Shown piece by piece: positions 1 through 64,000 of a stretch of DNA of 64,000 nt; positions within the stretch are counted from its first letter, which is position 1; each line of letters opens with the position of its first letter. The notes under the pieces were generated by a model, which searched no databases, was not told the DNA's origin, and worked only from the letters and a program-made list of their open reading frames with translations. The translations under genes and the position numbers were made by a program. The DNA lies in assembly GCA_014860575.1 (NCBI GenBank), contig JACZJK010000001.1:1-64000 (forward strand). Direction: 5' to 3'. This DNA is from Bacteroidales bacterium. Lineage in GTDB: Bacteria; Bacteroidota; Bacteroidia; Bacteroidales; JAAYJT01.

Positions 1-2
1 AC

Positions 3-86
3 CTCGAACCTTGAACCTCGAACCTCGAACCTTGAACCTCGAACCTTGAACCTCGAACCTCGAACCTTGAACCTCGAACCTTGAAC
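3..86. repeat. Heptanucleotide array CTYGAAC x12
   Basis: Twelve uninterrupted 7-bp units, each CTCGAAC or CTTGAAC. The order of C and T variants is C T C C T C T C C T C T, so the array also has a 35-bp higher-order period (five units, CTCCT) repeated 2.4 times. It ends 24 bp before the first coding region and may start outside the window. The same unit occurs inside wecB. CTTGAAC carries a TGA, so the array is not open in any frame. Confidence 0.95.
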
Positions 87-110
87 TAAGACTAACAACG
101 CCAAAGTACT

Positions 111-1229
111 ATGGATTTCACTTTCAACACATACAAACAACTCCTGCAAACCCTGCAATCCCAAGGCTATGCCTTCACCACCCTGGCGGATTATATGAAG
201 AGCGAAACTAAACTATCACCGGAAGTTAAGAAATCTGCTTCCGCTGCGGCTGAGTCCTCTAACCCTTTAGGGGGAGCCGGAGGGGGTGCGGTGGAGTTCC
301 CTCCCCCTTTAGGGGGAGCCGGAGGGGGCGCGCCGGATACTAAAAGCAACAACCTCCAACCATCAACCATCCGAAATCGTCAATCCAAAATCGTCAATCC
401 GAAATTAATCCTACTGCGTCACGACGTAGAAGCCCGCTACCCCAACGCTTTACGCTTTGCCCAGATCCAGCATGCAATGGGCATCCGTGGTAGTTATTAT
501 TTCAGGCTTTATCCGAAACCCAGGAACACGAGGTTTATACGCAGCATCGCTGATCTCGGCCACGAGATAGGCTACCATTACGACGACCTCTCATTTTGCA
601 AAGGCAATCACGACCATGCCATCATTCGCTTCGAGCAACACCTTGATTTCCTGCGAACCATCGCGCCCGTTGAAACCATCACTATGGAAGGCGCACCGCT
701 GTCATCATACGACAACCGCGCCCTCTGGGAAAAATTTGACTACAAAGCCTATGGCATCCTCGCCGAACCCTACTTCGACCTAAACTTTGGTACAGACTTC
801 AGCCAAAGTAGGCATCCCGATAGCTATCGGGAGGCAAATGGCAGAAGGCAAACGCCGAATCCTCAATACCAAACGTCAAACGCCGAACCTCGAACGCCGA
901 ACCCTGAAACCGTCAACTCGACAGGCTCAGTGACCGGACCGCGAAACGACTTCTTCTATCTCACTGATACCGGCCGCCGCTGGGATGGATGGAAGGTAAG
1001 TCTCCGCGACAAAGTCCCGCAGCAGGACGAATGGATCAAACAAGGACTGGTTTTCCATTCCACCGCCGATATCATCAAAGCCGCCAACAAAGGCAAATTG
1101 CCCGATCATATCATGATGACCTTCCATCCCCAACGCTGGAACAATGTCTTCCTACCCTGGGCCAAAGAGCTTGTTTTTCAAAACGCTAAGAATGTTGTTA
1201 AATATTTACTTGTCTACGTGAAAAGGTGA
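111..1229 (+). CDS. Polysaccharide deacetylase-like protein with two repeat-derived insertions
   Basis: 372 aa, predicted cytoplasmic (no signal peptide or membrane segment). The core resembles polysaccharide-deacetylase-fold proteins of capsule and LPS clusters: a strand ending in RHDVE (R103-E107) and GHEIGYHYDD (H151, H156, D158, D159) supply the expected Asp and His metal ligands, followed late by a LTDTGRRWDGWK stretch. Two segments look foreign to the fold: residues about 51-99 (two PLGGAGGGA copies plus Asn/Gln/Pro-rich sequence) and about 235-267 (TPN, TSN and EPRTPN strings). Both are translations of the simple repeats found between genes here, and both keep the frame. The first gene of a polysaccharide block, it is followed directly by another repeat array. 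Substrate unknown; deacetylase activity is inferred from the fold only. Confidence 0.7.
   Translation: MDFTFNTYKQLLQTLQSQGYAFTTLADYMKSETKLSPEVKKSASAAAESSNPLGGAGGGAVEFPPPLGGAGGGAPDTKSNNLQPSTIRNRQSKIVNPKLILLRHDVEARYPNALRFAQIQHAMGIRGSYYFRLYPKPRNTRFIRSIADLGHEIGYHYDDLSFCKGNHDHAIIRFEQHLDFLRTIAPVETITMEGAPLSSYDNRALWEKFDYKAYGILAEPYFDLNFGTDFSQSRHPDSYREANGRRQTPNPQYQTSNAEPRTPNPETVNSTGSVTGPRNDFFYLTDTGRRWDGWKVSLRDKVPQQDEWIKQGLVFHSTADIIKAANKGKLPDHIMMTFHPQRWNNVFLPWAKELVFQNAKNVVKYLLVYVKR
263..405 (+). repeat. In-frame repeat insertion A inside the deacetylase-like gene
   Basis: Two 28-bp near-identical copies (263-290 and 305-332) of a CCCTTTAGGGGGAG-type sequence lie 42 bp apart, giving the peptide PLGGAGGGA twice. 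They are followed by period-7 units at 354-367 and 371-405 (CCGAAAT, CGTCAAT, CCAAAAT, CGTCAAT, CCGAAAT). A related CCCCTAAAGGGG palindrome is in the non-coding stretch near 5030-5090. The whole segment is open in the gene frame. Confidence 0.85.
815..909 (+). repeat. In-frame repeat insertion B: 18-bp palindrome plus heptamer array
   Basis: Positions 815-832 are a perfect 18-bp palindrome, TCCCGATAGCTATCGGGA. It is followed without a gap by eleven 7-bp units (833-909) such as GGCAAAC, GCCGAAT, GTCAAAC, GCCGAAC and CTCGAAC. The segment is translated in frame within the deacetylase-like protein, between the conserved FDLNFGTDF and DFFYLTDTGRRW parts. Confidence 0.9.
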
Positions 1230-1281
1230 GAGGGACGAGGGGCGAGGGGCGAGGGACGAGGGACGAAGAGATACAAGGGCG

Positions 1282-1322
1282 AAGGATGCAAACCCTGACC
1301 AACGGGAAGGGGTGGCAACCTT
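1282..1322 (-). repeat. 41-bp dispersed element, copy 1 (inverted)
   Basis: Reverse complement of the elements at 7086-7126 and 8459-8499, with only a few mismatches. The consensus begins AAGGATGC and ends GCATCCTT, so it has 8-bp terminal inverted repeats. The end that reads AAGGTTGC in the element orientation carries one mismatch in this copy. Confidence 0.9.
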
Positions 1323-1692
1323 ACAAGATCAAGAGACAAGAGTCAAGGGCGAGGAGATAGGAGAAAAGGGTGAGGGACCTATAGCAGTGCGTAAAACTTT
1401 GGGAAGAAAATGGGAAGTTGGAATTCTCACCGCCTCAGCGATTTCTCATTTCCGGTTTTAAAGAACTTCTGAAGCATAACAGTCTGCTAAGTGCTGGAGG
1501 GGGGCATAATAAAAACTCCGTAGCAATACAAGGAAGGTTTTGCAGGGTAAGCACTGAGAAAGCTTACATAACTGAACTACAAAGAAAAACAGTTGCATTT
1601 CTCAGGGCGGGCCTTGCGCCAGCAGCACGCGTAGTGCCGCGCTCAAGACACTGCTATGGAATACTTAACTTTCTTGCGGCACGGTTCGGGCT

Positions 1693-1984
1693 GCGCGGCC
1701 AAAACCTGACGTAGTATTCAAGGAGTTTTTATTAAGCCTTGAACTTTTGGGTACTTTTGGTTCAAGCCAAAAGTACCATCACAAATTCTTCATGATGCGC
1801 GGCCAAAACCTGACGTAGTATTCAAGGAGTTTTTATCAAGCCTTGAACTTTTGGGTACTTTTGGTTCAAGCCAAAAGTGCCATCACAAATTCTTCATGAT
1901 GCGCGGCCAAAACCTGACGTAGTATTCAAGGAGTTTTTATCAAGCCTTGAACTTTTGGGTACTTTTGGTTCAAGCCAAAAGTAA
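1693..1984. repeat. 104-bp tandem repeat, 2.8 copies
   Basis: Copies at 1693-1796, 1797-1900 and 1901-1984 (truncated) differ at only one or two bases. Each unit starts GCGCGGCCAAAACC and holds the perfect stem-loop ACTTTTGG-TTCAAG-CCAAAAGT. An overlapping alternative inverted repeat, CTTGAAC...GTTCAAG, could form a competing hairpin. Non-coding. Confidence 0.95.
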
Positions 1985-2085
1985 CATTAAAAAAACTTAT
2001 TAAAAGACGCATTTTCAACAGCATGCAAGATTGATGATGTATTCAGGAGACGAAACAAACGTAACCAAAAAATATCACTAATAAA

Positions 2086-3768
2086 ATGAACCTAATCAGA
2101 CTATTATCCATATCCCTCCTAATCCTGTTGCAGACAGCCTTACCGGCTCAAACGGCTTACGAGCATGTAACAAATACAAACCTTTACACCTTCATTGACG
2201 ACCTGGCTGCCCTGCATCTTATTGATGTGACCACGGCCATTAAACCCTATTCCCGTAGCCAGATTGCAGTATGGTTGAAGCAAGCAGAGGCAAACCAGGA
2301 ACAGTTGAGCAAGGCGCAGCGCGCAAGGCTCAAGGTTCACCTGCAGGAATATTCCCTTGAATCCGGAACGCTAAAAACCGGTCGGGCCAGCCTGTATCAA
2401 AAGGACGAACAATTGTCGGTACACCTCTTGCCTCCCGAGGTGGTGTGGCGCGATACACTCTTCAGGGCCATACTGCGACCCATCTATGGCATCCGGTATT
2501 TCTCTTACGAAGCCGGCAACTTTTACCACAGCTACGGTGGCGCCGAAGCCATCGCCTATATTGGTAAAAACTGGTCGGTGTATGCGAGCCTGCGCGACAA
2601 CTACCAGAACAAAGAAGTGCTGGCGCTTCCCTCCTACCTCACCCTTGAACCCGGCGGCAATTACAAGATCAATGAGGGTGGTCGTAAAGGCGGCGATTAC
2701 AGCGAAATGCGCGGCGGCATCACCTACTCCTGGAACTGGGGATCGGTGGGCTTGCTCAAAGACCATATCCAGTGGGGCGACAACAACAATGGCAGCAATA
2801 TTCTATCGGGTCGCACGCCCTCATTCGCTGTGATCAAGCTAAACATGAACCCGGTGCATTGGCTCGAATTCAATTATTTTCACGGCTGGCTGGTTTCGCA
2901 GGTAATTGACAGCGCCAACTCTTTTGTTACCCAGGGTGGGCACTTCCGGGCGAGATACAGAAACAAGTTTATTGCCAGCAATATGTACACGTTCAAGCCT
3001 TTTAAGCGCCTGCACTTTTCGGTGGGTAACGCCATCATCTACAGCGATATGAACGCGCACCCGGCATATATGATCCCATTTTTCTTTTTCAAATCATTGG
3101 ATCACACCATCAACCGTGGCATTGAGAACCAAAACTCCATGATGTTCGTAAACATCAGCTCAAGGCAGATCAAACACCTCCACCTTTACGCATCGGTATT
3201 TATTGACGAGTTTTCAAAAACCCGTATTTCCGACCCCGACCGCCACAACTTCATCAGCTATAAAGGAGGCGCTTCATTAACGGGATGGCCACTGAAAAAC
3301 CTGGCCCTCACGGGAGAATTCACTATAAATTACCCGAATACTTTTGAGCATTATATTGAGACCACCACTTTTGAAACCAATAAGTTCAACCTTGGCCACT
3401 ACCTGGGAGGCAATTCGCAGGAATTGTTTGGTTCAGTGAGGTATAGTCCTGTAGGAACGCTGCAGCTTACCCTCGATTTCCTCTATGCAATGCATGGCAA
3501 TGATTATCCGTACGATCACAACCTGCCTTTCCCCGTAGACGAGCATCCGGTGCTGGAAGAAAAATCCTGGGATCGCACAGGCATCACTTTCCGGGCTGAA
3601 ATGCTGCCTTTGCAAAACACCCGCGTTTTCGCCGAATACACTTACAACAACATCAACGGCTACGACCTCGACGACAACACCGCCCAATATTACCTCAACA
3701 AATTCACACCCGCCTACCTCCACGGCAAAACACACGGTCTGGTGCTGGGGTTTGGGATTGGGTTTTAA
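2086..3768 (+). CDS. Wzi-type capsule assembly outer-membrane protein
   Basis: 560 aa. Residues 1-21 form a signal peptide (basic start, LLSISLLILL core, cleavage after PAQ or TALPAQ). Beyond it, an N-terminal helical part (AYEHVTNTNLYTFIDDLAAL...) like that of the Wzi/CapsuleAssembly family is followed by alternating short amphipathic strands to a C-terminal GFGIGF, as expected for an outer-membrane beta-barrel ending in Phe. In this family the protein helps hold surface polysaccharide at the outer membrane. Its place among deacetylase, glycosyltransferase and WecB genes fits that role. It could equally be a generic barrel of the same fold; exact ligand unknown. Confidence 0.75.
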   Translation: MNLIRLLSISLLILLQTALPAQTAYEHVTNTNLYTFIDDLAALHLIDVTTAIKPYSRSQIAVWLKQAEANQEQLSKAQRARLKVHLQEYSLESGTLKTGRASLYQKDEQLSVHLLPPEVVWRDTLFRAILRPIYGIRYFSYEAGNFYHSYGGAEAIAYIGKNWSVYASLRDNYQNKEVLALPSYLTLEPGGNYKINEGGRKGGDYSEMRGGITYSWNWGSVGLLKDHIQWGDNNNGSNILSGRTPSFAVIKLNMNPVHWLEFNYFHGWLVSQVIDSANSFVTQGGHFRARYRNKFIASNMYTFKPFKRLHFSVGNAIIYSDMNAHPAYMIPFFFFKSLDHTINRGIENQNSMMFVNISSRQIKHLHLYASVFIDEFSKTRISDPDRHNFISYKGGASLTGWPLKNLALTGEFTINYPNTFEHYIETTTFETNKFNLGHYLGGNSQELFGSVRYSPVGTLQLTLDFLYAMHGNDYPYDHNLPFPVDEHPVLEEKSWDRTGITFRAEMLPLQNTRVFAEYTYNNINGYDLDDNTAQYYLNKFTPAYLHGKTHGLVLGFGIGF

Positions 3769-3784
3769 TTGTGGAATCTGCTTA

Positions 3785-3891
3785 TAACCACTAAGGCACT
3801 CAGATCACTTAGTAACACTGAGCATATTATGGCAAATATTCAGGGTTCTAAACTTAGTGTCTTCTCAGTGTCCTTAGTGCCTAAGTGGTTA
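3785..3891. repeat. Imperfect inverted repeat of CACTTAG/CACTAAG-type units
   Basis: The left arm (3785-3822, TAACCACTAAGGCACT...) and right arm (3853-3891, ...TGCCTAAGTGGTTA) are imperfect reverse complements over almost 40 bp with a 30-bp loop. Each arm is itself made of degenerate 8-9 bp units. It lies between the Wzi-like gene and the next glycosyltransferase and could form a long hairpin that ends the upstream transcript, but there is no T-run. Confidence 0.7.
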
Positions 3892-3983
3892 CTTATATTC
3901 AACCAAAACACCTTGAGCCAGTCGATCTGACTTGTCTTCGAACCATTCTGTATTTACATTCCGCAAATTCAGGTTTTAACACA

Positions 3984-4952
3984 ATGAAAGTCCTCCACAT
4001 CATACGATCCAAAAGCGAATCTGCCATAGCGCCTTTTATCACAAAACAGGTGCAATCCTTGCAGGAATTGGGTGTTGAAGCAGAAATCTTCCAGGTTCAG
4101 GGAAAAGGCGTTCTTTCTTATTTGAAAAACAGCTTACCATTGCGCAGGTTTATACGATCCGGGCAGTTCGACCTCATCCATGCCCATTATTCGCTTTGCG
4201 GCCTGACTGCCATTCTTGCTTTTTCAGGCAAACCGATAGTTTTATCATTGATGGGCAGCGATGCATTGGGTGAATTTACAGGACCTCATAAAATCTCTCT
4301 GCGAAGCCTGCCGGTTGTCTGGCTTACGCGGATTATCCAGCCTTTTGTAAGCGCCATCATAGTGAAATCGGAAAATATCCGCCAAAAGGTTTACAGAAAA
4401 AGCATCACAGAAATTATTCCCAATGGTGTGAACCTGGAGCGCTTCAAACCGGAAAACAAGATGGATGCAAGGAAGGCGCTTGGCCTGCAACCCAATAAAA
4501 AATACATTCTCTTCCTTGCGAACCCAACGCATCAGTGGAAAAACTTCGGGCTGGCAGAGCAGGCCGTTCAATTGCTCAATGATGCGGAAACTGAGTTGCT
4601 TACCCCCTACCCTGTTGGGTCTGAACTTGTAGCAAAATACATGAATGCAGCCGATGTATTGGTTCACACTTCGTTTATGGAAGGCTCCTCCAACGTGATC
4701 AAGGAAGCCATGGCCTGCAACTGTCCCATAGTCGCCACCCATGTCGGCGATGCAGCCTGGGTTATTGGAGAAACGGAGGGTTGTTACATAACCGGATTCA
4801 ATCCCAGTGAAGTATCTGAAAAGCTCAAACTTGCCCTATCCTTCGCAAGCAACAGCAATAGCACAAACGGCCATAACCAAATCCTCAACCTAAAACTAGA
4901 CACAACATCCTCCGCAAAAAAAATACTCAACCTTTACAACCAACTAGTCTAA
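3984..4952 (+). CDS. Glycosyltransferase family 4 (GT-B)
   Basis: 322 aa from the ATG at 3984. The open frame reaches back to 3885, but MKVLHIIRSKSESAIAPFI is the usual start of the N-terminal Rossmann domain, and the preceding bases overlap the inverted repeat. The N-domain contains DLIHAHYSLCG and PIVLSLMGSDALG. The C-domain contains VIPNGVNLERFKP, then EGSSNVIKE with E233 and E241, the E-x7-E nucleotide-sugar motif of GT4 retaining transferases. It is somewhat shorter than the usual 360-400 aa: the linker between the two domains is compact. Likely acts at the cytoplasmic face in polysaccharide assembly; donor and acceptor unknown. Confidence 0.85.
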   Translation: MKVLHIIRSKSESAIAPFITKQVQSLQELGVEAEIFQVQGKGVLSYLKNSLPLRRFIRSGQFDLIHAHYSLCGLTAILAFSGKPIVLSLMGSDALGEFTGPHKISLRSLPVVWLTRIIQPFVSAIIVKSENIRQKVYRKSITEIIPNGVNLERFKPENKMDARKALGLQPNKKYILFLANPTHQWKNFGLAEQAVQLLNDAETELLTPYPVGSELVAKYMNAADVLVHTSFMEGSSNVIKEAMACNCPIVATHVGDAAWVIGETEGCYITGFNPSEVSEKLKLALSFASNSNSTNGHNQILNLKLDTTSSAKKILNLYNQLV

Positions 4953-5410
4953 TACCCAAGCTCCAAGGCCAAAGTCCCAAATTCAAAATCCAAAGAAGAG
5001 TCCACTCCGAAAAGTAAATCTGCCCCTAAATCCCCTAAAGGGGACTTCCACAAATTGCTGATTTTTAACGTTTCCCCTTTAGGGGTCAGGGGTTAGAAAC
5101 GATAAAAATCAGCAATTTGTGACTTTTCGGAGTGGACTCAAAGAACAAAGCTCAAAATTCAAAGTTGGAAGGAGGCTGTTGGCAAATGGAAAAGCATAAT
5201 CCGATATTAATTGGCAAACCATCAAGCAGACAGAAAATGCAAATATCCGACATGGCGGAAATCTGAAATCTGAAATCGAAAATTCCATTACTCCACCCCT
5301 CCATTACTCCACCACTCCAAACAATCAACCAATTAACTAATCAACCAATTAACCCTCTCCATCGCTCCCGTACTCCAACACACCATCACTCCAATTCTCC
5401 CATTCCCAAA
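4953..5410. other. 458-bp gene-free stretch with nested inverted repeat and period-7/8 arrays
   Basis: Degenerate period-7 units (CTCCAAG, TCCCAAA, TCCAAAG types) lead into a 142-bp nested inverted repeat (4998-5139), more period-7 units (5141-5170), a plain segment and then CCATTACTCCA-like and AATCAACC/AATTAACC-like arrays from about 5281 to 5400, ending ten bases before the next start codon. No promoter motif of the TAnnTTTG type was found here. Confidence 0.8.
4998..5139. repeat. 142-bp nested inverted repeat (cruciform-like)
   Basis: The outer arms GAGTCCACTCCGAAAAGT (4998-5015) and ACTTTTCGGAGTGGACTC (5122-5139) are perfect 18-bp complements. Inside are a second near-perfect pair around CACAAATTGCTGATTTTTA and its complement, and a third CCCCTAAAGGGG/CCCCTTTAGGGG pair. 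A one-arm relative, ACTTTTCGGAGCAGACTCA, sits alone at 6997-7015, so the arm sequence is dispersed. Confidence 0.93.
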
Positions 5411-6520
5411 ATGAACCTCCTCTTCGAGCTCAACCACCCCGCCCACGGCCATTTGTTTAAAAACACAATACGGCAGTTGATTGCAAACGGTCATGATACG
5501 ACGGTGCTAATTAAGGATATTCCTGTATTGAAAGCAATCCTCGATGATGCTGGCATTAAATATTTGGTATTGGGCAGCAAAGGGAAAAGTATCACTGGAA
5601 AGCTTTTAAAACAAGTCGGGTTTGTGTTCCGAACCTATAATCTTCACAGGCAAAAGCGTTTTGATGCAGGCATTGGAATTTCTGTGACGTTGCCATTGTT
5701 GAGCCGTATATCGGCTATGCCAGTGATTGTCTGCGATGACGACGACAAAAAAGCCACCCCTTATTTTGCTTCGCTGGCGCATACCAATGCCGCAGCATTG
5801 TTGCGTCCCCAGGCGCTCAGTCATGAAGGCAATAGCAAAAACACAATTTATTATGATGGTTACCATGAACTCGCTTATCTGCATCCGGTAGTTTTTACAC
5901 CCGATGCTTCTGTATTGAAAGAGCAGGGTATTCAGTCAGGCGAAACATTCTTTATCGTCAGGCTGGTTTCATTAAAGGCGCACCACGACAAAGGCATCAA
6001 AGGCATTGACAGGGAACAAATGCATACGCTGGCAAAAACTTTAAAGCCTCATGGCCGGATCATCCTTACCCATGAAGCGGGTGGGGAACAGATTCCGGGC
6101 ACTGAGCCATTGCGGATACATCCGGCACGGCTGCATCATTTAATGGCATATGCAAAAATGATCATCAGCGACGGTCAAACCATGTGTTCAGAGGCAGCAT
6201 GTTTAGGTGTTCCCTCGGTTCGCATCAACGATTTTGTCGGGCGAATAAGCTACTTACAGGAACAGGAAGAAAAATGGAAACTTACCTATGGGTTCAAACC
6301 CACTGCTTTTGATGAGGCAGTGAAAAAAATTGGTTTTATACTCATTGAAAACAACGAGATTTACCAGCATCGCCGCAATATGATGCTGGCATCATTCATC
6401 AACGTTTCCGGCTTTTTAACCTGGTTCATCGAAAACTGGCCTTCAAGCTTGCATACCATGAAACAAAACCCTGAGTATCAATTTAATTTCTGGGAAGTTG
6501 GCGGTAGCAGTAGGGAGTAG
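5411..6520 (+). CDS. DUF354 family protein, probable glycosyltransferase
   Basis: 369 aa beginning MNLLFELNHPAHGHLFKN, the characteristic opening of DUF354 proteins (GT-B-like fold; FxLxHPAHxHLF). Further marks are ISVTLPLLSRISAMPVIVCDDDD in the N-domain and MIISDGQTMCSEAACLGVPSVRI in the C-domain, which resembles the sugar-nucleotide pocket of MurG/WecB-like enzymes. Soluble, cytoplasmic; common in archaeal and bacterial polysaccharide clusters, biochemistry poorly known. The last residues (GGSSRE) and the stop codon are encoded by a 7-bp array (CAGTAGG/GAGTAGG, 6508-6528), so the native C-terminus may have been altered by repeat growth. Confidence 0.8.
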   Translation: MNLLFELNHPAHGHLFKNTIRQLIANGHDTTVLIKDIPVLKAILDDAGIKYLVLGSKGKSITGKLLKQVGFVFRTYNLHRQKRFDAGIGISVTLPLLSRISAMPVIVCDDDDKKATPYFASLAHTNAAALLRPQALSHEGNSKNTIYYDGYHELAYLHPVVFTPDASVLKEQGIQSGETFFIVRLVSLKAHHDKGIKGIDREQMHTLAKTLKPHGRIILTHEAGGEQIPGTEPLRIHPARLHHLMAYAKMIISDGQTMCSEAACLGVPSVRINDFVGRISYLQEQEEKWKLTYGFKPTAFDEAVKKIGFILIENNEIYQHRRNMMLASFINVSGFLTWFIENWPSSLHTMKQNPEYQFNFWEVGGSSRE

Positions 6521-6606
6521 GCAGTAGGCAACAGAGATTTACACCCCCGAAAGTATTGTCTAACCTAAAACTTAGAAAACGGAACGCCGAACGTCAAACA
6601 TCAAAC
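6508..6606. repeat. Heptamer arrays at the end of the DUF354 gene
   Basis: Three 7-bp units CAGTAGG, GAGTAGG, CAGTAGG (6508-6528) provide the stop codon of the DUF354 gene. After a short gap, ACGGAAC, GCCGAAC, GTCAAAC and ATCAAAC follow (6579-6606), the same heptamer type as inside wecB and the deacetylase-like gene. Confidence 0.85.
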
Positions 6607-6624
6607 GGTCTTCACTGTTTTAAG

Positions 6625-6632
6625 TATCTTTG
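6625..6632 (+). promoter_or_regulatory. Bacteroidota -7 promoter motif TATCTTTG
   Basis: Exact match to TAnnTTTG, 15 bp before the start codon of the 79-aa gene. No TTG was found 17-20 bp upstream, because that space is taken up by a heptamer array. Confidence 0.6.
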
Positions 6633-6647
6633 TAAAAAACCGAAACA

Positions 6648-6887
6648 ATGGAAGCGATAATAATACAAGGTGAATCAAAGTCTAACTCGCGCTTATTGAT
6701 TGAACTAGCCCGGAAATTAAATTTCAGAGTCAAAAAATTGACTTTAGCCGAAATGGAGGACATAGGCCTGGCCATTTCAATAAATGAAGGACTACAATCA
6801 GGTATACTTGACGAAAAAGAAAAAGAGGATTTCCTCCACAATCTCAAACACAGTCCGGATCATGGAGATTCCGAAAAGTTATTTTGA
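6648..6887 (+). CDS. Small conserved-type protein, possibly antitoxin-like
   Basis: 79 aa, charged, helix-rich, no signal or membrane segment: MEAIIIQGESKSNSRLLIELARKL at the start, then KLTLAEMEDIGLAISINEGLQ and an acidic/lysine tail. Preceded by a clear TAnnTTTG motif. Similar short orphan proteins with a LIELARKL helix and an E/D-rich tail are common in Bacteroidota next to RelE-type toxins, but no toxin gene follows here: the next 270 bp hold an inverted repeat. Function not assigned; the promoter and lack of repeats in the frame argue that it is real. Confidence 0.6.
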   Translation: MEAIIIQGESKSNSRLLIELARKLNFRVKKLTLAEMEDIGLAISINEGLQSGILDEKEKEDFLHNLKHSPDHGDSEKLF

Positions 6888-6980
6888 ACCACATAGACAC
6901 ATAGCCACATAGAAAACCCATAGATTATATAGCTGATTGCTCAATATTTAAAGGCTATGTGTTCTATGTGACTATGTGTT
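6888..6980. repeat. Inverted repeat of ACACATAG octamers
   Basis: The left arm (6888-6912) is three 8-bp units of the type MCACATAG; the right arm (6955-6980) is their imperfect reverse complement CTATGTGT. The 42-bp loop is AT-rich. It begins at the stop codon of the 79-aa gene and could act as its terminator, though no T-run follows. Confidence 0.8.
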
Positions 6981-7085
6981 AAGAAATGCATATCGCACTT
7001 TTCGGAGCAGACTCAACCTTGAACCTTCTTTGAACATTGAACCCGGAACCCCGATTGCCAAACGAGATTCACCTCATGCCCAACC

Positions 7086-7126
7086 AAGGATGCCATCCCT
7101 TCCCGTTGGTCAGGGTTTGCATCCTT
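7086..7126 (+). repeat. 41-bp dispersed element, copy 2
   Basis: AAGGATGC ... GCATCCTT with internal CTTCCCGTTGGTCAGGGTTT. It is 36 bp upstream of the wecB start codon, in a region that is open in the wecB frame, and nearly identical to 8459-8499 on the far side of the same gene. Confidence 0.93.
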
Positions 7127-7161
7127 TGCCCACTGACTTCGAACAAAAACCCTATCCTCCC

Positions 7162-8397
7162 ATGTCACTAAAAATCCTATCCGTGGTCGGCGCACGACCA
7201 AATTTTATGAAAATTGCGCCCTTCATCCGTGCCATCAACAACCATAACCAAAACCCAGAACCCCGAACGCCGAACGCCGAACGTCAAACGTCAAACGCAA
7301 AACCCGTTACCTCGAACCTTGAACCCGGAACTTTGAACCTCGAACACCTCCTCGTTCATACCGGCCAGCATTACGACGATCGCATGTCAGAACAATTTTT
7401 CCGCGAACTCAATATCCCCCAGGCAGATATAAATCTTGGGGTTGGTTCGGGAAGCCATGCCGAGCAGGTTGGACAGACCATGATCGCATTTGAGAAAGTA
7501 CTCAGGGCCGAAAAACCCGATTGGGTGGTGGTGGTAGGCGATGTAAACGCTACCCTTGCATGCTCGGTAACGGCAAAGAAAGAATGGGTCAAACTTTGCC
7601 ATATTGAAGCCGGTTTGCGTTCGCACGACATGAAAATGCCCGAGGAAATCAACCGGCTGGTAACCGACCGTTTAGCGGATCTTTTGCTCACTCCCGATGA
7701 GCTTTCCTCTGAAAATCTAAGGAAAGAAGGCGTGCCGGAAAGCAAGATCAGATTTGTGGGCAATATCATGATTGATACCCTCGAAGCAAACCGCCTCGTT
7801 GCTGCAGATCTGAGCCTCGAAAATATTATCATGCAAAACCTTACCAAAAGCTTTGAACTGAAAACACGCATTCCGGAAAATGAAAAATATGCTGTTTTAA
7901 CCCTGCACCGTCCTTCAAATGTGGACACGAAAGAAGTGTTGGAACCAATCGTGCGGTTTATACTTGATGAGGTTCTGAGCGACATCACCCTGCTGTGGAC
8001 TTTACATCCACGCACGTTGAACAAGCTGAAAGATTTCGGCCTGTACGAAATCCTTGCCGCACACCCGAACATTATATTGCTCGAACCGGTTGCCTATCGC
8101 GAAATGCTTCGTCTGAACATGGGAGCCCGCATGATGTTAACCGACAGTGGCGGATTGCAGGAAGAATGCACGGTATTGGGAACGCCCTGCCTCACCTTGC
8201 GGTGGAATACCGAGCGGCCCGTTACGCTCCGGGAGTATGGCGGGGCAAGCGTGTTGGTCGGAAATAACATTGATCAGATCCGGAATGAATACTATATTGC
8301 CTTAAAAAAGTCGCGTTCGCCATACAGACCATCCCTATGGGACGGCAACACTGCAGACAGATGCCTGCAAGCCATTCTTGAGAACCATCTGCGGTAA
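7162..8397 (+). CDS. wecB: UDP-N-acetylglucosamine 2-epimerase with repeat insertion
   Basis: 411 aa; converts UDP-GlcNAc to UDP-ManNAc in the cytoplasm for surface polysaccharide. The start at 7162 gives MSLKILSVVGARPNFMKIAP, the normal N-terminus; the open frame goes back to 6976, but that part is repeat-derived. Family motifs: GARPNFMK, VHTGQHYD, VVVVGDVNATLAC, HIEAGLRS, TLHRPSNVD and LTDSGGLQEE. Residues about 32-62 (strings such as PRTPNAERQTSN and NLEPGTLNLE) are extra: homologues pass almost directly from the first helix to HLLVHTGQHYD. The extra block is a 91-bp heptamer array (7255-7345). All catalytic motifs lie outside it, so the enzyme could still work, but the array sits on the loop before strand 2. 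Confidence 0.93.
   Translation: MSLKILSVVGARPNFMKIAPFIRAINNHNQNPEPRTPNAERQTSNAKPVTSNLEPGTLNLEHLLVHTGQHYDDRMSEQFFRELNIPQADINLGVGSGSHAEQVGQTMIAFEKVLRAEKPDWVVVVGDVNATLACSVTAKKEWVKLCHIEAGLRSHDMKMPEEINRLVTDRLADLLLTPDELSSENLRKEGVPESKIRFVGNIMIDTLEANRLVAADLSLENIIMQNLTKSFELKTRIPENEKYAVLTLHRPSNVDTKEVLEPIVRFILDEVLSDITLLWTLHPRTLNKLKDFGLYEILAAHPNIILLEPVAYREMLRLNMGARMMLTDSGGLQEECTVLGTPCLTLRWNTERPVTLREYGGASVLVGNNIDQIRNEYYIALKKSRSPYRPSLWDGNTADRCLQAILENHLR
7255..7345 (+). repeat. Thirteen-unit heptamer array translated inside wecB
   Basis: Thirteen consecutive 7-bp units, mostly NNNGAAC or NNNAAAC: CCAGAAC, CCCGAAC, GCCGAAC x2, GTCAAAC x2, GCAAAAC, CCGTTAC, CTCGAAC, CTTGAAC, CCGGAAC, TTTGAAC, CTCGAAC. Units with an internal TGA (CTTGAAC, TTTGAAC) happen to be read out of the TGA phase, so the gene stays open. 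The array length is not a multiple of three, so the junctions must compensate. Confidence 0.95.
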
Positions 8398-8901
8398 GCT
8401 CATATAAATTCTTCAAGTTCCAGTTTCGAGGTTCCAGATTCCACGCCCGTTGCCCATCAAGGATGCCACCCCTTCCCGTTGGTCAGGGTTTGCATCCTTT
8501 GCCCCACCTAGCTCACATGAAGCCCCATGCCCCAAGCACAAAATTCAAAATCCAAAACCCAAAATCCAAATAGCTGTCGTATGTGATTTTACAATCTTAA
8601 ATCTGGAATTTTGAATTAAATAATTGTATTACTCCAGGCTTCGACACTCAGCCACCGGAACCCATTACTCCATCACTCCATAACTCCATTACTCCATCAC
8701 CCCACTAATTGACCAATTAACAAGTTAACAAGTTAACAAATCAACCAATTAACCACTCAACACAGCATCACCGTTTCACTGCATCACAAAAAAAACTGAC
8801 CCTATGTAATTTAAATTTTTTCAAACTTTTCTATTGTGGTAAGGAACGCCCATTTTTGCTGTTGACTGGAAAAACCCTATTTTCGCAGCAAAATCCCCTT
8901 T
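8398..8901. other. 504-bp gene-free stretch of mixed short-period repeats
   Basis: After the wecB stop comes the third 41-bp element (8459-8499), period-7 units around 8540-8570 (ATTCAAA, ATCCAAA, ACCCAAA, ATCCAAA), ordinary AT-rich sequence, then period-8 arrays: nACTCCAT at about 8668-8700 and AACAAGTT/AACAAATC/AACCAATT at about 8718-8755. The last 100 bp before the next gene are non-repetitive and AT-rich; TATTTTCG (8878-8885) is a possible variant -7 motif. Confidence 0.8.
8459..8499 (+). repeat. 41-bp dispersed element, copy 3
   Basis: Same sequence as 7086-7126 with single-base differences; intact 8-bp terminal inverted repeats AAGGATGC/GCATCCTT. Flanking bases (GCCC before, TGCCC after) are also shared with copy 2, so the repeated unit may be a few bases longer. 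Confidence 0.93.
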
Positions 8902-9933
8902 ATGTTCCAGTCCGAAATTCTAAGGAACCCTACCAATGCCAGCCCGGAGCTCCGGGATTTTTTTTATCACCACCCTCCCTCCTTCTTCCAAAGCCTCCAC
9001 TTTCTTGAACTACTGAACGGAACTCATGGTTTCCGGCCTTTTATGCTTATCATAAAGCAGGATCGCAGGATTCTGGCTACACTCTGCGGCACAAATATCC
9101 GTGAAGGTAGCGGGCTGAAAGCATGGGCTTCGGAGCGTACGGTTATTTACGGACATCCGGTTATAGGATCAGGATCAGATCCTGCTTTGATGCTTGGTGT
9201 TCTACTTGAAGAGCTTAATCATGTGAGCCAGGGTTCTCTGTTCACCCAATTTCGTAATGATACAGCTCAATCGGTAAATGACCCGGCTTTCAGGAACGCA
9301 GGCTTCCACTGGCGTGATCGTCTGAACCTTATCAAACCCATTCATAATCTTGAAGAAGCCTGGGCAACGCTGAGCGCATCGCGCAAAAGACAGATAAACA
9401 GCAGCCGCAAGCACGGAATCGAAGTGATTAGCAATCCCAGCCATGAACAAATGCTTGAATTTTACAATCAATTGCTTGAATTATACCGATACAAGGTCAG
9501 AAAACCTTTGCCCTCAAGTGAATTTTTTGAGCGCTTTTATTCGCTAAGCACTAATGGAAGCTTTCATGGAAAGATCATTCTCTGTGCTTTTAAAGGGAAA
9601 ATAGTGAGCGGGATTGTTTGCCCTTATACACCAGGAGCATCCATGTATGAATGGTATGTTTGCGGATTGGATGAGGAATACCGCAGCCATAAAATTTTTC
9701 CCAGTGTTATGGCCACCTGGGCAGCCATAGAGGCGGGCAACCAACTGGGATGCAAGTCCTTTGATTTTATGGGGCTGGGCATACCTTCGCGGCCTTATGG
9801 AGTGAGGGAATTTAAATCACGATTTGGTGGCGAGTGGGTGAACCATGGACGTTGGAGCCGTGTTAATAATTCCGTGTTTTACACAATCGCCGAAATAGGG
9901 TACAACATGATGAGAATACTCAGGAATGTTTAA
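8902..9933 (+). CDS. FemAB/GNAT-fold acyltransferase-like protein
   Basis: 343 aa, soluble. It shows the two-GNAT-half layout of FemAB-like and BioF2-like proteins: an N-half with FFQSLHFLELLNGT and GHPVIGSG, a middle RDRLNLIKPIHNLEEAWATLSASRKRQINSS-type segment, and a C-half with GKIILCAFKGKIVSGIV, MYEWYVCGLDEEYR and FDFMGLGI...GVREFKSRFGGEWV, which closely follows the FemAB pattern (DFxG...KxxFG). Such proteins transfer amino-acyl or acyl groups to peptidoglycan precursors or exopolysaccharide sugars. In this setting, decoration of a surface glycan is more likely than peptidoglycan cross-bridging, but that is inference. Confidence 0.75.
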   Translation: MFQSEILRNPTNASPELRDFFYHHPPSFFQSLHFLELLNGTHGFRPFMLIIKQDRRILATLCGTNIREGSGLKAWASERTVIYGHPVIGSGSDPALMLGVLLEELNHVSQGSLFTQFRNDTAQSVNDPAFRNAGFHWRDRLNLIKPIHNLEEAWATLSASRKRQINSSRKHGIEVISNPSHEQMLEFYNQLLELYRYKVRKPLPSSEFFERFYSLSTNGSFHGKIILCAFKGKIVSGIVCPYTPGASMYEWYVCGLDEEYRSHKIFPSVMATWAAIEAGNQLGCKSFDFMGLGIPSRPYGVREFKSRFGGEWVNHGRWSRVNNSVFYTIAEIGYNMMRILRNV

Positions 9934-10001
9934 GAAATTAGGTTTAGGGGCAAAACAACTTTTCAGAATGGAATCAATATTTAATGCAAAAAGAATTTAT
10001 A

Positions 10002-10009
10002 TACCTTTG
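10002..10009 (+). promoter_or_regulatory. Bacteroidota -7 promoter motif TACCTTTG
   Basis: Exact TAnnTTTG, 38 bp before the start codon of the sugar-transferase gene; no -33 TTG at normal spacing. Confidence 0.6.
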
Positions 10010-10047
10010 CTAATCCTGCAATCAACCACTGCTTACTAATCCTGCTA

Positions 10048-11574
10048 ATGAAGCGTTTTCTTCTTCACCTGATCGCTGATATGGTAATTGTTGCCCTGGC
10101 ATTTATCATTGTAGGCAAGTTCTATCAGGGTCCCATTGATACTGTGATTGATAAGTACCAAACGCCCTTTATCGTTTTCCTCACCATTTTTCTGATCATC
10201 TCCTTCTGGCTCAATAAATATGAGCATATCCAGAGCATGGGTTATGTAGCCATGCTTAACCTTTACGCGAAAGCATTGTTCTACACGGCGGGCATCACTG
10301 TGCTGGCCATGTACCTTTTACAGCTCACTTACTTTTCGCGCTTTATCATCCTGGGAACAATGCTGGGAATTTTTGTAATGGAATTTTTATGGGTATCGCT
10401 GTTTCAGGCAGTGCGTATGGCGGTGTTGATCCCCGAGAGACAAGACCTGGAACATGAGCGCGCTATTCGGCAATCGCTGATGAATGAGCAGGTGAGTGAG
10501 ATAAGACCGAGTATTGATGTACGTGAACGCAAATACCGTGAAACCATTCTTGAAGAATCAGGGCGTGAAGTGCTGATGTTTCTTGAAGAGCGCATTGATA
10601 TTGACTCACCGCTTACCCAAATCATAGCCACCACCACCAGGTTCAATATTATGAACCTGCCCAACAATTATTTTGAAACCATTGTGAACCTCAAGCGCAT
10701 CAACGATGTGCAATATATTAACAAGTTGCTTGAGGCCATTAATGTGAAGCTGAAATACGGCGGTGTGTATATTGGAGCTGTTGAAACGCTTTGTCTCCGT
10801 AAAGCCCGGATTATGAAATCCTATCCACCTTTGCTCAACTGGATGGCGTATGCTATGGATTTCCTGGTGAACAGGGTCGTTCCCAAATTCCCTGTTTCAA
10901 AGAAACTCTACTTTATGTTCACTACCGGCAGGAACAGGGTATTGTCGCAGGCTGAAATTTTTGGACGTCTTTATTCCTGCGGATTCGAACTTGAAAAATA
11001 TGAAATCTTTGAAAACCTGATGTGGTTTAGGGTAAAGAGAGTGGCCGCGCCGGTTTTTGATTATCAGCCCACCTATGGGCCTTTGATCCGCTTAAAGCGA
11101 ACCGGAAAAGGAGGAAAGATAATCAATGTGTATAAAATGCGAACCATGCACGCCTACAGCGAATATTTGCAGGAATATGTGTACAAGCAAAGCAATCTGC
11201 AGGAAGGCGGCAAGTTCAACAATGATTTCCGTGTAACCCGTTGGGGAAGTTTCCTGCGTTCGCTCTGGCTCGATGAATTGCCCATGCTGATCAATCTGTT
11301 CAATGGTGACTTGAAACTTGTTGGTGTAAGACCCCTTAGCAAACAATATTTCTCACTTTACACCCCGGAACTTCAGGAAAAGAGGAACAGGACTAAACCC
11401 GGGCTTGTACCTCCCTATTACGCCCAACATCCAACCCCAAAAACCCTTGAAGAAGTAATGGCCAACGAAGATCAATACCTCGAAGACTATTTTAGAAGCC
11501 CTTTCAAGACAGATTTTACATACTTCTGGAGGGCATTTTACAACATCGTTTTCAGGCACGCACGCAGCAAATAA
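10048..11574 (+). CDS. Membrane sugar-phosphate transferase-like protein (WbaP/PglC C-terminal domain)
   Basis: 508 aa. The N-terminal 135 residues hold about four membrane helices. Residues about 345-480 match the catalytic half of bacterial sugar transferases, which load a sugar-1-phosphate on undecaprenyl phosphate to start a surface glycan: RTGKGGKIINVYKMRTM, RVTRWGSFLRSLWLDELPMLINLF and GDLKLVGVRPL, then KPGLVPPY. Unlike typical members, the segment just before RTGKGGK is not the re-entrant membrane helix KRxFDxxxxxxxxxxxxP; a soluble stretch (about residues 180-345) takes its place. It may be a divergent subfamily or not catalytic in the standard way. It closes the polysaccharide block and has its own -7 motif. 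Confidence 0.8.
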   Translation: MKRFLLHLIADMVIVALAFIIVGKFYQGPIDTVIDKYQTPFIVFLTIFLIISFWLNKYEHIQSMGYVAMLNLYAKALFYTAGITVLAMYLLQLTYFSRFIILGTMLGIFVMEFLWVSLFQAVRMAVLIPERQDLEHERAIRQSLMNEQVSEIRPSIDVRERKYRETILEESGREVLMFLEERIDIDSPLTQIIATTTRFNIMNLPNNYFETIVNLKRINDVQYINKLLEAINVKLKYGGVYIGAVETLCLRKARIMKSYPPLLNWMAYAMDFLVNRVVPKFPVSKKLYFMFTTGRNRVLSQAEIFGRLYSCGFELEKYEIFENLMWFRVKRVAAPVFDYQPTYGPLIRLKRTGKGGKIINVYKMRTMHAYSEYLQEYVYKQSNLQEGGKFNNDFRVTRWGSFLRSLWLDELPMLINLFNGDLKLVGVRPLSKQYFSLYTPELQEKRNRTKPGLVPPYYAQHPTPKTLEEVMANEDQYLEDYFRSPFKTDFTYFWRAFYNIVFRHARSK

Positions 11575-11651
11575 GGCATAAATCCCGTATCATCATATCT
11601 TACAATTTCAGAAATCACAGTACTGCCTGCCATCGTAATCTGAAAAACAAG

Positions 11652-11659
11652 TATCTTCG
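11652..11659 (+). promoter_or_regulatory. Possible variant -7 motif TATCTTCG
   Basis: Differs from TAnnTTTG at one base (C for T). It lies 31 bp before the amylase start codon. Similar TTCG variants precede the DUF2520 gene and perhaps the FemAB-like gene. Confidence 0.35.
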
Positions 11660-11690
11660 TCGTCAGTTTAATTTATTTAAAAAATTATCC

Positions 11691-14495
11691 ATGCAGCATC
11701 TAAAACTCCCGCTTATAGCATTGTTATTCGTCCTGGTTTTAACCACCCGGGGCTTTGCACAGGTTATTACAACCGATCCGCCTTTTCCCACTGCTGACGC
11801 ACCTGTTACAATTACCTTTGATGCCACCCAGGGCGGTGGCGGACTTGCAGGTTACACCGGCGATGTTTACACCCACACCGGGCTTATCCTGGAAGGCCAG
11901 TCTGCGTGGCAACATGTAATCGGCACCTGGGGTGTCAACAGCACCCAACCTCAAATGACCCGCATTGCACCAAATATTTACACCCTTGAAATCACTCCTT
12001 CAATACGCCAGTTCTATGAAGCATCTGCACAGGCAGTGATACAGAAAATGGCTTTTGTGTTCAGGGCTTCGACTGGTTCGCCGCAAACCGAAGATCTTTT
12101 TGTTGATGTTTATACTGCCGGACTCAATATCAGTATTGTTTCCCCGCAAAGCGGTGCCATTGTTGAGCTTGATGAAACACTCAATGTCCAGGCCTCGGCA
12201 AATGAAGCCGACAGCATGTTTCTTTTCCTGAACGCCAACCTGCTTTCCGCAGTGGAAGGAAATTCTATCAATTATGCATTGCTTGCTGATACTCCGGGAA
12301 CTCAGTGGATCAGAATTCTTGCAAAACATGATGGCCAGTCGGCCACAGATTCGGTTTCCTTTTTTGTTCGTGGCGCCGTACCGGTAGCTGAACTCCCCAC
12401 AGGAGTGATCAACGGTATCAATTATATTAACAGCAATTCTGTGACCCTCGTTCTTCACGATCCTCCTGCCCTCAAGCAGTATGTTTTCGTGATAGGTGAT
12501 TTCAACGACTGGATGGCACACGAGGATTATTACATGAACCGTACTCCCAATGGAACTCACTATTGGCTCACAATCAACAACCTTGAAGCAGGAAAAGAAT
12601 ACATATTCCAGTATTACATTGACAGTGATCTTCGTCTTGCCGATCCTTACAGCCACAAAATTGTGGACCCATGGAATGATCATTGGATTCCCGATGCCAA
12701 TTATCCAAACCTGATCGAATATCCCGATAACAAAACATCCGGCGTCGCATCAGTTTTACAAACTGCGCAAACACCTTTTACATGGGAAGCGACTGATTTT
12801 GTAGCGCCCGCCGCTGAAGACCTGGTTATATATGAGCTCCTCATCCGCGATTTCATTGCCACCCGCGATATCAAAACACTTACTGATACCCTCGATTACC
12901 TCGAACGTCTCGGTGTGAACGCCATCGAACTTATGCCCATCAATGAATTTGAAGGCAATGATTCATGGGGTTACAACCCTGCCTTTTATTTTGCCACCGA
13001 CAAGGCGTATGGCCGGAAGCAGGATTATAAAGCATTTATTGATGAATGCCACAAACGTGGAATAGCAGTTCTGATAGATATGGTTCTGAACCATTCGTTT
13101 GGACTGTCGCCATTGGTTCAGATGTATTTTGACCCATCAGCGGGGCAATGGGGGCAACCTTCCGCTGCAAATCCCTGGTACAACCAGGTTTGCCCTCACG
13201 AACCCTGGTGCTGGGGTTATGATTTCGATCATTTGAGCCTTCACACCCAGGAATTTGTTGATCGTGTTAATGAATATTGGCTCACAGAATTTAAGGTAGA
13301 TGGATTCCGTTTTGATTTTACCAAGGGCTTTACAAACCAGCAAACGGGCAACCAGGGATCAAATTATGATGCTGCCCGTGTTGGCATTCTCAAACGCATG
13401 GCCGATCAAATATGGAATGTTAACCCCAATGCCTATGTGATTCTTGAGCATTTCGCCGACAATACCGAGGAAAAAGCGCTGGCAGAATACGGCATGCTCA
13501 TCTGGGGAAATATGAACTACACATACAACGAGTCAACAATGGGCTGGTTAACAAATTCCAACTTCTCAGGTATTTCATACAAAACCCGCGGATGGGGAGT
13601 CCCACATCTGATAGGTTATATGGAAAGCCATGATGAAGAGCGGTTGATGTATAAAAACATTACCTATGGCAACTCGGCCAATCCAATGCATGATGTGAAA
13701 GATACAACCATCGCTTTGCAACGGCAGAAAACTGCGGCAGCTTTATTCTTTTCAATCCCAGGCCCAAAAATGATCTGGCAATTTGGAGAACTGGGTTATG
13801 ACTATTCAATTAACCATTGCCCCGACGGCACTATTAATGATAATTGCCGCACAAGCGCCAAACCTATACGCTGGGATTACACCGAAGAAGGCTACAGAGA
13901 CGGAGTCTTCACAACATATGCGCAACTGATCAGATTAAAGAAGCACTATGATGTTTTCCGTAGCACTGATTTCAGCACTTCGCTGAGCGGAGCCATTAAA
14001 TTTGTTAAATTGAATCATGCATCAATGAATGCATTGGTAATCGGGAACTTCGATGTTCAGGCAGGTAATGCTACTCCACAATTCCAGCATACAGGCTGGT
14101 GGTATGAATATTTCAGTGGCGACTCGCTCAACGTTACCGATGTGAACATGAGCTTACAGCTTCAGCCCTCTGAATACAGGCTTTACACTTCTGTAAATGT
14201 TGTAGGTATAGATGAGCTTAACCCCGCCGGAACCGGTTCCGGCAATCTCACTATTTCACCGAACCCGGCTGAAAGCCATGTAAACATTGGGTTCACATTA
14301 CTTGAAAACTATCAGGTTGTTCTTGAATTATATAGCCTCCAGGGCAAAAAAGTCGCGACGGTTCATGAGGGCGAATTAAAAAGAGGCGGGCATACTATTT
14401 CGTATGAACTCCCTGCCCATCTTTCATCAGGCCTTTACGTAGTAAGAATGTTGAAAGGCAACCAGGTTATTTCGCAAAAGTTTATCATTCCGTAA
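11691..14495 (+). CDS. Secreted GH13 alpha-amylase family enzyme with T9SS sorting domain
   Basis: 934 aa. A signal peptide (residues 1-23, ending RGFAQ) is followed by beta-sandwich domains, a CBM48-like module (about 250-345; YVFVIGDFNDWM...YIDSDLRLADPYSH), a GH13 barrel (about 370-760) and a T9SS type A sorting domain (about 855-934; LTISPNPAESHVNI ... GLYVVRMLKGN). The catalytic set is complete: nucleophile D542 in DGFRFD, acid/base E586 in VILEHF, and D648 in SHDEER. Expected to hydrolyse or debranch alpha-1,4/1,6-glucans at the cell surface or outside the cell; the CBM48 points to branched substrates. Exported by the Sec pathway and then T9SS, whose PorU/PorV genes are 14 kb away. Confidence 0.9.
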   Translation: MQHLKLPLIALLFVLVLTTRGFAQVITTDPPFPTADAPVTITFDATQGGGGLAGYTGDVYTHTGLILEGQSAWQHVIGTWGVNSTQPQMTRIAPNIYTLEITPSIRQFYEASAQAVIQKMAFVFRASTGSPQTEDLFVDVYTAGLNISIVSPQSGAIVELDETLNVQASANEADSMFLFLNANLLSAVEGNSINYALLADTPGTQWIRILAKHDGQSATDSVSFFVRGAVPVAELPTGVINGINYINSNSVTLVLHDPPALKQYVFVIGDFNDWMAHEDYYMNRTPNGTHYWLTINNLEAGKEYIFQYYIDSDLRLADPYSHKIVDPWNDHWIPDANYPNLIEYPDNKTSGVASVLQTAQTPFTWEATDFVAPAAEDLVIYELLIRDFIATRDIKTLTDTLDYLERLGVNAIELMPINEFEGNDSWGYNPAFYFATDKAYGRKQDYKAFIDECHKRGIAVLIDMVLNHSFGLSPLVQMYFDPSAGQWGQPSAANPWYNQVCPHEPWCWGYDFDHLSLHTQEFVDRVNEYWLTEFKVDGFRFDFTKGFTNQQTGNQGSNYDAARVGILKRMADQIWNVNPNAYVILEHFADNTEEKALAEYGMLIWGNMNYTYNESTMGWLTNSNFSGISYKTRGWGVPHLIGYMESHDEERLMYKNITYGNSANPMHDVKDTTIALQRQKTAAALFFSIPGPKMIWQFGELGYDYSINHCPDGTINDNCRTSAKPIRWDYTEEGYRDGVFTTYAQLIRLKKHYDVFRSTDFSTSLSGAIKFVKLNHASMNALVIGNFDVQAGNATPQFQHTGWWYEYFSGDSLNVTDVNMSLQLQPSEYRLYTSVNVVGIDELNPAGTGSGNLTISPNPAESHVNIGFTLLENYQVVLELYSLQGKKVATVHEGELKRGGHTISYELPAHLSSGLYVVRMLKGNQVISQKFIIP

Positions 14496-14714
14496 ATACA
14501 CTTTCAGGTAAAATAACTCAGAAGCTGAAACATCAGAAGCACAAACCTGAAAACTGGTCGTGGTGATCTTAAGAATTCAGTAAATCTTTATATGCATCAC
14601 CTCTTTTCTTATGCGTTCAGGTGCAGAAGCAGCAACGGGAACCAAACTTTTAAGTGAGCCCCTCAATACCCAATATTCCAGAAAAATAAAATGGCGCTAT
14701 CCTACCGGTCCGGC

Positions 14715-16016
14715 CTACAAAGCGGTTAACCAATTGCAGATTTTATCAAATGCTTCTACCAGCCTCGGGCTTATTTCATTCACAAACTGCCCGTTCAGCG
14801 GTTTTCCATTTTCAATCTTTGAGGCAGCCTCAAGAGAAGCTTTCCCATCAAAGTCCACATAGGCAATACGGGCGGTGAGTTCTTCGGGCTGTCGGCCAAA
14901 ATCAGCGCCCGGGAGTATGGCCACACCGGTTTCTTCCAACAACGCTTCACAAAGTTCCACACTTGTCAGGATGCCCCGTTCCTTAAGCTTCTCACTGTAA
15001 AAACCGAAATCGGCAAAGAGGTAGAAAGCCCCATCGGGCATTGGAACCGAAACATTTGCTTCATGCAGTTTCTGAACAAGCAATTTTGCAATGGCCCGTA
15101 GCACCCGCCTCGATTGGTGCAGGTATTCATCAATATCGGCTCCCCCGTTGAAAGCAGTTACAGCCGCATGCTGGATTGGAGCGCTTGTAGCCGTATAGGT
15201 TTCGCTTGCCACAATAGCCATAGCATCAAGCAACCAGCGCAGATTGGGTGGGAACACAAAAGTTCCCAGTCGCCAGCCACCTGCGCCACACCATTTACTT
15301 AAACCTGTACTTACAATGGTTCCTTCAGGATAATACCGGGCAATGGACACATGCTGCCCGTGGTGATGGATCATTCCATAAATCTCGTCAGAAATTAGAA
15401 TTACATGATACTTGCGTGCTACCTGGGCAAGCAGCTTCAGGCGCTCGATCGGATAGCTTGATCCAACCGGGTTGCTCGGATAATTGATGATCACAACGCG
15501 CGGACGGTCGGGATCGGTACGGCAAATCAGGTCTAATTTCTCTGGGCTTAATCTCCAGTTGTTCTCGCTTGTGGTGGGAACCCAATGCACATGCCTTCCT
15601 ATGATCCTGGCCTGTGGCGAATATGAAACCCAGCTTGGGGTCGGAATGATAAGATCGCCATAATAAACAAGTTGCAGAATAAAGATAAGTTCTTTTGATC
15701 CCGGTCCAACGATCACATCATCAGCGCTGCGTTCAATCCCCTGGGTACGGTTAAGGAATCCGGAAATAGCTTCGCGTAAGGCCGGCAAACCCCGTACGGG
15801 CAGGTAATCTTTTTCGTGTGCATGTTGCCTGAGCGATTCAACTACCCTTTCGGGTACCGGAAACGGACTTTGGCCGAGGCCGAGTTTATAAATGGTCCGG
15901 CCTTGTTTGATCAGTTGATTGCTTCTTTCGTTAATGGCCAGCGTTGAAGAGGGAGACAGGCCCCTGACGTTAAGATTTAGGTTTACGGCAAGAGCTTGTT
16001 TCTTGTTGTTCTGCAT
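14715..16016 (-). CDS. Class I/II PLP aminotransferase (aspartate-aminotransferase type)
   Basis: 433 aa, cytoplasmic. Fold-type I motifs are all present: YLPVRGLPALREAI, NYPSNPVG (N182, PLP contact), SDEIY (D210, pyridine N), STGLSKW with Schiff-base K241, and GGWRLG (R249). A C-terminal PDGAFYLFADF and the Arg-containing LTARIAYVDF complete it. Substrate pair cannot be fixed; Asp/Glu/2-oxoacid types are most likely. Starts 23 bp after the gyrB stop on the same strand, so the two are probably co-transcribed. Confidence 0.88.
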   Translation of the reverse strand: MQNNKKQALAVNLNLNVRGLSPSSTLAINERSNQLIKQGRTIYKLGLGQSPFPVPERVVESLRQHAHEKDYLPVRGLPALREAISGFLNRTQGIERSADDVIVGPGSKELIFILQLVYYGDLIIPTPSWVSYSPQARIIGRHVHWVPTTSENNWRLSPEKLDLICRTDPDRPRVVIINYPSNPVGSSYPIERLKLLAQVARKYHVILISDEIYGMIHHHGQHVSIARYYPEGTIVSTGLSKWCGAGGWRLGTFVFPPNLRWLLDAMAIVASETYTATSAPIQHAAVTAFNGGADIDEYLHQSRRVLRAIAKLLVQKLHEANVSVPMPDGAFYLFADFGFYSEKLKERGILTSVELCEALLEETGVAILPGADFGRQPEELTARIAYVDFDGKASLEAASKIENGKPLNGQFVNEISPRLVEAFDKICNWLTAL

Positions 16017-16039
16017 AGCAGTATTTTTAGTTAACGAAT

Positions 16040-18082
<2,043 letters not shown>

Positions 18083-18104
18083 TCAAGGGTTTATAAACTG
18101 TAAG

Positions 18105-18128
18105 TTATCAACAAGCACCGGTGGATAA
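18105..18128. promoter_or_regulatory. Pair of DnaA-box-like 9-mers
   Basis: TTATCAACA (18105-18113) and, inverted, GGTGGATAA (18120-18128) each differ at one base from the DnaA box TTATCCACA. They face each other, 6 bp apart, about 90 bp upstream of gyrB. This could be a DnaA-responsive operator; two boxes alone do not make an origin. Confidence 0.3.
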
Positions 18129-18221
18129 AAACAAATAGTCATGACAGGCTCAAAAGGCTTGTCAGGACTGGGGTTTCTACGTATGCTAATGACTTTGTAG
18201 ATAGTGATAAAATTGAATCTT

Positions 18222-18297
18222 GTCATCCTGAACGAAGTGAAGGATCTCTATATAGTTGTAAAACAGATTCTTCTCCGTCGCGGCAGATCAGAATGAC
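18222..18297. repeat. 76-bp element with GTCATYCTGA inverted ends
   Basis: Begins GTCATCCTGAACGAAGTGAAGG and ends TCAGAATGAC; the ends are 9/10 complementary. Sequences of this form are widespread as intergenic repeats in Bacteroidota genomes. Only one copy was noticed in this window. Confidence 0.65.
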
Positions 18298-18371
18298 AAA
18301 AAACGATAAAACCGAGAGTTTTGTGACATCCTCTTTTGAGGCATAACGACTTCTCGAAGTGGATTAAGTTC

Positions 18372-20096
18372 TTAAAACGAAAATCCCGCTCCTGCCATCA
18401 CAACCATTCGCTGACTGGGATAGTTGTACCAGTAAAAATGCCTTCCGGCAGTGAGGTTTCGGGCATCAAGGAAAAAATGCAGTTGATCGCTGTAACGGTA
18501 AGTGGCTCCCAGGCTCAGATCAAGCCAGGGCTTGATTTCCAAAGCCTCGAAAAGGTTGGTGGTCTCGTTTCTGACCTTAGCCCATGATTTGCCATTTGCA
18601 TGCAATCCTGCCCTGAAAGCAAGTTTATCAGAATAGTTATACCAGCCTTCAAAAAAGCTTGTAAATGAAGGTTTATGCCAGGCTTTCTCTTCCCTGTCGG
18701 GCGAATAATGAAAAATATCGAAGCCAGTATTGATCCTTAACTGCTGGGAGATAGCATACGTGCCTGAAATGCTCCCATGTACAAGGTTCATATTATCATA
18801 AATTATATTGAACCTGTTATGAGGCGGTAGCGTATCGTTTACGAAAAGAGGGATATCTCCGATGGTGCTGTTGGCAATACTCGCGGTAATATCAATGCGT
18901 TTGCCAGCGCTTCCCTGCAAGCCGCCATAAAAGCGTAATTTATGATCGGTATTGCGGTATTCCAGCGCGGAATGCAAAAATGGATTCTCTTCAACAAGAC
19001 TGGAAAACGAGTTCTTCTGTACTTTTCCGTCAATGCCAACAAAAACTGCGAGCCTGTCCTCAACCAGTTGAAGTCGTCCTTCAGCAATCGGGAAAAGCCG
19101 GAAATGAGTGGAAGTATCGGTATCGAACGCCAGGCCCAACCCGACCTTTATTTCATATTCCTGGTATTTGAACCGGTAATATGGCTGCACCTGAACCAGG
19201 GTATTATTCCATACTTTCAGGCTATCTGTTGTTTTAAAACTGCCAATGTCCAGTTTTAAGCCCAGGTTTTGCTTATCATCGGTTCGCATGAGACTAAATG
19301 ACGATTTCACATCCGAACCAAATTCAAAGCGATGCTCAGTGGTTTCAAAAAGATCGTTGATGAACCCATAACCGAGTTGGGCAGCGTAATGAAGTCCTTC
19401 CTGGTTCTTATTGTTGCTATTGGCTTTTATGTAAAGCCCGGCCTGGTTAAAGCGCTGACGAAGGTGTTCTTTGGATGTATTAAAAACAGTGTCAGGAAAT
19501 TCGGCTGCGAGAAACCCATAATGATGCAGCACATTGTGGTCGTATCTTGCTTCAGTTTCCAGCGTAAGTTCGTCAAAAAAGCGTTTGGCAGAAACCCTGA
19601 CAAGATTATCGCTGAAGGCGCTGTGCCCGTAATCCTTTATCTTTCCGTGCGTTGAAAGGTGCCTGACCTGGGTACTCAAAAGATATTTTGAGTTGCGAAG
19701 GCTTCCAGCGTTGAACTCAATATAGGGTGTCAAATAATTGCCAATGCCGGCACGAATATGATTGCGATAAATTGTACTTAATCGTTCATTAGCGGGAGAG
19801 GCTTCCTGAATAGCTTCGGTGCTGTGGGTCACATTAATTTTTTGAGGGGTAATGCTTATAACTACCGGGGGCATGCTGATTTCCTCTGTTTCTATCCTGG
19901 GCTGAAGATTGATCTTCACCACATCAGGAAGTGTGGGTTCGTAAGGTGCAATAACGGTGATTTCCTCTTTGTGTGGTGTCTGAGCCTGAATTTCCGGAGA
20001 AAGAAAACAGGATATGACTGCCACAAGCGCCACTGACAGGCTCAATATTTTATGCTGTAATTTCATTGCGATATTCATTTTCAGTGAATCAAACAT
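18372..20096 (-). CDS. Outer-membrane beta-barrel protein paired with TPR protein
   Basis: 574 aa. Signal peptide region ends PEIQAQ (about residue 39 counting from the overlapping start; the MKLQHKILSLSVALV start at residue 11 gives a more normal signal length). A short periplasmic stretch EEITVIAPYEPTLPDVVKIN is followed by many alternating strands and a C-terminal MVVMAGAGFSF ending in Phe. It resembles TonB-receptor-like barrels but has no plug domain of normal size. The start overlaps the stop of the TPR gene by one base (TAATG), implying translational coupling. Function unknown; the tight pairing suggests a complex across the outer membrane. Confidence 0.7.
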   Translation of the reverse strand: MFDSLKMNIAMKLQHKILSLSVALVAVISCFLSPEIQAQTPHKEEITVIAPYEPTLPDVVKINLQPRIETEEISMPPVVISITPQKINVTHSTEAIQEASPANERLSTIYRNHIRAGIGNYLTPYIEFNAGSLRNSKYLLSTQVRHLSTHGKIKDYGHSAFSDNLVRVSAKRFFDELTLETEARYDHNVLHHYGFLAAEFPDTVFNTSKEHLRQRFNQAGLYIKANSNNKNQEGLHYAAQLGYGFINDLFETTEHRFEFGSDVKSSFSLMRTDDKQNLGLKLDIGSFKTTDSLKVWNNTLVQVQPYYRFKYQEYEIKVGLGLAFDTDTSTHFRLFPIAEGRLQLVEDRLAVFVGIDGKVQKNSFSSLVEENPFLHSALEYRNTDHKLRFYGGLQGSAGKRIDITASIANSTIGDIPLFVNDTLPPHNRFNIIYDNMNLVHGSISGTYAISQQLRINTGFDIFHYSPDREEKAWHKPSFTSFFEGWYNYSDKLAFRAGLHANGKSWAKVRNETTNLFEALEIKPWLDLSLGATYRYSDQLHFFLDARNLTAGRHFYWYNYPSQRMVVMAGAGFSF

Positions 20097-23000
20097 TAAT
20101 TGCTTCCCAGTTCAGGTAAAGCATTGAGTTTTTGCCTTGCAACTTCCTTCAGGTCTTCGCCCTGGTAATTCTCAATGATGCTTAACAAGGTCTGGCGTGC
20201 CTGGAAAATATTCCCTGTATCACGGTAAATATCGGCAAGCATAATGAACCCGCTGGCAACCCAATAATCGTAGGAGGCATAATTGGCTGAAAGCTCAAAA
20301 ATTGTGTTCTCAGCTTCGGTGGTTTTGTTTTGCTTAAACTGAACCGAAGCAAGGTGGTAGGTGGCTTCGGCGCCATAAGCTCCTCTTGGAGATAAGCGGA
20401 TGGCCTGCCTGAACGATTCAAGTGCTTTTTCATCCTGTTGCAGCACCCTGGCAGCTTTGCCGGCAAGAAGGTGAATTTCGGCAAGCGAAGATTCGGGAAC
20501 CCTCTCATCAGCTAAAAGTTTCTCGGCCGCCACCAAGGTTGCGCTGTAATCATCGAGTTGTTTGCTGGTGTGCAACTGGCCTGTGATGGCTTCAATGCGT
20601 ATAGTGGGATTGCCGGCGATTTCTTCGAGTTCAACATACTGCCCGCGCGCTTTTTCATAGTTTTTTAGATCATGGTTGATCCTGGCTGCACGCTGCAACG
20701 ATCGCTCTGTAAATTCAGAACGCGGCCTTTCAATTACTTTCTCGTAACTTCCCAATGCTTCCGCAGTATTGTTTTCCCTCATTTCACATTCTGCTTTATA
20801 AAAATTGGCGTGAAGCGAATAAAATCCCTGCGGATAGCGTGTAAGGTAATTTGCGAAACCAGGTTTTGCACTGTTACAATCACCCGCCATATACCTGTTC
20901 ATAGCAGCAATGTAGATCAGCGAATCCTGCTCGCGGTCAGTAACCTGGGCAAAGGAAAGCTTGCTTGAATAAGTGATAAACTCATCCACATTGTTCAAAT
21001 CAACATAAATATTCCTGATGTTCGACAGTGCTTCGTGCGCTTCGGGAGATCCGGGATAATCCTGCACAACTTTTTTAAATGTTTCGAGTGCACGCGAATT
21101 GTCGTTGGTATTGTAATACACCAAACCGGTTTTCATCAGCGACGTTCGCACAAGGTTACTGCCCGGATAATTTTTTATCAGGGCGCTGAAAAACTGCAGC
21201 GCTTCGCTGTTTTGGTTCAGGATCAGGGCGGTGTTGCCCATTTCATAAAAGGCTTCGGCGGCGTATGGCGATGTGCTGTACTCGCGCTGAAATGCCCTCA
21301 AAGTGGCGATCTTACCTTGCTGATCGCCCAAAGCGCCCTGGGCACGTGCCTTCTGGAATGTTGCATAATCTGACTCGCCCCCACCGGTTCGTATTGCTTT
21401 ATCATATTGTTGAATGGCGTTCTGATAACTTTTGGAAATAAAATTTGCATCACCAATTCGTAAATATGCATCGCTGACCATTCGTTTGTTTTCCCTGGCT
21501 TCATTCGCCAGGAAACGGTTGAAGGACTGAAGGGCCAGGTTATAATTTTTCTGCTGGAAGTAAATATAGCCGAGGTTGTAATGCGCAAAATGAAACATGG
21601 GAAGGTTTCGCGCTCCGCTGGCATTTATGAAGCGATTAAAATAATTGATAGCCAGGTCGTTTTGCGTCAACCTGAAATACGCTTCGCCGGTCCAGAAAAG
21701 AGAATTGGCGTTTAAAGCAGCATCAACAGGGTTTTCCTGCGATTTCTTGAACATGGCAATCGCATTGAAATGATCACGGTCGTTAAAAAGTTCAATGCCC
21801 CGGTAATACGTAATTTTCTGGTAAGCTTCCTTGAGCCGGTTGTCCTTTTCCTTTATATTCTCTATTGAAGCCAATGCCTCCCGGTAATTATTCGTGGTCA
21901 GATACAAATGCACAAGGTACGAAAGCGCTTCCTGACGGCGGATTCCGTTGGGATAATCGCTGAGGTACTGGTTAAGCGCTTTGATGGATTCATTGTAAGG
22001 ATTTGCGCTTGTTTCAAGCGACAGTTTTGCGTAGTTAAACAGTGCATCTTCCCTGATTGCCGGGTTGAACGGCATCCTGTATGCCGAATTGAAAGCGTCG
22101 CCGGCATATTGCTTTTGGCCGGTTTTCAGGTAAGCATCGGCGAGATGGTAATACGCATATTGGCTTAACGAATCATCGAGACTGGTAACCGGCTGAAAAT
22201 AACGGATGGCTTCGGCATAATTTTCTTTCAGATAATTCAGGAATGCCAGTTGATACGACTCTTCGCGGGTGGGCTGGCGGCGATTGTTGTCGTGATAAAA
22301 TTGCAACACGCGCAATGCTTCATCATAATTTCCGATCCGGTAATAAGAATCACCTATCATTCGGGCCATTTCCAGGTTCTGGCGGCTGCGTTCTGAAGTG
22401 AACATGGGCATTCCATGTTGGATCACCTCATCATATTGACCCTGCATATAATAAATATGAACAATGTAATGCGGAACTATTGAGCGGTATGCCCGTTCAT
22501 TTTTAATTTTATCGAAATCAAGCAACGCTTTTTCATATTCCCCGTCGAGGTAAGAAAGGTGTGCATAATAATAAGTAGCCTGTATGGTGTAATCGGTTTG
22601 GGTTTCGCGTACCTGGTTGAAATTTTGTTTCGCCTTGGCATTATCTCCGGCGCGCATATAGCCGAATCCCATTTTGAAATAGAGTTCTGCCAGCTCCTTA
22701 TTGCTCAGCGCCCTGGCATTGACTTCCTCAAAAGACCGTAAGGCTCCCCGGTAGTTCTTTTTCTTAAACTGAAGCGCTCCCAGCTTGAAATATGCTAAAT
22801 TACGCACAGAGCTCTCAGGGTTCCTGGCTAAAAAATCTTCAAGTAGAAATTCAGCATCGTTGTGTTCAAGTTCTACAGCGCTGAGGGCAGTATAATATGC
22901 TGCCTGGACTTTCAGAAGCGGATCGGCTTCAGAGGAAGGATCGGCAATACTCTCAAAAAGTGGCCTGGCGGCAGCATATTTCCCCAATTCAAATAATGCC

Positions 23001-23116
23001 TCCGCCTGCCTGAATTGTTCAGCATACGATGGAAGAGATTTGGTTTGCTGTGCTTGTAGCTGATGACCTGAAACGGCCAGCAGGATCAGGAATGAAAAAA
23101 CAGATTTTTTTATCAT
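20096..23116 (-). CDS. Large periplasmic TPR-repeat protein
   Basis: 1006 aa. Signal peptide MIKKSVFSFLILLAVSGHQLQAQ, then TPR helices over almost the whole length, with typical units such as GKYAAARPLFESIAD, AYYTALSAVELEHND and NYRGALRSFEEVNAR. No lipobox Cys, so a soluble periplasmic scaffold rather than a SprE/PorW-type lipoprotein. It precedes the barrel gene with a TAATG overlap and follows anmK by 50 bp. TPR scaffolds of this size in Bacteroidota support envelope complexes; a direct link to cell-wall remodelling is suggested only by the murF-anmK neighbourhood. Confidence 0.8.
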   Translation of the reverse strand: MIKKSVFSFLILLAVSGHQLQAQQTKSLPSYAEQFRQAEALFELGKYAAARPLFESIADPSSEADPLLKVQAAYYTALSAVELEHNDAEFLLEDFLARNPESSVRNLAYFKLGALQFKKKNYRGALRSFEEVNARALSNKELAELYFKMGFGYMRAGDNAKAKQNFNQVRETQTDYTIQATYYYAHLSYLDGEYEKALLDFDKIKNERAYRSIVPHYIVHIYYMQGQYDEVIQHGMPMFTSERSRQNLEMARMIGDSYYRIGNYDEALRVLQFYHDNNRRQPTREESYQLAFLNYLKENYAEAIRYFQPVTSLDDSLSQYAYYHLADAYLKTGQKQYAGDAFNSAYRMPFNPAIREDALFNYAKLSLETSANPYNESIKALNQYLSDYPNGIRRQEALSYLVHLYLTTNNYREALASIENIKEKDNRLKEAYQKITYYRGIELFNDRDHFNAIAMFKKSQENPVDAALNANSLFWTGEAYFRLTQNDLAINYFNRFINASGARNLPMFHFAHYNLGYIYFQQKNYNLALQSFNRFLANEARENKRMVSDAYLRIGDANFISKSYQNAIQQYDKAIRTGGGESDYATFQKARAQGALGDQQGKIATLRAFQREYSTSPYAAEAFYEMGNTALILNQNSEALQFFSALIKNYPGSNLVRTSLMKTGLVYYNTNDNSRALETFKKVVQDYPGSPEAHEALSNIRNIYVDLNNVDEFITYSSKLSFAQVTDREQDSLIYIAAMNRYMAGDCNSAKPGFANYLTRYPQGFYSLHANFYKAECEMRENNTAEALGSYEKVIERPRSEFTERSLQRAARINHDLKNYEKARGQYVELEEIAGNPTIRIEAITGQLHTSKQLDDYSATLVAAEKLLADERVPESSLAEIHLLAGKAARVLQQDEKALESFRQAIRLSPRGAYGAEATYHLASVQFKQNKTTEAENTIFELSANYASYDYWVASGFIMLADIYRDTGNIFQARQTLLSIIENYQGEDLKEVARQKLNALPELGSN

Positions 23117-23166
23117 GGTTTAGCAGGTGAACTGAATCATGATCAGAAAACGTAAGATGTGCGGGC

Positions 23167-24246
23167 TTATTTTGCAGGCAGGTAAACTGCCCCTCCACAG
23201 GAATCGGCAATGGCGCCGGTGGCTGATGAAAGGATGTTGGTTTTACCGGACCACCGCAGCAATCCCAATAAGGCGAATATGAGGGCTTCTTTGTATTCTA
23301 TCGTCTCATTATCAGGAATGACCAGCTTACAGCCACAGGCTTTTTCTATATTGCTGATCAGAAAAAGATTGTGCGCTCCCCCACCGGTAAGCAATATTTC
23401 TTTGATCTTGTATTGTCTAACGATCCTGCCTATTTGTACTGAAATATGCTCCACAAAGGTTCGCAATAAATCATTTACCGGATAATTAGAATCCTCCAGG
23501 ATAGGAAACATTTGCCTGATCAACATTTCGGTTCCCAGCGATTTTGGTGCTGGAAGTTCATAATAAAGCAAGCTGTTTAGCTTTTCAAGCAATGGTTCTA
23601 TGATTTGGCCATCTCTCGCCAGGTTGCCATTAAAATCAAATTCATGACCCAGTTTACCGGCCAATTGGTTCAATACCGTGTTTACCGGGCAAATGTCGAA
23701 TGCGATCCGTTTACCATCACGTTTCAACGAAATATTTGAGAACCCGCCAAGGTTCAGGCAGGCATCATATTGCGAAAAGAGAATTTCATCACCCATTGGA
23801 ACCAATGGCGCGCCCTGTCCTCCAAGGCATACATCCATTGCCCTGAAATCACAAACAACCGGTTTTCCGCCGGCGGCAGCAATCGCAGCACCATTGCCAA
23901 TCTGCATGCTGAACCCTGTTTGGGGATCGTGAAAAACAGTGTGACCATGAGAAGCAATGAGTATAGGATCGAAATTAGTTCTAGTATGAAAGCTTTTGGC
24001 CAGTTCACCGCTCAGCCTGCCATAGTCGAAATGTATTTTTGCAAGTTCAGCAGCGCTTGCATTGAATAATGATTGCAGCCTGCTTTTCCATTCAGGCGTA
24101 TATGGCCAGGTAACAGTATGCTCAATTGTATATTCCCATTTCCCGTCACGAACACGAAAAATACAGGCTGCCATGTCCATGCCATCCAGTGAAGTGCCCG
24201 ACATAATGCCTGTGACCCTGTAAATAGTGTTTTCGTTGAAATCCAT
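23167..24246 (-). CDS. anmK: Anhydro-N-acetylmuramic acid kinase
   Basis: 359 aa from the ATG at 24246. The frame extends upstream into murF, but MDFNENTIYRVTGIMSGTSLDGMD is the family start. Motifs: GIMSGTSLDG (ATP phosphate loop), ASHGHTVFHD, IGNGAAIAAAGGKPVVCDFR, and LTGGGAHN near the C-terminus. It phosphorylates and opens 1,6-anhydroMurNAc released by cell-wall turnover, giving MurNAc-6-P for recycling. It starts 8 bp after the murF stop, so synthesis and recycling genes are in one operon. Confidence 0.95.
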   Translation of the reverse strand: MDFNENTIYRVTGIMSGTSLDGMDMAACIFRVRDGKWEYTIEHTVTWPYTPEWKSRLQSLFNASAAELAKIHFDYGRLSGELAKSFHTRTNFDPILIASHGHTVFHDPQTGFSMQIGNGAAIAAAGGKPVVCDFRAMDVCLGGQGAPLVPMGDEILFSQYDACLNLGGFSNISLKRDGKRIAFDICPVNTVLNQLAGKLGHEFDFNGNLARDGQIIEPLLEKLNSLLYYELPAPKSLGTEMLIRQMFPILEDSNYPVNDLLRTFVEHISVQIGRIVRQYKIKEILLTGGGAHNLFLISNIEKACGCKLVIPDNETIEYKEALIFALLGLLRWSGKTNILSSATGAIADSCGGAVYLPAK

Positions 24247-24254
24247 CAGATGAG

Positions 24255-25559
24255 TTAAAGTTCGTCGAGTAAAGTTTCGAGCCGCATTTTGCGCGAACCT
24301 TTTACCAGAATGCTGAACCCTTTGACTTGCTGCTGTGCAAGCCAATGTTTTGCCTCTATCGTATCATCAATAAAAGTGCAAACAGGATCGGCGATTTTAT
24401 GAAGACTGAAACTAGTGCCGACAAAAAGAACTTTCTCAAATCCTGCTTTCAGAACCTTGCCGATAATAGCTTTGTGCTCCGCATCCGCAAATTCACCAAG
24501 TTCGAACATATCACCTAAAATACACATCTTGGGCTGCCCGGGGGAAGCGCTGAAACTTTCAAGGGCAACATCCATACTCGAAGGATTGGCATTGTAAGCA
24601 TCAAGTATTACCTGATTTTTCGCAGTAGTAATAATTTGCGAGCGGTTGTTTCGCGGAATATATGATTCAATAACATCGATTATATCGTTGACGGCAACCC
24701 CGAAATATCTTCCTATGCAAATGGCTGCCAATATATTATTTGCATTGTACGATCCAGCAAGTTGACTATGAACTTTGTATTTAGTGCAGTTTTCCGAACA
24801 ATCGAGTGAAATGAATGGGTGCCTGCTTGTGATCTCTCCCCTGTAATCTGCCGTTGGATCTATACCATAAGTGACTCGGGAAATATCTCCTGCATGCTTA
24901 ATAAGTAAATCATCACAAATATTTACGAAAACCTTACCCGTGTTTTGCCTGATAGCTGCATACAATTCGGATTTGGCTGTAATTACATTTTCAAAACTAC
25001 CGAAGCCTTCAAGATGGGCCCGGCCAATATTTGTGATTAAACCATAGGTTGGCAATACGAGTTCGCAAAGTTTTTTGATCTCCCCTACATGGTTCGCGCC
25101 AATCTCAATAACGGCAATACGGTGAGTCGCATTCAACTGTAGCAGCGTGAGTGGTACGCCAATATGATTATTCAGGTTTCCCTGTGTGAATAAACATGGA
25201 TATTTATTACTGAGAACCGCGGCAACAAGTTCTTTGGTTGTAGTTTTTCCGTTCGAGCCTGTAATGGCAATCACAGGAATGTTGAACTGGTTTCGGTGAT
25301 ATGTTGCCAGCTGCTGTAATGTGCTGAGCACATCGTCAACAAAAATATGTTTGTCGGATGCGACTACGTTGGGATTATCAACAATGGCATAGGCTGCTCC
25401 ATTCTCAAGCGCATCGCTGGCAAAAAAGTTGGCATCATGGGTTTCTCCCTTCAGGGCGAAGAACAGGCAGTTTTCAGGAATAATCCTTGAATCAAGACTG
25501 ATATGAGGATGCTCAGTAAAAAGCTTGTAAAGTTGAGCTTGATCCATAGGCCTGTGCAT
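24255..25559 (-). CDS. murF: UDP-MurNAc-tripeptide--D-Ala-D-Ala ligase
   Basis: 434 aa, cytoplasmic Mur ligase that adds D-Ala-D-Ala to the muropeptide precursor. ATP loop AITGSNGKTTTKE (G101-K105), then LNNHIGVPLTLL, EIGANHVGEI and NPSSMDVAL, all normal for MurF. An alternative Met four codons in (25547) is possible. The start codon is one base beyond the T-run of a long hairpin that separates it from gldJ; a gldJ-murF order is also known from flavobacteria. Confidence 0.94.
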   Translation of the reverse strand: MHRPMDQAQLYKLFTEHPHISLDSRIIPENCLFFALKGETHDANFFASDALENGAAYAIVDNPNVVASDKHIFVDDVLSTLQQLATYHRNQFNIPVIAITGSNGKTTTKELVAAVLSNKYPCLFTQGNLNNHIGVPLTLLQLNATHRIAVIEIGANHVGEIKKLCELVLPTYGLITNIGRAHLEGFGSFENVITAKSELYAAIRQNTGKVFVNICDDLLIKHAGDISRVTYGIDPTADYRGEITSRHPFISLDCSENCTKYKVHSQLAGSYNANNILAAICIGRYFGVAVNDIIDVIESYIPRNNRSQIITTAKNQVILDAYNANPSSMDVALESFSASPGQPKMCILGDMFELGEFADAEHKAIIGKVLKAGFEKVLFVGTSFSLHKIADPVCTFIDDTIEAKHWLAQQQVKGFSILVKGSRKMRLETLLDEL

Positions 25560-25638
25560 TAAAAAAATCTGCCCGGAAAGTAACCGCTGCCTTCACCATA
25601 CAAGATGGTTGTGAGCGCTGGGGTACTTTGCGGGCAGA
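25560..25638 (-). terminator. Long hairpin with T-run between gldJ and murF
   Basis: On the minus strand, TCTGCCCGCAAAGTA and TACTTTCCGGGCAGA (25638-25624 and 25581-25567) pair in 14 of 15 positions. An inner hairpin around ACCAT-CTTGT-ATGGT fills the loop. TTTTTT (25566-25561) follows directly, then one base and the murF ATG. This is the form of an intrinsic terminator or attenuator; whether it stops transcription is not known. Confidence 0.6.
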
Positions 25639-25655
25639 AAAGATTGAAAATATAT

Positions 25656-27134
25656 TTATCTTTTTCCTGCCATTTCCGGGCTACCAACACGCGTCATTGC
25701 GCAGCGGAAACCAATGTTATTTGTGGATTTATCCTGTTCAAGAAAACGGCGTGCTCCCGGAGAAAGGAAATAGGCCGGATCGCGCCATGAGCCTCCTTTG
25801 TAAACTCTTGATTTATCGCTGATCAAAGATGTTTTTGCGTACTCATACATCTTATTGGTGGTGTTTTCCTCTGGCGTGATGGTCCAGTCAGAATCAATGT
25901 TTGACTGGTGATCGCCATCACGGTAGTTGATATTGTCGGCCTGGCGGTAGTTATAACGTCCCGATGCTTCTTCGAGTGTAACATCACGGTATTGTATTCT
26001 CCCCAGGCTGTCTTTTTCAACCAGGAATCCTTCATCATCGGTAACACGGGTTTGAAAAACATTGCCACGGAAGGGGCGGTAATCTGCAACATCTGAGAAC
26101 GACATGGGGCGGTAAACATCCAGCACCCATTCGGCCACGTTGCCGGCCATATTGTACAAGCCAAAGTCATTGGGCCAGAAAGCCCGAACATCGGCGGGAA
26201 TATCGGCAGCATCATTCAGTGATCCTGCTACTCCCATATAGTCTCCACGTCCGCGACGGAAATTGGCCATGAATTCACCGTAGCTTTTACGTTCGTCGGA
26301 ACGAAGGTTTTCTCCCTGCCAGGGATACATCCGTCTCTCAACAATGCGCTCATATTTGGTTTCGCCAATCAGGCCGAGTGCTGCATATTCCCATTCGGCT
26401 TCGGTTGGAAGGCGGTAACGCGGTAGTAAAATTCCATCTTCGAGGCGGGCAATACGCTCGCCAGTGCCGGCTGGATTTAAATCCGGCAAAGGTTTGTTGA
26501 CCAGTCCCTGGTATTGTCCGGCCAGGTAGGCTTCAGTATTAAAGTTTTCTTTTGGCGTCTGATCCGGATCTAACTCAAGGATGCCTTGTTTTACGAGCAT
26601 CATTTCGTTTACCCTGTCAGTACGCCATGAGCAATAATCATTGGCCTGAACCCAGGAGACTCCTACAACAGGGTAATTTCTGTAAGCCGGGTGTCTTAAA
26701 TAAGTTTCCACAAGTGGTTCATTGTAGGCAAGCTTTTCGCGCCAAACAAGTGTATCGGGCAGGGCTTTGCGGTAAACCTCGGGATAATCGGTTCCAAAAA
26801 CCCGGTTCAACCAATATAAATACTCAAGGTAATCAACGTTTGAAACCTCTGTTTCGTCCATGTAAAAACTTGGAACCGTTACCCGCCTTGGAGTATTGTC
26901 CCAATCATGCATGGGATGGTCAAGGGTTCTGCCCATTACAAAGGATCCTCCTTCAATTAAGACGAGGCCGGGACCGGTGATCTGGTCACGGTAAGGCATT
27001 ACCTCAAAACCTCCTGTTTGAGGGTCGTTATATTCCCAGCCGGTTGTTCGTGAACGCTCTTTTGAGCAGGAGGAAACGAGCACAAAAAGTGCAAACATTA
27101 ATAAGAAACTGATGCTTCTGTTCTTCAGGATCAT
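25656..27134 (-). CDS. gldJ: T9SS lipoprotein GldJ (SUMF1/FGE-like domain)
   Basis: 492 aa outer-membrane lipoprotein: signal with lipobox VSSC (C23), then ERSRTTGWEYNDPQTGGF, TGPGLVLIEGGSFVMGR, HDWDNTPRRVTVPSFYMDETEVSNVDYLEYL and RLPTEAEWEYAALG, ending with the FGE-type KGGSWRDPAYFLSPGARRF and GFRC. In flavobacteria GldJ is needed for T9SS and gliding and is related to GldK/PorK. The GWxxN...GGF opening and MHDW motif fit GldJ better than GldK. It has no formylglycine-generating role expected. Downstream of a PorP/SprF-type gene by 31 bp, facing the porU-porV genes. Confidence 0.88.
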   Translation of the reverse strand: MILKNRSISFLLMFALFVLVSSCSKERSRTTGWEYNDPQTGGFEVMPYRDQITGPGLVLIEGGSFVMGRTLDHPMHDWDNTPRRVTVPSFYMDETEVSNVDYLEYLYWLNRVFGTDYPEVYRKALPDTLVWREKLAYNEPLVETYLRHPAYRNYPVVGVSWVQANDYCSWRTDRVNEMMLVKQGILELDPDQTPKENFNTEAYLAGQYQGLVNKPLPDLNPAGTGERIARLEDGILLPRYRLPTEAEWEYAALGLIGETKYERIVERRMYPWQGENLRSDERKSYGEFMANFRRGRGDYMGVAGSLNDAADIPADVRAFWPNDFGLYNMAGNVAEWVLDVYRPMSFSDVADYRPFRGNVFQTRVTDDEGFLVEKDSLGRIQYRDVTLEEASGRYNYRQADNINYRDGDHQSNIDSDWTITPEENTTNKMYEYAKTSLISDKSRVYKGGSWRDPAYFLSPGARRFLEQDKSTNNIGFRCAMTRVGSPEMAGKR

Positions 27135-27165
27135 TGTTGTTTGAAATTTTATTTACTGATAATAA

Positions 27166-28155
27166 CTAAAAAGTGGGACATTTTATTGCTTTGATCTTTT
27201 CTGTTCTTTCACGGCAGGCAAATTGCCAGGCTACAGAGATTTCGTGTGCACCGCCAGTGGCGTTCGAAAGCCGCGATACGGTATAATCATATGTATAACC
27301 AATTTTGAACTGCCTGTGTTCAAATCCCAATAAAGCAATAGCAGCATCGGGGTTGTCGAAATTATACCTGAACCATAATCCGCCTACAAAAGGATAAAGG
27401 TTGAGGTAAGTGCCCACGTTCATTTGGCGGAATTCGCCTTGCTGCATATAAAGGATGTTAGGCGATAAAGAGGGTAAATATTTTTGTTCTTCAAAAGATG
27501 CATAGGGGACCAGGTTGAATATTGCCCCTGCATGTGCTGTTATCTTCATTTCCTGCCGGCTTCCTGAATTTGGGTAAAAGCCATTGTCGGGCTGCGTAAG
27601 GTGATGTGCCGCCAAACCCAGGTAAACACTTTCGCGATATCCGAAGATAAGCCCTGCTGAAAAGTCGGGGAAAGTTTTGCTAAGACTGGCGGGCCTTGGT
27701 TCATCACTTGCTGTGCCGCCAACAAGTTGGTCGGCAAATATAAATTTGTCCCAGTCAATCGTAATTTGATGATAAGTGGCCTGTAAGCCTGCGTTCATTA
27801 CAATATGTCTTGATAAATCAAGCCGGTAAGAATAAACACCACTGAATGAATTGTTTGTAAGCATACCATCACCTGCCTGATCTGAAACAACCATTACTGC
27901 GACTCCCCCACTCAAAAAATCAACGTATTGATCGTACGAAGCTGCATAAGTAACAAAACTTGCCGGGATGGATGGCCATTGGTTGCGATAATTCAATGTT
28001 AAGCGTGGGCAGATTTTGTTCCCTGAAAGTGCGGGGTTAAGATAAACCGGGTTGCCATAAAATTGTGAAAATCCGGGATCTTGTGCTTTAGACACAATAA
28101 CCCCACTGAGCATGAAGATGACAATAATTATTAATTGTACAAGACCTTTTTTCAT
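27166..28155 (-). CDS. PorP/SprF-family outer-membrane protein
   Basis: 329 aa from the ATG at 28155; the frame opens 25 codons earlier, but MKKGLVQLIIIVIFMLSGVI...SKAQ is a clean signal peptide. DPGFSQFYGNPVYLNPALSG is the signature opening of the PorP/SprF family, followed by NYRNQWPSIP, SYRLDLS and a strand-rich barrel, ending ...KCPTF. PorP barrels anchor the PorK/PorN ring, and SprF paralogues serve as partners of adhesins. Here the partner is likely GldJ, its downstream neighbour, although PorP usually precedes porK. Confidence 0.88.
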   Translation of the reverse strand: MKKGLVQLIIIVIFMLSGVIVSKAQDPGFSQFYGNPVYLNPALSGNKICPRLTLNYRNQWPSIPASFVTYAASYDQYVDFLSGGVAVMVVSDQAGDGMLTNNSFSGVYSYRLDLSRHIVMNAGLQATYHQITIDWDKFIFADQLVGGTASDEPRPASLSKTFPDFSAGLIFGYRESVYLGLAAHHLTQPDNGFYPNSGSRQEMKITAHAGAIFNLVPYASFEEQKYLPSLSPNILYMQQGEFRQMNVGTYLNLYPFVGGLWFRYNFDNPDAAIALLGFEHRQFKIGYTYDYTVSRLSNATGGAHEISVAWQFACRERTEKIKAIKCPTF

Positions 28156-28539
28156 GTGCAGGAGTAACAAAAGAATTTCAGGCAACAATATTAATACTTT
28201 TTTCCTCACAATAGCATCTGTTACAGACATGTTTTTATAACGGAAAACATTATAATTATTGACATTTGGCCAGAGCCCACTGTTAATAAGTGCTGAAGCA
28301 GCATATTACAAGCAGGAACCCTGAGGATGAATGTACAATTATTTTACTTTTATAGCTAAAAGTCTGCACTACATGCACTATCATTAGCGTCATACAATGA
28401 GCTGATGAATCCTTTCAGCAAGGGAAACTACAATATTTTTCTTTGTCAGCCGTTCGTAAATCATAAAACTCATCAACATAGTTTTGTGTAGTCTTCTCAA
28501 ATTTCCCCTATCAATCACCACCCAAAGAAACCTTAAAAT
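28156..28539. other. 384-bp divergent spacer between the two T9SS operons
   Basis: AT-rich, no repeat arrays. On the plus strand it carries the -7 motif TAGTTTTG (28479-28486) for porU. On the minus strand no exact TAnnTTTG was found; TATTGTTG about 20-40 bp upstream of the PorP-like start is the nearest. No gene seen. Confidence 0.6.
28479..28486 (+). promoter_or_regulatory. Bacteroidota -7 promoter motif TAGTTTTG (first porU)
   Basis: Exact TAnnTTTG, 53 bp before the start codon. Confidence 0.55.
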
Positions 28540-31500
28540 ATGCAGATGAAGAAAGTGTTTCCATTAGCAGCATTATTTCTTGTATTAAGTGTTCCCAATG
28601 TTTTTGCCGATGAAATATTCATCAGTAAAAAGTTGCGGTGGAATGATCCCGTATTGGTTCAGATTGATGAATCCGGAGTCTATCAACTTTCTTTCAATGA
28701 TGCCTATTATTCCTACAACCCCTTTCTTCCGGCTTTCCAGAAGTCCGTTTTTTTTCCCTCCAATGAAACAGAATTTTCATCGCTTGAACTGAAAAACCTT
28801 GTATTTGACTCAACTGACCAGCAAGCCTTCGTCCGGATTGAAGACTTGTTGCTTATAGACAATGAGCTGGTGGTTGAAGCACATCCCATCATGGCAAGGC
28901 ATAAAAAGGGCGTAAATGTTTCATTTATCCCACTGGTCAGGAACCCAGAAACCGGAAAAATTCTCCGCCTGATAGCATTTGATATTCACATTCAGTATGA
29001 AACTGTAGCGGTTCAAACCGAAATGCTTAAAAGCATTTTTGTTGAAGAATCAATGCTGGCATCGGGCAACTGGTACAAATTTGCAGTTTCGGAAACCGGG
29101 GTTCACAGAATTACATATAACGACCTGGTAGGCGCAGGTCTTAACCCTGCCGGCATTAACCCTCAGCACGTCCGTTTATTTGGCAATGGCGGCGGCATGC
29201 TTCCGGAACCCAACAACAGTTTTCGCCACGACGATCTGATCGAAAATGCCATCATAGTGGTTGGCGAGGAAGACGGCGTTTTTAACCAGGGCGATTATAT
29301 CCTGTTTTTCGGGCAAAGCCCACACCAGTGGAAATACTCGCCTGCTTCACCGGCTTTTGAGCATTTGCACAATATTTATGATGACCACAATTATTATTTT
29401 CTCACTGCCGACAAAGGCATGGGCAAAAGGATCGGAACCCAGCCAATAGCCTCACTACCGGCGACCGATATTATAACCACATTCAATGATTATCAGGTTT
29501 ATGAGAATAATACTTCGAACCTCATTAAATCGGGGCGGCAATGGTATGGTGAAGTTTTCGACGCCATACTGACAAGAAATTTTTCTTTCTCTTTTCCAAA
29601 CAGGGTGCTCGATTCTGTTGTAAACATCCAGGCGCATGTAGCTGCCAGGTCGCTGCAGAGTTCATCGTTTACATTTAACATCAATGGAACCAACGTACAA
29701 ACCTCTGTTGCTCCTGTAAGTGATGGCCCATACGCGGCACATGCCCGCGATGCATCCATGACCCGTAATCTCGCCATCAACCAGGAGATCATTGACATTA
29801 AGCTTACTTACAATAAAAGCCCAATGCCATCAACAGGCTGGCTCAATTATATCAGGGTGCATGCAGTGCGCCGTTTGAGCATGAGTGGCGATCAGATGTT
29901 ATTCAGAAACAGGTACAGTGTTGGCACAAACCGTGTTTCGGAATTTAGGATTGCGAATACAAGCAATGCACTAAGGGTTTGGAATGTGACTGATGCAGGC
30001 AATGTATCGGAGCAGCAAACCAACCAATCGGGCAATGAAATGGTATTTACGCTTACCACAGATATGCTTCGGGAGTTTATTGTGTTCGATCCGTCAAAAA
30101 ACCTGTCTGTTGAATTCGTTGAAATCGTCCCAAACCAAAACCTGCATAGCGCTCCCGTTCCTGATATGTTGATTGTGACCCATCCCATCTTCCTTGATCA
30201 GGCCAATCGTCTTGCAGAATTTCATACTAGTTTTTCAGGACTGAGTGTACTGGTTGCTACCACACCTCAGATTTACAATGAATTTTCTTCAGGTAAACAG
30301 GATGTTGGTGCCATCAGGGATTTTGCCCGTATGTTTTACGAGCGCAGTGGCACTGGATCTGATTTTCGTTACTTGCTTCTCTTTGGTGATGCCTCTTACG
30401 ATTATAAAGACAGGATAGCAAACAATACCAATATGGTTCCCGTTTGGGTTTCAGAACAATCGCTCGATCCAATCAATTCATATGTTACCGATGATTTCTT
30501 TGGTTTTCTTGACCCCCACGAAGGCGCTGACGGTATTGATATACTTGACATTGGAATTGGCCGCTTGCCTGTGAGCACCAATGATGAGGCAATAGCTATG
30601 GTAGATAAAATCATACAATATGCCAGTAATTCGCATGTAACGATGGCTGATTGGCGAAACAATATTTGCTTTGTTGCTGATGATGAAGACAATAACCTCC
30701 ACATTGCGCAAGCTGAAACCATGGCCAGCACAATTGATACATCATTCGCTTTCTTCAACCTCTCGAAAATCTATCTCGATGCTTACCAGCAGGTTTCTGT
30801 GCCCGGAGGAGAAAGATTTCCCGAAGCCAACCAGGACATTAACAAAAGTGTACAGCAGGGTGCGCTTATTGTAAACTATACCGGCCACGGCGGAATATTG
30901 GGTTGGGCAAAAGAGCGTGTGCTGGAACTCTCCGACATAAAAGGATGGACCAATTACGACAAGCTTGCCGTATTTATTACCGCTACTTGCGAGTTTGCTT
31001 ATTTTGATGATCCCGCCATCACCTCAGCCGGCGAAATGGTGCTGCTGAACACCAAAGGTGGCGGTGTTGCTTTGTTCACTACTTCGAGGCCAACTTATGC
31101 CTCACCTAATTTTACGATAAACAAGCGATTGTTTGAGTTCGCCTTCCTGCGCGAAGACAATGAATACCTGCGATTTGGCGATATAATCCGTTTAGCAAAA
31201 CAAGACATCATCAATAAGCCCGCTGCTATTAATGCAAAGAAATTCCTATTACTGGGCGATCCTGCACTAAAACTGGCAATACCTGAATATAATGTACTTA
31301 CCACCCATGTAAATGAGTATGATATTAATACTGTGACCGACACACTTAAAGCGCTCTCCATGACTACCATTAAAGGAATTGTGACTGATTATTCAGGAAA
31401 TGTTATGGAAAGCTTTAATGGAGTTCTAACCCCTACGGTTTTTGACAAGGTTCAGAAAATAAATACCCTTGCCAACGACGGTGGATCAACCTATGCCTTT

Positions 31501-32376
31501 ACGACCCAACAAAATATCATTTACAAGGGAAATGCCAGCGTTACAAACGGGCATTTCAGTTTTTCATTTATCGTACCAAAAGACATAGCCTATGCCTATG
31601 ACACAGGTAAAATAAGTTATTATGCAACCGATGGCGTAATTGATGCAAATGGTTTTGACAAGCGGATTATAATTGGTGGATTTAATGTTACTGCACTAGA
31701 TGATTTATATGGCCCGGAAATAGAGTTGTATATCAACGATGAGAAATTTGAAAGCGGAGGAATCACTGATCAGAACCCGGTACTCCTTGCCTTTGTGCGG
31801 GATGAAAAAGGGATCAACACAACCGGTAGTGGCATCGGGCACGATATCACTGCGGTCTTGAACCACGAAACCGACAAAGCTTATGTGCTGAACGATTTTT
31901 ACACTGCCAGCCTCGACACTTACCAGGAAGGAACAATCCGTTATCCATTTTTCAACCTGCCCAACGGAAAGCATCATTTAAAGCTCAAGGTCTGGGATAT
32001 TTACAATAACCCGGCTGAAAAAGAAATAGAATTTATTGTGGCAAGTAACGGGACAATTGCACTTGAAGAAATCCTCACTTATCCGAACCCCTTCCGCGAT
32101 TATACCCATTTTAGAATTGAACACAACCAGGCTGGTGCCGACCTGGAACTTGAAATCCAGATTTACTCACTTGACGGCAGGTTAAGAAAAGTGATTAGCG
32201 AAAACATTCGTCCAGGCGGTTACCGTTCCGACCCCGTTACATGGAATGGCAGAGGCGACGATGGTCAACTGCTTGAAAGTGGCACCTATATATATAAGGT
32301 AATACTTAGAAGCCCTGAAAGCGGAATTGCCCAAAAAGGAAACAAGCTTGTAATTATTCGCCATCTGGAAAAGTAA
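28540..32376 (+). CDS. porU: T9SS sortase PorU, first copy (C25 peptidase, long form)
   Basis: 1278 aa (a second Met at codon 3 is equally possible). Signal peptide to VFADE, N-terminal beta domains with WYKFAVSETGVHRITYNDL, a gingipain-type C25 domain (about 540-900) with catalytic H783 in TGHGG and C817 in TATCEFAYFDDP, then Ig-like domains and a C-terminal FlgD/T9SS-like domain (about 1180-1278; YPNPFRDYTHFRI...SGTYIYKV). PorU cuts off the sorting domain of T9SS cargo and joins the cargo to A-LPS at the cell surface. Has its own -7 motif and is followed by a second full PorU gene. Confidence 0.9.
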   Translation: MQMKKVFPLAALFLVLSVPNVFADEIFISKKLRWNDPVLVQIDESGVYQLSFNDAYYSYNPFLPAFQKSVFFPSNETEFSSLELKNLVFDSTDQQAFVRIEDLLLIDNELVVEAHPIMARHKKGVNVSFIPLVRNPETGKILRLIAFDIHIQYETVAVQTEMLKSIFVEESMLASGNWYKFAVSETGVHRITYNDLVGAGLNPAGINPQHVRLFGNGGGMLPEPNNSFRHDDLIENAIIVVGEEDGVFNQGDYILFFGQSPHQWKYSPASPAFEHLHNIYDDHNYYFLTADKGMGKRIGTQPIASLPATDIITTFNDYQVYENNTSNLIKSGRQWYGEVFDAILTRNFSFSFPNRVLDSVVNIQAHVAARSLQSSSFTFNINGTNVQTSVAPVSDGPYAAHARDASMTRNLAINQEIIDIKLTYNKSPMPSTGWLNYIRVHAVRRLSMSGDQMLFRNRYSVGTNRVSEFRIANTSNALRVWNVTDAGNVSEQQTNQSGNEMVFTLTTDMLREFIVFDPSKNLSVEFVEIVPNQNLHSAPVPDMLIVTHPIFLDQANRLAEFHTSFSGLSVLVATTPQIYNEFSSGKQDVGAIRDFARMFYERSGTGSDFRYLLLFGDASYDYKDRIANNTNMVPVWVSEQSLDPINSYVTDDFFGFLDPHEGADGIDILDIGIGRLPVSTNDEAIAMVDKIIQYASNSHVTMADWRNNICFVADDEDNNLHIAQAETMASTIDTSFAFFNLSKIYLDAYQQVSVPGGERFPEANQDINKSVQQGALIVNYTGHGGILGWAKERVLELSDIKGWTNYDKLAVFITATCEFAYFDDPAITSAGEMVLLNTKGGGVALFTTSRPTYASPNFTINKRLFEFAFLREDNEYLRFGDIIRLAKQDIINKPAAINAKKFLLLGDPALKLAIPEYNVLTTHVNEYDINTVTDTLKALSMTTIKGIVTDYSGNVMESFNGVLTPTVFDKVQKINTLANDGGSTYAFTTQQNIIYKGNASVTNGHFSFSFIVPKDIAYAYDTGKISYYATDGVIDANGFDKRIIIGGFNVTALDDLYGPEIELYINDEKFESGGITDQNPVLLAFVRDEKGINTTGSGIGHDITAVLNHETDKAYVLNDFYTASLDTYQEGTIRYPFFNLPNGKHHLKLKVWDIYNNPAEKEIEFIVASNGTIALEEILTYPNPFRDYTHFRIEHNQAGADLELEIQIYSLDGRLRKVISENIRPGGYRSDPVTWNGRGDDGQLLESGTYIYKVILRSPESGIAQKGNKLVIIRHLEK

Positions 32377-32423
32377 TTGGATGAGTATTCGCAAGTAAGA
32401 TGCAACCTTTTAATTCAGAAAGT

Positions 32424-32431
32424 TATCTTTG
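32424..32431 (+). promoter_or_regulatory. Bacteroidota -7 promoter motif TATCTTTG (second porU)
   Basis: Exact TAnnTTTG overlapping the TTG codon at 32429; this rules out the longer frame and supports the ATG at 32462, 30 bp downstream. Confidence 0.65.
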
Positions 32432-32461
32432 TGGAGTAAAAGTTTAAACCTGAATTCTAAA

Positions 32462-35400
32462 ATGTTGAAAAAAGTTATACTCCTCTCAATTTTGATTGTC
32501 TTATCGGTAGTCCGGTTCACACAAGCCCAGGACTATGACCGCCATTTGCAATGGAAGGCAATTGATCCGGCAATACTTACTTTCTCCCAAAATGCAAGCG
32601 GGCTTTATTTCGAAGATTGCATCATTGACGAAGAAAATGGACTGCCGCTGTTCGCCTCCCGATTTACTGTTTCGGGTAATTTCAAACATTACGAGGCAAT
32701 CATCAGCAACGCTGTTTTCGAGCCACTTACTGCAGAGGAGGTTTCTGCAATCCCTTCGTTTTTTGAACCCGGCCCCGAAGTGGCGCTCTTAAAACAAGAG
32801 ATTTCTTATATCCGTAAAGAACCGCATGTATATGTAACCTTGCTGCCATTCAGGCGAAATGCTATTACCGGAAATATTGAAAAACTCGTTTCGTTCCACC
32901 TGGAGTTTTTAGGATCGGGCATCAGGGAAATGAAATCAACCCACGAATACGCAAGCCAATCGGTACTTGCAACTGGCGACTGGCTTAAAATAAGCACCAC
33001 CGAAAAAGGAATTCATAAGATCACTTTTCAGGAATTGACTGCAGCCGGATTCAACCTGCAGGACATTCACCCCGATCGGATCAGGCTATATGGCAACGGC
33101 GGGGCCATGCTCAACGAACAAAATGATCTTCCACGCACTGATGACCTGCGGGAAGTTGCCATTGAATTTGTTTCAGCAAATTCAGAAGTTTTTGCCACTG
33201 ACGACTTTCTGTTATTTTATGCCCCATCGCCTCACCGGTGGAGACCGCTCACAACGGGTGGCAGTCTTCGCTTTGAGTTCAGCAAAAACGCTTACGCTGA
33301 CACTTCCTATTACTTTATTACAATTGCAGAACCACAAGGTAAAAGGATCCAGAATTTGCAGTCGTTGACACAGCCGGCCACACACCAGGTTACAACTTTT
33401 CATGATTATGGGATTTACAAGCCCGATGCTGTAAACCTCGCAAAAGTAGGCCGTCAGTGGTTCGGCGACAAAATTACGGGAGGTTCTGACCCACTGCAAC
33501 TCCCTTCTTTCAGTTTTCCTTATATTGATTCAACATACCGTGTACTTGTCAGGGGCCGGTTCGCAGTAAAAGCGACAGAAATGAGCCGTGTCCGGATTCA
33601 TGTGAACGACAACGGGTTTTTAGGATCCCTGGTTGCTGTGCCCAGTGCGCATGTGTATGCCAATATAGCGCCCATCACAGCTACCTTTTACACCAGCAAT
33701 CCTGATTTTAATGTTTCCGTTGAGTATGTCAACTCCAATTCATCTGCCTCAGCCTGGATTGACTTTGTTGAGTTAAACCTTCGCCGCCGCCTGGTTTATA
33801 CCGGTGGCCAGTTTTCTTTCCGCGATTTAACGGCAATCGGCGAATTTTATGTAAGCAATTTCAGGCTTGAGAACCCTGCAGAAGATATTCAAATATGGGA
33901 AGTTACTGATGTTGGCGAACCGGCACGGATTGAACATACAATCACTGAAGATACACTTGAATTCAGGCTCTCGACGGAAGTATTGCGTGAATTCCTTGCT
34001 TTCCGAACCGAAGATGCACTCCGGGTTCATGGCCTTCAGGCAATTCAGAACCAAAATCTTCATGCCGTTGAAAGCCACGATTTGATCATTGTCAGCCCCT
34101 TGGAATTTCTTCCTGAAGCCGAACACTATGCACAACTCAGGCGGTCGGGTTCAAACATTTCAGTCAAAGTGGTTCCCATTGAACAAATTTTTAATGAATT
34201 TGCATCCGGAAGCCCTGACCCTACGGCGATCAGGGATTTTATGAAAATGCTTTACGACCGCGAAATCGGTGGCAACGAACCGTCGTACCTGCTTTTATTT
34301 GGCGATGGTTCTTACGACCCGAAAAACAGGCTCAGCAACAATATGAACTTTATACCTACTTACCAATCTGATGAATCATTACGGCTTGATGCTACTTACG
34401 TTACTGACGATTATTATGGTTTGCTGGACGACGGTGAGGGTTTGGGAGCTGCCGGTAGCCTGGATATAGGTATCGGACGCTTCCCTATTAATTCAATTGA
34501 GCAGGCTGCAATTCTGCATAACAAAGTGGAGTATTACCTGTTGAACAAGGAAAAGACCCACATGCCCTGGAGAAATTCCGTTTCACTTATCGCGCACGAT
34601 GAAGATAATGATGTGCATCTTGACCAGGCCGAGCAACTTGCCAGCTATCTCGACACCACCCACACGGTTTTTTCGCTCGATAAAATCTATCTTGATGCCT
34701 ACCAGCGGGTTTACGTTCCAAGCGGCTACCGTTATCCTGATGTGAGTCTGGCTATCAACGAAAGGGTAAGTGAAGGCGCACTTTTGATAAATTATATCGG
34801 GCACGGAGGCGAAACCGGTTGGGCGCATTCCAAGGTGCTTACTATCTCGGATATCAATGCCTGGCAAAATCTTGACAACATGCCTGTGTTCCTTACTGCC
34901 ACCTGTTCCTTCGGTCGCTTTGATAATCCCGAACTCGTTTCTGCCGGCGAAATGGTAGTGCTGAACGCCGATGGCGGTGGCATTGCCTTGTTCACAACTT
35001 CCCGGCTGGCTTATAGTTCATATAACTTCAAGCTCAACAAAAGTTTTACACGTTTCTTTTTTGACCGAACCAACGGAAATATTTCTTCGCTCGGAGAAAT
35101 TCTCATGAAAGCAAAAAACGATAATGCAAATAACCTTTACATCAGGAATTTTGTTTTATTAGGCGATCCCTCGCTTAAGCCCGCTATTCCTGCAAACAAT
35201 GTAATTACAACCTCGGTAAATGGTGTCCAAATTGAAGAAAGTACTGCAGTGCTCGGTATGTCCGAAGTGACGATAAGCGGTCATGTTGCCGATAATCAGA
35301 TGAACAAAATGACTGGCTTTAACGGATTGCTTTATCCGGTTGTATACGACAAATCAATGCAATACTATACAAATGCCAATCACAGTTCCAGTACACCTAA

Positions 35401-36271
35401 ACCTTTCAGCCTGCAAAATTCGGTACTGTACAAAGGAAAGGTTTCAATTGTTAACGGCGATTTCTCTTTCAGTTTTGTAGTTCCACGTGATGTGAACCCC
35501 TTGATGGGCAATGGCAAAATCTCTTATTATGCCACCAATGGCCAAACGGACGCCAACGGATATTTGGACGAGTTTGAGATTGGTGGCCTCGATCCGCAGG
35601 CAAATGATGATGTTGGGCCGCTTATTGAAATGTACATGAATACTACCGATTTCAGTTCCGGCGATCCAACAGGCGCTAATCCGCTCTTGCTTGCAAACCT
35701 CTCCGACGAAAGTGGAATTAATTATTTTGAACTTGGCATCGGACATGAAATTGTTGCTTTTCTTAACGAGGACACCCAAAACCCGATTTTGCTCGACCGC
35801 TATTTTGAACCAGATATGGATACTTATAAAAGCGGCAGCATCCAATATCGCTTCCTGAATCTGCCCGATGGCAGGCATACCCTTCGCCTCAAGGCATTTG
35901 ATCTGAACAATAACTCTTCAGAAGCTACTATTGAATTTGTTGTCAATACATCCATGGAACTGGCCACAGGCGACATGGATAATTATCCAAATCCTTTTTC
36001 GTCAGGTACCTGGTTTCGGTTCAAACACAATTACTACGACCAGATTGTGAATGTTGCTATTGATATTGTTGATATTACAGGACAACAAGTGAAAAGTATC
36101 GGGCCTTTGAATGTTCCATCATCAAATTCCGCCATTACTCCCATATACTGGGATGGAACAAGCGAAAACGGCCGGTTCCTGACCTCAGGTGTTTATATCT
36201 ATACGGTAAAAACACAGACTCTGAACGGGAAAAGCAGCACCATGCAAGGTAAGCTGATGATCGTTCGGTAA
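32462..36271 (+). CDS. porU: T9SS sortase PorU, second copy (C25 peptidase, long form)
   Basis: 1269 aa. Signal peptide MLKKVILLSILIVLSVVRFTQAQ. Same domain order as the upstream copy: WLKISTTEKGIHKITFQEL, RLYGNGGAMLNE, C25 domain with H781 in IGHGG and C815 in TATCSFGRFDNP, DGGGIALFTTSRLAYS, Ig-like domains and a C-terminal YPNPFSSGTWFRF...SGVYIYTVK domain. The catalytic pair is retained in both copies. This copy is next to porV and is therefore the likelier orthologue of the single PorU of other species. Own promoter; 131 bp before porV. Confidence 0.9.
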   Translation: MLKKVILLSILIVLSVVRFTQAQDYDRHLQWKAIDPAILTFSQNASGLYFEDCIIDEENGLPLFASRFTVSGNFKHYEAIISNAVFEPLTAEEVSAIPSFFEPGPEVALLKQEISYIRKEPHVYVTLLPFRRNAITGNIEKLVSFHLEFLGSGIREMKSTHEYASQSVLATGDWLKISTTEKGIHKITFQELTAAGFNLQDIHPDRIRLYGNGGAMLNEQNDLPRTDDLREVAIEFVSANSEVFATDDFLLFYAPSPHRWRPLTTGGSLRFEFSKNAYADTSYYFITIAEPQGKRIQNLQSLTQPATHQVTTFHDYGIYKPDAVNLAKVGRQWFGDKITGGSDPLQLPSFSFPYIDSTYRVLVRGRFAVKATEMSRVRIHVNDNGFLGSLVAVPSAHVYANIAPITATFYTSNPDFNVSVEYVNSNSSASAWIDFVELNLRRRLVYTGGQFSFRDLTAIGEFYVSNFRLENPAEDIQIWEVTDVGEPARIEHTITEDTLEFRLSTEVLREFLAFRTEDALRVHGLQAIQNQNLHAVESHDLIIVSPLEFLPEAEHYAQLRRSGSNISVKVVPIEQIFNEFASGSPDPTAIRDFMKMLYDREIGGNEPSYLLLFGDGSYDPKNRLSNNMNFIPTYQSDESLRLDATYVTDDYYGLLDDGEGLGAAGSLDIGIGRFPINSIEQAAILHNKVEYYLLNKEKTHMPWRNSVSLIAHDEDNDVHLDQAEQLASYLDTTHTVFSLDKIYLDAYQRVYVPSGYRYPDVSLAINERVSEGALLINYIGHGGETGWAHSKVLTISDINAWQNLDNMPVFLTATCSFGRFDNPELVSAGEMVVLNADGGGIALFTTSRLAYSSYNFKLNKSFTRFFFDRTNGNISSLGEILMKAKNDNANNLYIRNFVLLGDPSLKPAIPANNVITTSVNGVQIEESTAVLGMSEVTISGHVADNQMNKMTGFNGLLYPVVYDKSMQYYTNANHSSSTPKPFSLQNSVLYKGKVSIVNGDFSFSFVVPRDVNPLMGNGKISYYATNGQTDANGYLDEFEIGGLDPQANDDVGPLIEMYMNTTDFSSGDPTGANPLLLANLSDESGINYFELGIGHEIVAFLNEDTQNPILLDRYFEPDMDTYKSGSIQYRFLNLPDGRHTLRLKAFDLNNNSSEATIEFVVNTSMELATGDMDNYPNPFSSGTWFRFKHNYYDQIVNVAIDIVDITGQQVKSIGPLNVPSSNSAITPIYWDGTSENGRFLTSGVYIYTVKTQTLNGKSSTMQGKLMIVR

Positions 36272-36380
36272 GCTATATCGGAAGGATTTACCCGCATATA
36301 ATCTCAGTCTTGCAAATTCAGGATGCAATAAGCAATATTCATTTTGAAATACCGTTTCAATATTTCAATTCTTAATTCCT

Positions 36381-36388
36381 TACTTTTG
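36381..36388 (+). promoter_or_regulatory. Bacteroidota -7 promoter motif TACTTTTG (porV)
   Basis: Exact TAnnTTTG, 14 bp before the first possible porV start and 20 bp before the second. Confidence 0.6.
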
Positions 36389-36402
36389 CCACACCAAAAA
36401 TT

Positions 36403-37635
36403 ATGTGTATGCGAGTTTTAACCAATTGGAAGAGGTTTGTATTAACCCTCGTGTTTTTCTCATCAATTTCTCTCTCTTTTTCACAAAACCCAAATTATAT
36501 CGGTCAGCGGCTGAACACTGTAACATCCGCAGTGCCTTTTCTTATGATTGCCCCCGATGCCCGTGCCGGCTCGATGGGCGATGTAGGGGTTTCATCAACT
36601 CCCGACATCAACTCACTGCACTGGAATCCTGCCAAATATGCATTCATCGAAAAAGACATGGGCTTCTCTATGGCCTACAGCCCTTGGTTGCGAGCACTTG
36701 TAAACGACATTAACCTGGCTTACCTGACGGGTTACAAACGTCTTGATGAAAATTCATCCGTCGCTGGTGCATTGCTTTTCTTCTCACTTGGCGATATCAC
36801 TTTTACTAATATTGAAGGTCAGCCAATCGGTAATTACCGCCCTTCGGAATTTGCCCTGTCAGCAACTTATGCCAGAAAATTCTCACAACACATTTCAGGC
36901 GCTGTAGCAGGCCGTTTTATTCATTCCAATCTGACCCAGGGACAGGAAGTGCAAAGCCAGGCAACCAAACCAGGAACCTCAATTGCTGCCGATGTTGCCG
37001 TTTATTATCAGAAAGAAGTTGATCTTTTTAATACCGATGCACTTGTGGCATGGGGTATCAATATCTCAAATATTGGTCAAAAGATTTCTTACAGCGATGA
37101 CAATATCCAGAAAGATTTTATTCCTACCAATTTACGCTTTGGCCCCAGCTTAACCTTCGATCTCGACGATTATAACCGTATTTCTGTGCTTGCCGATTTC
37201 AACAAACTGCTGGTTCCAACACCTCCGCTGTATATGCTTGATTCGCTTGGGCAGCCGGTTATTGGCGATGATGGCCGTCAGCTTATTTTCAAGGGCATGG
37301 ATCCCGAAGTCTCAGTACCGGTAGGCATGTTTCAGAGTTTTCATGATGCACCCGATGGCTTCAAGGAAGAACTTCGCGAGTTTAGTTTCGGAATTGGGCT
37401 GGAGTATTGGTACGACAAACAGTTTGCCTTGCGTGGCGGATATTTCCACGAACATGCCACCAAAGGAAACCGCAAGTATTTCACATTGGGCGTCGGGTTA
37501 AAATACAACGTTTTCGGGCTGGATTTTTCATACCTGGTTCCCACAGCTCAAAAACACCCGCTTGAAAATACCTTAAGGTTCACATTGTCATTTGATTTTG
37601 AAGCCTTCCGCGCTCAGGCAGCAACTACTAACTAA
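36403..37635 (+). CDS. porV: T9SS outer-membrane protein PorV
   Basis: 410 aa (408 if started at the ATG at 36409, which is farther from the -7 motif). Signal peptide ending SLSFSQ; then the highly typical PorV start NTVTSAVPFLMIAPDARAGSMGDVGVS and LHWNPAKYAF. A FadL-like 14-strand barrel follows, with the conserved late segment FSFGIGLEYWYDKQFALRGGYFHE and a C-terminal FTLSFDFE. PorV takes folded cargo from the Sov translocon and brings it to PorU. The ispF start lies 4 bp after its stop. Confidence 0.95.
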   Translation: MCMRVLTNWKRFVLTLVFFSSISLSFSQNPNYIGQRLNTVTSAVPFLMIAPDARAGSMGDVGVSSTPDINSLHWNPAKYAFIEKDMGFSMAYSPWLRALVNDINLAYLTGYKRLDENSSVAGALLFFSLGDITFTNIEGQPIGNYRPSEFALSATYARKFSQHISGAVAGRFIHSNLTQGQEVQSQATKPGTSIAADVAVYYQKEVDLFNTDALVAWGINISNIGQKISYSDDNIQKDFIPTNLRFGPSLTFDLDDYNRISVLADFNKLLVPTPPLYMLDSLGQPVIGDDGRQLIFKGMDPEVSVPVGMFQSFHDAPDGFKEELREFSFGIGLEYWYDKQFALRGGYFHEHATKGNRKYFTLGVGLKYNVFGLDFSYLVPTAQKHPLENTLRFTLSFDFEAFRAQAATTN

Positions 37636-37639
37636 TACC

Positions 37640-38134
37640 ATGAATTTCCGTATTGGATTCGGTTATGATGTTCATCGCTTTGCCGATGGGCGTAAGCTGA
37701 TCCTGGGTGGTGTCAAGATTCCTTCTACCAAAGGTTTGCTCGGGCATTCTGATGCCGATGTAGTCATTCACGCAATCTGTGATGCCCTATTGGGAGCCGC
37801 CGGTTTACGTGATATAGGATTTCATTTTCCAGATTCCGATTCGACTTTCAAGGATGCTGACAGCAGGAATATACTTGCCGATGTAGCAGCCCTGTTACAG
37901 AAAGACAGATGGATGGTCGGAAACATTGACTGCACCATTGCGTTGCAAGCCCCAAAAATCTCTGCTTATATCGAAGAAATGAGGAGCGTTTTATCAGGTA
38001 TCCTGAAGGTTGATGCCAATGAGGTTTCGATCAAGGCTACAACAACCGAAGGGCTTGGGTTCGTAGGGCATGAGGAAGGCGCAGCCGCCTATGCTGTAGC
38101 ATTGCTGTATCGCGCAACTTTAGCCGCCGAATAG
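37640..38134 (+). CDS. ispF: 2-C-methyl-D-erythritol 2,4-cyclodiphosphate synthase
   Basis: 164 aa from the ATG at 37640, giving MNFRIGFGYDVHRF. Metal ligands D10 and H12 and the motif GHSDADVVIHAICDALLGA (about 35-53) are intact; the C-terminal KATTTEGLGFVGHEEGAAAYA is the substrate-binding part. Fifth step of the MEP isoprenoid pathway. Starts 4 bp after porV and its last 15 bp overlap the convergent helicase gene. Confidence 0.96.
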   Translation: MNFRIGFGYDVHRFADGRKLILGGVKIPSTKGLLGHSDADVVIHAICDALLGAAGLRDIGFHFPDSDSTFKDADSRNILADVAALLQKDRWMVGNIDCTIALQAPKISAYIEEMRSVLSGILKVDANEVSIKATTTEGLGFVGHEEGAAAYAVALLYRATLAAE

Positions 38135-39553
38135 TTTATCGTTAAAGTTTACCAGGTACACCCGTTTTACAGCGCGGGTCAGTGCTGTATAAATCCAGCG
38201 CAGGTATTCACTGTTTATTCCATCATCGGGCAGATAACCCTGGTCAACAAATACATCTTCCCATTGGCCGCCCTGGGTTTTATGACAGGTGAGCGCGTAG
38301 GCAAATTTTACCTGTAAAGCATTGTAATACGGATTACTGCGCAGTTGCCTGAAACGCTCAGCTTTGGATGGGATTGCTTCATAATCCAACATTACCTCTC
38401 CGAATAGTTTTTTGCTTTCTTCTTGCGTCAAGGCAGCAGATTCTGAATCAATTGTATTTAAGATAATCTTGAGTTCAAGCTCCGGTTCATCCGGATAATC
38501 CACCAAACGGGCATGTACATTGGCAAACCTGAATCCATACAAATCTTCTGTTTTGCGAACCCTCAAAATTTCAATCGTATCGCCATTGGCAATAAATCCG
38601 GCCTGTGATTCGGGCGGTAGCCAGAAATAATTATTCTTCACTACCATCATAAGATCGCCGGCTGCTACATCCGGATCGCGGAAAAGAATACGGTTTCTGA
38701 TTTCTTTATTGAAAAGATTAGCGCGTTTATTTGAACGTGTCACCACCACTGTGCTCTCCACTCCTTTTGAATGTATGCTATGGTTCAAGGCATCTTCCAA
38801 CTCACTTCCATTAATTCTTATTATGTCATCAAAGTTTTTCAATTGGAAGAAAGGCGGTTCACAAGAATCCATTTTAAGCATTTCACGCAGCAAAGTTGCA
38901 TTGAAAAGCACACCTGATTCCTTTTCCTGCCGCACAACTTCAGTAAGTTCAAAGGACGTAAGTTGTAAAGGATAAGAAGCGCCCAGGTAGCTTGTATCGA
39001 GTGCCGGGCTGATATTGAGACCCACAGGAGGAAGCTGTGCGGTGTCGCCGGTAAGAAGCAGCCGGCAATTGCTGCTATACACGTATTCAATAAGATCGTC
39101 GAGCAGGTTGCGTGAGGATAAAATGGTGTCATTCCCAGCAGATTCGCTTTGGATCATTGAAGCTTCATCCACTATGAAGAGGGTGTGTTTGTGCAGATTA
39201 GTCCGGAGCGAGATGCTGATACCTCCGCCCGGTAAAGCCTGGTGCATATAAATTTTTCTGTGAACCGTGAACGCCGGTTTTCCCGAATACAGCGATAAAA
39301 CCTTTGCCGCTCTTCCTGTCGGGGCAAGCAAAACAGTCTTCTTACCAAGCAATGGCAGGGATTTCACGAGCGAACTGACCATGGATGTTTTACCGGTTCC
39401 TGCATAACCTTTCAGCACGAAAACAGGATATCGCTGATTTTCCTGCCTTGAAAATATAAATTCAGCCAGCAGATCTGCCAGGGTTTCTTGCCCGGCAGTT
39501 GGTGTATGCTGAAGGTGTTCAAGTATAGATCCGGTAAATTCCTTTTGGTTCAT
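38120..39553 (-). CDS. RecD-like superfamily 1 DNA helicase
   Basis: 477 aa. Walker A GYAGTGKTS (49-57), Walker B LFIVDEASM (D129, E130), motif III LLLTGDTAQLPPVG, and C-terminal ALTCHKTQGGQWEDVFVD with YTALTRAVKRVYLV, the standard SF1B/UvrD_C_2 end. Compact relative to RecD2 (no long N-terminal HhH region). Widespread single-gene helicase of Bacteroidota, role in repair assumed. The last 15 bp overlap ispF tail-to-tail. The gene starts at the edge of a repeat-array region. Confidence 0.9.
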   Translation of the reverse strand: MNQKEFTGSILEHLQHTPTAGQETLADLLAEFIFSRQENQRYPVFVLKGYAGTGKTSMVSSLVKSLPLLGKKTVLLAPTGRAAKVLSLYSGKPAFTVHRKIYMHQALPGGGISISLRTNLHKHTLFIVDEASMIQSESAGNDTILSSRNLLDDLIEYVYSSNCRLLLTGDTAQLPPVGLNISPALDTSYLGASYPLQLTSFELTEVVRQEKESGVLFNATLLREMLKMDSCEPPFFQLKNFDDIIRINGSELEDALNHSIHSKGVESTVVVTRSNKRANLFNKEIRNRILFRDPDVAAGDLMMVVKNNYFWLPPESQAGFIANGDTIEILRVRKTEDLYGFRFANVHARLVDYPDEPELELKIILNTIDSESAALTQEESKKLFGEVMLDYEAIPSKAERFRQLRSNPYYNALQVKFAYALTCHKTQGGQWEDVFVDQGYLPDDGINSEYLRWIYTALTRAVKRVYLVNFNDKLFGG

Positions 39554-39776
39554 TGAATGGGTTCAGAAGAGAAAGTTTAGAGGGTTTAGAGAGTTTAGGG
39601 GGTTTAGAGATTGGTTGCTGGTTACTGGTTGCTGGTTGCTGGTTAAGAGTTCATAATTCAATTGTTCTATTGTTCTATTGTTCAATTGTTCTATGTTTTT
39701 GTTCAAGGTTCGAGGTTATAGGGTTTAGAAGTTTAGAAGGTTTAGAGTTTAGGATGGTTAGAGAGCACTTCAATAG
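39554..39776. repeat. Period-9, -7 and -8 arrays between helicase and tamL
   Basis: Three short arrays in a row: 9-bp units of the type RGTTTAGAG (about 39570-39605), 7-bp units TTGCTGG/TTACTGG (about 39610-39645), and 8-bp units ATTGTTCT/ATTGTTCA (about 39660-39695), then further GGTTTAGA-like units to 39750. The 75-codon open frame across it is translation of repeats and is not called. Confidence 0.85.
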
Positions 39777-42101
39777 TTAGAACGGGTATCCGATTCCAAA
39801 ATTCCATACAACATCGCGCAATCTAAACTGGGTCATATCAACCCAGCGATCATTGATTTCCTTTGATGGGTTTTTAAGTTTTATACCGGTATCAACACGG
39901 AAAATAAAAAAGCTTAAATCAACACGGAAGCCAAAACCAGTACTTATTGCGATCTGATCCGAGAAAGTGGCTGCGTCAAATTCTCCACCAGGAAAATCGA
40001 GATTTTCGCTAAGCAACCAGATATTGCCAGCATCAACGTACACTGCACCATTTAAAAAACTGTACATTGGAAAACGGTATTCCAGGTTGCTTTCCATCCA
40101 GACTTCACCCATTTTATCAAATTCATTCTCAGGATCGCTGAAACTGCCGGGTCCGAGTGCACGTATCTCCCATCCTCTTATTCCGTTTGCGCCACCGGCA
40201 TAAAATCCTTTCTCAACCGGCAATACTTCCGAATTACCATACGGCACACCAACACCTCCGGCAATCCTGAAAACGAGATTACTTTTTGGGTTCACGAATT
40301 TATAATACCTGTAGTCCACTTCGCCACGCACAAACTGCGCATAACGTATGCCCAGTTTCGTATAATAGCCTTCATCGGTGGTGGGTTGTTCCAATAAATT
40401 ATCTGCCAGATAGAGAAGATTACCACTACTTTCGGCATTGCCACGGAAGAACATAAAATCGCGGTTCTTACGGAGAGGCTGATTGTTGAATGTAAATATA
40501 TACCTGGTAAGCGGTACAAGATGGTTGGTGTACTGATAAATTAATCTTGGATCTTTCAGTCCGTAAAGCCAATCGGAAAATTCGGCAGAACGGAAGATGC
40601 GTACCGAATTCAGTTCAGCCGGTATAAAAACATGGCTTTTGGTGACGGTTTCCCGCCATTCATAACCGAAAGAAAAGTTGAGAATGTACCGTGTATAATC
40701 GGGTCGCAACTGAAAATTCAAACCTGTTGTGAATGTTGTGCTTGGGGCCGCATGCCGTGTATATTTTTGCTGGCGGCCGGGAAGAAATAATTTTGGAAGG
40801 GTCAAACGTGCCTCAATACCAGTTTCGACAGTGTTAAAGCCAAGAAAAAAAGGTGTTGACTCTCCAAAAGAGCGCTGCATCTCTAGGCCGCCTTTGAGTT
40901 TGATAGTAAACACCTCCCCTCCCCTGAGCAGGTTGCGGTTTGTATAAACAAAGTTGCTTCCAATTCCTAACGAACCCCCGGTGTTGGTTCCTTCGGCTTC
41001 AATAGAATAAACCTGTACCGGGTTCCGCCCAATATCAATATAGCCATCCAGGTAGCCATAACCTTCGTCAGGAAATTCCTGGGCAGGAACAAGGTTCACG
41101 TTTACGAACCTGGTAATGGCAAGATTTGACAGCCGGTTATAGGTAAGGTTTGCATTATCAACGCTATAATAACGGCCTCCACGGAGAAATATAAACCGGT
41201 CTATGGTGGGTGGTGTAATGCGCAGTTTGTTATGATATAAAAAATAATATTTATAAGGCCTTTCAGGAAATTTGATCCATTGCGGAACAACCAGGGTATC
41301 ATATGGAATATATTCATCAACCATGATCTTGTAATCGGTATTTATGGTGATATCGTTCATGCGGTAGCGCAGGTGTTTCTTTTCAATAATTTGCCCGGTT
41401 TCATTATCGCGCTCTGTTGGTTGTTTAAATTCGATTACAATATCCATTTGCCGGCTTTGAAAATTGCTGTCTACTTTATAGGAGATGTAATCCCTGTTAA
41501 AGAAATAATAACCCTGATTCCGGAGATAAGTGGTAAGCCGGTAGCGTTCATCGTCAAGGGTATAGGTGTCGAAATTTGAGCCGGATTTGACAAGGGAGTT
41601 TTCAAGGTCACTGTTTATGAACCCTTCAAGTTGACTGTCGTGGATTGAGTAACTTACATTTCGCAACGTATAAGGGCTCCCGGAATAAATGAAGTAGGTT
41701 ACCTTCGCGGCCTTTTTCTTTTTTTTAACGTCTTTATCCAACTCAGCATGAAAATACCCTTTGGCGGCAAGGTATGACTTCATATCCCGCATTGAGTTAA
41801 CAACCTGCATTGAATCGTAAATTACCGGCTTTTTACCTAAGGTTTCTCTGATCCATTTTGGCTTGAACCGTTCATAAAAAAAGGTGTTTAACCTTATAAA
41901 ACCAAGGGCTTTCCCGTTGGGTTTCTGATGTATAAATCCCTCCAGTTCCTCAATGTTCAGGTCCTTGTTGTCAGTCTTGATTTTATTGCGATCCAAAATC
42001 AAACCATCGCGCTGCACCTTCTTTGATGAAACACAGGAAGAGGCTGCCATCAGAAGTAGCATAAAAGACATCAAAAGATGTAAACGGGATTTTAGGATCA
42101 T
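39777..42101 (-). CDS. tamL: TamL-type lipoprotein of the BamA/TamA (Omp85) family
   Basis: 774 aa. Signal with lipobox ASSC (C23), making it a lipoprotein, the mark that separates Bacteroidota TamL from TamA. POTRA-like domains span about 90-330 (YAAKGYFHAELDKDVK, GSPYTLRNVSYSI, YRLTTYLRNQGYYFF), then a 16-strand barrel with the Omp85 L6 motif as RGW in GGANGIRGWEIRALGPGSF (about residue 642) and terminal VVWNFGIGYPF. Takes part in outer-membrane biogenesis, normally with TamB; no tamB in this window. Own -7 motif upstream. Confidence 0.85.
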   Translation of the reverse strand: MILKSRLHLLMSFMLLLMAASSCVSSKKVQRDGLILDRNKIKTDNKDLNIEELEGFIHQKPNGKALGFIRLNTFFYERFKPKWIRETLGKKPVIYDSMQVVNSMRDMKSYLAAKGYFHAELDKDVKKKKKAAKVTYFIYSGSPYTLRNVSYSIHDSQLEGFINSDLENSLVKSGSNFDTYTLDDERYRLTTYLRNQGYYFFNRDYISYKVDSNFQSRQMDIVIEFKQPTERDNETGQIIEKKHLRYRMNDITINTDYKIMVDEYIPYDTLVVPQWIKFPERPYKYYFLYHNKLRITPPTIDRFIFLRGGRYYSVDNANLTYNRLSNLAITRFVNVNLVPAQEFPDEGYGYLDGYIDIGRNPVQVYSIEAEGTNTGGSLGIGSNFVYTNRNLLRGGEVFTIKLKGGLEMQRSFGESTPFFLGFNTVETGIEARLTLPKLFLPGRQQKYTRHAAPSTTFTTGLNFQLRPDYTRYILNFSFGYEWRETVTKSHVFIPAELNSVRIFRSAEFSDWLYGLKDPRLIYQYTNHLVPLTRYIFTFNNQPLRKNRDFMFFRGNAESSGNLLYLADNLLEQPTTDEGYYTKLGIRYAQFVRGEVDYRYYKFVNPKSNLVFRIAGGVGVPYGNSEVLPVEKGFYAGGANGIRGWEIRALGPGSFSDPENEFDKMGEVWMESNLEYRFPMYSFLNGAVYVDAGNIWLLSENLDFPGGEFDAATFSDQIAISTGFGFRVDLSFFIFRVDTGIKLKNPSKEINDRWVDMTQFRLRDVVWNFGIGYPF

Positions 42102-42131
42102 AAAAAAACCTCAAGCCAGGTTAAAATTGTG

Positions 42132-42139
42132 CAAATATA
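42132..42139 (-). promoter_or_regulatory. Bacteroidota -7 promoter motif TATATTTG (tamL)
   Basis: Exact TAnnTTTG on the minus strand, 30 bp before the tamL start. Confidence 0.6.
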
Positions 42140-42282
42140 CATTCACAGTACGATAAACCATAAAAATGACGGCGGATTCGTACAGTTAATAAAGGTTCGC
42201 TTTAATAACGTTCATGCATATGAATATTACATTCAGTCAATCAGTTTGATAAAAAATGCCGGCCTTTTATGAAAACACTGCA

Positions 42283-42290
42283 TACCTTCG
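42283..42290 (+). promoter_or_regulatory. Possible variant -7 motif TACCTTCG
   Basis: One mismatch to TAnnTTTG, 17 bp before the DUF2520 gene; same TTCG variant as at 11652-11659. Confidence 0.35.
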
Positions 42291-42307
42291 TAATTTAGCC
42301 CGCTCAT

Positions 42308-43105
42308 ATGGAAACACCAGCTGATATAAACAAAATAGTAATTCTGGGGGCGGGAAGCGTTGCTACCCACCTGGCAATTGCCTTAGATAAGAAGGGTTAC
42401 AACATCAGCCAAATATACAGTCGCACCAGCGGATCAGCTGAAATACTTTCGGCAAAAATAAATGCGGAATTTATTACAGACCTCAAACAGCTTGATACCG
42501 ATGCCGACCTATACATTATCGCGCTGAAAGATTCGGTTGTGGAATGCCTGATCAGAAAACTGTTTGTAAACGGCATTGTGGTTCATACCTCAGGTACCCT
42601 GCCAATGGCCGTGCTGAAAAACATGTCATTAAGCTATGGGGTTTTTTATCCGTTACAAACTTTTTCTAAATCCCGGCCAATTAGTTTTGATCATATTCCT
42701 GTATGCATCGAAGCTTCGGATGAGCGTACACTGCAATCCATCAGGCAGGTGGCTCAAAATCTTACCAATAAGATTTATGAAATTGACTCCGAACAACGAC
42801 AATATCTACATCTGTCCGCAGTGTTTTCGTGCAACTTCTCGAACTTCATGTACGTGGCGGCTGCTGATATTCTGAAGAGCAGAAACATTGACTTTGAAAT
42901 CCTCATACCGCTGATCCGTGAATTTCTGGATAAACTTAGTATGATGAATCCCTGGGATGCACAAACCGGCCCGGCAATCCGCGACGACAGCAGCATTATT
43001 ACCCGGCAACTGGAATTGCTGGATAAATTCCCTGACTACAAGGAAATTTACAGGCAGATCACAGAAAAGATAATTGATCGAAAAAACAAAGAAAACAATC
43101 CTTAG
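42308..43105 (+). CDS. Rossmann-like / DUF2520 domain oxidoreductase
   Basis: 265 aa. The N-terminal nucleotide-binding domain has IVILGAGSVATHLAIAL, followed by DLYIIALKDS and VVHTSGTLPM; the C-terminal helical part (YGVFYPLQTFSKSRPISF, HLSAVFSCNFSNFMY, GPAIRDD) is that of DUF2520, related in form to 6-phosphogluconate-dehydrogenase-type and F420:NADP oxidoreductases. Substrate unknown. Lies 3 bp before kdsC in what looks like one operon with UbiA and maf. Confidence 0.8.
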   Translation: METPADINKIVILGAGSVATHLAIALDKKGYNISQIYSRTSGSAEILSAKINAEFITDLKQLDTDADLYIIALKDSVVECLIRKLFVNGIVVHTSGTLPMAVLKNMSLSYGVFYPLQTFSKSRPISFDHIPVCIEASDERTLQSIRQVAQNLTNKIYEIDSEQRQYLHLSAVFSCNFSNFMYVAAADILKSRNIDFEILIPLIREFLDKLSMMNPWDAQTGPAIRDDSSIITRQLELLDKFPDYKEIYRQITEKIIDRKNKENNP

Positions 43106-43108
43106 CCT

Positions 43109-43630
43109 ATGAGTAACTATAAAGAACTGCTGAAGCACGTAAACACCTTTGTATTTGATTATGATGGCGTTCTCACTGATGGAACCGTAATTCTTATGAG
43201 CAATGGCGATGCGCTGAGAACTGCCAATGTGAAAGATGGATATGCCATGCAACTTGCAATAAAAAAAGGCTATCGCGTGGCTATCATTTCGGGTGGTTAC
43301 TCTGAATCTATGGTTCGCAGGTTCGAAGCCTTGAAAATCAAAGATGTTTTCCTGGGGGTTGATAACAAGATTGAAGTTTTTAAGAATTACATCACTGAGA
43401 ATAATTTGAACCCTGCAGAAGTCCTTTTTATGGGCGACGATATCCCGGATTATGAAATCATGCAACTCGCCGGTGTCGCCACCTGTCCTGCCGATGCAGC
43501 CGAAGAAATCAAAGCCGTATCAAGATATATTAGTCACCAGAAAGGCGGTCATGGAAGTGTGAGGGATGTAATAGAGCAGGTGATGAAAATACAAGGAAAA
43601 TGGATGAGCGACGGAGCATTTCATTGGTAG
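43109..43630 (+). CDS. kdsC: KdsC-type HAD phosphatase (KDO-8-phosphate phosphatase)
   Basis: 173 aa, capless C0-type HAD. Motif 1 FVFDYDGVLTDG (D17 nucleophile, D19), motif 2 AIISGGYSE, Lys in KDVFLGVDNKIE, motif 4 FMGDDIPDYE; TCPADAAEEIK and GGHGSVRDVIE are typical of KdsC tetramers. Makes free KDO for LPS inner core. The reading frame begins three bases after the DUF2520 gene. Confidence 0.9.
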   Translation: MSNYKELLKHVNTFVFDYDGVLTDGTVILMSNGDALRTANVKDGYAMQLAIKKGYRVAIISGGYSESMVRRFEALKIKDVFLGVDNKIEVFKNYITENNLNPAEVLFMGDDIPDYEIMQLAGVATCPADAAEEIKAVSRYISHQKGGHGSVRDVIEQVMKIQGKWMSDGAFHW

Positions 43631-43632
43631 GC

Positions 43633-43695
43633 AAAGAGCATGGGGCTTGGAGCAAAGAGCTTGGGGCTTGGGGCTTGGAACTTTGAACTTTGAAT
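43633..43695. repeat. G-rich and NNNGAAC heptamers between kdsC and UbiA gene
   Basis: Units of the type GGGCTTG/AGCAAAGAGC, then TTGGAAC, TTTGAAC, TTTGAAT (43675-43695). They fill the 78-bp gap between kdsC and the UbiA gene, the same material as the arrays in the first 9 kb. Confidence 0.8.
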
Positions 43696-43708
43696 CAAAC
43701 TAGAAACC

Positions 43709-44638
43709 ATGTGGCTGCTACGCCTGATAAGATGGCCTAACCTTTTGATTATTATCCTCACACAGGTGCTGGTGAAGTATTGTCTGGTAAGCCCATACCT
43801 TGATCAAGCTGGTGTGTCGTCACAGTTTGCCTTCCTTAATTTTATGTTGTTGATTTTTGTTACTGTGCTGCTGGCTGCTGCCGGTTATATCATCAACGAT
43901 TATTTTGATTTGCGTATTGACCGCATCAATAAGCCTTCGCGGATGATACTTGGCAAAAGTATTGAAGCACGCCAGGGGATTCTACTGCATTGGATAATGA
44001 ATGGAGTTGCCGTTTTGCTGGGTTTCTACCTGGCTTATCGCGTTGGTACGTTAAAGCTTGGTCTGGTCTTTCCGATCATCGCAACCTTGTTATGGCTTTA
44101 TTCTGCGCGATACAAGCGTTCTTTTCTGATTGGCAACGTGCTTGTTTCATTTCTTTCAGCCCTGGTTGTACTTGTAGTATGGTTATTTGAGTATTACATG
44201 TTGCACAACCTGGTGAACGAACATCCTGTTGTTTTCTCAGAACTCAGTATTGTGGTGGGATTTTACGCTGCATTCGCCTTCCTGGTTTCCCTGGTTCGCG
44301 AAATAGTGAAAGATATTGAAGACATTGAGGGAGATACCGCAGCTGGGTGTAAAACGATACCGGTTCGTTCAGGGATTGGAGGCGCCAAAAATATTGCACT
44401 GGCGCTCTCATTGTTTACAATGCTTGTACTGGCAGCCGGGCAATACCTCTTGCTACAGCAGGGATTAAAAATTATTTTCTGGTACTATCTCATACCCGTT
44501 CAGTTATTGATGATCAACCTTTTGCTACAGATCAACAAGGCTGTACAGCCACCAGATTTCAGGGCGCCGGGCAAGCTGGCAAAAATAATCATGGTGGCCG
44601 GTATACTAGGCATGCAGTTATTTTCGCTTACTTTATAG
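43709..44638 (+). CDS. UbiA-family prenyltransferase
   Basis: 309 aa, integral membrane with 8-9 helices. First Asp-rich motif NDYFDLRID (N63, D64, D67, D71), second DIEDIEGD (about 205-212), both needed for Mg-prenyl diphosphate binding. Family members move a prenyl chain to an aromatic or other acceptor; Bacteroidota copies beside maf are often labelled geranylgeranylglycerol-phosphate geranylgeranyltransferase, but the acceptor cannot be read from sequence. Confidence 0.85.
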   Translation: MWLLRLIRWPNLLIIILTQVLVKYCLVSPYLDQAGVSSQFAFLNFMLLIFVTVLLAAAGYIINDYFDLRIDRINKPSRMILGKSIEARQGILLHWIMNGVAVLLGFYLAYRVGTLKLGLVFPIIATLLWLYSARYKRSFLIGNVLVSFLSALVVLVVWLFEYYMLHNLVNEHPVVFSELSIVVGFYAAFAFLVSLVREIVKDIEDIEGDTAAGCKTIPVRSGIGGAKNIALALSLFTMLVLAAGQYLLLQQGLKIIFWYYLIPVQLLMINLLLQINKAVQPPDFRAPGKLAKIIMVAGILGMQLFSLTL

Positions 44639-44660
44639 TTTTAAAGTTAATAGCACGATT

Positions 44661-45257
44661 ATGTACGTTCAGCAACTTAATCATTTCCGGTTTATACTTG
44701 GGTCAAAATCGCCCCGTCGCCAACAACTGCTCAGTGAGTTGGGACTAAAATTCCATGTACTCACCCGCCAAATTGATGAAGATTACCCCAAAGAACTAAA
44801 AAGGGAGGAAATACCGCTCTTCCTGTGCGAACACAAATCAAAAGCATTTGATGATGTCCTTACGGATAACCACACTGTTTTAATAACAGCTGATACAATT
44901 GTATGGATTGACAATATGAACATCGGGAAGCCCAAAGATGCTGATGAAGCCGTGTTTATACTCAATCAGCTTTCTGGCAAAAAACATGAGGTACTCACCG
45001 GTGTTTGCCTTCGTTCACGAACCAAAACCCATTCCTTTCATGTTTGCAGCGAGGTTTATTTCAATCATCTCAGGCCTGAAGAGATTGATTATTACGTCAA
45101 GCATTTCAAACCTTATGATAAAGCAGGCGCCTATGGCATACAGGAGTGGATTGGTTATATCGGAATTGAAAAGATAAACGGTTCATTTTATAACGTCATG
45201 GGCCTTCCGGTTCAAAGGGTTTACAATGAGCTGCTAAAATTTTGCGGGATTTTGTGA
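44661..45257 (+). CDS. maf: Maf-family nucleoside triphosphate pyrophosphatase
   Basis: 198 aa. FILGSKSPRRQQLL (S15, R19, R20), DEDYP, TADTIVWIDN, KPKDADEAVFILNQLSGKKHEVLTGV and KAGAYGIQEWIG are all Maf hallmarks; the enzyme breaks down dTTP/UTP or modified nucleotides. Converges with the acyl-CoA ligase gene, 19 bp between stops. Confidence 0.93.
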   Translation: MYVQQLNHFRFILGSKSPRRQQLLSELGLKFHVLTRQIDEDYPKELKREEIPLFLCEHKSKAFDDVLTDNHTVLITADTIVWIDNMNIGKPKDADEAVFILNQLSGKKHEVLTGVCLRSRTKTHSFHVCSEVYFNHLRPEEIDYYVKHFKPYDKAGAYGIQEWIGYIGIEKINGSFYNVMGLPVQRVYNELLKFCGIL

Positions 45258-45276
45258 ATTAACCGGAACGATTCAT

Positions 45277-47187
45277 TTACACCTTAAACAACTCCCTCAA
45301 GGCTTTTCGGTTATGTTCGTTTTGAATATTCCTGCCCTCCGGAGTATAAAGCATATCCAGGAAAGTTTGATAGCGCTCGGTAACCCTTCCGCGGATCATT
45401 TTCATTGTGCTGTTCATTAGCTGGTTCTCAGCAGTGAAACCTTCGCTGAGGATTGCAAATGTACTGGGCAGCCAGCGCTCAGGAAATTCACCTTCATTTT
45501 TTCCACCTTTGCGATACTGGTTAATATCGTAATTGATGGCTTTGATCATGGCTTCACGGCCTTCATCGCTGTCAACTTCAAGTTGTTTGTGCTTCAACCA
45601 TTTTCGTAAAGCATCTTTTTTAGGGTAGATCAATGCTACAGTGTAAGGGTTTTGGTTGTTATGCAACATGACCTGTTCAATGTAGTGGGTATGATTCACA
45701 AGGCTTTCCTCAATGCCTTCCGGACTGAATTTTTCGCCATCGCTGCCGATCAATAAACTTTTGAACCTTCCGAGCACATATAAAAATCCATCGGCATCCA
45801 TATAGCCCAGGTCGCCGGTGTGAAGCCAGCCATCACGTAAGGTTTGGGATGTGGCTTTTTCGTTTTTCCAGTAACCCGCCATTACATTTTCGCCTTTTAC
45901 AACTATTTCGCCTTTTTCGCCGGTTGGTAAAATATTTCCATTATCGTCCAGAATTCTCAGTTCGAGATTGTCAACCAGGAAGCCGGACGAGCCCAGTTTA
46001 TGCCTGTGAGGGGCGTTGGATGAAATAATCGGTGAAGATTCAGAAAGCCCATAGCCCTGGAACATGGGTATGCCTATGGCGTAAAAGAAACGCTGCAACT
46101 CAATATCCAGGAGTGCGCCACCACCGATAAAAAACTCAAGGTTGCCGCCAAAACCAGCCCGGATCTTTTTGAAAAGAATTTTATCAAACAACCAGTAAAG
46201 AGGTTTAAGAAAAACCCTCCAGCCGCGACCTTTGTTGAAACCTTCCTGGTTGTGGGCATAAGCAACATTCAGGGCAAACCGGAACAAACCGTACAGCACC
46301 TTGCCTTTGTCCTTGATGGCTTTTTCAATATTGTTCCTGAAGTTCTTGGCCAGCACCGGAACGCTCATCAGCAAATTGGGTTTAATCTCTTTGATATTGA
46401 GCGGAATGTTTTTCAAGGTTTCCATCGCAGTATTACCAAGTTTTAGCGATGCCATACTGGCGCCTTTACTGATGAAACTGTAAATTCCGGCCGTATGCCC
46501 GAATGAATGATCCCAGGGAAGAATAAGCAATGTCCGGTAAGTTTCAGGGATGTGCATTAGGGTTTGGGCCTGTTCAACATTGGCCGTATAGTTTCGATGT
46601 GTGAGCATGATGCCCTTGGGATCGGCAGTAGTACCTGAAGTGTAAGAAATATTTGCCAGGTCATTTTCCTGAACCGATTTCCAGGTTTTCTTAAACAAAT
46701 CACTGTTTTTCTCAAGCCAGGCATTACCACGTTTAAGCAAATCTTCCACAAAAATTTCCTTGTCATTTTTGTCAGCCGCCGGATCAAGAAGTATAACCTT
46801 TTCAATTTCTTTCAGATCCTTCAATACCTCCAGCACTTTTTGCCTTTGTCTTGCCGATGCGATCACAAAGCGGCAACCGGAATGTGCAATACGAAAGCGC
46901 ACTTCAGAAACTTCATCGAGTTTTACAGATAGCGGGACGCAGATAGCCCTGGAATAAAGAACGCCCAACTCACTCATTACCCAGTAATTCCGGCCCTCTG
47001 AAAGCAAGGCAACGCGGTCGCCGGGGTTCAGACCCAGGCTTAGCAAGCCACCGGCAAAACGGTGAACGAGTTTACGCATTTCGGCATAGGTGAGGCCCTG
47101 GTAGGGGCCGTCTTTCTTTTCCCACATCAACACGTTACTGGCGTATTGCTCAACATGGGCTTCAAAAAATGATGGTATTGTTTTCAT
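45277..47187 (-). CDS. Long-chain fatty-acid--CoA ligase (AMP-forming)
   Basis: 636 aa from the ATG at 47187; 14 more codons are open upstream but run into the promoter. ATP loop YTSGTTADPKGIMLTH (182-197), then FFIGGGALLD, QGYGLSESSPII and GWLHTGDLGYMDADGFLYVLGR with a C-terminal lysine region. Activates fatty acids to acyl-CoA through an acyl-AMP step. Membrane-associated at most; no TM segments. Confidence 0.92.
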   Translation of the reverse strand: MKTIPSFFEAHVEQYASNVLMWEKKDGPYQGLTYAEMRKLVHRFAGGLLSLGLNPGDRVALLSEGRNYWVMSELGVLYSRAICVPLSVKLDEVSEVRFRIAHSGCRFVIASARQRQKVLEVLKDLKEIEKVILLDPAADKNDKEIFVEDLLKRGNAWLEKNSDLFKKTWKSVQENDLANISYTSGTTADPKGIMLTHRNYTANVEQAQTLMHIPETYRTLLILPWDHSFGHTAGIYSFISKGASMASLKLGNTAMETLKNIPLNIKEIKPNLLMSVPVLAKNFRNNIEKAIKDKGKVLYGLFRFALNVAYAHNQEGFNKGRGWRVFLKPLYWLFDKILFKKIRAGFGGNLEFFIGGGALLDIELQRFFYAIGIPMFQGYGLSESSPIISSNAPHRHKLGSSGFLVDNLELRILDDNGNILPTGEKGEIVVKGENVMAGYWKNEKATSQTLRDGWLHTGDLGYMDADGFLYVLGRFKSLLIGSDGEKFSPEGIEESLVNHTHYIEQVMLHNNQNPYTVALIYPKKDALRKWLKHKQLEVDSDEGREAMIKAINYDINQYRKGGKNEGEFPERWLPSTFAILSEGFTAENQLMNSTMKMIRGRVTERYQTFLDMLYTPEGRNIQNEHNRKALRELFKV

Positions 47188-47215
47188 GATAGGTGGTGTT
47201 TTGTTCTCCTGACAG

Positions 47216-47245
47216 CAAACATAAAACATTTTTTAATCGGATCAA
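47216..47245 (-). promoter_or_regulatory. Complete Bacteroidota promoter, TTG-N19-TATGTTTG
   Basis: Minus strand: -33 TTG (47245-47243), 19-bp spacer, -7 TATGTTTG (47223-47216), 28 bp before the acyl-CoA ligase start. The only site in the window where I found both elements at normal spacing. Confidence 0.7.
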
Positions 47246-47348
47246 CAAACACGCGGGTGGGTTCGCAATAATAACGCTTTGGCAGTCGAAGTTAGCTACT
47301 GGCGAAGACCTGTGGGCATTATTAACCGGCTTCCATCCTTATTTTCAG

Positions 47349-47356
47349 TAATTTTG
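47349..47356 (+). promoter_or_regulatory. Bacteroidota -7 promoter motif TAATTTTG (DUF502 gene)
   Basis: Exact TAnnTTTG, 23 bp before the start codon. Confidence 0.6.
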
Positions 47357-47379
47357 CACGCGATTAAATTCATGATTTT

Positions 47380-47994
47380 ATGAACACCAAAAAGATACTC
47401 AGGACGTTGCTAGGTTTTTTTCTGCAAGGGCTGATTTACATCGCACCATTGTTTATTACCGGCTATGCCATTTACTTTAGTTTTCTTTATGTTGACGAGC
47501 TGCTCAATCAGTACATAAGGACCTACCTGAAGTTTAATATTCCCGGATTGGGTCTCATTACTATTGTACTTTTAATCACGTTGGTTGGCTTTTTAGGCCG
47601 CACCATCATTTTCAGGCCAATGATGGGCTACCTGGATAAAGCAGCAGCGAAGGTTCCTTTCATCAAAATCATTTATTCCTCCATCAAGGATTTGCTTACT
47701 GCTTTTGTTGGGCAAAAACGTAAGTTTACCGAACCCGTTCTTGTAAAGGTCAACAGGGAAAGTGATCTTGAGAAACTGGGCTTTGTAACCCAGCGCGACC
47801 TGAGTTCATTGGGTATTGACAGTAAGCGAGTGGCTGTTTACCTGCCGCATTCATATAATTTCTCCGGGAACCTATTTATTGTTTCAGCAGATAATGTGAG
47901 ACCCATCAATGCACCCGCTGCGGAAGTCATGAAATTTATAGTTTCTGCTGGCGTTACAGGTATCGAAAATCAGGAAAATGAACCAATAGCTTAA
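47380..47994 (+). CDS. DUF502 family membrane protein
   Basis: 204 aa. Two N-terminal membrane helices (GFFLQGLIYIAPLFITGYAIYF-type and a LGLITIVLLITLVGFLG-type segment), then KVPFIKIIYSSIKDLLTAF, the DUF502 signature, and a cytoplasmic beta domain with VAVYLPHSYNFSGNLFIV. Function unknown across the family. First gene of a likely surE-lpxB transcript. Confidence 0.85.
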   Translation: MNTKKILRTLLGFFLQGLIYIAPLFITGYAIYFSFLYVDELLNQYIRTYLKFNIPGLGLITIVLLITLVGFLGRTIIFRPMMGYLDKAAAKVPFIKIIYSSIKDLLTAFVGQKRKFTEPVLVKVNRESDLEKLGFVTQRDLSSLGIDSKRVAVYLPHSYNFSGNLFIVSADNVRPINAPAAEVMKFIVSAGVTGIENQENEPIA

Positions 47995-48084
47995 TTCATT
48001 AGTTATATCTCCAGAGCCGGGCCCGAAGTATGACAAAAGAAAATGAAAACCCGGCAATTTTAAACAATAATCCAACCGATAAAA

Positions 48085-48861
48085 ATGACATCTGTTAAAC
48101 CCTTGATTTTAGTAACCAACGACGACGGAATTACAGCTCCCGGTATTCGTAAACTGATAAGTATTATGCATTCACTTGGTGAAGTTGTTGTAGTGGCGCC
48201 TGATAAACCGCAATCGGCGATGGGGCATGCCATTACAGTAACAACCCCACTGATGGTGCATCAGATTCCAAACGAAAACAATCACCCGGAATATAGCTGC
48301 AACGGCACCTCAGTTGATTGCGTTAAAATGGGTGTTAAAATTGTACTTGACCGCAAGCCCGATCTGGTTGTATCAGGCATCAATCATGGCAGCAATGCTT
48401 CAATTAACGTTCTTTATTCCGGCACAATGGCTGCGGCTATCGAAGCCGCCATCGAAGATATTCCCGCCATAGGTTTCTCACTGAATGATTACTCCATACA
48501 TGCCAATTTTGATGGGTTCGAGGAATATATCAAAACCATTGTGAAGCAAGTTCTTAAAAACGGGCTGCCACCTGCAACCTGTCTCAATGTAAATATACCT
48601 GCGTCTGGGGCTGATGCTATCAGGGGAATAAAGGTTGTAAGACAAGCCAAAGGATACTGGAAGGAAACATACGATGCCCGAACTGATCCGTTTAAACGAA
48701 GCTATTATTGGCTCACCGGAGTATTTGAAGACAGAGATGGCGCTGAAGATACTGATGTTTGGGCGATTACAAACAATTATATAGCTGTTGTTCCTGTGCA
48801 TATTGATATGACAGCTCATGCTGCCATTGTGCAACTCAAGCAATGGGATCTGGAAAAATAA
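48085..48861 (+). CDS. surE: 5'/3'-nucleotidase SurE
   Basis: 258 aa. Metal site TNDDG (N12, D13, D14), then VVVAPDKPQSAMGHAIT, CNGTSVDCVK and VVSGINHGSNASINVLYSGTMAAAIEA, the full SurE core; C-terminal extension used for dimer exchange is present. Dephosphorylates nucleoside monophosphates. Followed after 27 bp by a small membrane protein and then lpxB. Confidence 0.95.
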   Translation: MTSVKPLILVTNDDGITAPGIRKLISIMHSLGEVVVVAPDKPQSAMGHAITVTTPLMVHQIPNENNHPEYSCNGTSVDCVKMGVKIVLDRKPDLVVSGINHGSNASINVLYSGTMAAAIEAAIEDIPAIGFSLNDYSIHANFDGFEEYIKTIVKQVLKNGLPPATCLNVNIPASGADAIRGIKVVRQAKGYWKETYDARTDPFKRSYYWLTGVFEDRDGAEDTDVWAITNNYIAVVPVHIDMTAHAAIVQLKQWDLEK

Positions 48862-48888
48862 CACGCTGATTAAAACATAATTAACTGC

Positions 48889-49191
48889 ATGAGCGGCATA
48901 AAGGAATTTTTAAAAAAGGATAATCTGGCATTCGGCTTGGTGCTTGCTTTTGCGATAAGCGTTGCCATCTACGCATCACTTTGGGGGCTTGCCCAGGTTT
49001 TTCAGGAAGCTTTCAGCAGTCACTATCTTCGAAAGCAAGTATTGGCAATGATAAGTATATTTGCGAACCTTTTTCCTTTCAGGTTTTATATGTTAAAGTT
49101 GAAACTTGATAAAACAGGAAGAGGAGTTCTTGCCGCTATGTTTGTGATGACGATATTGTATTTTTTGTTTATTCATGGCGGGCAGGAATAG
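48889..49191 (+). CDS. Small three-helix membrane protein
   Basis: 100 aa. About three membrane helices (LAFGLVLAFAISVAIYASL, VLAMISIFANLFPFRFY and VLAAMFVMTILYFLFIHG), positive loops LRKQ and KLKLDKTGRG. No known family recognised. Its place between surE and lpxB and codon use like its neighbours support a real gene; a role in the envelope is only suggested by context. Confidence 0.7.
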   Translation: MSGIKEFLKKDNLAFGLVLAFAISVAIYASLWGLAQVFQEAFSSHYLRKQVLAMISIFANLFPFRFYMLKLKLDKTGRGVLAAMFVMTILYFLFIHGGQE

Positions 49192-49302
49192 TTAGAAAGT
49201 TCCAGATCAATTACTTTATTGGATATTCGTTAACTGGAAAGATCAAGGTTGTTTTTAATCCTGAAATCAGTGCTTAAACCATAAGAATCCCGAAATAGTG
49301 TT

Positions 49303-50418
49303 ATGAAGTATTACATCATTGCCGGTGAAGCTTCGGGCGACCTACACGCCTCCAACCTGATCAGGGAACTGAAACGCCTTGATCCTGACAGTATTTTCAG
49401 GGCATGGGGCGGCAACAGAATGCAGGAACAGGGAGCTGAACTGGTGATGCATTACCGTCACATGGCCTTCATGGGTTTTGTAGAAGTAATTAAAAACCTG
49501 CGAACCATTCTTCGGTTTCTGAAACAATGTAAGAGCGATATCATTCGATTCAAACCCGATGTGGTGATCCTGGTTGACTATCCCGGGTTCAATTTCCGCA
49601 TTGCTGAATTTGCCCACGGGTTAGGAATAAAGGTTTTCTATTATATATCGCCGCAGGTCTGGGCCTGGAAACGCTCACGCGTGCTTCAAGTTAAAAAATG
49701 GGTGGATCGCATGTTTGTGATTCTGCCTTTCGAGAAAGAATTTTATAAGCGCAGCAATGTTGAAGTTGATTTTGTAGGCCATCCATTGCTCGATGCAATT
49801 GAAAATTATAACACAACCAAAGTTCCATCTTCATTAAAAAGCGAAGATAAACGGCCCGTTGTGGCCTTGCTGGCAGGAAGCCGTAAACAGGAGGTCAATA
49901 AAATGCTGCCGGCGATGTTGGCCGTAGTTCCGAATTTCCCAGGCTATCGTTTTATTATTGCCGGCACATCTTCAGTGCCAGCAAGCTTATACAAGAACAT
50001 AATCGGATCGCACAATGCCGAAATTATTACTGACCAAACGTACCAGCTTTTAAGTACGGCAAATGCGGCTATTGTAACTTCCGGGACTGCAACTCTTGAA
50101 ACAGCGCTTTTTCATGTGCCTCAGGTGGTTTGTTACAAGGGCAATTGGATCTCAGTACAGATTGCCAGGCAGTTAGTTAAGATTGAGTATATATCATTGG
50201 TCAACCTCGTTATGAACCAGGCCGTTGTAAGTGAATTGATACAGAATGAAATGAACCCGGAGAATCTTTCGCGCGAACTGGGTTTGCTCCTGAACAATAG
50301 CGAAGCGCGCGAAAAAATGATCAGCAATTACAAATTAATGGAAATTAAACTTGGCGGAGCAGGAGCTTCGGCCCGGACAGCAAAACTCATGTGGAATATC
50401 CTTAACCATATTGAATAA
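49303..50418 (+). CDS. lpxB: Lipid-A-disaccharide synthase
   Basis: 371 aa GT19 enzyme. IIAGEASGDLHASNL at the start, then GGNRMQEQGAELVM, MGFVEV, VDYPGFNFRIA, FYYISPQVWAWKRSR, FVGHPLLDAI, LLAGSRKQEV and TSGTATLETALF, all LpxB signatures. Joins UDP-2,3-diacyl-GlcN with lipid X on the inner membrane to make the lipid A disaccharide. Followed after 22 bp by a TPR lipoprotein gene. Confidence 0.96.
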   Translation: MKYYIIAGEASGDLHASNLIRELKRLDPDSIFRAWGGNRMQEQGAELVMHYRHMAFMGFVEVIKNLRTILRFLKQCKSDIIRFKPDVVILVDYPGFNFRIAEFAHGLGIKVFYYISPQVWAWKRSRVLQVKKWVDRMFVILPFEKEFYKRSNVEVDFVGHPLLDAIENYNTTKVPSSLKSEDKRPVVALLAGSRKQEVNKMLPAMLAVVPNFPGYRFIIAGTSSVPASLYKNIIGSHNAEIITDQTYQLLSTANAAIVTSGTATLETALFHVPQVVCYKGNWISVQIARQLVKIEYISLVNLVMNQAVVSELIQNEMNPENLSRELGLLLNNSEAREKMISNYKLMEIKLGGAGASARTAKLMWNILNHIE

Positions 50419-50440
50419 AGAAAATTAACCCTCTACAACA

Positions 50441-51322
50441 ATGAAACAAACATTAATCGCATTCTTAGCTCTTTTGTTCTTAAACGCTTGCAATTTTGGT
50501 TCAGTAAAAGACCAATCCGGAGATGGAAACCAGGCAAAAACCAAATCTTCAACTAATGATGATAGCATTCATCAACACCGGGATTCCTTTCCTGTAAGCC
50601 AACAAGTACCAGATGCAGAAGATGCAGACGGCATCGCACATCTTGAGCAGCAGGCAGCCGCCGGGCAATTCAATGCGTATGAGGATTATATCAAACTGGG
50701 TCTTGATCTCTACAGGAATAAAGAATACTCAGCGGCGCTGGAAAAAATGGATTTCGCTGTCCAATCCGACCCGATGCACCCAAAAGCATATTATTACCGT
50801 GGGCAGATTTATGTTGACATAAGCAATTTCAAAGCAGCGAAGGAAGATTTCTTGAAGGTGACCTCTATGGTTGAAGATGATCATCGTGCCTGGAATTTTT
50901 TAGGCGCGACCCAAACCCATGGCGCAGAAAACGATTTGGCTGTAGAAAGTTATTCCAAAGCCATTACACTCGACCCCAATAATGCCTTGTATTATTTTAA
51001 CCGTGGAAGTTCACTCGGGCAGCTTGGAAAGCTAGAGGAAGCGCTTGTAGATTTTGATAAAGCAGTGGAACTGGGTTTCAATACCGCAGGCATCTATAAC
51101 AACCGCGCAAATACCCGCTATATGCTTGGCGATTTTCAGGGTGCCATTGCCGATTTCAGCCGTTCAATGGAAATTGATCCTAAAAGCATGGCGCCTTATG
51201 CGAACCGTGGTATCGCCTATCTGTATATCCGCGATACAATAAGGGCCTGCGCCGATTGGCAGCGCGCCTTGGAAATGGGTCACCCGCTGGTAAAGGAATA
51301 TCTGGAATTATATTGCAAATAG
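50441..51322 (+). CDS. TPR-repeat lipoprotein
   Basis: 293 aa. Signal with lipobox LNAC (C17), a Ser/Asp/Gln-rich linker to about residue 65, then five to six TPR units (AALEKMDFAVQSDPMHPKAYYYRG, DLAVESYSKAITLDPNNALYYFNRG, GAIADFSRSMEIDPKSMAPYANRG-type repeats). Outer- or inner-membrane-attached scaffold of unknown partner. Probably co-transcribed with lpxB. Confidence 0.85.
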   Translation: MKQTLIAFLALLFLNACNFGSVKDQSGDGNQAKTKSSTNDDSIHQHRDSFPVSQQVPDAEDADGIAHLEQQAAAGQFNAYEDYIKLGLDLYRNKEYSAALEKMDFAVQSDPMHPKAYYYRGQIYVDISNFKAAKEDFLKVTSMVEDDHRAWNFLGATQTHGAENDLAVESYSKAITLDPNNALYYFNRGSSLGQLGKLEEALVDFDKAVELGFNTAGIYNNRANTRYMLGDFQGAIADFSRSMEIDPKSMAPYANRGIAYLYIRDTIRACADWQRALEMGHPLVKEYLELYCK

Positions 51323-51402
51323 CAGTACTTTTTCGATAAGGGCTATTGCATATCTATTCCCGGTTCGTTATTTTTATACCCTGAATTTACCCATCAAAAA
51401 GT

Positions 51403-53520
51403 ATGAACCGCTGGAACCAACATAGCCTTTTCAGGTTGCTTGTATTCTTCGCGCTGGGAATACTGCTGGAAACCGGAACCCGGTATCAAATCCACATTAT
51501 ATATTGGATCTTGCCGGCGCTGATTTTGATGCTGGCATTGGTGCATTTAGCTTCTCTAAAGCATGTTGCTTTTAGAATCCGGTGGCTGCCCGGTTTGCTG
51601 TTAGGCCTGATTATGTTTACTTTCGGGATTGAGTGGAGCCGCTTGAACGACCAACGCAGCAACCCTCATCATCTTTCACATCATTACTCAGGTACAGAAC
51701 CGGTATTGGTAAGAATCAACGGGGCTTTGGAAGCCCGGCCAAACTCATATAAAGCGCTCGCTGAAATTATTGCCGTTGAAACCGACAGCGTCTGGCTAAA
51801 AGTAAACGGTGATGTGTTGCTCTATTTTCCCCTCGACAGCATTGCTGAAAGCATTGCTTACGGCGACAGATTGCTGGTTTACGCAAAGTTCAATACACCT
51901 TCCCCTCCTTCAAATCCGGGTGAGTTCGATTACCAGGGCTACCTCGCGAATAAAAATATTCACTTCCAGGCTTACATCCGTCCTGATCAATGGATCAAAA
52001 CCGGTAGCGGGTTTGGTAATCCTCTGGTAGAGTTCGCACTGAGTCTGCGGAAAACATTTATCCGGGTTTTTAACAATCATGGTATTGCAGGGCGTGATTT
52101 CTCAGTTGCAACGGCATTAATTCTTGGCATGGACGACTACCTTGACAACGACACGCGCAAGGAATTCTCCACTGCCGGAGCCATGCATGTACTTTGCGTA
52201 TCTGGACTTCATGTAGGAGTTATTTTCCTGGTTTTCAGCAATATGTTGTTTTTTCTGAAGCGAAACCGCTACTCAAGGTTTTTACGAATTATACTTTTGC
52301 TTTCAGGCATTTGGTTTTATGCATTGCTGACTGGTCTTGCCCCCTCGGTTCTCAGGGCAACTACAATGTTCAGTTTTGTGATTATTGGCATGAGCATGAA
52401 CCGCAACGCAAATATTTACAACAGTCTTGCGGTGTCAGCCTTTATACTTCTCATCATAAACCCCTATCTGATTCGTGAGGTGGGGTTTCAGCTTTCGTAT
52501 ATTGCTGTGATTGCGATAGTTTCCATACAGCCTGGCCTTTACCAGTTATGGAGGCCCAGGAACTGGTTGCTTGATAAAATCTGGGCCATAACTACTGTTT
52601 CAATTGCTGCCCAAATCGGAACAGCGCCACTTGGGTTATATTATTTCCATCAGTTTCCGAATTATTTCATCATCACCAATCTTTTAGTCATACCACTGGC
52701 CTCACTTATCCTTTATGCCGGTTTTCTTACCGTAATTTTATCGGCAGTTCCTGTGATTTCAGGATGGATTTCCTGGCTGCTTGTGGTTTTCCTGAAAGCT
52801 ATGAATAACTCCGTTGCGTTTGTGGATAGCTTGCCATATTCGGCAACCACTGGGGTTTTTATCAGCATGCTTGAAATGCTTGTGCTCTTTCTGGTTATCA
52901 TGGTGGGCTTTCGTGCCTTTGCGATCCGAAAGGCCGTATTGCTACAAGTCTCTCTGTCGCTGATTATTTTGTTCTTTGGTATTGGTGTTTACAGGCAATA
53001 TGAAAGGGCAAATCAACATTTTCTTGTCGTGTATGCATTGCGCAATGATGTTGCCATTGATATGGTTCATGGCCGGAATGGCTTAATGTTGGTTGACTCA
53101 ACAAAATTATCCGATCCTTCAGTCCTGGATTTTCATGTGATCAACCATCATACCCGTTGCGGCATTAAGCCCCGTTTGCTGGCTTTCGATGAGCTTCATC
53201 AGGAACAACCGATTACGCAGGCAAACCTGCCATTCAAAGCCAGGCATCCATTTGTACAGTTTGGCAAAGAGCTCATCATGTTGGTTGACCGCAACACGCC
53301 ATTGATTGATAAAGAACAACCATTGCAGGCCAGCTTGCTGATTGTTATTGACAGCCATCGCCAACCAAAGGACATCCTGCAAAGCTACAAAGCCGGTAAA
53401 GTAATCATCAGCAACAAGGTTCCGCCCTGGAACACTTCGCTGTGGCGTGAAGCATGTACTGAAATGGAAGTGCCTTATCACGATGTAAGAGAAAAGGGAG
53501 CGTTTGTTTTGGATATTTAG
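51403..53520 (+). CDS. comEC: ComEC/Rec2-family DNA-uptake membrane protein without metallo-beta-lactamase domain
   Basis: 705 aa. N-terminal helices and the DUF4131 soluble domain (about 85-195; LVRINGALEARPN, GEFDYQGYLANKNIHFQAYI), then the Competence domain (about 225-500) with ATALILGMDDYLD, EFSTAGAMHVLCVSGLHVGVIF, GLAPSVLRATTMF and GFQLSYIAV. The C-terminal part (about 530-705) shows none of the HxHxDH motifs of the metallo-beta-lactamase domain. This shorter form is usual in Bacteroidota. In competent bacteria ComEC makes the inner-membrane channel for single-stranded DNA. Confidence 0.88.
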   Translation: MNRWNQHSLFRLLVFFALGILLETGTRYQIHIIYWILPALILMLALVHLASLKHVAFRIRWLPGLLLGLIMFTFGIEWSRLNDQRSNPHHLSHHYSGTEPVLVRINGALEARPNSYKALAEIIAVETDSVWLKVNGDVLLYFPLDSIAESIAYGDRLLVYAKFNTPSPPSNPGEFDYQGYLANKNIHFQAYIRPDQWIKTGSGFGNPLVEFALSLRKTFIRVFNNHGIAGRDFSVATALILGMDDYLDNDTRKEFSTAGAMHVLCVSGLHVGVIFLVFSNMLFFLKRNRYSRFLRIILLLSGIWFYALLTGLAPSVLRATTMFSFVIIGMSMNRNANIYNSLAVSAFILLIINPYLIREVGFQLSYIAVIAIVSIQPGLYQLWRPRNWLLDKIWAITTVSIAAQIGTAPLGLYYFHQFPNYFIITNLLVIPLASLILYAGFLTVILSAVPVISGWISWLLVVFLKAMNNSVAFVDSLPYSATTGVFISMLEMLVLFLVIMVGFRAFAIRKAVLLQVSLSLIILFFGIGVYRQYERANQHFLVVYALRNDVAIDMVHGRNGLMLVDSTKLSDPSVLDFHVINHHTRCGIKPRLLAFDELHQEQPITQANLPFKARHPFVQFGKELIMLVDRNTPLIDKEQPLQASLLIVIDSHRQPKDILQSYKAGKVIISNKVPPWNTSLWREACTEMEVPYHDVREKGAFVLDI

Positions 53521-53530
53521 GTAAGGATTC

Positions 53531-53884
53531 TTACTCAGCCATAAGGGATTCGTAAGGAATTTTGAGTTTGTGATGCAAATTCCTGATCATTGCAAGTGTG
53601 AGTTTGCGTTTACCACTGAAAATCTCTGATACACGGCTTTTATAGCCGATGATTTCAGCCAGATCCTTATTGCTCATACCCATTTGTTCCATTCTGAATT
53701 TGATGGCCTCAATGGGATCGGGAGCTTCAATTGGGTAATACTCATCTTCATACTTCTCGATCAAAATGGATAACAATTCGGCTTCATCCCCTTCGGGTGT
53801 ATTTTCAGGTGCATCAAATATCTGATCCAGCCTTTCCAGGGCATTCTCATAATCCTTTTCTGTTTTAAGAAGCTTGATATTCAT
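53531..53884 (-). CDS. higA: HigA-type antitoxin (Xre HTH)
   Basis: 117 aa from the ATG at 53884 (the frame also opens 8 codons earlier, overlapping higB). An acidic N-terminal part (EGDEAELLSILIEKYEDEYYPIEAPDPIEAI) is followed by a helix-turn-helix with MGMSNKDLAEIIGYKSRVSEIFSGKRKLT. This pattern is the HigA/antitoxin family common in Bacteroidota. Expected to neutralise HigB and repress the operon. Starts 4 bp after the higB stop. Confidence 0.88.
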   Translation of the reverse strand: MNIKLLKTEKDYENALERLDQIFDAPENTPEGDEAELLSILIEKYEDEYYPIEAPDPIEAIKFRMEQMGMSNKDLAEIIGYKSRVSEIFSGKRKLTLAMIRNLHHKLKIPYESLMAE

Positions 53885-53888
53885 ATTC

Positions 53889-54182
53889 TTAAATTTTATC
53901 AGCGTCAATATTATTATAATCCTGGTGTGATCCGATGAATCTTATAAAGACCCATCCTCTATGATAATTAATCCGGGTTATAAGTCTGTACCTGTTTCCG
54001 CAAATATTAAAAACTACTCTGCTGCTTTTCAGAATACTGGCCTTCGGAAACTCAGACTTAATATCAGTGGGAGCTCTCCATACAGCTTTTGAAGCTTCTT
54101 TATACCAGGTTTTAAGCTGCTCCTCCGAATCAGCATGTATTTCCCAAAACTGCCTGATTGTCTTTTTGGCTATAACTCTCAT
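53889..54182 (-). CDS. higB: HigB-type toxin (RelE-fold mRNA interferase)
   Basis: 97 aa. MRVIAKKTIRQFWEIHADSEEQLKTWYKEASKAVW, SILKSSRVVFNICGNRYRLITRINY and GWVFIRFIGSHQDYNNI match the HigB toxin of the toxin-first HigBA type; conserved NRYRL and FIGSHxxY parts are present. Cuts mRNA at the ribosome in characterised members. The ATG at 54182 is chosen over the TTG one codon upstream. A -7 motif and a palindrome lie just upstream. Confidence 0.9.
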   Translation of the reverse strand: MRVIAKKTIRQFWEIHADSEEQLKTWYKEASKAVWRAPTDIKSEFPKASILKSSRVVFNICGNRYRLITRINYHRGWVFIRFIGSHQDYNNIDADKI

Positions 54183-54201
54183 CAACTAACATTATTACCT
54201 G

Positions 54202-54209
54202 CAAAGATA
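54202..54209 (-). promoter_or_regulatory. Bacteroidota -7 promoter motif TATCTTTG (higBA)
   Basis: Exact TAnnTTTG on the minus strand, 19 bp before the higB ATG. Confidence 0.65.
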
Positions 54210-54217
54210 AAACAAAG

Positions 54218-54232
54218 TTACCAATTTGGTAA
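54218..54232. promoter_or_regulatory. Palindromic operator candidate of higBA
   Basis: TTACCAA-T-TTGGTAA, perfect 7-bp arms around one base, 8 bp upstream of the -7 motif, so a bound HigA dimer would cover the -33 region. Position and symmetry are those of an autoregulatory HigA operator. Confidence 0.6.
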
Positions 54233-54334
54233 AAATCTGCTAAATTAATTCTTGAGTTGACATAAGGTTGTTAATAACATTTTCAAACCGCTGGTTTATA
54301 CATTTCAATAGCAACAATATGAACTTATTTTTTC

Positions 54335-54342
54335 TATATTTG
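54335..54342 (+). promoter_or_regulatory. Bacteroidota -7 promoter motif TATATTTG
   Basis: Exact TAnnTTTG just upstream of the multi-TM ExbD-like gene. If it is used, the TTG at 54350 would have almost no leader, which favours the GTG at 54407. Confidence 0.55.
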
Positions 54343-54349
54343 TGCACTA

Positions 54350-55774
54350 TTGAAGCACACAGCATCAAAACAGTACCATTTGAACTTCGAAATAAAACCA
54401 ACAAACGTGATTAGCCTGACTAAAATCAGGATAATTTCAGGTGTTGTGCTTGGATTGCTTTATTCCTTCTCATTGTATTCTTTCTTATACATCATGAGAG
54501 AATCGCTCAGAATACTCTCTGTTACTGATGACTATGATGTTTGGTTACTTTCACGAGAAGAAGTAAATTTCTATAATCTTGTTCTTGCATTTATCTCAGT
54601 CATTATTGGGCAGTCAACTTGCTTTTGGTATTGGAACGACAGGCCCCGAAAATTACTCGAGAAGAATAAGCGATTAAGAATATCAATTCTAAACGATCAA
54701 AGAGTCTTAAATTGGTTTTTCCTTTATGTTTTCTTTCAACTTGCAGTTTTCTATGGTTACTATTTTGGGTTTACAATTAAAGGCGCTTTTTACACTTTCA
54801 GCCTATATCCCGACTATAAATACCTCTTTATCCTGATAATCATTGTACTGTTCTTAAATTCCTGGATAAGCATTTTAAAAATAATAAATGGCAAAAGAAA
54901 ATTTTGGTTTTTAGCATCCGCTCTGGTGGTTTCTTTGATTTCCTTCTCATTTTCAAAAATAAACATGATTGATTACAGGGCTATAAATGCGATAATCTTG
55001 AATAAGAGCGTTTACAATAACTTTTTATTGGATCTCCCCGAATCGAATGCTGAGCATTTGTGGTATCCGAACTTTAAAGAACCTATTTACCTTGCTATGT
55101 CAAAGGGAAGTGACAAGAAAAGCATTCCAGTCATTATAATTAATAATTATGAGGTGGCATTTGATGATTTGCCAATAGTTCTTTCTGACCTATTGAGTCA
55201 AATAGATGAATTTCGGGCTAGATTCATGGCTTTTCGCCTCATCATTCATAAGGGAGTTCCAATGCAATATGTGCTCCGATTGCAAGAAGAACTATTAAAA
55301 TCTGGCATTCATAGGGTTGCTTATGCCATAATACCGCATAACCCGGAATTTGATCAAAGATATTACCGGGATTTCTCATTTAATGTTCGACTCCCTGATT
55401 TCAAATACACTAAAGATGAGATTTATAAACTTGTAAGTGAGGCGGATGGAATAAAAAATGTGATTCTAATACAGCATGTAGACTCCAGGTTATATATTAT
55501 TAACGACTCGTTGGTATTGGCAGATGAGCTTACGAGGTTCTATGAAAATATAATAAGAGAAGACTCGAATTATATCATCCTGTATGAGGTGAATGAAAAG
55601 AAAAGCTTAGAAGATTATTTAATTGTTTTGACTTCGTATGCAAAAGTATTGCATAGTATGCGTGATGAGCATTCAATAATCACTCTGGGCAAGTCTTACT
55701 ACTCTCTGGAAATTGAACAACATAAAAATGTAACTGAAAAATACCAATATAGGCTTGTTGAACTCAGACAATAA
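54350..55774 (+). CDS. Multi-TM protein with two ExbD/TolR-like domains (uncharacterised)
   Basis: 474 aa from TTG at 54350, or 455 aa from GTG at 54407; no in-frame ATG occurs before codon 69. About five membrane helices lie within residues 25-205. After the last one comes LLDLPESNAEHL, then KSIPVIIINNYEVAFDDLPIVLSDLL...FRLIIHKGVPMQYVLRLQEELLKSGIHRVAYAI (about 260-340), which follows the ExbD/TolR periplasmic pattern: LP-ES after the membrane, a hydrophobic strand, a helix, then a strand-helix-strand with GI..V. A second stretch (about 370-460; NVILIQHVDSRLYIINDSLVLADEL...YIILYEVNEKKSLEDYLIVLTSYAKVL) repeats the pattern. The Asp of the ExbD helix is not seen. No ExbB-like neighbour. Genes with many ATA/TTA codons compared with surroundings; possibly acquired. 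Confidence 0.55.
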   Translation: MKHTASKQYHLNFEIKPTNVISLTKIRIISGVVLGLLYSFSLYSFLYIMRESLRILSVTDDYDVWLLSREEVNFYNLVLAFISVIIGQSTCFWYWNDRPRKLLEKNKRLRISILNDQRVLNWFFLYVFFQLAVFYGYYFGFTIKGAFYTFSLYPDYKYLFILIIIVLFLNSWISILKIINGKRKFWFLASALVVSLISFSFSKINMIDYRAINAIILNKSVYNNFLLDLPESNAEHLWYPNFKEPIYLAMSKGSDKKSIPVIIINNYEVAFDDLPIVLSDLLSQIDEFRARFMAFRLIIHKGVPMQYVLRLQEELLKSGIHRVAYAIIPHNPEFDQRYYRDFSFNVRLPDFKYTKDEIYKLVSEADGIKNVILIQHVDSRLYIINDSLVLADELTRFYENIIREDSNYIILYEVNEKKSLEDYLIVLTSYAKVLHSMRDEHSIITLGKSYYSLEIEQHKNVTEKYQYRLVELRQ

Positions 55775-55901
55775 CACGGAACCGTTGATTCTACAAAGCG
55801 GGAAAGTTTAATCAAAAGTCAAAGTTAACTATTATAAGTCCTGAGTAAATTTACAGATCATAACGTCAGACTGTGTAAAAAGTCAGGATATAACTAGCAG
55901 T

Positions 55902-56957
55902 TTATTCATTAATCACAACTCCTCCTTCTTCATTAACCACAAACCAACATTCGTTAACCGGATACCAATTCCCCTTCTTTGAATGAATTGTGATGGTTTC
56001 AGGTTTATCTTTTGCCGGAACCTCAACAATCAGCTCAGTGTATTCCCCAAAGAATTTTTGGCTCAAAATACGTCCCTTAAAGGCATTTTCCTTGTTTGGC
56101 TCAGTAAGTTGAAATGATTCCGGGCGGATGGAAAGGGTAACTTTCGGTTTATCCAGATAAAGTTCGCTTTCAGCAGTAATAAACCCAATCGCAGTTTCAA
56201 ATCCGTTTTTTACAGGTTTGGCTGAGATGAAATTGCTTTTCCCAAAAAAACTGGCCACATATGAATTGACAGGTTTTTGATAGAGATTTCCGGGCGAGTC
56301 AATTTGCAGAATTTTTCCATCTTTCAGTACCAAGGCTCTATCGGCAATGGCAAGTACATCTTTGGTGTCGTGGGTCACAAAAATAGCAGTAGTGCCGGAA
56401 GCCTTTATTATATCCCGGATCTCGCTACGTATCTGGTTTTTGAGAACACTGTCAATATTGCTAAAGGGTTCGTCAAAAAGGATCAGGTTTGGATTGGGCG
56501 CCAGGGCCCTTGCCAGGGCAACCCGCTGCCGCTGCCCACCGGAGAGTTGATGTGGATAGCGATGCTCAAGATCCTTCAAGCCTGTAAGCTCAATGAGTTC
56601 GCTGATCCTGACTGCTTTCTCTTTCTTTCCAAGCCTGAACAAGCCAAAACCAATGTTTTCAGATACAGTTTTATGCGGAAACAAAGCATAATCCTGGAAA
56701 ACTATGCCGATGCCTCTTTTTTCAGGTTCGACAAAAAAACCATCACCTGAAACACGTTTTGTACCAAGCCATAACTCACCAGCATCAGGAACTTCAAATC
56801 CGGATATCATTCTAAGCACAGTTGTTTTACCACAACCACTTTCGCCAAGCAGCGCAAGGATTTCGCCCTGTTCAATTTCAAGGTTAAAACTGCTGACCGC
56901 CCAGGTGGCAGCGCCCGGATATTCTTTTCCAAGATTTATCGCCTTTAAAACACTCAT
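55902..56957 (-). CDS. Ferric-iron ABC transporter ATPase (FbpC/FutC type)
   Basis: 351 aa. Walker A GESGCGKTT (38-46), Q-loop VFQDYALFPHKTV, signature LSGGQRQR, Walker B LILFDEPFSNID, H-loop VTHDTKDV; the C-terminal 110 residues are a TOBE-type regulatory part (VTLSIRPESFQL). The start overlaps the permease stop (ATGA), so translation is coupled. Energises uptake of Fe3+ from the periplasm. Confidence 0.92.
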   Translation of the reverse strand: MSVLKAINLGKEYPGAATWAVSSFNLEIEQGEILALLGESGCGKTTVLRMISGFEVPDAGELWLGTKRVSGDGFFVEPEKRGIGIVFQDYALFPHKTVSENIGFGLFRLGKKEKAVRISELIELTGLKDLEHRYPHQLSGGQRQRVALARALAPNPNLILFDEPFSNIDSVLKNQIRSEIRDIIKASGTTAIFVTHDTKDVLAIADRALVLKDGKILQIDSPGNLYQKPVNSYVASFFGKSNFISAKPVKNGFETAIGFITAESELYLDKPKVTLSIRPESFQLTEPNKENAFKGRILSQKFFGEYTELIVEVPAKDKPETITIHSKKGNWYPVNECWFVVNEEGGVVINE

Positions 56958-58591
56958 GTTCTTCCTCTCCTCATCATTTTATTCAACAGATAAACAGGGA
57001 TTAACCCTGCGATCACAATAATAACCGCTGCCGGCGCCGCTTCGGCCAGACGTTCGTCGCTGGCAAACTCAAAGGTCCTGATGGCCAGGGTGTCGAAGTT
57101 GAATGGGCGCAGTATTAGGGTCAGTGGCAATTCCTTCAGCACATCTATAAAAACCAGCAACGCTGCAGCTAGCACCGAAGTTTTTATCAGCGGTAAATTT
57201 ACGCTTATCAAAGTTTTGAGTTTTGAAACTCCCAATGAACGCGAGGCTTGGTCGAGGCTTACGGGCACCCTTTCATTACCGCTACCGATGCTGTTGTAAC
57301 CAATGGCTATGAATCGAACCAGGTAAGCGAATACCAGCGTGAACCAGGTTCCCAGCAATGTAATCTTCACGGCGTTTCTGATAAAGCCAGCTACACCCGC
57401 TTCGAACCACAGTAAAGCGACCAGCAATCCTATGGCTACAACCGCACCCGGCAGCGCATAACCAAGGGTTGAAAAGTATACTGCCAGTTTAACAAATGGC
57501 AACGGAAAGGTTCGAACCGTGTAGGCGATAAAAACGGCAAACACCGTTGTTATAATTGAAGCCAATAATGCCAGGGTAAAACTGTTGCGCAAAAGCATCA
57601 GGAAATCAGATGATAGCACTTCTGCAAAAACATGGGTTGTCCAGTAAATCATCATGCTAAAAGGTAGGAGGAAACCAAAAAGGAAGGGAATTGATACGAT
57701 GCCGACTACCCACAATTGGTTCAAACCTTTGAGTTTCTTAGCCTGCAATGGCCTGCTCGCCGTGCTCATATCAAAACGCTTGTCCTTTCGCTGATAGCGT
57801 TCGAGCAATAGCAGTGCGAACACAAAAAACATAAGGAATGCAGAAAGCTTCAGCGCTGCATTTAAATTGCCAAAGGCAAACCAGGCATTGAAAATTCCGG
57901 TTGTGAAAGTGTCAACCCCGAAATACTTTACCAGTCCGTAATCGTTGAGGACTTCCATCAGCGCCAGCGAGATACCGGCAACTACTGCTGGTCGCGCCAT
58001 AGGTAAAGCTACGCGCAGGAAAGATTGAAAAGGCGTCATACCCAGCGAAGCCGTCACTTCAAACAGCACCCTCGACTGCCTTAAAAAATAAGCGCGGGTG
58101 ATAATATAGACGTAGGGATACAATGCCAGCGAGAAAATGATAATCGCGCCTGGCAGGCTCAGTACATCAAAAAACAGGTATTGCCCGGTATTGATACCAA
58201 AATTGTTTCGTGCAAAAACATACAACAGCGATGTGTAATCCAGGATGCCCGCCCAGGTAAAGCCACTGATGTAGGCTGGTAATGCAATGGGTAAAATCAA
58301 GCCCCATTCAAAAAAGCGGCGGCCAGGGAAACGGTACATGCTTACGATCCATGATGTGCTGACACCGAGCACAAAAGTGAAAACCGCCACTCCGAGCATC
58401 AGCAAAAAAGTGTTGACAACGTATCCTGGAACAAGATTTTTCAGGATATGTATCCAGATTTCGCCACCCTCTGTAAAAACTCCTCCCAGGATGATGATCA
58501 GAGGAATAGAGATAAGGAGAGTGACTGTAAGCAGCAGCAGCACCCAGGGGTTAAGGAGATAGGTCGATATTTTTTTGAGCCTTTTAAGCAT
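56954..58591 (-). CDS. Ferric-iron ABC transporter permease (FbpB type, fused halves)
   Basis: 545 aa from the ATG at 58591; the frame opens 18 codons upstream, but those are translated heptamer repeats. About 12 membrane helices, two BPD_transp_1 domains in tandem: first EAA-type loop EVTASLGMTPFQSFLRVALPMARPAV, second DQASRSLGVSKLKTLISVNLPLIKT. The fused double-domain form is the usual one for FbpB. Lies between the binding protein and the ATPase. Confidence 0.92.
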   Translation of the reverse strand: MLKRLKKISTYLLNPWVLLLLTVTLLISIPLIIILGGVFTEGGEIWIHILKNLVPGYVVNTFLLMLGVAVFTFVLGVSTSWIVSMYRFPGRRFFEWGLILPIALPAYISGFTWAGILDYTSLLYVFARNNFGINTGQYLFFDVLSLPGAIIIFSLALYPYVYIITRAYFLRQSRVLFEVTASLGMTPFQSFLRVALPMARPAVVAGISLALMEVLNDYGLVKYFGVDTFTTGIFNAWFAFGNLNAALKLSAFLMFFVFALLLLERYQRKDKRFDMSTASRPLQAKKLKGLNQLWVVGIVSIPFLFGFLLPFSMMIYWTTHVFAEVLSSDFLMLLRNSFTLALLASIITTVFAVFIAYTVRTFPLPFVKLAVYFSTLGYALPGAVVAIGLLVALLWFEAGVAGFIRNAVKITLLGTWFTLVFAYLVRFIAIGYNSIGSGNERVPVSLDQASRSLGVSKLKTLISVNLPLIKTSVLAAALLVFIDVLKELPLTLILRPFNFDTLAIRTFEFASDERLAEAAPAAVIIVIAGLIPVYLLNKMMRRGRT

Positions 58592-58598
58592 TATTGTA

Positions 58599-58655
58599 TA
58601 AGTTGGCAGTTGGCAATGAGCGCGCTGCCTACTGCCACTGCTCACTGCCTACTCA
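58599..58655. repeat. Period-7 array between iron-binding protein and permease genes
   Basis: Degenerate 7-bp units: GCAGTTG, GCAATGA, then CTGCCTA, CTGCCAC, TGCTCAC, TGCCTAC. It fills the 68-bp gap inside the iron operon and would be transcribed. Related in sequence to CAGTAGG units at 6508-6528 on the other strand. Confidence 0.75.
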
Positions 58656-58659
58656 AAAT

Positions 58660-59682
58660 TTACTCCCACCCTACCCTGTTAAATATCAGCATTGCTTCTT
58701 CCAGGTGCTGCCCAAGCCTGCTCAAAGCCACTGTATCTTCTTTAAACTGTCCCCATTCCTCAAGTAGCTCAGGCCACAGCACGTCAGGGTTTACCGGGTA
58801 TTCAAAGTTTTCTTCCGCCAAGGTTTGTTGAGCCGGAAAATCAAGCATGAATTCCATTAACCGGATGGCGTTTTCAGTATTTGCCGATGCCGAAGTTACG
58901 CCCATGCCACTGATATTGACATGACTTCCCCGGCCATCCTGGTTGGGAAAGAAAATCCCGGCTTGCTCTGCAACTTCACGTTCTTCCGGGTTGGTAGAAT
59001 TTAACAGCAAACCCATATAATAAGTATTGACGATGGCTACATCACCAGTTCCGGCAGCAATGGCTTTTACCTGATCGCGGTCGTTGCCACGGGGAGGCTG
59101 GGCCATGTTGGCAACCAGTCCTGCAGCCCAATGTGCAGCACTTTCCGAACCGTTGGCGGCGATAATAGATGCCATCAGGGTTTGATTATAATGGCTTTGT
59201 GAAGAGCGCACCAGCACACGGTTTTTCCATTGTGGCATTGTTAAATCTTCATAGCTGTTAAGTTCTGAAGCGTTAACACGGGCCTTATCGTAAACGATAA
59301 CACGGGCACGCTTGGTCAGTGCGAACCAATGCCCGTTGGGATCGCGCAGGTAAGCAGGTACAATACTGAATATCTTCTCAGAGTTTACTGGTTGCAGCAA
59401 GCCTTCTTCCATGGCTGCTATCATCCGGCCAGCATCGGCAGTGATAAGCAGATCGGCTGGAGAGGTGTTGCCCTCAAGTTTCAAACGGTTGATCAACTGA
59501 TCAGTGTCAGCCTTCACGAGGTTCACACGAATGCCGGTTTCATCTGTAAACTTTTTAAATAGATATTCATCAGATCGGTAATGACGGCCTGAATAAACGT
59601 TTACTTCTTCGGATTTTTGCTGGCAAGCGTAAAAGCCGGAAAGCAGGAAAATAGCAACTAGAATTTGAATTATTTTAAGCAT
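58660..59682 (-). CDS. Ferric-iron ABC transporter substrate-binding lipoprotein (FbpA/FutA type)
   Basis: 340 aa. Signal with lipobox FYAC (C20), so anchored to a membrane, then VNVYSGRHYRSDEYLFKKFTDETGI (tyrosine/His iron ligands at the cleft), TSPADLLITADAGRM, NTYYMGLLLNS (paired Tyr ligands) and NISGMGVTSASANTENA. Binds free Fe3+ and hands it to the permease. First gene of the operon; a palindrome lies 24 bp upstream of its start. Confidence 0.92.
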   Translation of the reverse strand: MLKIIQILVAIFLLSGFYACQQKSEEVNVYSGRHYRSDEYLFKKFTDETGIRVNLVKADTDQLINRLKLEGNTSPADLLITADAGRMIAAMEEGLLQPVNSEKIFSIVPAYLRDPNGHWFALTKRARVIVYDKARVNASELNSYEDLTMPQWKNRVLVRSSQSHYNQTLMASIIAANGSESAAHWAAGLVANMAQPPRGNDRDQVKAIAAGTGDVAIVNTYYMGLLLNSTNPEEREVAEQAGIFFPNQDGRGSHVNISGMGVTSASANTENAIRLMEFMLDFPAQQTLAEENFEYPVNPDVLWPELLEEWGQFKEDTVALSRLGQHLEEAMLIFNRVGWE

Positions 59683-59706
59683 CGAATAGTTATTTGTGTG
59701 CTTGTA

Positions 59707-59722
59707 TTAACATGTCTGTTAA
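59707..59722. promoter_or_regulatory. Dyad TTAACA-N4-TGTTAA upstream of the iron operon
   Basis: Perfect 6-bp arms separated by TGTC, 24-40 bp before the binding-protein start codon. It is not a close match to a Fur box; a DtxR-type or other metal-responsive repressor site is possible. The only dyad noticed in this spacer. Confidence 0.35.
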
Positions 59723-59834
59723 ATGATTGTTTTGGTTCAGCACAGGATTGCGGCGATGATTTTGCAAAGGCTTGAGCACGCCTTACAATCTTTGCTATTT
59801 TAGCCGGATAAACACCGAAACTAAAATCAGCGCA

Positions 59835-60917
59835 GTGAAAGATCAATTCACGGAAATTTTTAGCCGGTTCAATGCCTCGGGAACGTTGTGTGATGCTGCG
59901 CCAATCGGTTCGGGCCATATTCATGCGACTTTTCTTCTAAGGACTTCTGAACCTGACGCGGCAGATTGCATCCTGCAAAAAATTAATCATCAGGTTTTTA
60001 CGGATGTGAATTTGCTGATGAACAACATTCAGCACGTTACGCAGCATCTTCAGCAAAAAAGAATATCAGAAGATGGTTTCGTGGTTCTTGAGGTGGTTCG
60101 AACCAAAAACGGCCAAAATTACCTTGTCGATGCTCTAGGCAATTTCTGGCGCATGTTTCTGAACGTTCAGGGCAGCATAAGTTATGATAAGGTTCCCAAC
60201 ACTGTTATTGCTTACGAAGCTGGAAAGGCTTACGGTCACTTCCTTTATAGCTTGCATGACTTTCCAGTTCAGACGCTTCAGCCTGTGATCCCTGAATTTC
60301 ATTCTCTTTCAAAACGCTTTCGGGATTTTGAAAAGGCAGTGGAAAATGATCCTGCAAATCGAAAATCAGAAGTTAAATCTGAGCTTGAATTGGTGTATTC
60401 GCAGATTGATGAAATGAAGATCGTAACTGAACTGGAGAAGCAGGGGAGGTGTCCGCTTCGCGTAACGCATAACGACACCAAAATCAACAATGTGCTGTTT
60501 AATGCGCAGGGAAAGGCCATTTGTGTGATTGACCTTGATACCGTGATGCCCGGACTTTCGCTGTATGATTTCGGTGATGCAATCAGAACGGCTGCCGCCA
60601 CCGCTGCAGAAGATGAGCAAGATCTTTCAAAGATGAAAATTGACTTGCAAATATTCGAAGCTTTTACAAAAGGATTCCTGGAAAAAACACATGGCATTTT
60701 AACTCAGGATGAAATCTCTTACCTGGCGTTTTCCTGCCGCTATATCACTTTCATCCAGGGAATAAGGTTTCTAACGGACTTCCTTGATGGCGATAAATAT
60801 TACAAAACAAGCAGCGAAAATCACAATCTTTTCCGGGCCAGAGCGCAATTTAAGCTGGCGGAGAGCATGAGGGAGGATTTTAAGGAGATGCAGGGGATTG
60901 TTATGAATGGTTGCTAA
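59835..60917 (+). CDS. N-acetylhexosamine 1-kinase-like APH-fold kinase (NahK type)
   Basis: 360 aa from GTG at 59835, a better length for the family; an in-frame TTG at 59772 gives 381 aa but lies before an imperfect -7 motif AATCTTTG (59787-59794). GSGHIHATF near the N-terminus, catalytic HNDTKINN (H212, D214, N219), DLD metal site (D233, D235) in VIDLDTVMPGLSLYDFGDAIR. This exact pattern is that of NahK, which phosphorylates GlcNAc or GalNAc at C1 in the cytoplasm. It faces a GH109-type gene, which releases GalNAc, so the two may form a GalNAc route. Confidence 0.85.
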   Translation: MKDQFTEIFSRFNASGTLCDAAPIGSGHIHATFLLRTSEPDAADCILQKINHQVFTDVNLLMNNIQHVTQHLQQKRISEDGFVVLEVVRTKNGQNYLVDALGNFWRMFLNVQGSISYDKVPNTVIAYEAGKAYGHFLYSLHDFPVQTLQPVIPEFHSLSKRFRDFEKAVENDPANRKSEVKSELELVYSQIDEMKIVTELEKQGRCPLRVTHNDTKINNVLFNAQGKAICVIDLDTVMPGLSLYDFGDAIRTAAATAAEDEQDLSKMKIDLQIFEAFTKGFLEKTHGILTQDEISYLAFSCRYITFIQGIRFLTDFLDGDKYYKTSSENHNLFRARAQFKLAESMREDFKEMQGIVMNGC

Positions 60918-60958
60918 ACAGCAGCCGTTTGGGACACAAATCACTTTTTTTTGGCATG

Positions 60959-60989
60959 AATGCACGAATCAGGGCTTTATTCGTGCATT
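60959..60989. terminator. Perfect 11-bp hairpin between convergent genes
   Basis: AATGCACGAAT (60959-60969) and ATTCGTGCATT (60979-60989), 9-base loop. It stands in the 96-bp gap between the convergent NahK-like and GH109-type genes and could end both transcripts. A T8 run lies on the plus strand before the stem rather than after it, so it is not a standard intrinsic terminator. Confidence 0.45.
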
Positions 60990-61013
60990 GGTGGCAACCT
61001 TCTTTTCTTATTA

Positions 61014-62321
61014 TCAGTACAAATCACTCAACCCAAAATCCGGTTTCTTGCTGATCCAGCGACCATTGGTGAAATCGGGGAAAGGCATGGGGGCGCTGCC
61101 CATAGCAATTGATTTTTCGCTCAGCGGGGTGATAGCAAGCATGGTGGCGGCATCATATACATCAATAGGTGGCGCTGTGTTTCGTTTCGCTGATTCCACA
61201 AAAGCGTTGATCATGAACCAGTCCATGCCGCCATGGCCGGCGCCTGCGGCATCATCCTGGTAACGTTTCCAAAGCGGATGATCATATTTTTCGAGCCATA
61301 GCTGTTGGTCATCCCAGCGGTGGCCTTCCGAAACTCCTTCCACATGAATGGATTTGTTCACATCCATCCACAAGCCCTTGGTACCCTGCACCCTGAAAGC
61401 AAGCGAGTAAGGACGGGGCAAATTGGTATCATGGCTTACCAGTACTTTTTCGCCATTGCTGCATTGAATGAGCGTAGTCACCACATCACCCAGCTTCCAT
61501 TCAAGCCTTGCGTTGGGATGGTTAGGGTCAACCTCATTCAGATATTCCTGCAATCCCCTGGCCTTGGTTGACATTGAAACAAGGTGAGTGAAACGGTTCC
61601 CTCGGTTGATATTGATATAATTCATGATAGGCCCCGCCCCATGTGTCGGATATAAATCGCCGTTGCGGTGCAGGGAGTGAATGGTTCTCCATTTGGCTTC
61701 ACTCAAGGCATTTTCGCCAAACTCCGAACCGCGGGAGTAAACAGTTTCCCCATCGTTGAATTTTACATTCCTGAGATCGTGCTGGTAACCACATTCAATG
61801 TGGATCAACTCGCCAAACACATTGTTACGAACCATGTTGAGCACGGCCATCACATCGCGGCGGTAGCAAACATTTTCGAGAAAGAAAAAATGCGACCCGG
61901 TTTCTTCATGCGTATTAACCAGGTTCCAGCACTGATCAATCGAAAAAGCGCCGGAAACTTCACAGCCCACGTACAATCCATGCTTCATGGCTGCAACTGC
62001 CTGACGACTATGCCAGGTCCAAGGTGTAGAAATGATAACTGCATCCAGTTTTTCTTTGTCAAGCATCTTCAGATAATCGTAAACACCTTGACCATAGGCA
62101 TCAGGCTTTTTCAGGTCCATCTGTTCAAACATTTTCATCGAGGAGGCAATTGCTTTTGGTTCGGGATCGGCAATACATGGAACAATGCAATCGCCACGCC
62201 TGAGGATTAGATCCAGATTACCCCGGCCCCGCAAGCCCACACCAATAAATCCAACCCGCAGTTTTTCGCCATCTTTGGCAGACAATGGTGTTGGCATTGA
62301 ATGAAAAACAGGTTCAGGCAA
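61014..62321 (-). CDS. GH109-type Gfo/Idh/MocA protein, main part (frameshifted from its signal)
   Basis: 435 codons after the first Met, but the frame is open upstream and reads NINPVDLPEPVFHSM before it. NAD-binding GFIGVGLRGRGNLDLIL, then AVIISTPWTWHSRQAVAAMKHG, CEVSGAFSIDQCWNLV, YPTHGAGPIMNYI (His-Gly-x-Gly-Pro), NHPNARLEWKLGDVV, AGAGHGGMDWFM and YDAATMLAITPLSEKSI. These fit GH109, which removes alpha-GalNAc by an NAD-dependent redox/elimination mechanism. The expected Tat signal is in the -1 frame just upstream, so one base appears to be missing near 62338-62342. If the shift is real, the protein made from this frame would lack an export signal. Confidence 0.85.
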   Translation of the reverse strand: MPEPVFHSMPTPLSAKDGEKLRVGFIGVGLRGRGNLDLILRRGDCIVPCIADPEPKAIASSMKMFEQMDLKKPDAYGQGVYDYLKMLDKEKLDAVIISTPWTWHSRQAVAAMKHGLYVGCEVSGAFSIDQCWNLVNTHEETGSHFFFLENVCYRRDVMAVLNMVRNNVFGELIHIECGYQHDLRNVKFNDGETVYSRGSEFGENALSEAKWRTIHSLHRNGDLYPTHGAGPIMNYININRGNRFTHLVSMSTKARGLQEYLNEVDPNHPNARLEWKLGDVVTTLIQCSNGEKVLVSHDTNLPRPYSLAFRVQGTKGLWMDVNKSIHVEGVSEGHRWDDQQLWLEKYDHPLWKRYQDDAAGAGHGGMDWFMINAFVESAKRNTAPPIDVYDAATMLAITPLSEKSIAMGSAPMPFPDFTNGRWISKKPDFGLSDLY

Positions 62322-62334
62322 ATCAACCGGGTTG

Positions 62335-62428
62335 ATATTGCCAGTGCATTTCCACCCAGGGCAGTCACTCCCAAACCGCCCAGTAAGGATGTTTTTATAA
62401 ATTTTCTACGATTAAATTTGTTCTTCAT
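62335..62428 (-). pseudogene. Displaced Tat signal peptide of the GH109-type gene
   Basis: Reads MKNKFNRRKFIKTSLLGG... to ...GGNALA, a clear twin-arginine signal (NRRKF, residues 6-10). Continuing in this frame gives a meaningless tail. The body of the gene resumes in another frame at AAT-ATC-AAC (NIN) one base before the end of the GCA codon, which fits loss of one A from a GCAAAT run. Confidence 0.8.
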
Positions 62429-62513
62429 ATTCGTCGAATTATTTTTTACTTACAATTTCAAAACAACGTTGTCCGGCAAATAATGGTAAAATAATTAATT
62501 CCCTTTATTTGTG

Positions 62514-62667
62514 AAACCTCTACGAGGTTTTGGGTTAATTGGGTTACTTTTTGCTACAATAATTCTATCGCCTACAGCGAACCATTTTTGCAATTAGAGG
62601 AGTTCCGCGTAGTGGATAAAGTATTGTAGATTAACGGTTTGTTATTTCTGATTTTCCACGTAGTGGA
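62514..62667. repeat. Array of small CTACG/CGTAG-loop hairpins
   Basis: Four short dyads at 40-50 bp steps: AAACCTC-TAC-GAGGTTT (62514-62530), TCGC-CTACA-GCGA (62568-62580), TCCGC-GTA-GTGGA (62604-62616) and TCCAC-GTA-GTGGA (62655-62667). Loop cores are alike and the stems differ, as in a degenerate repeat unit. The array fills the 282-bp gap between GH109-type and GT39-like genes. Similar stem-loop arrays are common in Bacteroidota intergenic DNA. Confidence 0.75.
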
Positions 62668-62710
62668 TACACAAGATTCTGCCGGTCCATAGTAATTTAA
62701 AAACATGAAA

Positions 62711-64000
62711 TCAGTATTCATTTATCAGTTCCTGTTTGATCCAATACAGTTCCAAATCGTAGCGCCAAACCTTGAACGACCTCATGGAATCCGAAATAGC
62801 CTTTAGGTCAATTCCTTGCCTGCTGAAAACGTTGTCGCTTTCAGCCTCATTGAACTCAGTTATTATAAGCCGAGGCTTATAATTATTAATTGGATCTTCG
62901 AAATTTAAATAATCATGCCTGACTCCTATTGTTTTGGCTTTTGTACCGGCTGCCAGCGTATTAGCCCATATACCCAGGACCGGCTGTGAGCCAAAATCGT
63001 ATTGCCGCAAATACGCATCCACTGCTTTGATGTCGAAAGTGCGCCGCTGATACGCTTTATAATTGTCGCTGTATTGAAAGATCATTAATACAATTACTAT
63101 TGCGAATATGGCAACCTGCCACTTCATCAAATTCTGTGTAAGTGCTGTAAGTGAAAGCGCCGCGAACAAGCCGGTGGCCGCAATCAGTGAAAGGAAATAG
63201 CGGGTTGGCAGATACACCATTGCTATTTTGTGTTGTTCAACCAACAGCCATACAAATGCGAAGATCAATGGCAATGAAATAGATCGGTTACCTGGCTTTC
63301 TGAAAATTGTAAAAACAAGAACCAGCAGGCTTATGGCACCCGTGATCAGTAATGTTTTCAATTCCGAAACCCAGATCAGGTGCCTGAAATTAAACCGGTA
63401 AACTGTAAGAATACCCGAAATGGTATCGGCAAAACGCTCGCTGGTTTCATACGATAAGATATAATTATAGAACGCCGAATGCGGTAAATACCACACCAAA
63501 ACGTAAATCAACGCAAATGCCAGAGTAGACAGAGCTGAAACCCCGAAGAAGCGAAATCTTAAGGTACGCTTATCCTTATCAGGTTCGAACAATGCAAACA
63601 GTAAAAATGCGACCGGAGGAACAACCGCAATGTATGCAAACTGAATTTTGGTTCCATAAGCCAGGAAGACAAGGAAAGAAGCAACAACTGCCCAAATATA
63701 TTGAGTTTTAATCTTGCCCTCATGTTTTTCGAACCGAATGAGTGCATACACAGCAAGCAAAATAAAATTGATTGCAAAAGTCTCAATCATCGCGTAATGC
63801 GTAAACTGAAAGAAATGATATTGCGATAAAATAAGCATGGCATACAATGCCGCCGGTAGAGTGTATTTCTTTTCTGTTGCCAGCAGAAATACTACTGCCA
63901 ATGTGAATAAAAGCGAAACTATCCTGGCAACGAGGATGTCGGTTCCAAAAACCAGGAAAAAAGGAAAGAGCACCAGATTAAAAACCGGGGAAATAATAAA
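62711..64000 (-). CDS. GT39/ArnT-like membrane glycosyltransferase (partial, 5' end outside window)
   Basis: At least 429 codons; the frame stays open to the right edge (…ISPVFNLVLFPFF), so the start is outside. Ten or so membrane helices with YHFFQFTHYAMIETFAINFILLAVYALIRFEK, the luminal-type E motif region of GT39-like proteins, and a C-terminal soluble domain of about 100 aa (QPVLGIWANTL, YKPRLIITEFNE). Members use polyprenyl-phosphate sugars outside the inner membrane. No substrate can be given. Confidence 0.7.
   Translation of the reverse strand, partial: FIISPVFNLVLFPFFLVFGTDILVARIVSLLFTLAVVFLLATEKKYTLPAALYAMLILSQYHFFQFTHYAMIETFAINFILLAVYALIRFEKHEGKIKTQYIWAVVASFLVFLAYGTKIQFAYIAVVPPVAFLLFALFEPDKDKRTLRFRFFGVSALSTLAFALIYVLVWYLPHSAFYNYILSYETSERFADTISGILTVYRFNFRHLIWVSELKTLLITGAISLLVLVFTIFRKPGNRSISLPLIFAFVWLLVEQHKIAMVYLPTRYFLSLIAATGLFAALSLTALTQNLMKWQVAIFAIVIVLMIFQYSDNYKAYQRRTFDIKAVDAYLRQYDFGSQPVLGIWANTLAAGTKAKTIGVRHDYLNFEDPINNYKPRLIITEFNEAESDNVFSRQGIDLKAISDSMRSFKVWRYDLELYWIKQELINEY

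Follow-up and report, generated by a model that had tools for sequence, protein, structure and literature searches.

Repeats whose unit is not a triplet are usually expected to break the genes in which they occur. With respect to a dispersed repeat family that also lies in frame within genes, the closest precedent is provided by the Rickettsia palindromic elements (RPE), which in the cited account are mostly intergenic, are found in frame in conserved genes as well, and include one borne by a guanylate kinase that is active (PMC2229807). As described there, RPE are palindromic units of 105-146 bp, whereas the insert considered here, in the UDP-GlcNAc 2-epimerase gene wecB of a Bacteroidales bacterium, is no palindrome of that size but a direct array of 7-bp units, with repeats of other kinds at the same loops of its homologues. 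With respect to tandem repeats that generate new disordered segments, the closest precedent is offered by Borgs, in which tandem repeats within ORFs (aaTR) make new, probably disordered protein segments (PMC9879509). The in-ORF units in that account are all multiples of three and nearly perfect, whereas those described below are 7 or 8 bp long and, in wecB, heterogeneous; a triplet-repeat model was rejected for wecB, its 7-bp unit not being divisible by three. Genome-wide arrays of 7-bp units, partly intragenic, have also been reported, with the units TAACTGA in Beggiatoaceae, GGGAATC in Xanthomonas and Nostoc, and GGGACCG in Geobacter (PMC4679880, PMC4692102, PMC2700814), but the cited sections present mainly intergenic arrays of one near-fixed unit and describe no recurrent in-frame loop arrays. 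Finally, the heptanucleotide repeats of H. influenzae share with wecB the presence of 7-bp units within ORFs and are able to shift the frame (PMC2651432); those arrays are described as differing in length between strains, whereas the wecB array is imperfect.

Searches of the open-licence literature found no account of heptamer arrays lying in frame in WecB or in polysaccharide genes of Bacteroidales, which is weak evidence of absence. What appears to be novel is that homologous enzymes of different lineages repeatedly carry in-frame non-triplet arrays at the same loops.

The wecB gene and its heptamer array

The source genome is a 4.41-Mb draft in 66 contigs, 95% complete, and the window (the whole stretch of 64,000 nucleotides that was analysed) corresponds to positions 1-64000 of contig C1. 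wecB lies at 7162..8397 on the forward strand and starts with an ATG at 7162, its 411 codons being free of stops. Its 411-aa translation matches Pfam Epimerase_2 and scores 270.6 bits against the wecB equivalog model TIGR00236 (cut-off 210.15), which places it among the non-hydrolysing UDP-GlcNAc 2-epimerases. The nearest named homologues come mostly from Bacteroidales or Bacteroidetes MAGs, and the neighbouring genes encode glycosyltransferase, DUF354, FemAB/GNAT-like and bacterial sugar transferase domains.

Positions 7258-7348 of the forward strand, within wecB, form a 91-bp array of thirteen heptamers, mostly with the core RAAC. Units 1-7 read GAACCCC, GAACGCC, GAACGCC, GAACGTC, AAACGTC, AAACGCA and AAACCCG, and units 8-13 read TTACCTC, GAACCTT, GAACCCG, GAACTTT, GAACCTC and GAACACC. 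The lag-7 identity of the array, 61/84, was reached by none of 20,000 dinucleotide shuffles (maximum 42) and by none of 20,000 codon shuffles, and at only two places in the window, namely here and in an array starting at position 1. These results confirm an earlier note on this DNA, which had described thirteen 7-bp units in frame within wecB; its further statement that the units containing TGA are out of phase is likewise borne out, both TGA triplets at unit joins (7320 and 7334) being off frame. Because the units are dissimilar, Tandem Repeats Finder catches only the right half of the array (7301-7345, score 55, and 7309-7345, score 53).

The stretch from GARPNFMK to HTGQHY measures 144 nt in this gene and 72 nt in 21 of the 45 WecB sequences measured (L171 yielded none), so that the net gain is about 24 residues and not the "about 31 extra residues" first proposed. 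The repeat-coded peptide occupies WecB residues 31-59 (7252..7338, forward strand), with the insertion aligned after residue 30, and is hydrophilic (GRAVY -1.44 vs -0.18 for the remaining WecB). In this fold, loops that connect a helix with the following strand sit on the opposite side from the active cleft, and the loop bearing the insert is, by fold topology, of a type that we take to sit away from that cleft. A hydrophilic, probably disordered loop in such a place would leave an enzyme that probably still works despite the insert.

The earlier note had offered two readings, a live gene that tolerates intergenic-type DNA or a gene on its way to decay. That the repeat has already damaged wecB, leaving a young pseudogene still in frame by chance, would agree with the frameshifts found at the same loop of wecB in two relatives (G039 and G159) and with a homologue of a second repeat-bearing gene, ORF 111-1229, that is split by another element in G331. 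The window WecB, however, retains 102/102 of the columns that are invariant across the other 20 aligned homologues, on which ground decay of this copy was rejected; the equivalog score, the stop-free frame and the lack of another ortholog-level copy count against it as well, and we hold it to be distinctly improbable. The idea that another wecB frees the window copy from constraint was also rejected, since no second ortholog-level wecB was found in the 95%-complete genome, only paralogues of 38% and 33% identity. It is the first of the two readings, a live gene tolerating intergenic-type repeat DNA, that is supported by the sequence evidence; the growth of that DNA, which the note also implied, finds no support in an array with at most two identical neighbouring units.

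Dispersed arrays and their distribution among genes

The claim that the same units also make up non-coding arrays was upheld both in the window and elsewhere in the genome. Repeat searches found such an array at the start of the contig (1..86, forward strand), where no ORF is listed, and a short one between ORFs upstream of wecB (6582..6607, forward strand) matches the insert at 96% over 26 bases. In the stretches searched, 40 arrays comprising 317 units of the wecB-array vocabulary were counted as intergenic, meaning outside the three array-bearing genes wecB, ORF 111-1229 and P0003; their commonest units are GAACCTT, GAACTTT, GAACCCG and GAACGCC, with a core at unit positions 1-4 that in part reflects the rule used for detection. 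The pattern GAACNNN in four consecutive copies gave 103 overlapping matches in this genome; of the 119 genomes covered in the relatives search (this genome counted), 26 contained it. That search has no clean control because the pattern read backwards is itself common. Several heptamer families coexist. In the dispersal of the repeat outside genes, and in the absence of the insert from homologues while its flanks are conserved, the case resembles RPE-like in-frame insertions of dispersed repeats. No array with the same unit order as that of wecB was found in the genome, the best DNA matches being 75% over 94 query bases and 89% over 47, so that a single recent copy event from a source array is unsupported.

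Arrays of the same heptamers occur at contig breaks, at the start of C1 (window 1-86) and at the end of contig C66 (17206-17336). That contigs of this genome end within such arrays is what an assembly artefact of a short-read draft might produce. On the other hand, the wecB array is 91 bp long, with mostly distinct units and unique flanks, and numerous separate assemblies show comparable arrays within genes, which makes an artefact extremely improbable. C66 and C1 both hold polysaccharide genes and share a longest common stretch of 31 nt; as their ends have no exact overlap, it is only suspected that they adjoin and may form one polysaccharide locus.

Other repeats were observed in the window. 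On either side of wecB (about 7084-7137 and 8452-8506) there is an approximately 50-bp element that includes GGTCAGGGTTTGCATCC and has ends that by eye are inverted; a third copy, inverted, lies at about 1280-1325, and none was found beyond these in the stretches of this genome searched. A 104-bp unit is present in 2.8 copies at 97% between ORFs (1692-1987), and arrays of 8-bp units, of the CCATCACT, AATTAACA and TTCTATTG types, lie between genes at 8652-8767 and 39641-39706.

When 120 putative genes in about 177 kb of this genome were compared with its intergenic DNA, four were found to have internal repeats of intergenic type: ORF 111-1229, wecB, an FnlB-like gene (L131:2704-3894) and P0003, all in the polysaccharide parts of C1 and C66. 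P0003 encodes a WecB-family paralogue, adjoins FnlA-/FnlB-like genes and has two further stretches matching intergenic repeats. Two more putative genes bear such repeats at one end (L132 1218-2237 and L142 422-2341, G000). In-gene arrays of period 7 or 8 were present in 3/17 genes of the polysaccharide parts vs 0/119 others (31 in the rest of the window and 88 in seven arbitrarily placed 20-kb stretches), a post hoc comparison (Fisher p=0.0017) in that the window was chosen for the finding and C66 was taken because a repeat query matched there. Among stretches from six other genomes, internal arrays were found in second-family members, i.e. homologues of ORF 111-1229, of G157, G073 and G302 and in one further G157 gene, and none in the stretches of G202, G343 and G159; on wecB-bearing contigs, arrays occur within the G343 wecB and the G159 homologue of ORF 111-1229. 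Since further genes of other genomes bear arrays, the restriction of in-gene arrays to polysaccharide genes amounts, in this small sample, to a tendency and not a rule. A 1201-aa ORF with five in-frame 7- or 8-bp arrays (L176 13998-17603) was observed on the wecB-bearing contig of G159.

Recurrent insertion sites in WecB and in a second family

Insertions in WecB were surveyed in 43 in-frame sequences including the window gene, the frameshifted G039 and G159 copies having been excluded beforehand and L003 having failed the motif filter; the rows are not all independent, as some may be from the same species (L044 and L157 share a loop peptide). All 10 insertions of at least 8 residues fall at two sites, one after residue 30 in the loop following the first helix (L001, which is the window gene, L037, L048, L057, L151 and L167) and one after residue 236 in the loop before the HRPSNVD strand (L045, L053, L055 and L062). 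A period of 7 (p<=0.005) was detected in 5/10 insertions (L001, L053, L055, L057 and L151) and in 1/244 control segments; neither period 7 nor period 8 was detected in the remaining five. The insert of L057 is a palindromic repeat that is matched a second time, over 21 nt, within its locus; that of L048 looks palindromic, with no second copy found in its 6.4-kb locus; and the heptamers of L053 and L055 (titled Desulfobacteraceae) recur in the flanks. The same insert in distant WecB proteins, which the earlier note had named as an observation that would speak against its reading, was not encountered; the same site instead bears other repeats.

The recurrence of insertions at the same WecB loops might suggest that the repeat-coded loop is retained for a selected new function, for example in binding or regulation, and the Borg authors argue that disordered segments coded by repeats are functional (PMC9879509). 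The inserts, however, vary in sequence, kind and length across homologues and the short 72-nt loop is common, so that no shared motif is under selection; we therefore judge a new function to be very unlikely.

The second family is represented in the window by a 372-aa ORF on the forward strand (111..1229) that carries several in-frame repeats, is matched by no Pfam or NCBIfam model and, in an order-wide search, has homologues in 60/393 genomes. Array search and alignment place a heptamer array in frame at 870..904 (forward strand, insert site 163), and a tandem repeat search found a 14-bp array in frame at 369..405 (forward strand). The ORF also holds the palindrome CCCGATAGCTATCGGG (816..831), with two other copies (L142 and L274) in the stretches searched, and, from repeat comparison, two repeat copies containing TTTAGGGGGAG (261..331, forward strand), of which no copy was found outside the ORF in those stretches. 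The arrays of the G159 homologue lie between the conserved motifs that it shares with this ORF, most of them in different loops.

Among inserts of at least 10 residues in this family, 19/27 have a period of 7 or 8 (p<=0.005), compared with 3/248 control segments. The 19 inserts occur in 13/51 homologues examined, which is not a frequency because the sample is enriched for long members: of 65 matches, the 30 best, 19 chosen ones (mostly long or split), the window ORF and the G159 homologue were taken, and 14 were left out. The raw output of the period test comprised 52 rows and 30 inserts, of which 21 were significant in 15 rows; both inserts of L232/L254 (one gene, with a 6-bp pattern) and one insert containing N were dropped to give the 27 tested. 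Three further homologues were observed to be irregular. That of L249 (G331) is interrupted by an element with the ends GCCCTGTGAAAT and ATTTCACAGGGC; that of L240 (G097:C16:17100-18900) has a run of N at a recurrent insert site with the flanking codons repeated, and the run is perhaps an unresolved array; the split homologue L248 has a G run near the break and was not counted as a repeat-caused frameshift, no heptamer array being seen there.

Short repeats at the first loop put the wecB of G039 and that of G159 out of frame; this loop contains CAATTGT, CAATTAT and CAATCAT in G039 and CAAT-like tetramers in G159. CAATNNN, the type found in the WecB loops of G343 and G039, gave 62 matches to three consecutive units in G343, 61 in G039 and 5 in G159, and the reversed-pattern control gave 5, 0 and 2, respectively. 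The two frameshifts may be assembly errors. They bear on whether the locus is a contingency locus, in which repeats of the WecB loop would gain and lose 7-, 8- or 4-bp units and so reversibly switch the gene and vary the surface polysaccharide, the window copy being 'on'. In both relatives the rest of the ORF is open, some in-frame arrays consist of near-identical units (CGACAAT in G343, AATCAGA in L250 and TTCAAAG in L238), the in-gene arrays of the sampled stretches of the source genome fall in polysaccharide-part genes, and the intragenic heptanucleotide repeats of H. influenzae are put forward as switches in the cited account (PMC2651432). The window array, however, lacks runs of identical, slippage-prone units; at most two neighbouring units are identical, so that slippage would be slow. 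Furthermore, second-family inserts are nearly all in open frames, and the G039 and G159 frameshifts could reflect assembly errors or decay. A contingency locus is in our judgement unlikely, although some relatives may possess an on/off switch. We give similarly little credence to a broader proposal, by which a process making 7- and 8-bp repeats would favour surface-polysaccharide loci; the repeats would nucleate at a few enzyme loops and there both diversify the loop and slowly switch the frame, on here and off in G039 and G159, so that the cell surface varies.

Probable origin of the inserts and a proposed frame filter

The reading that we consider likely is that dispersed non-triplet repeats enter permissive loops and that selection keeps the copies that are in frame and free of stops. 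Short arrays of 7-bp (and 8-bp) units occur, chiefly in intergenic DNA, in this genome and in many relatives of its order, and these arrays, along with some palindromic dispersed repeats, would also arise or land in coding sequence at a few permissive loops. As 7 and 8 are not multiples of three, most such insertions are expected to break the frame or run into a stop, and the arrays seen in intact genes would be survivors whose net length preserves the frame and whose units are free of in-phase stops. We infer that the folded protein tolerates the insert and that selection acts as the filter.

Stops at unit joins agree with such a filter. T|GA joins make up 2/17 in two coding arrays vs 109/277 in other arrays (Fisher p=0.022, with 17 coding-array joins only). 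In simulated 13-unit arrays a given frame is open in 13% and some frame in 30%, the figure for a given frame being 60% on the reverse strand. Real arrays yielded just 9 windows of 91 bp, 8 of them without an open frame and 1 with one. These comparisons lend modest support to a stop filter on coding arrays, and the two frameshifted relatives indicate that the frame filter is not absolute.

As to how the inserts arise, copying or slippage is the probable source. Near-matches to the core occur at the native loop edges of the window wecB (CATAAC on the left and GAACAC on the right), and the native loop edge of G039, where the repeat is of the CAAT type, reads ATCAATCAT. We hypothesise that arrays are seeded by short matches at loop edges, perhaps at AAC-containing codons there.

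Insertions of this kind offer a natural map of insertion-tolerant positions in WecB-type enzymes and a possible source of new disordered protein segments. With wecB of G039 and G159 frameshifted by a similar event, tolerance, decay and switching can be compared. The evidence suggests that such genes repeatedly take up and tolerate repeat DNA while the frame stays open.
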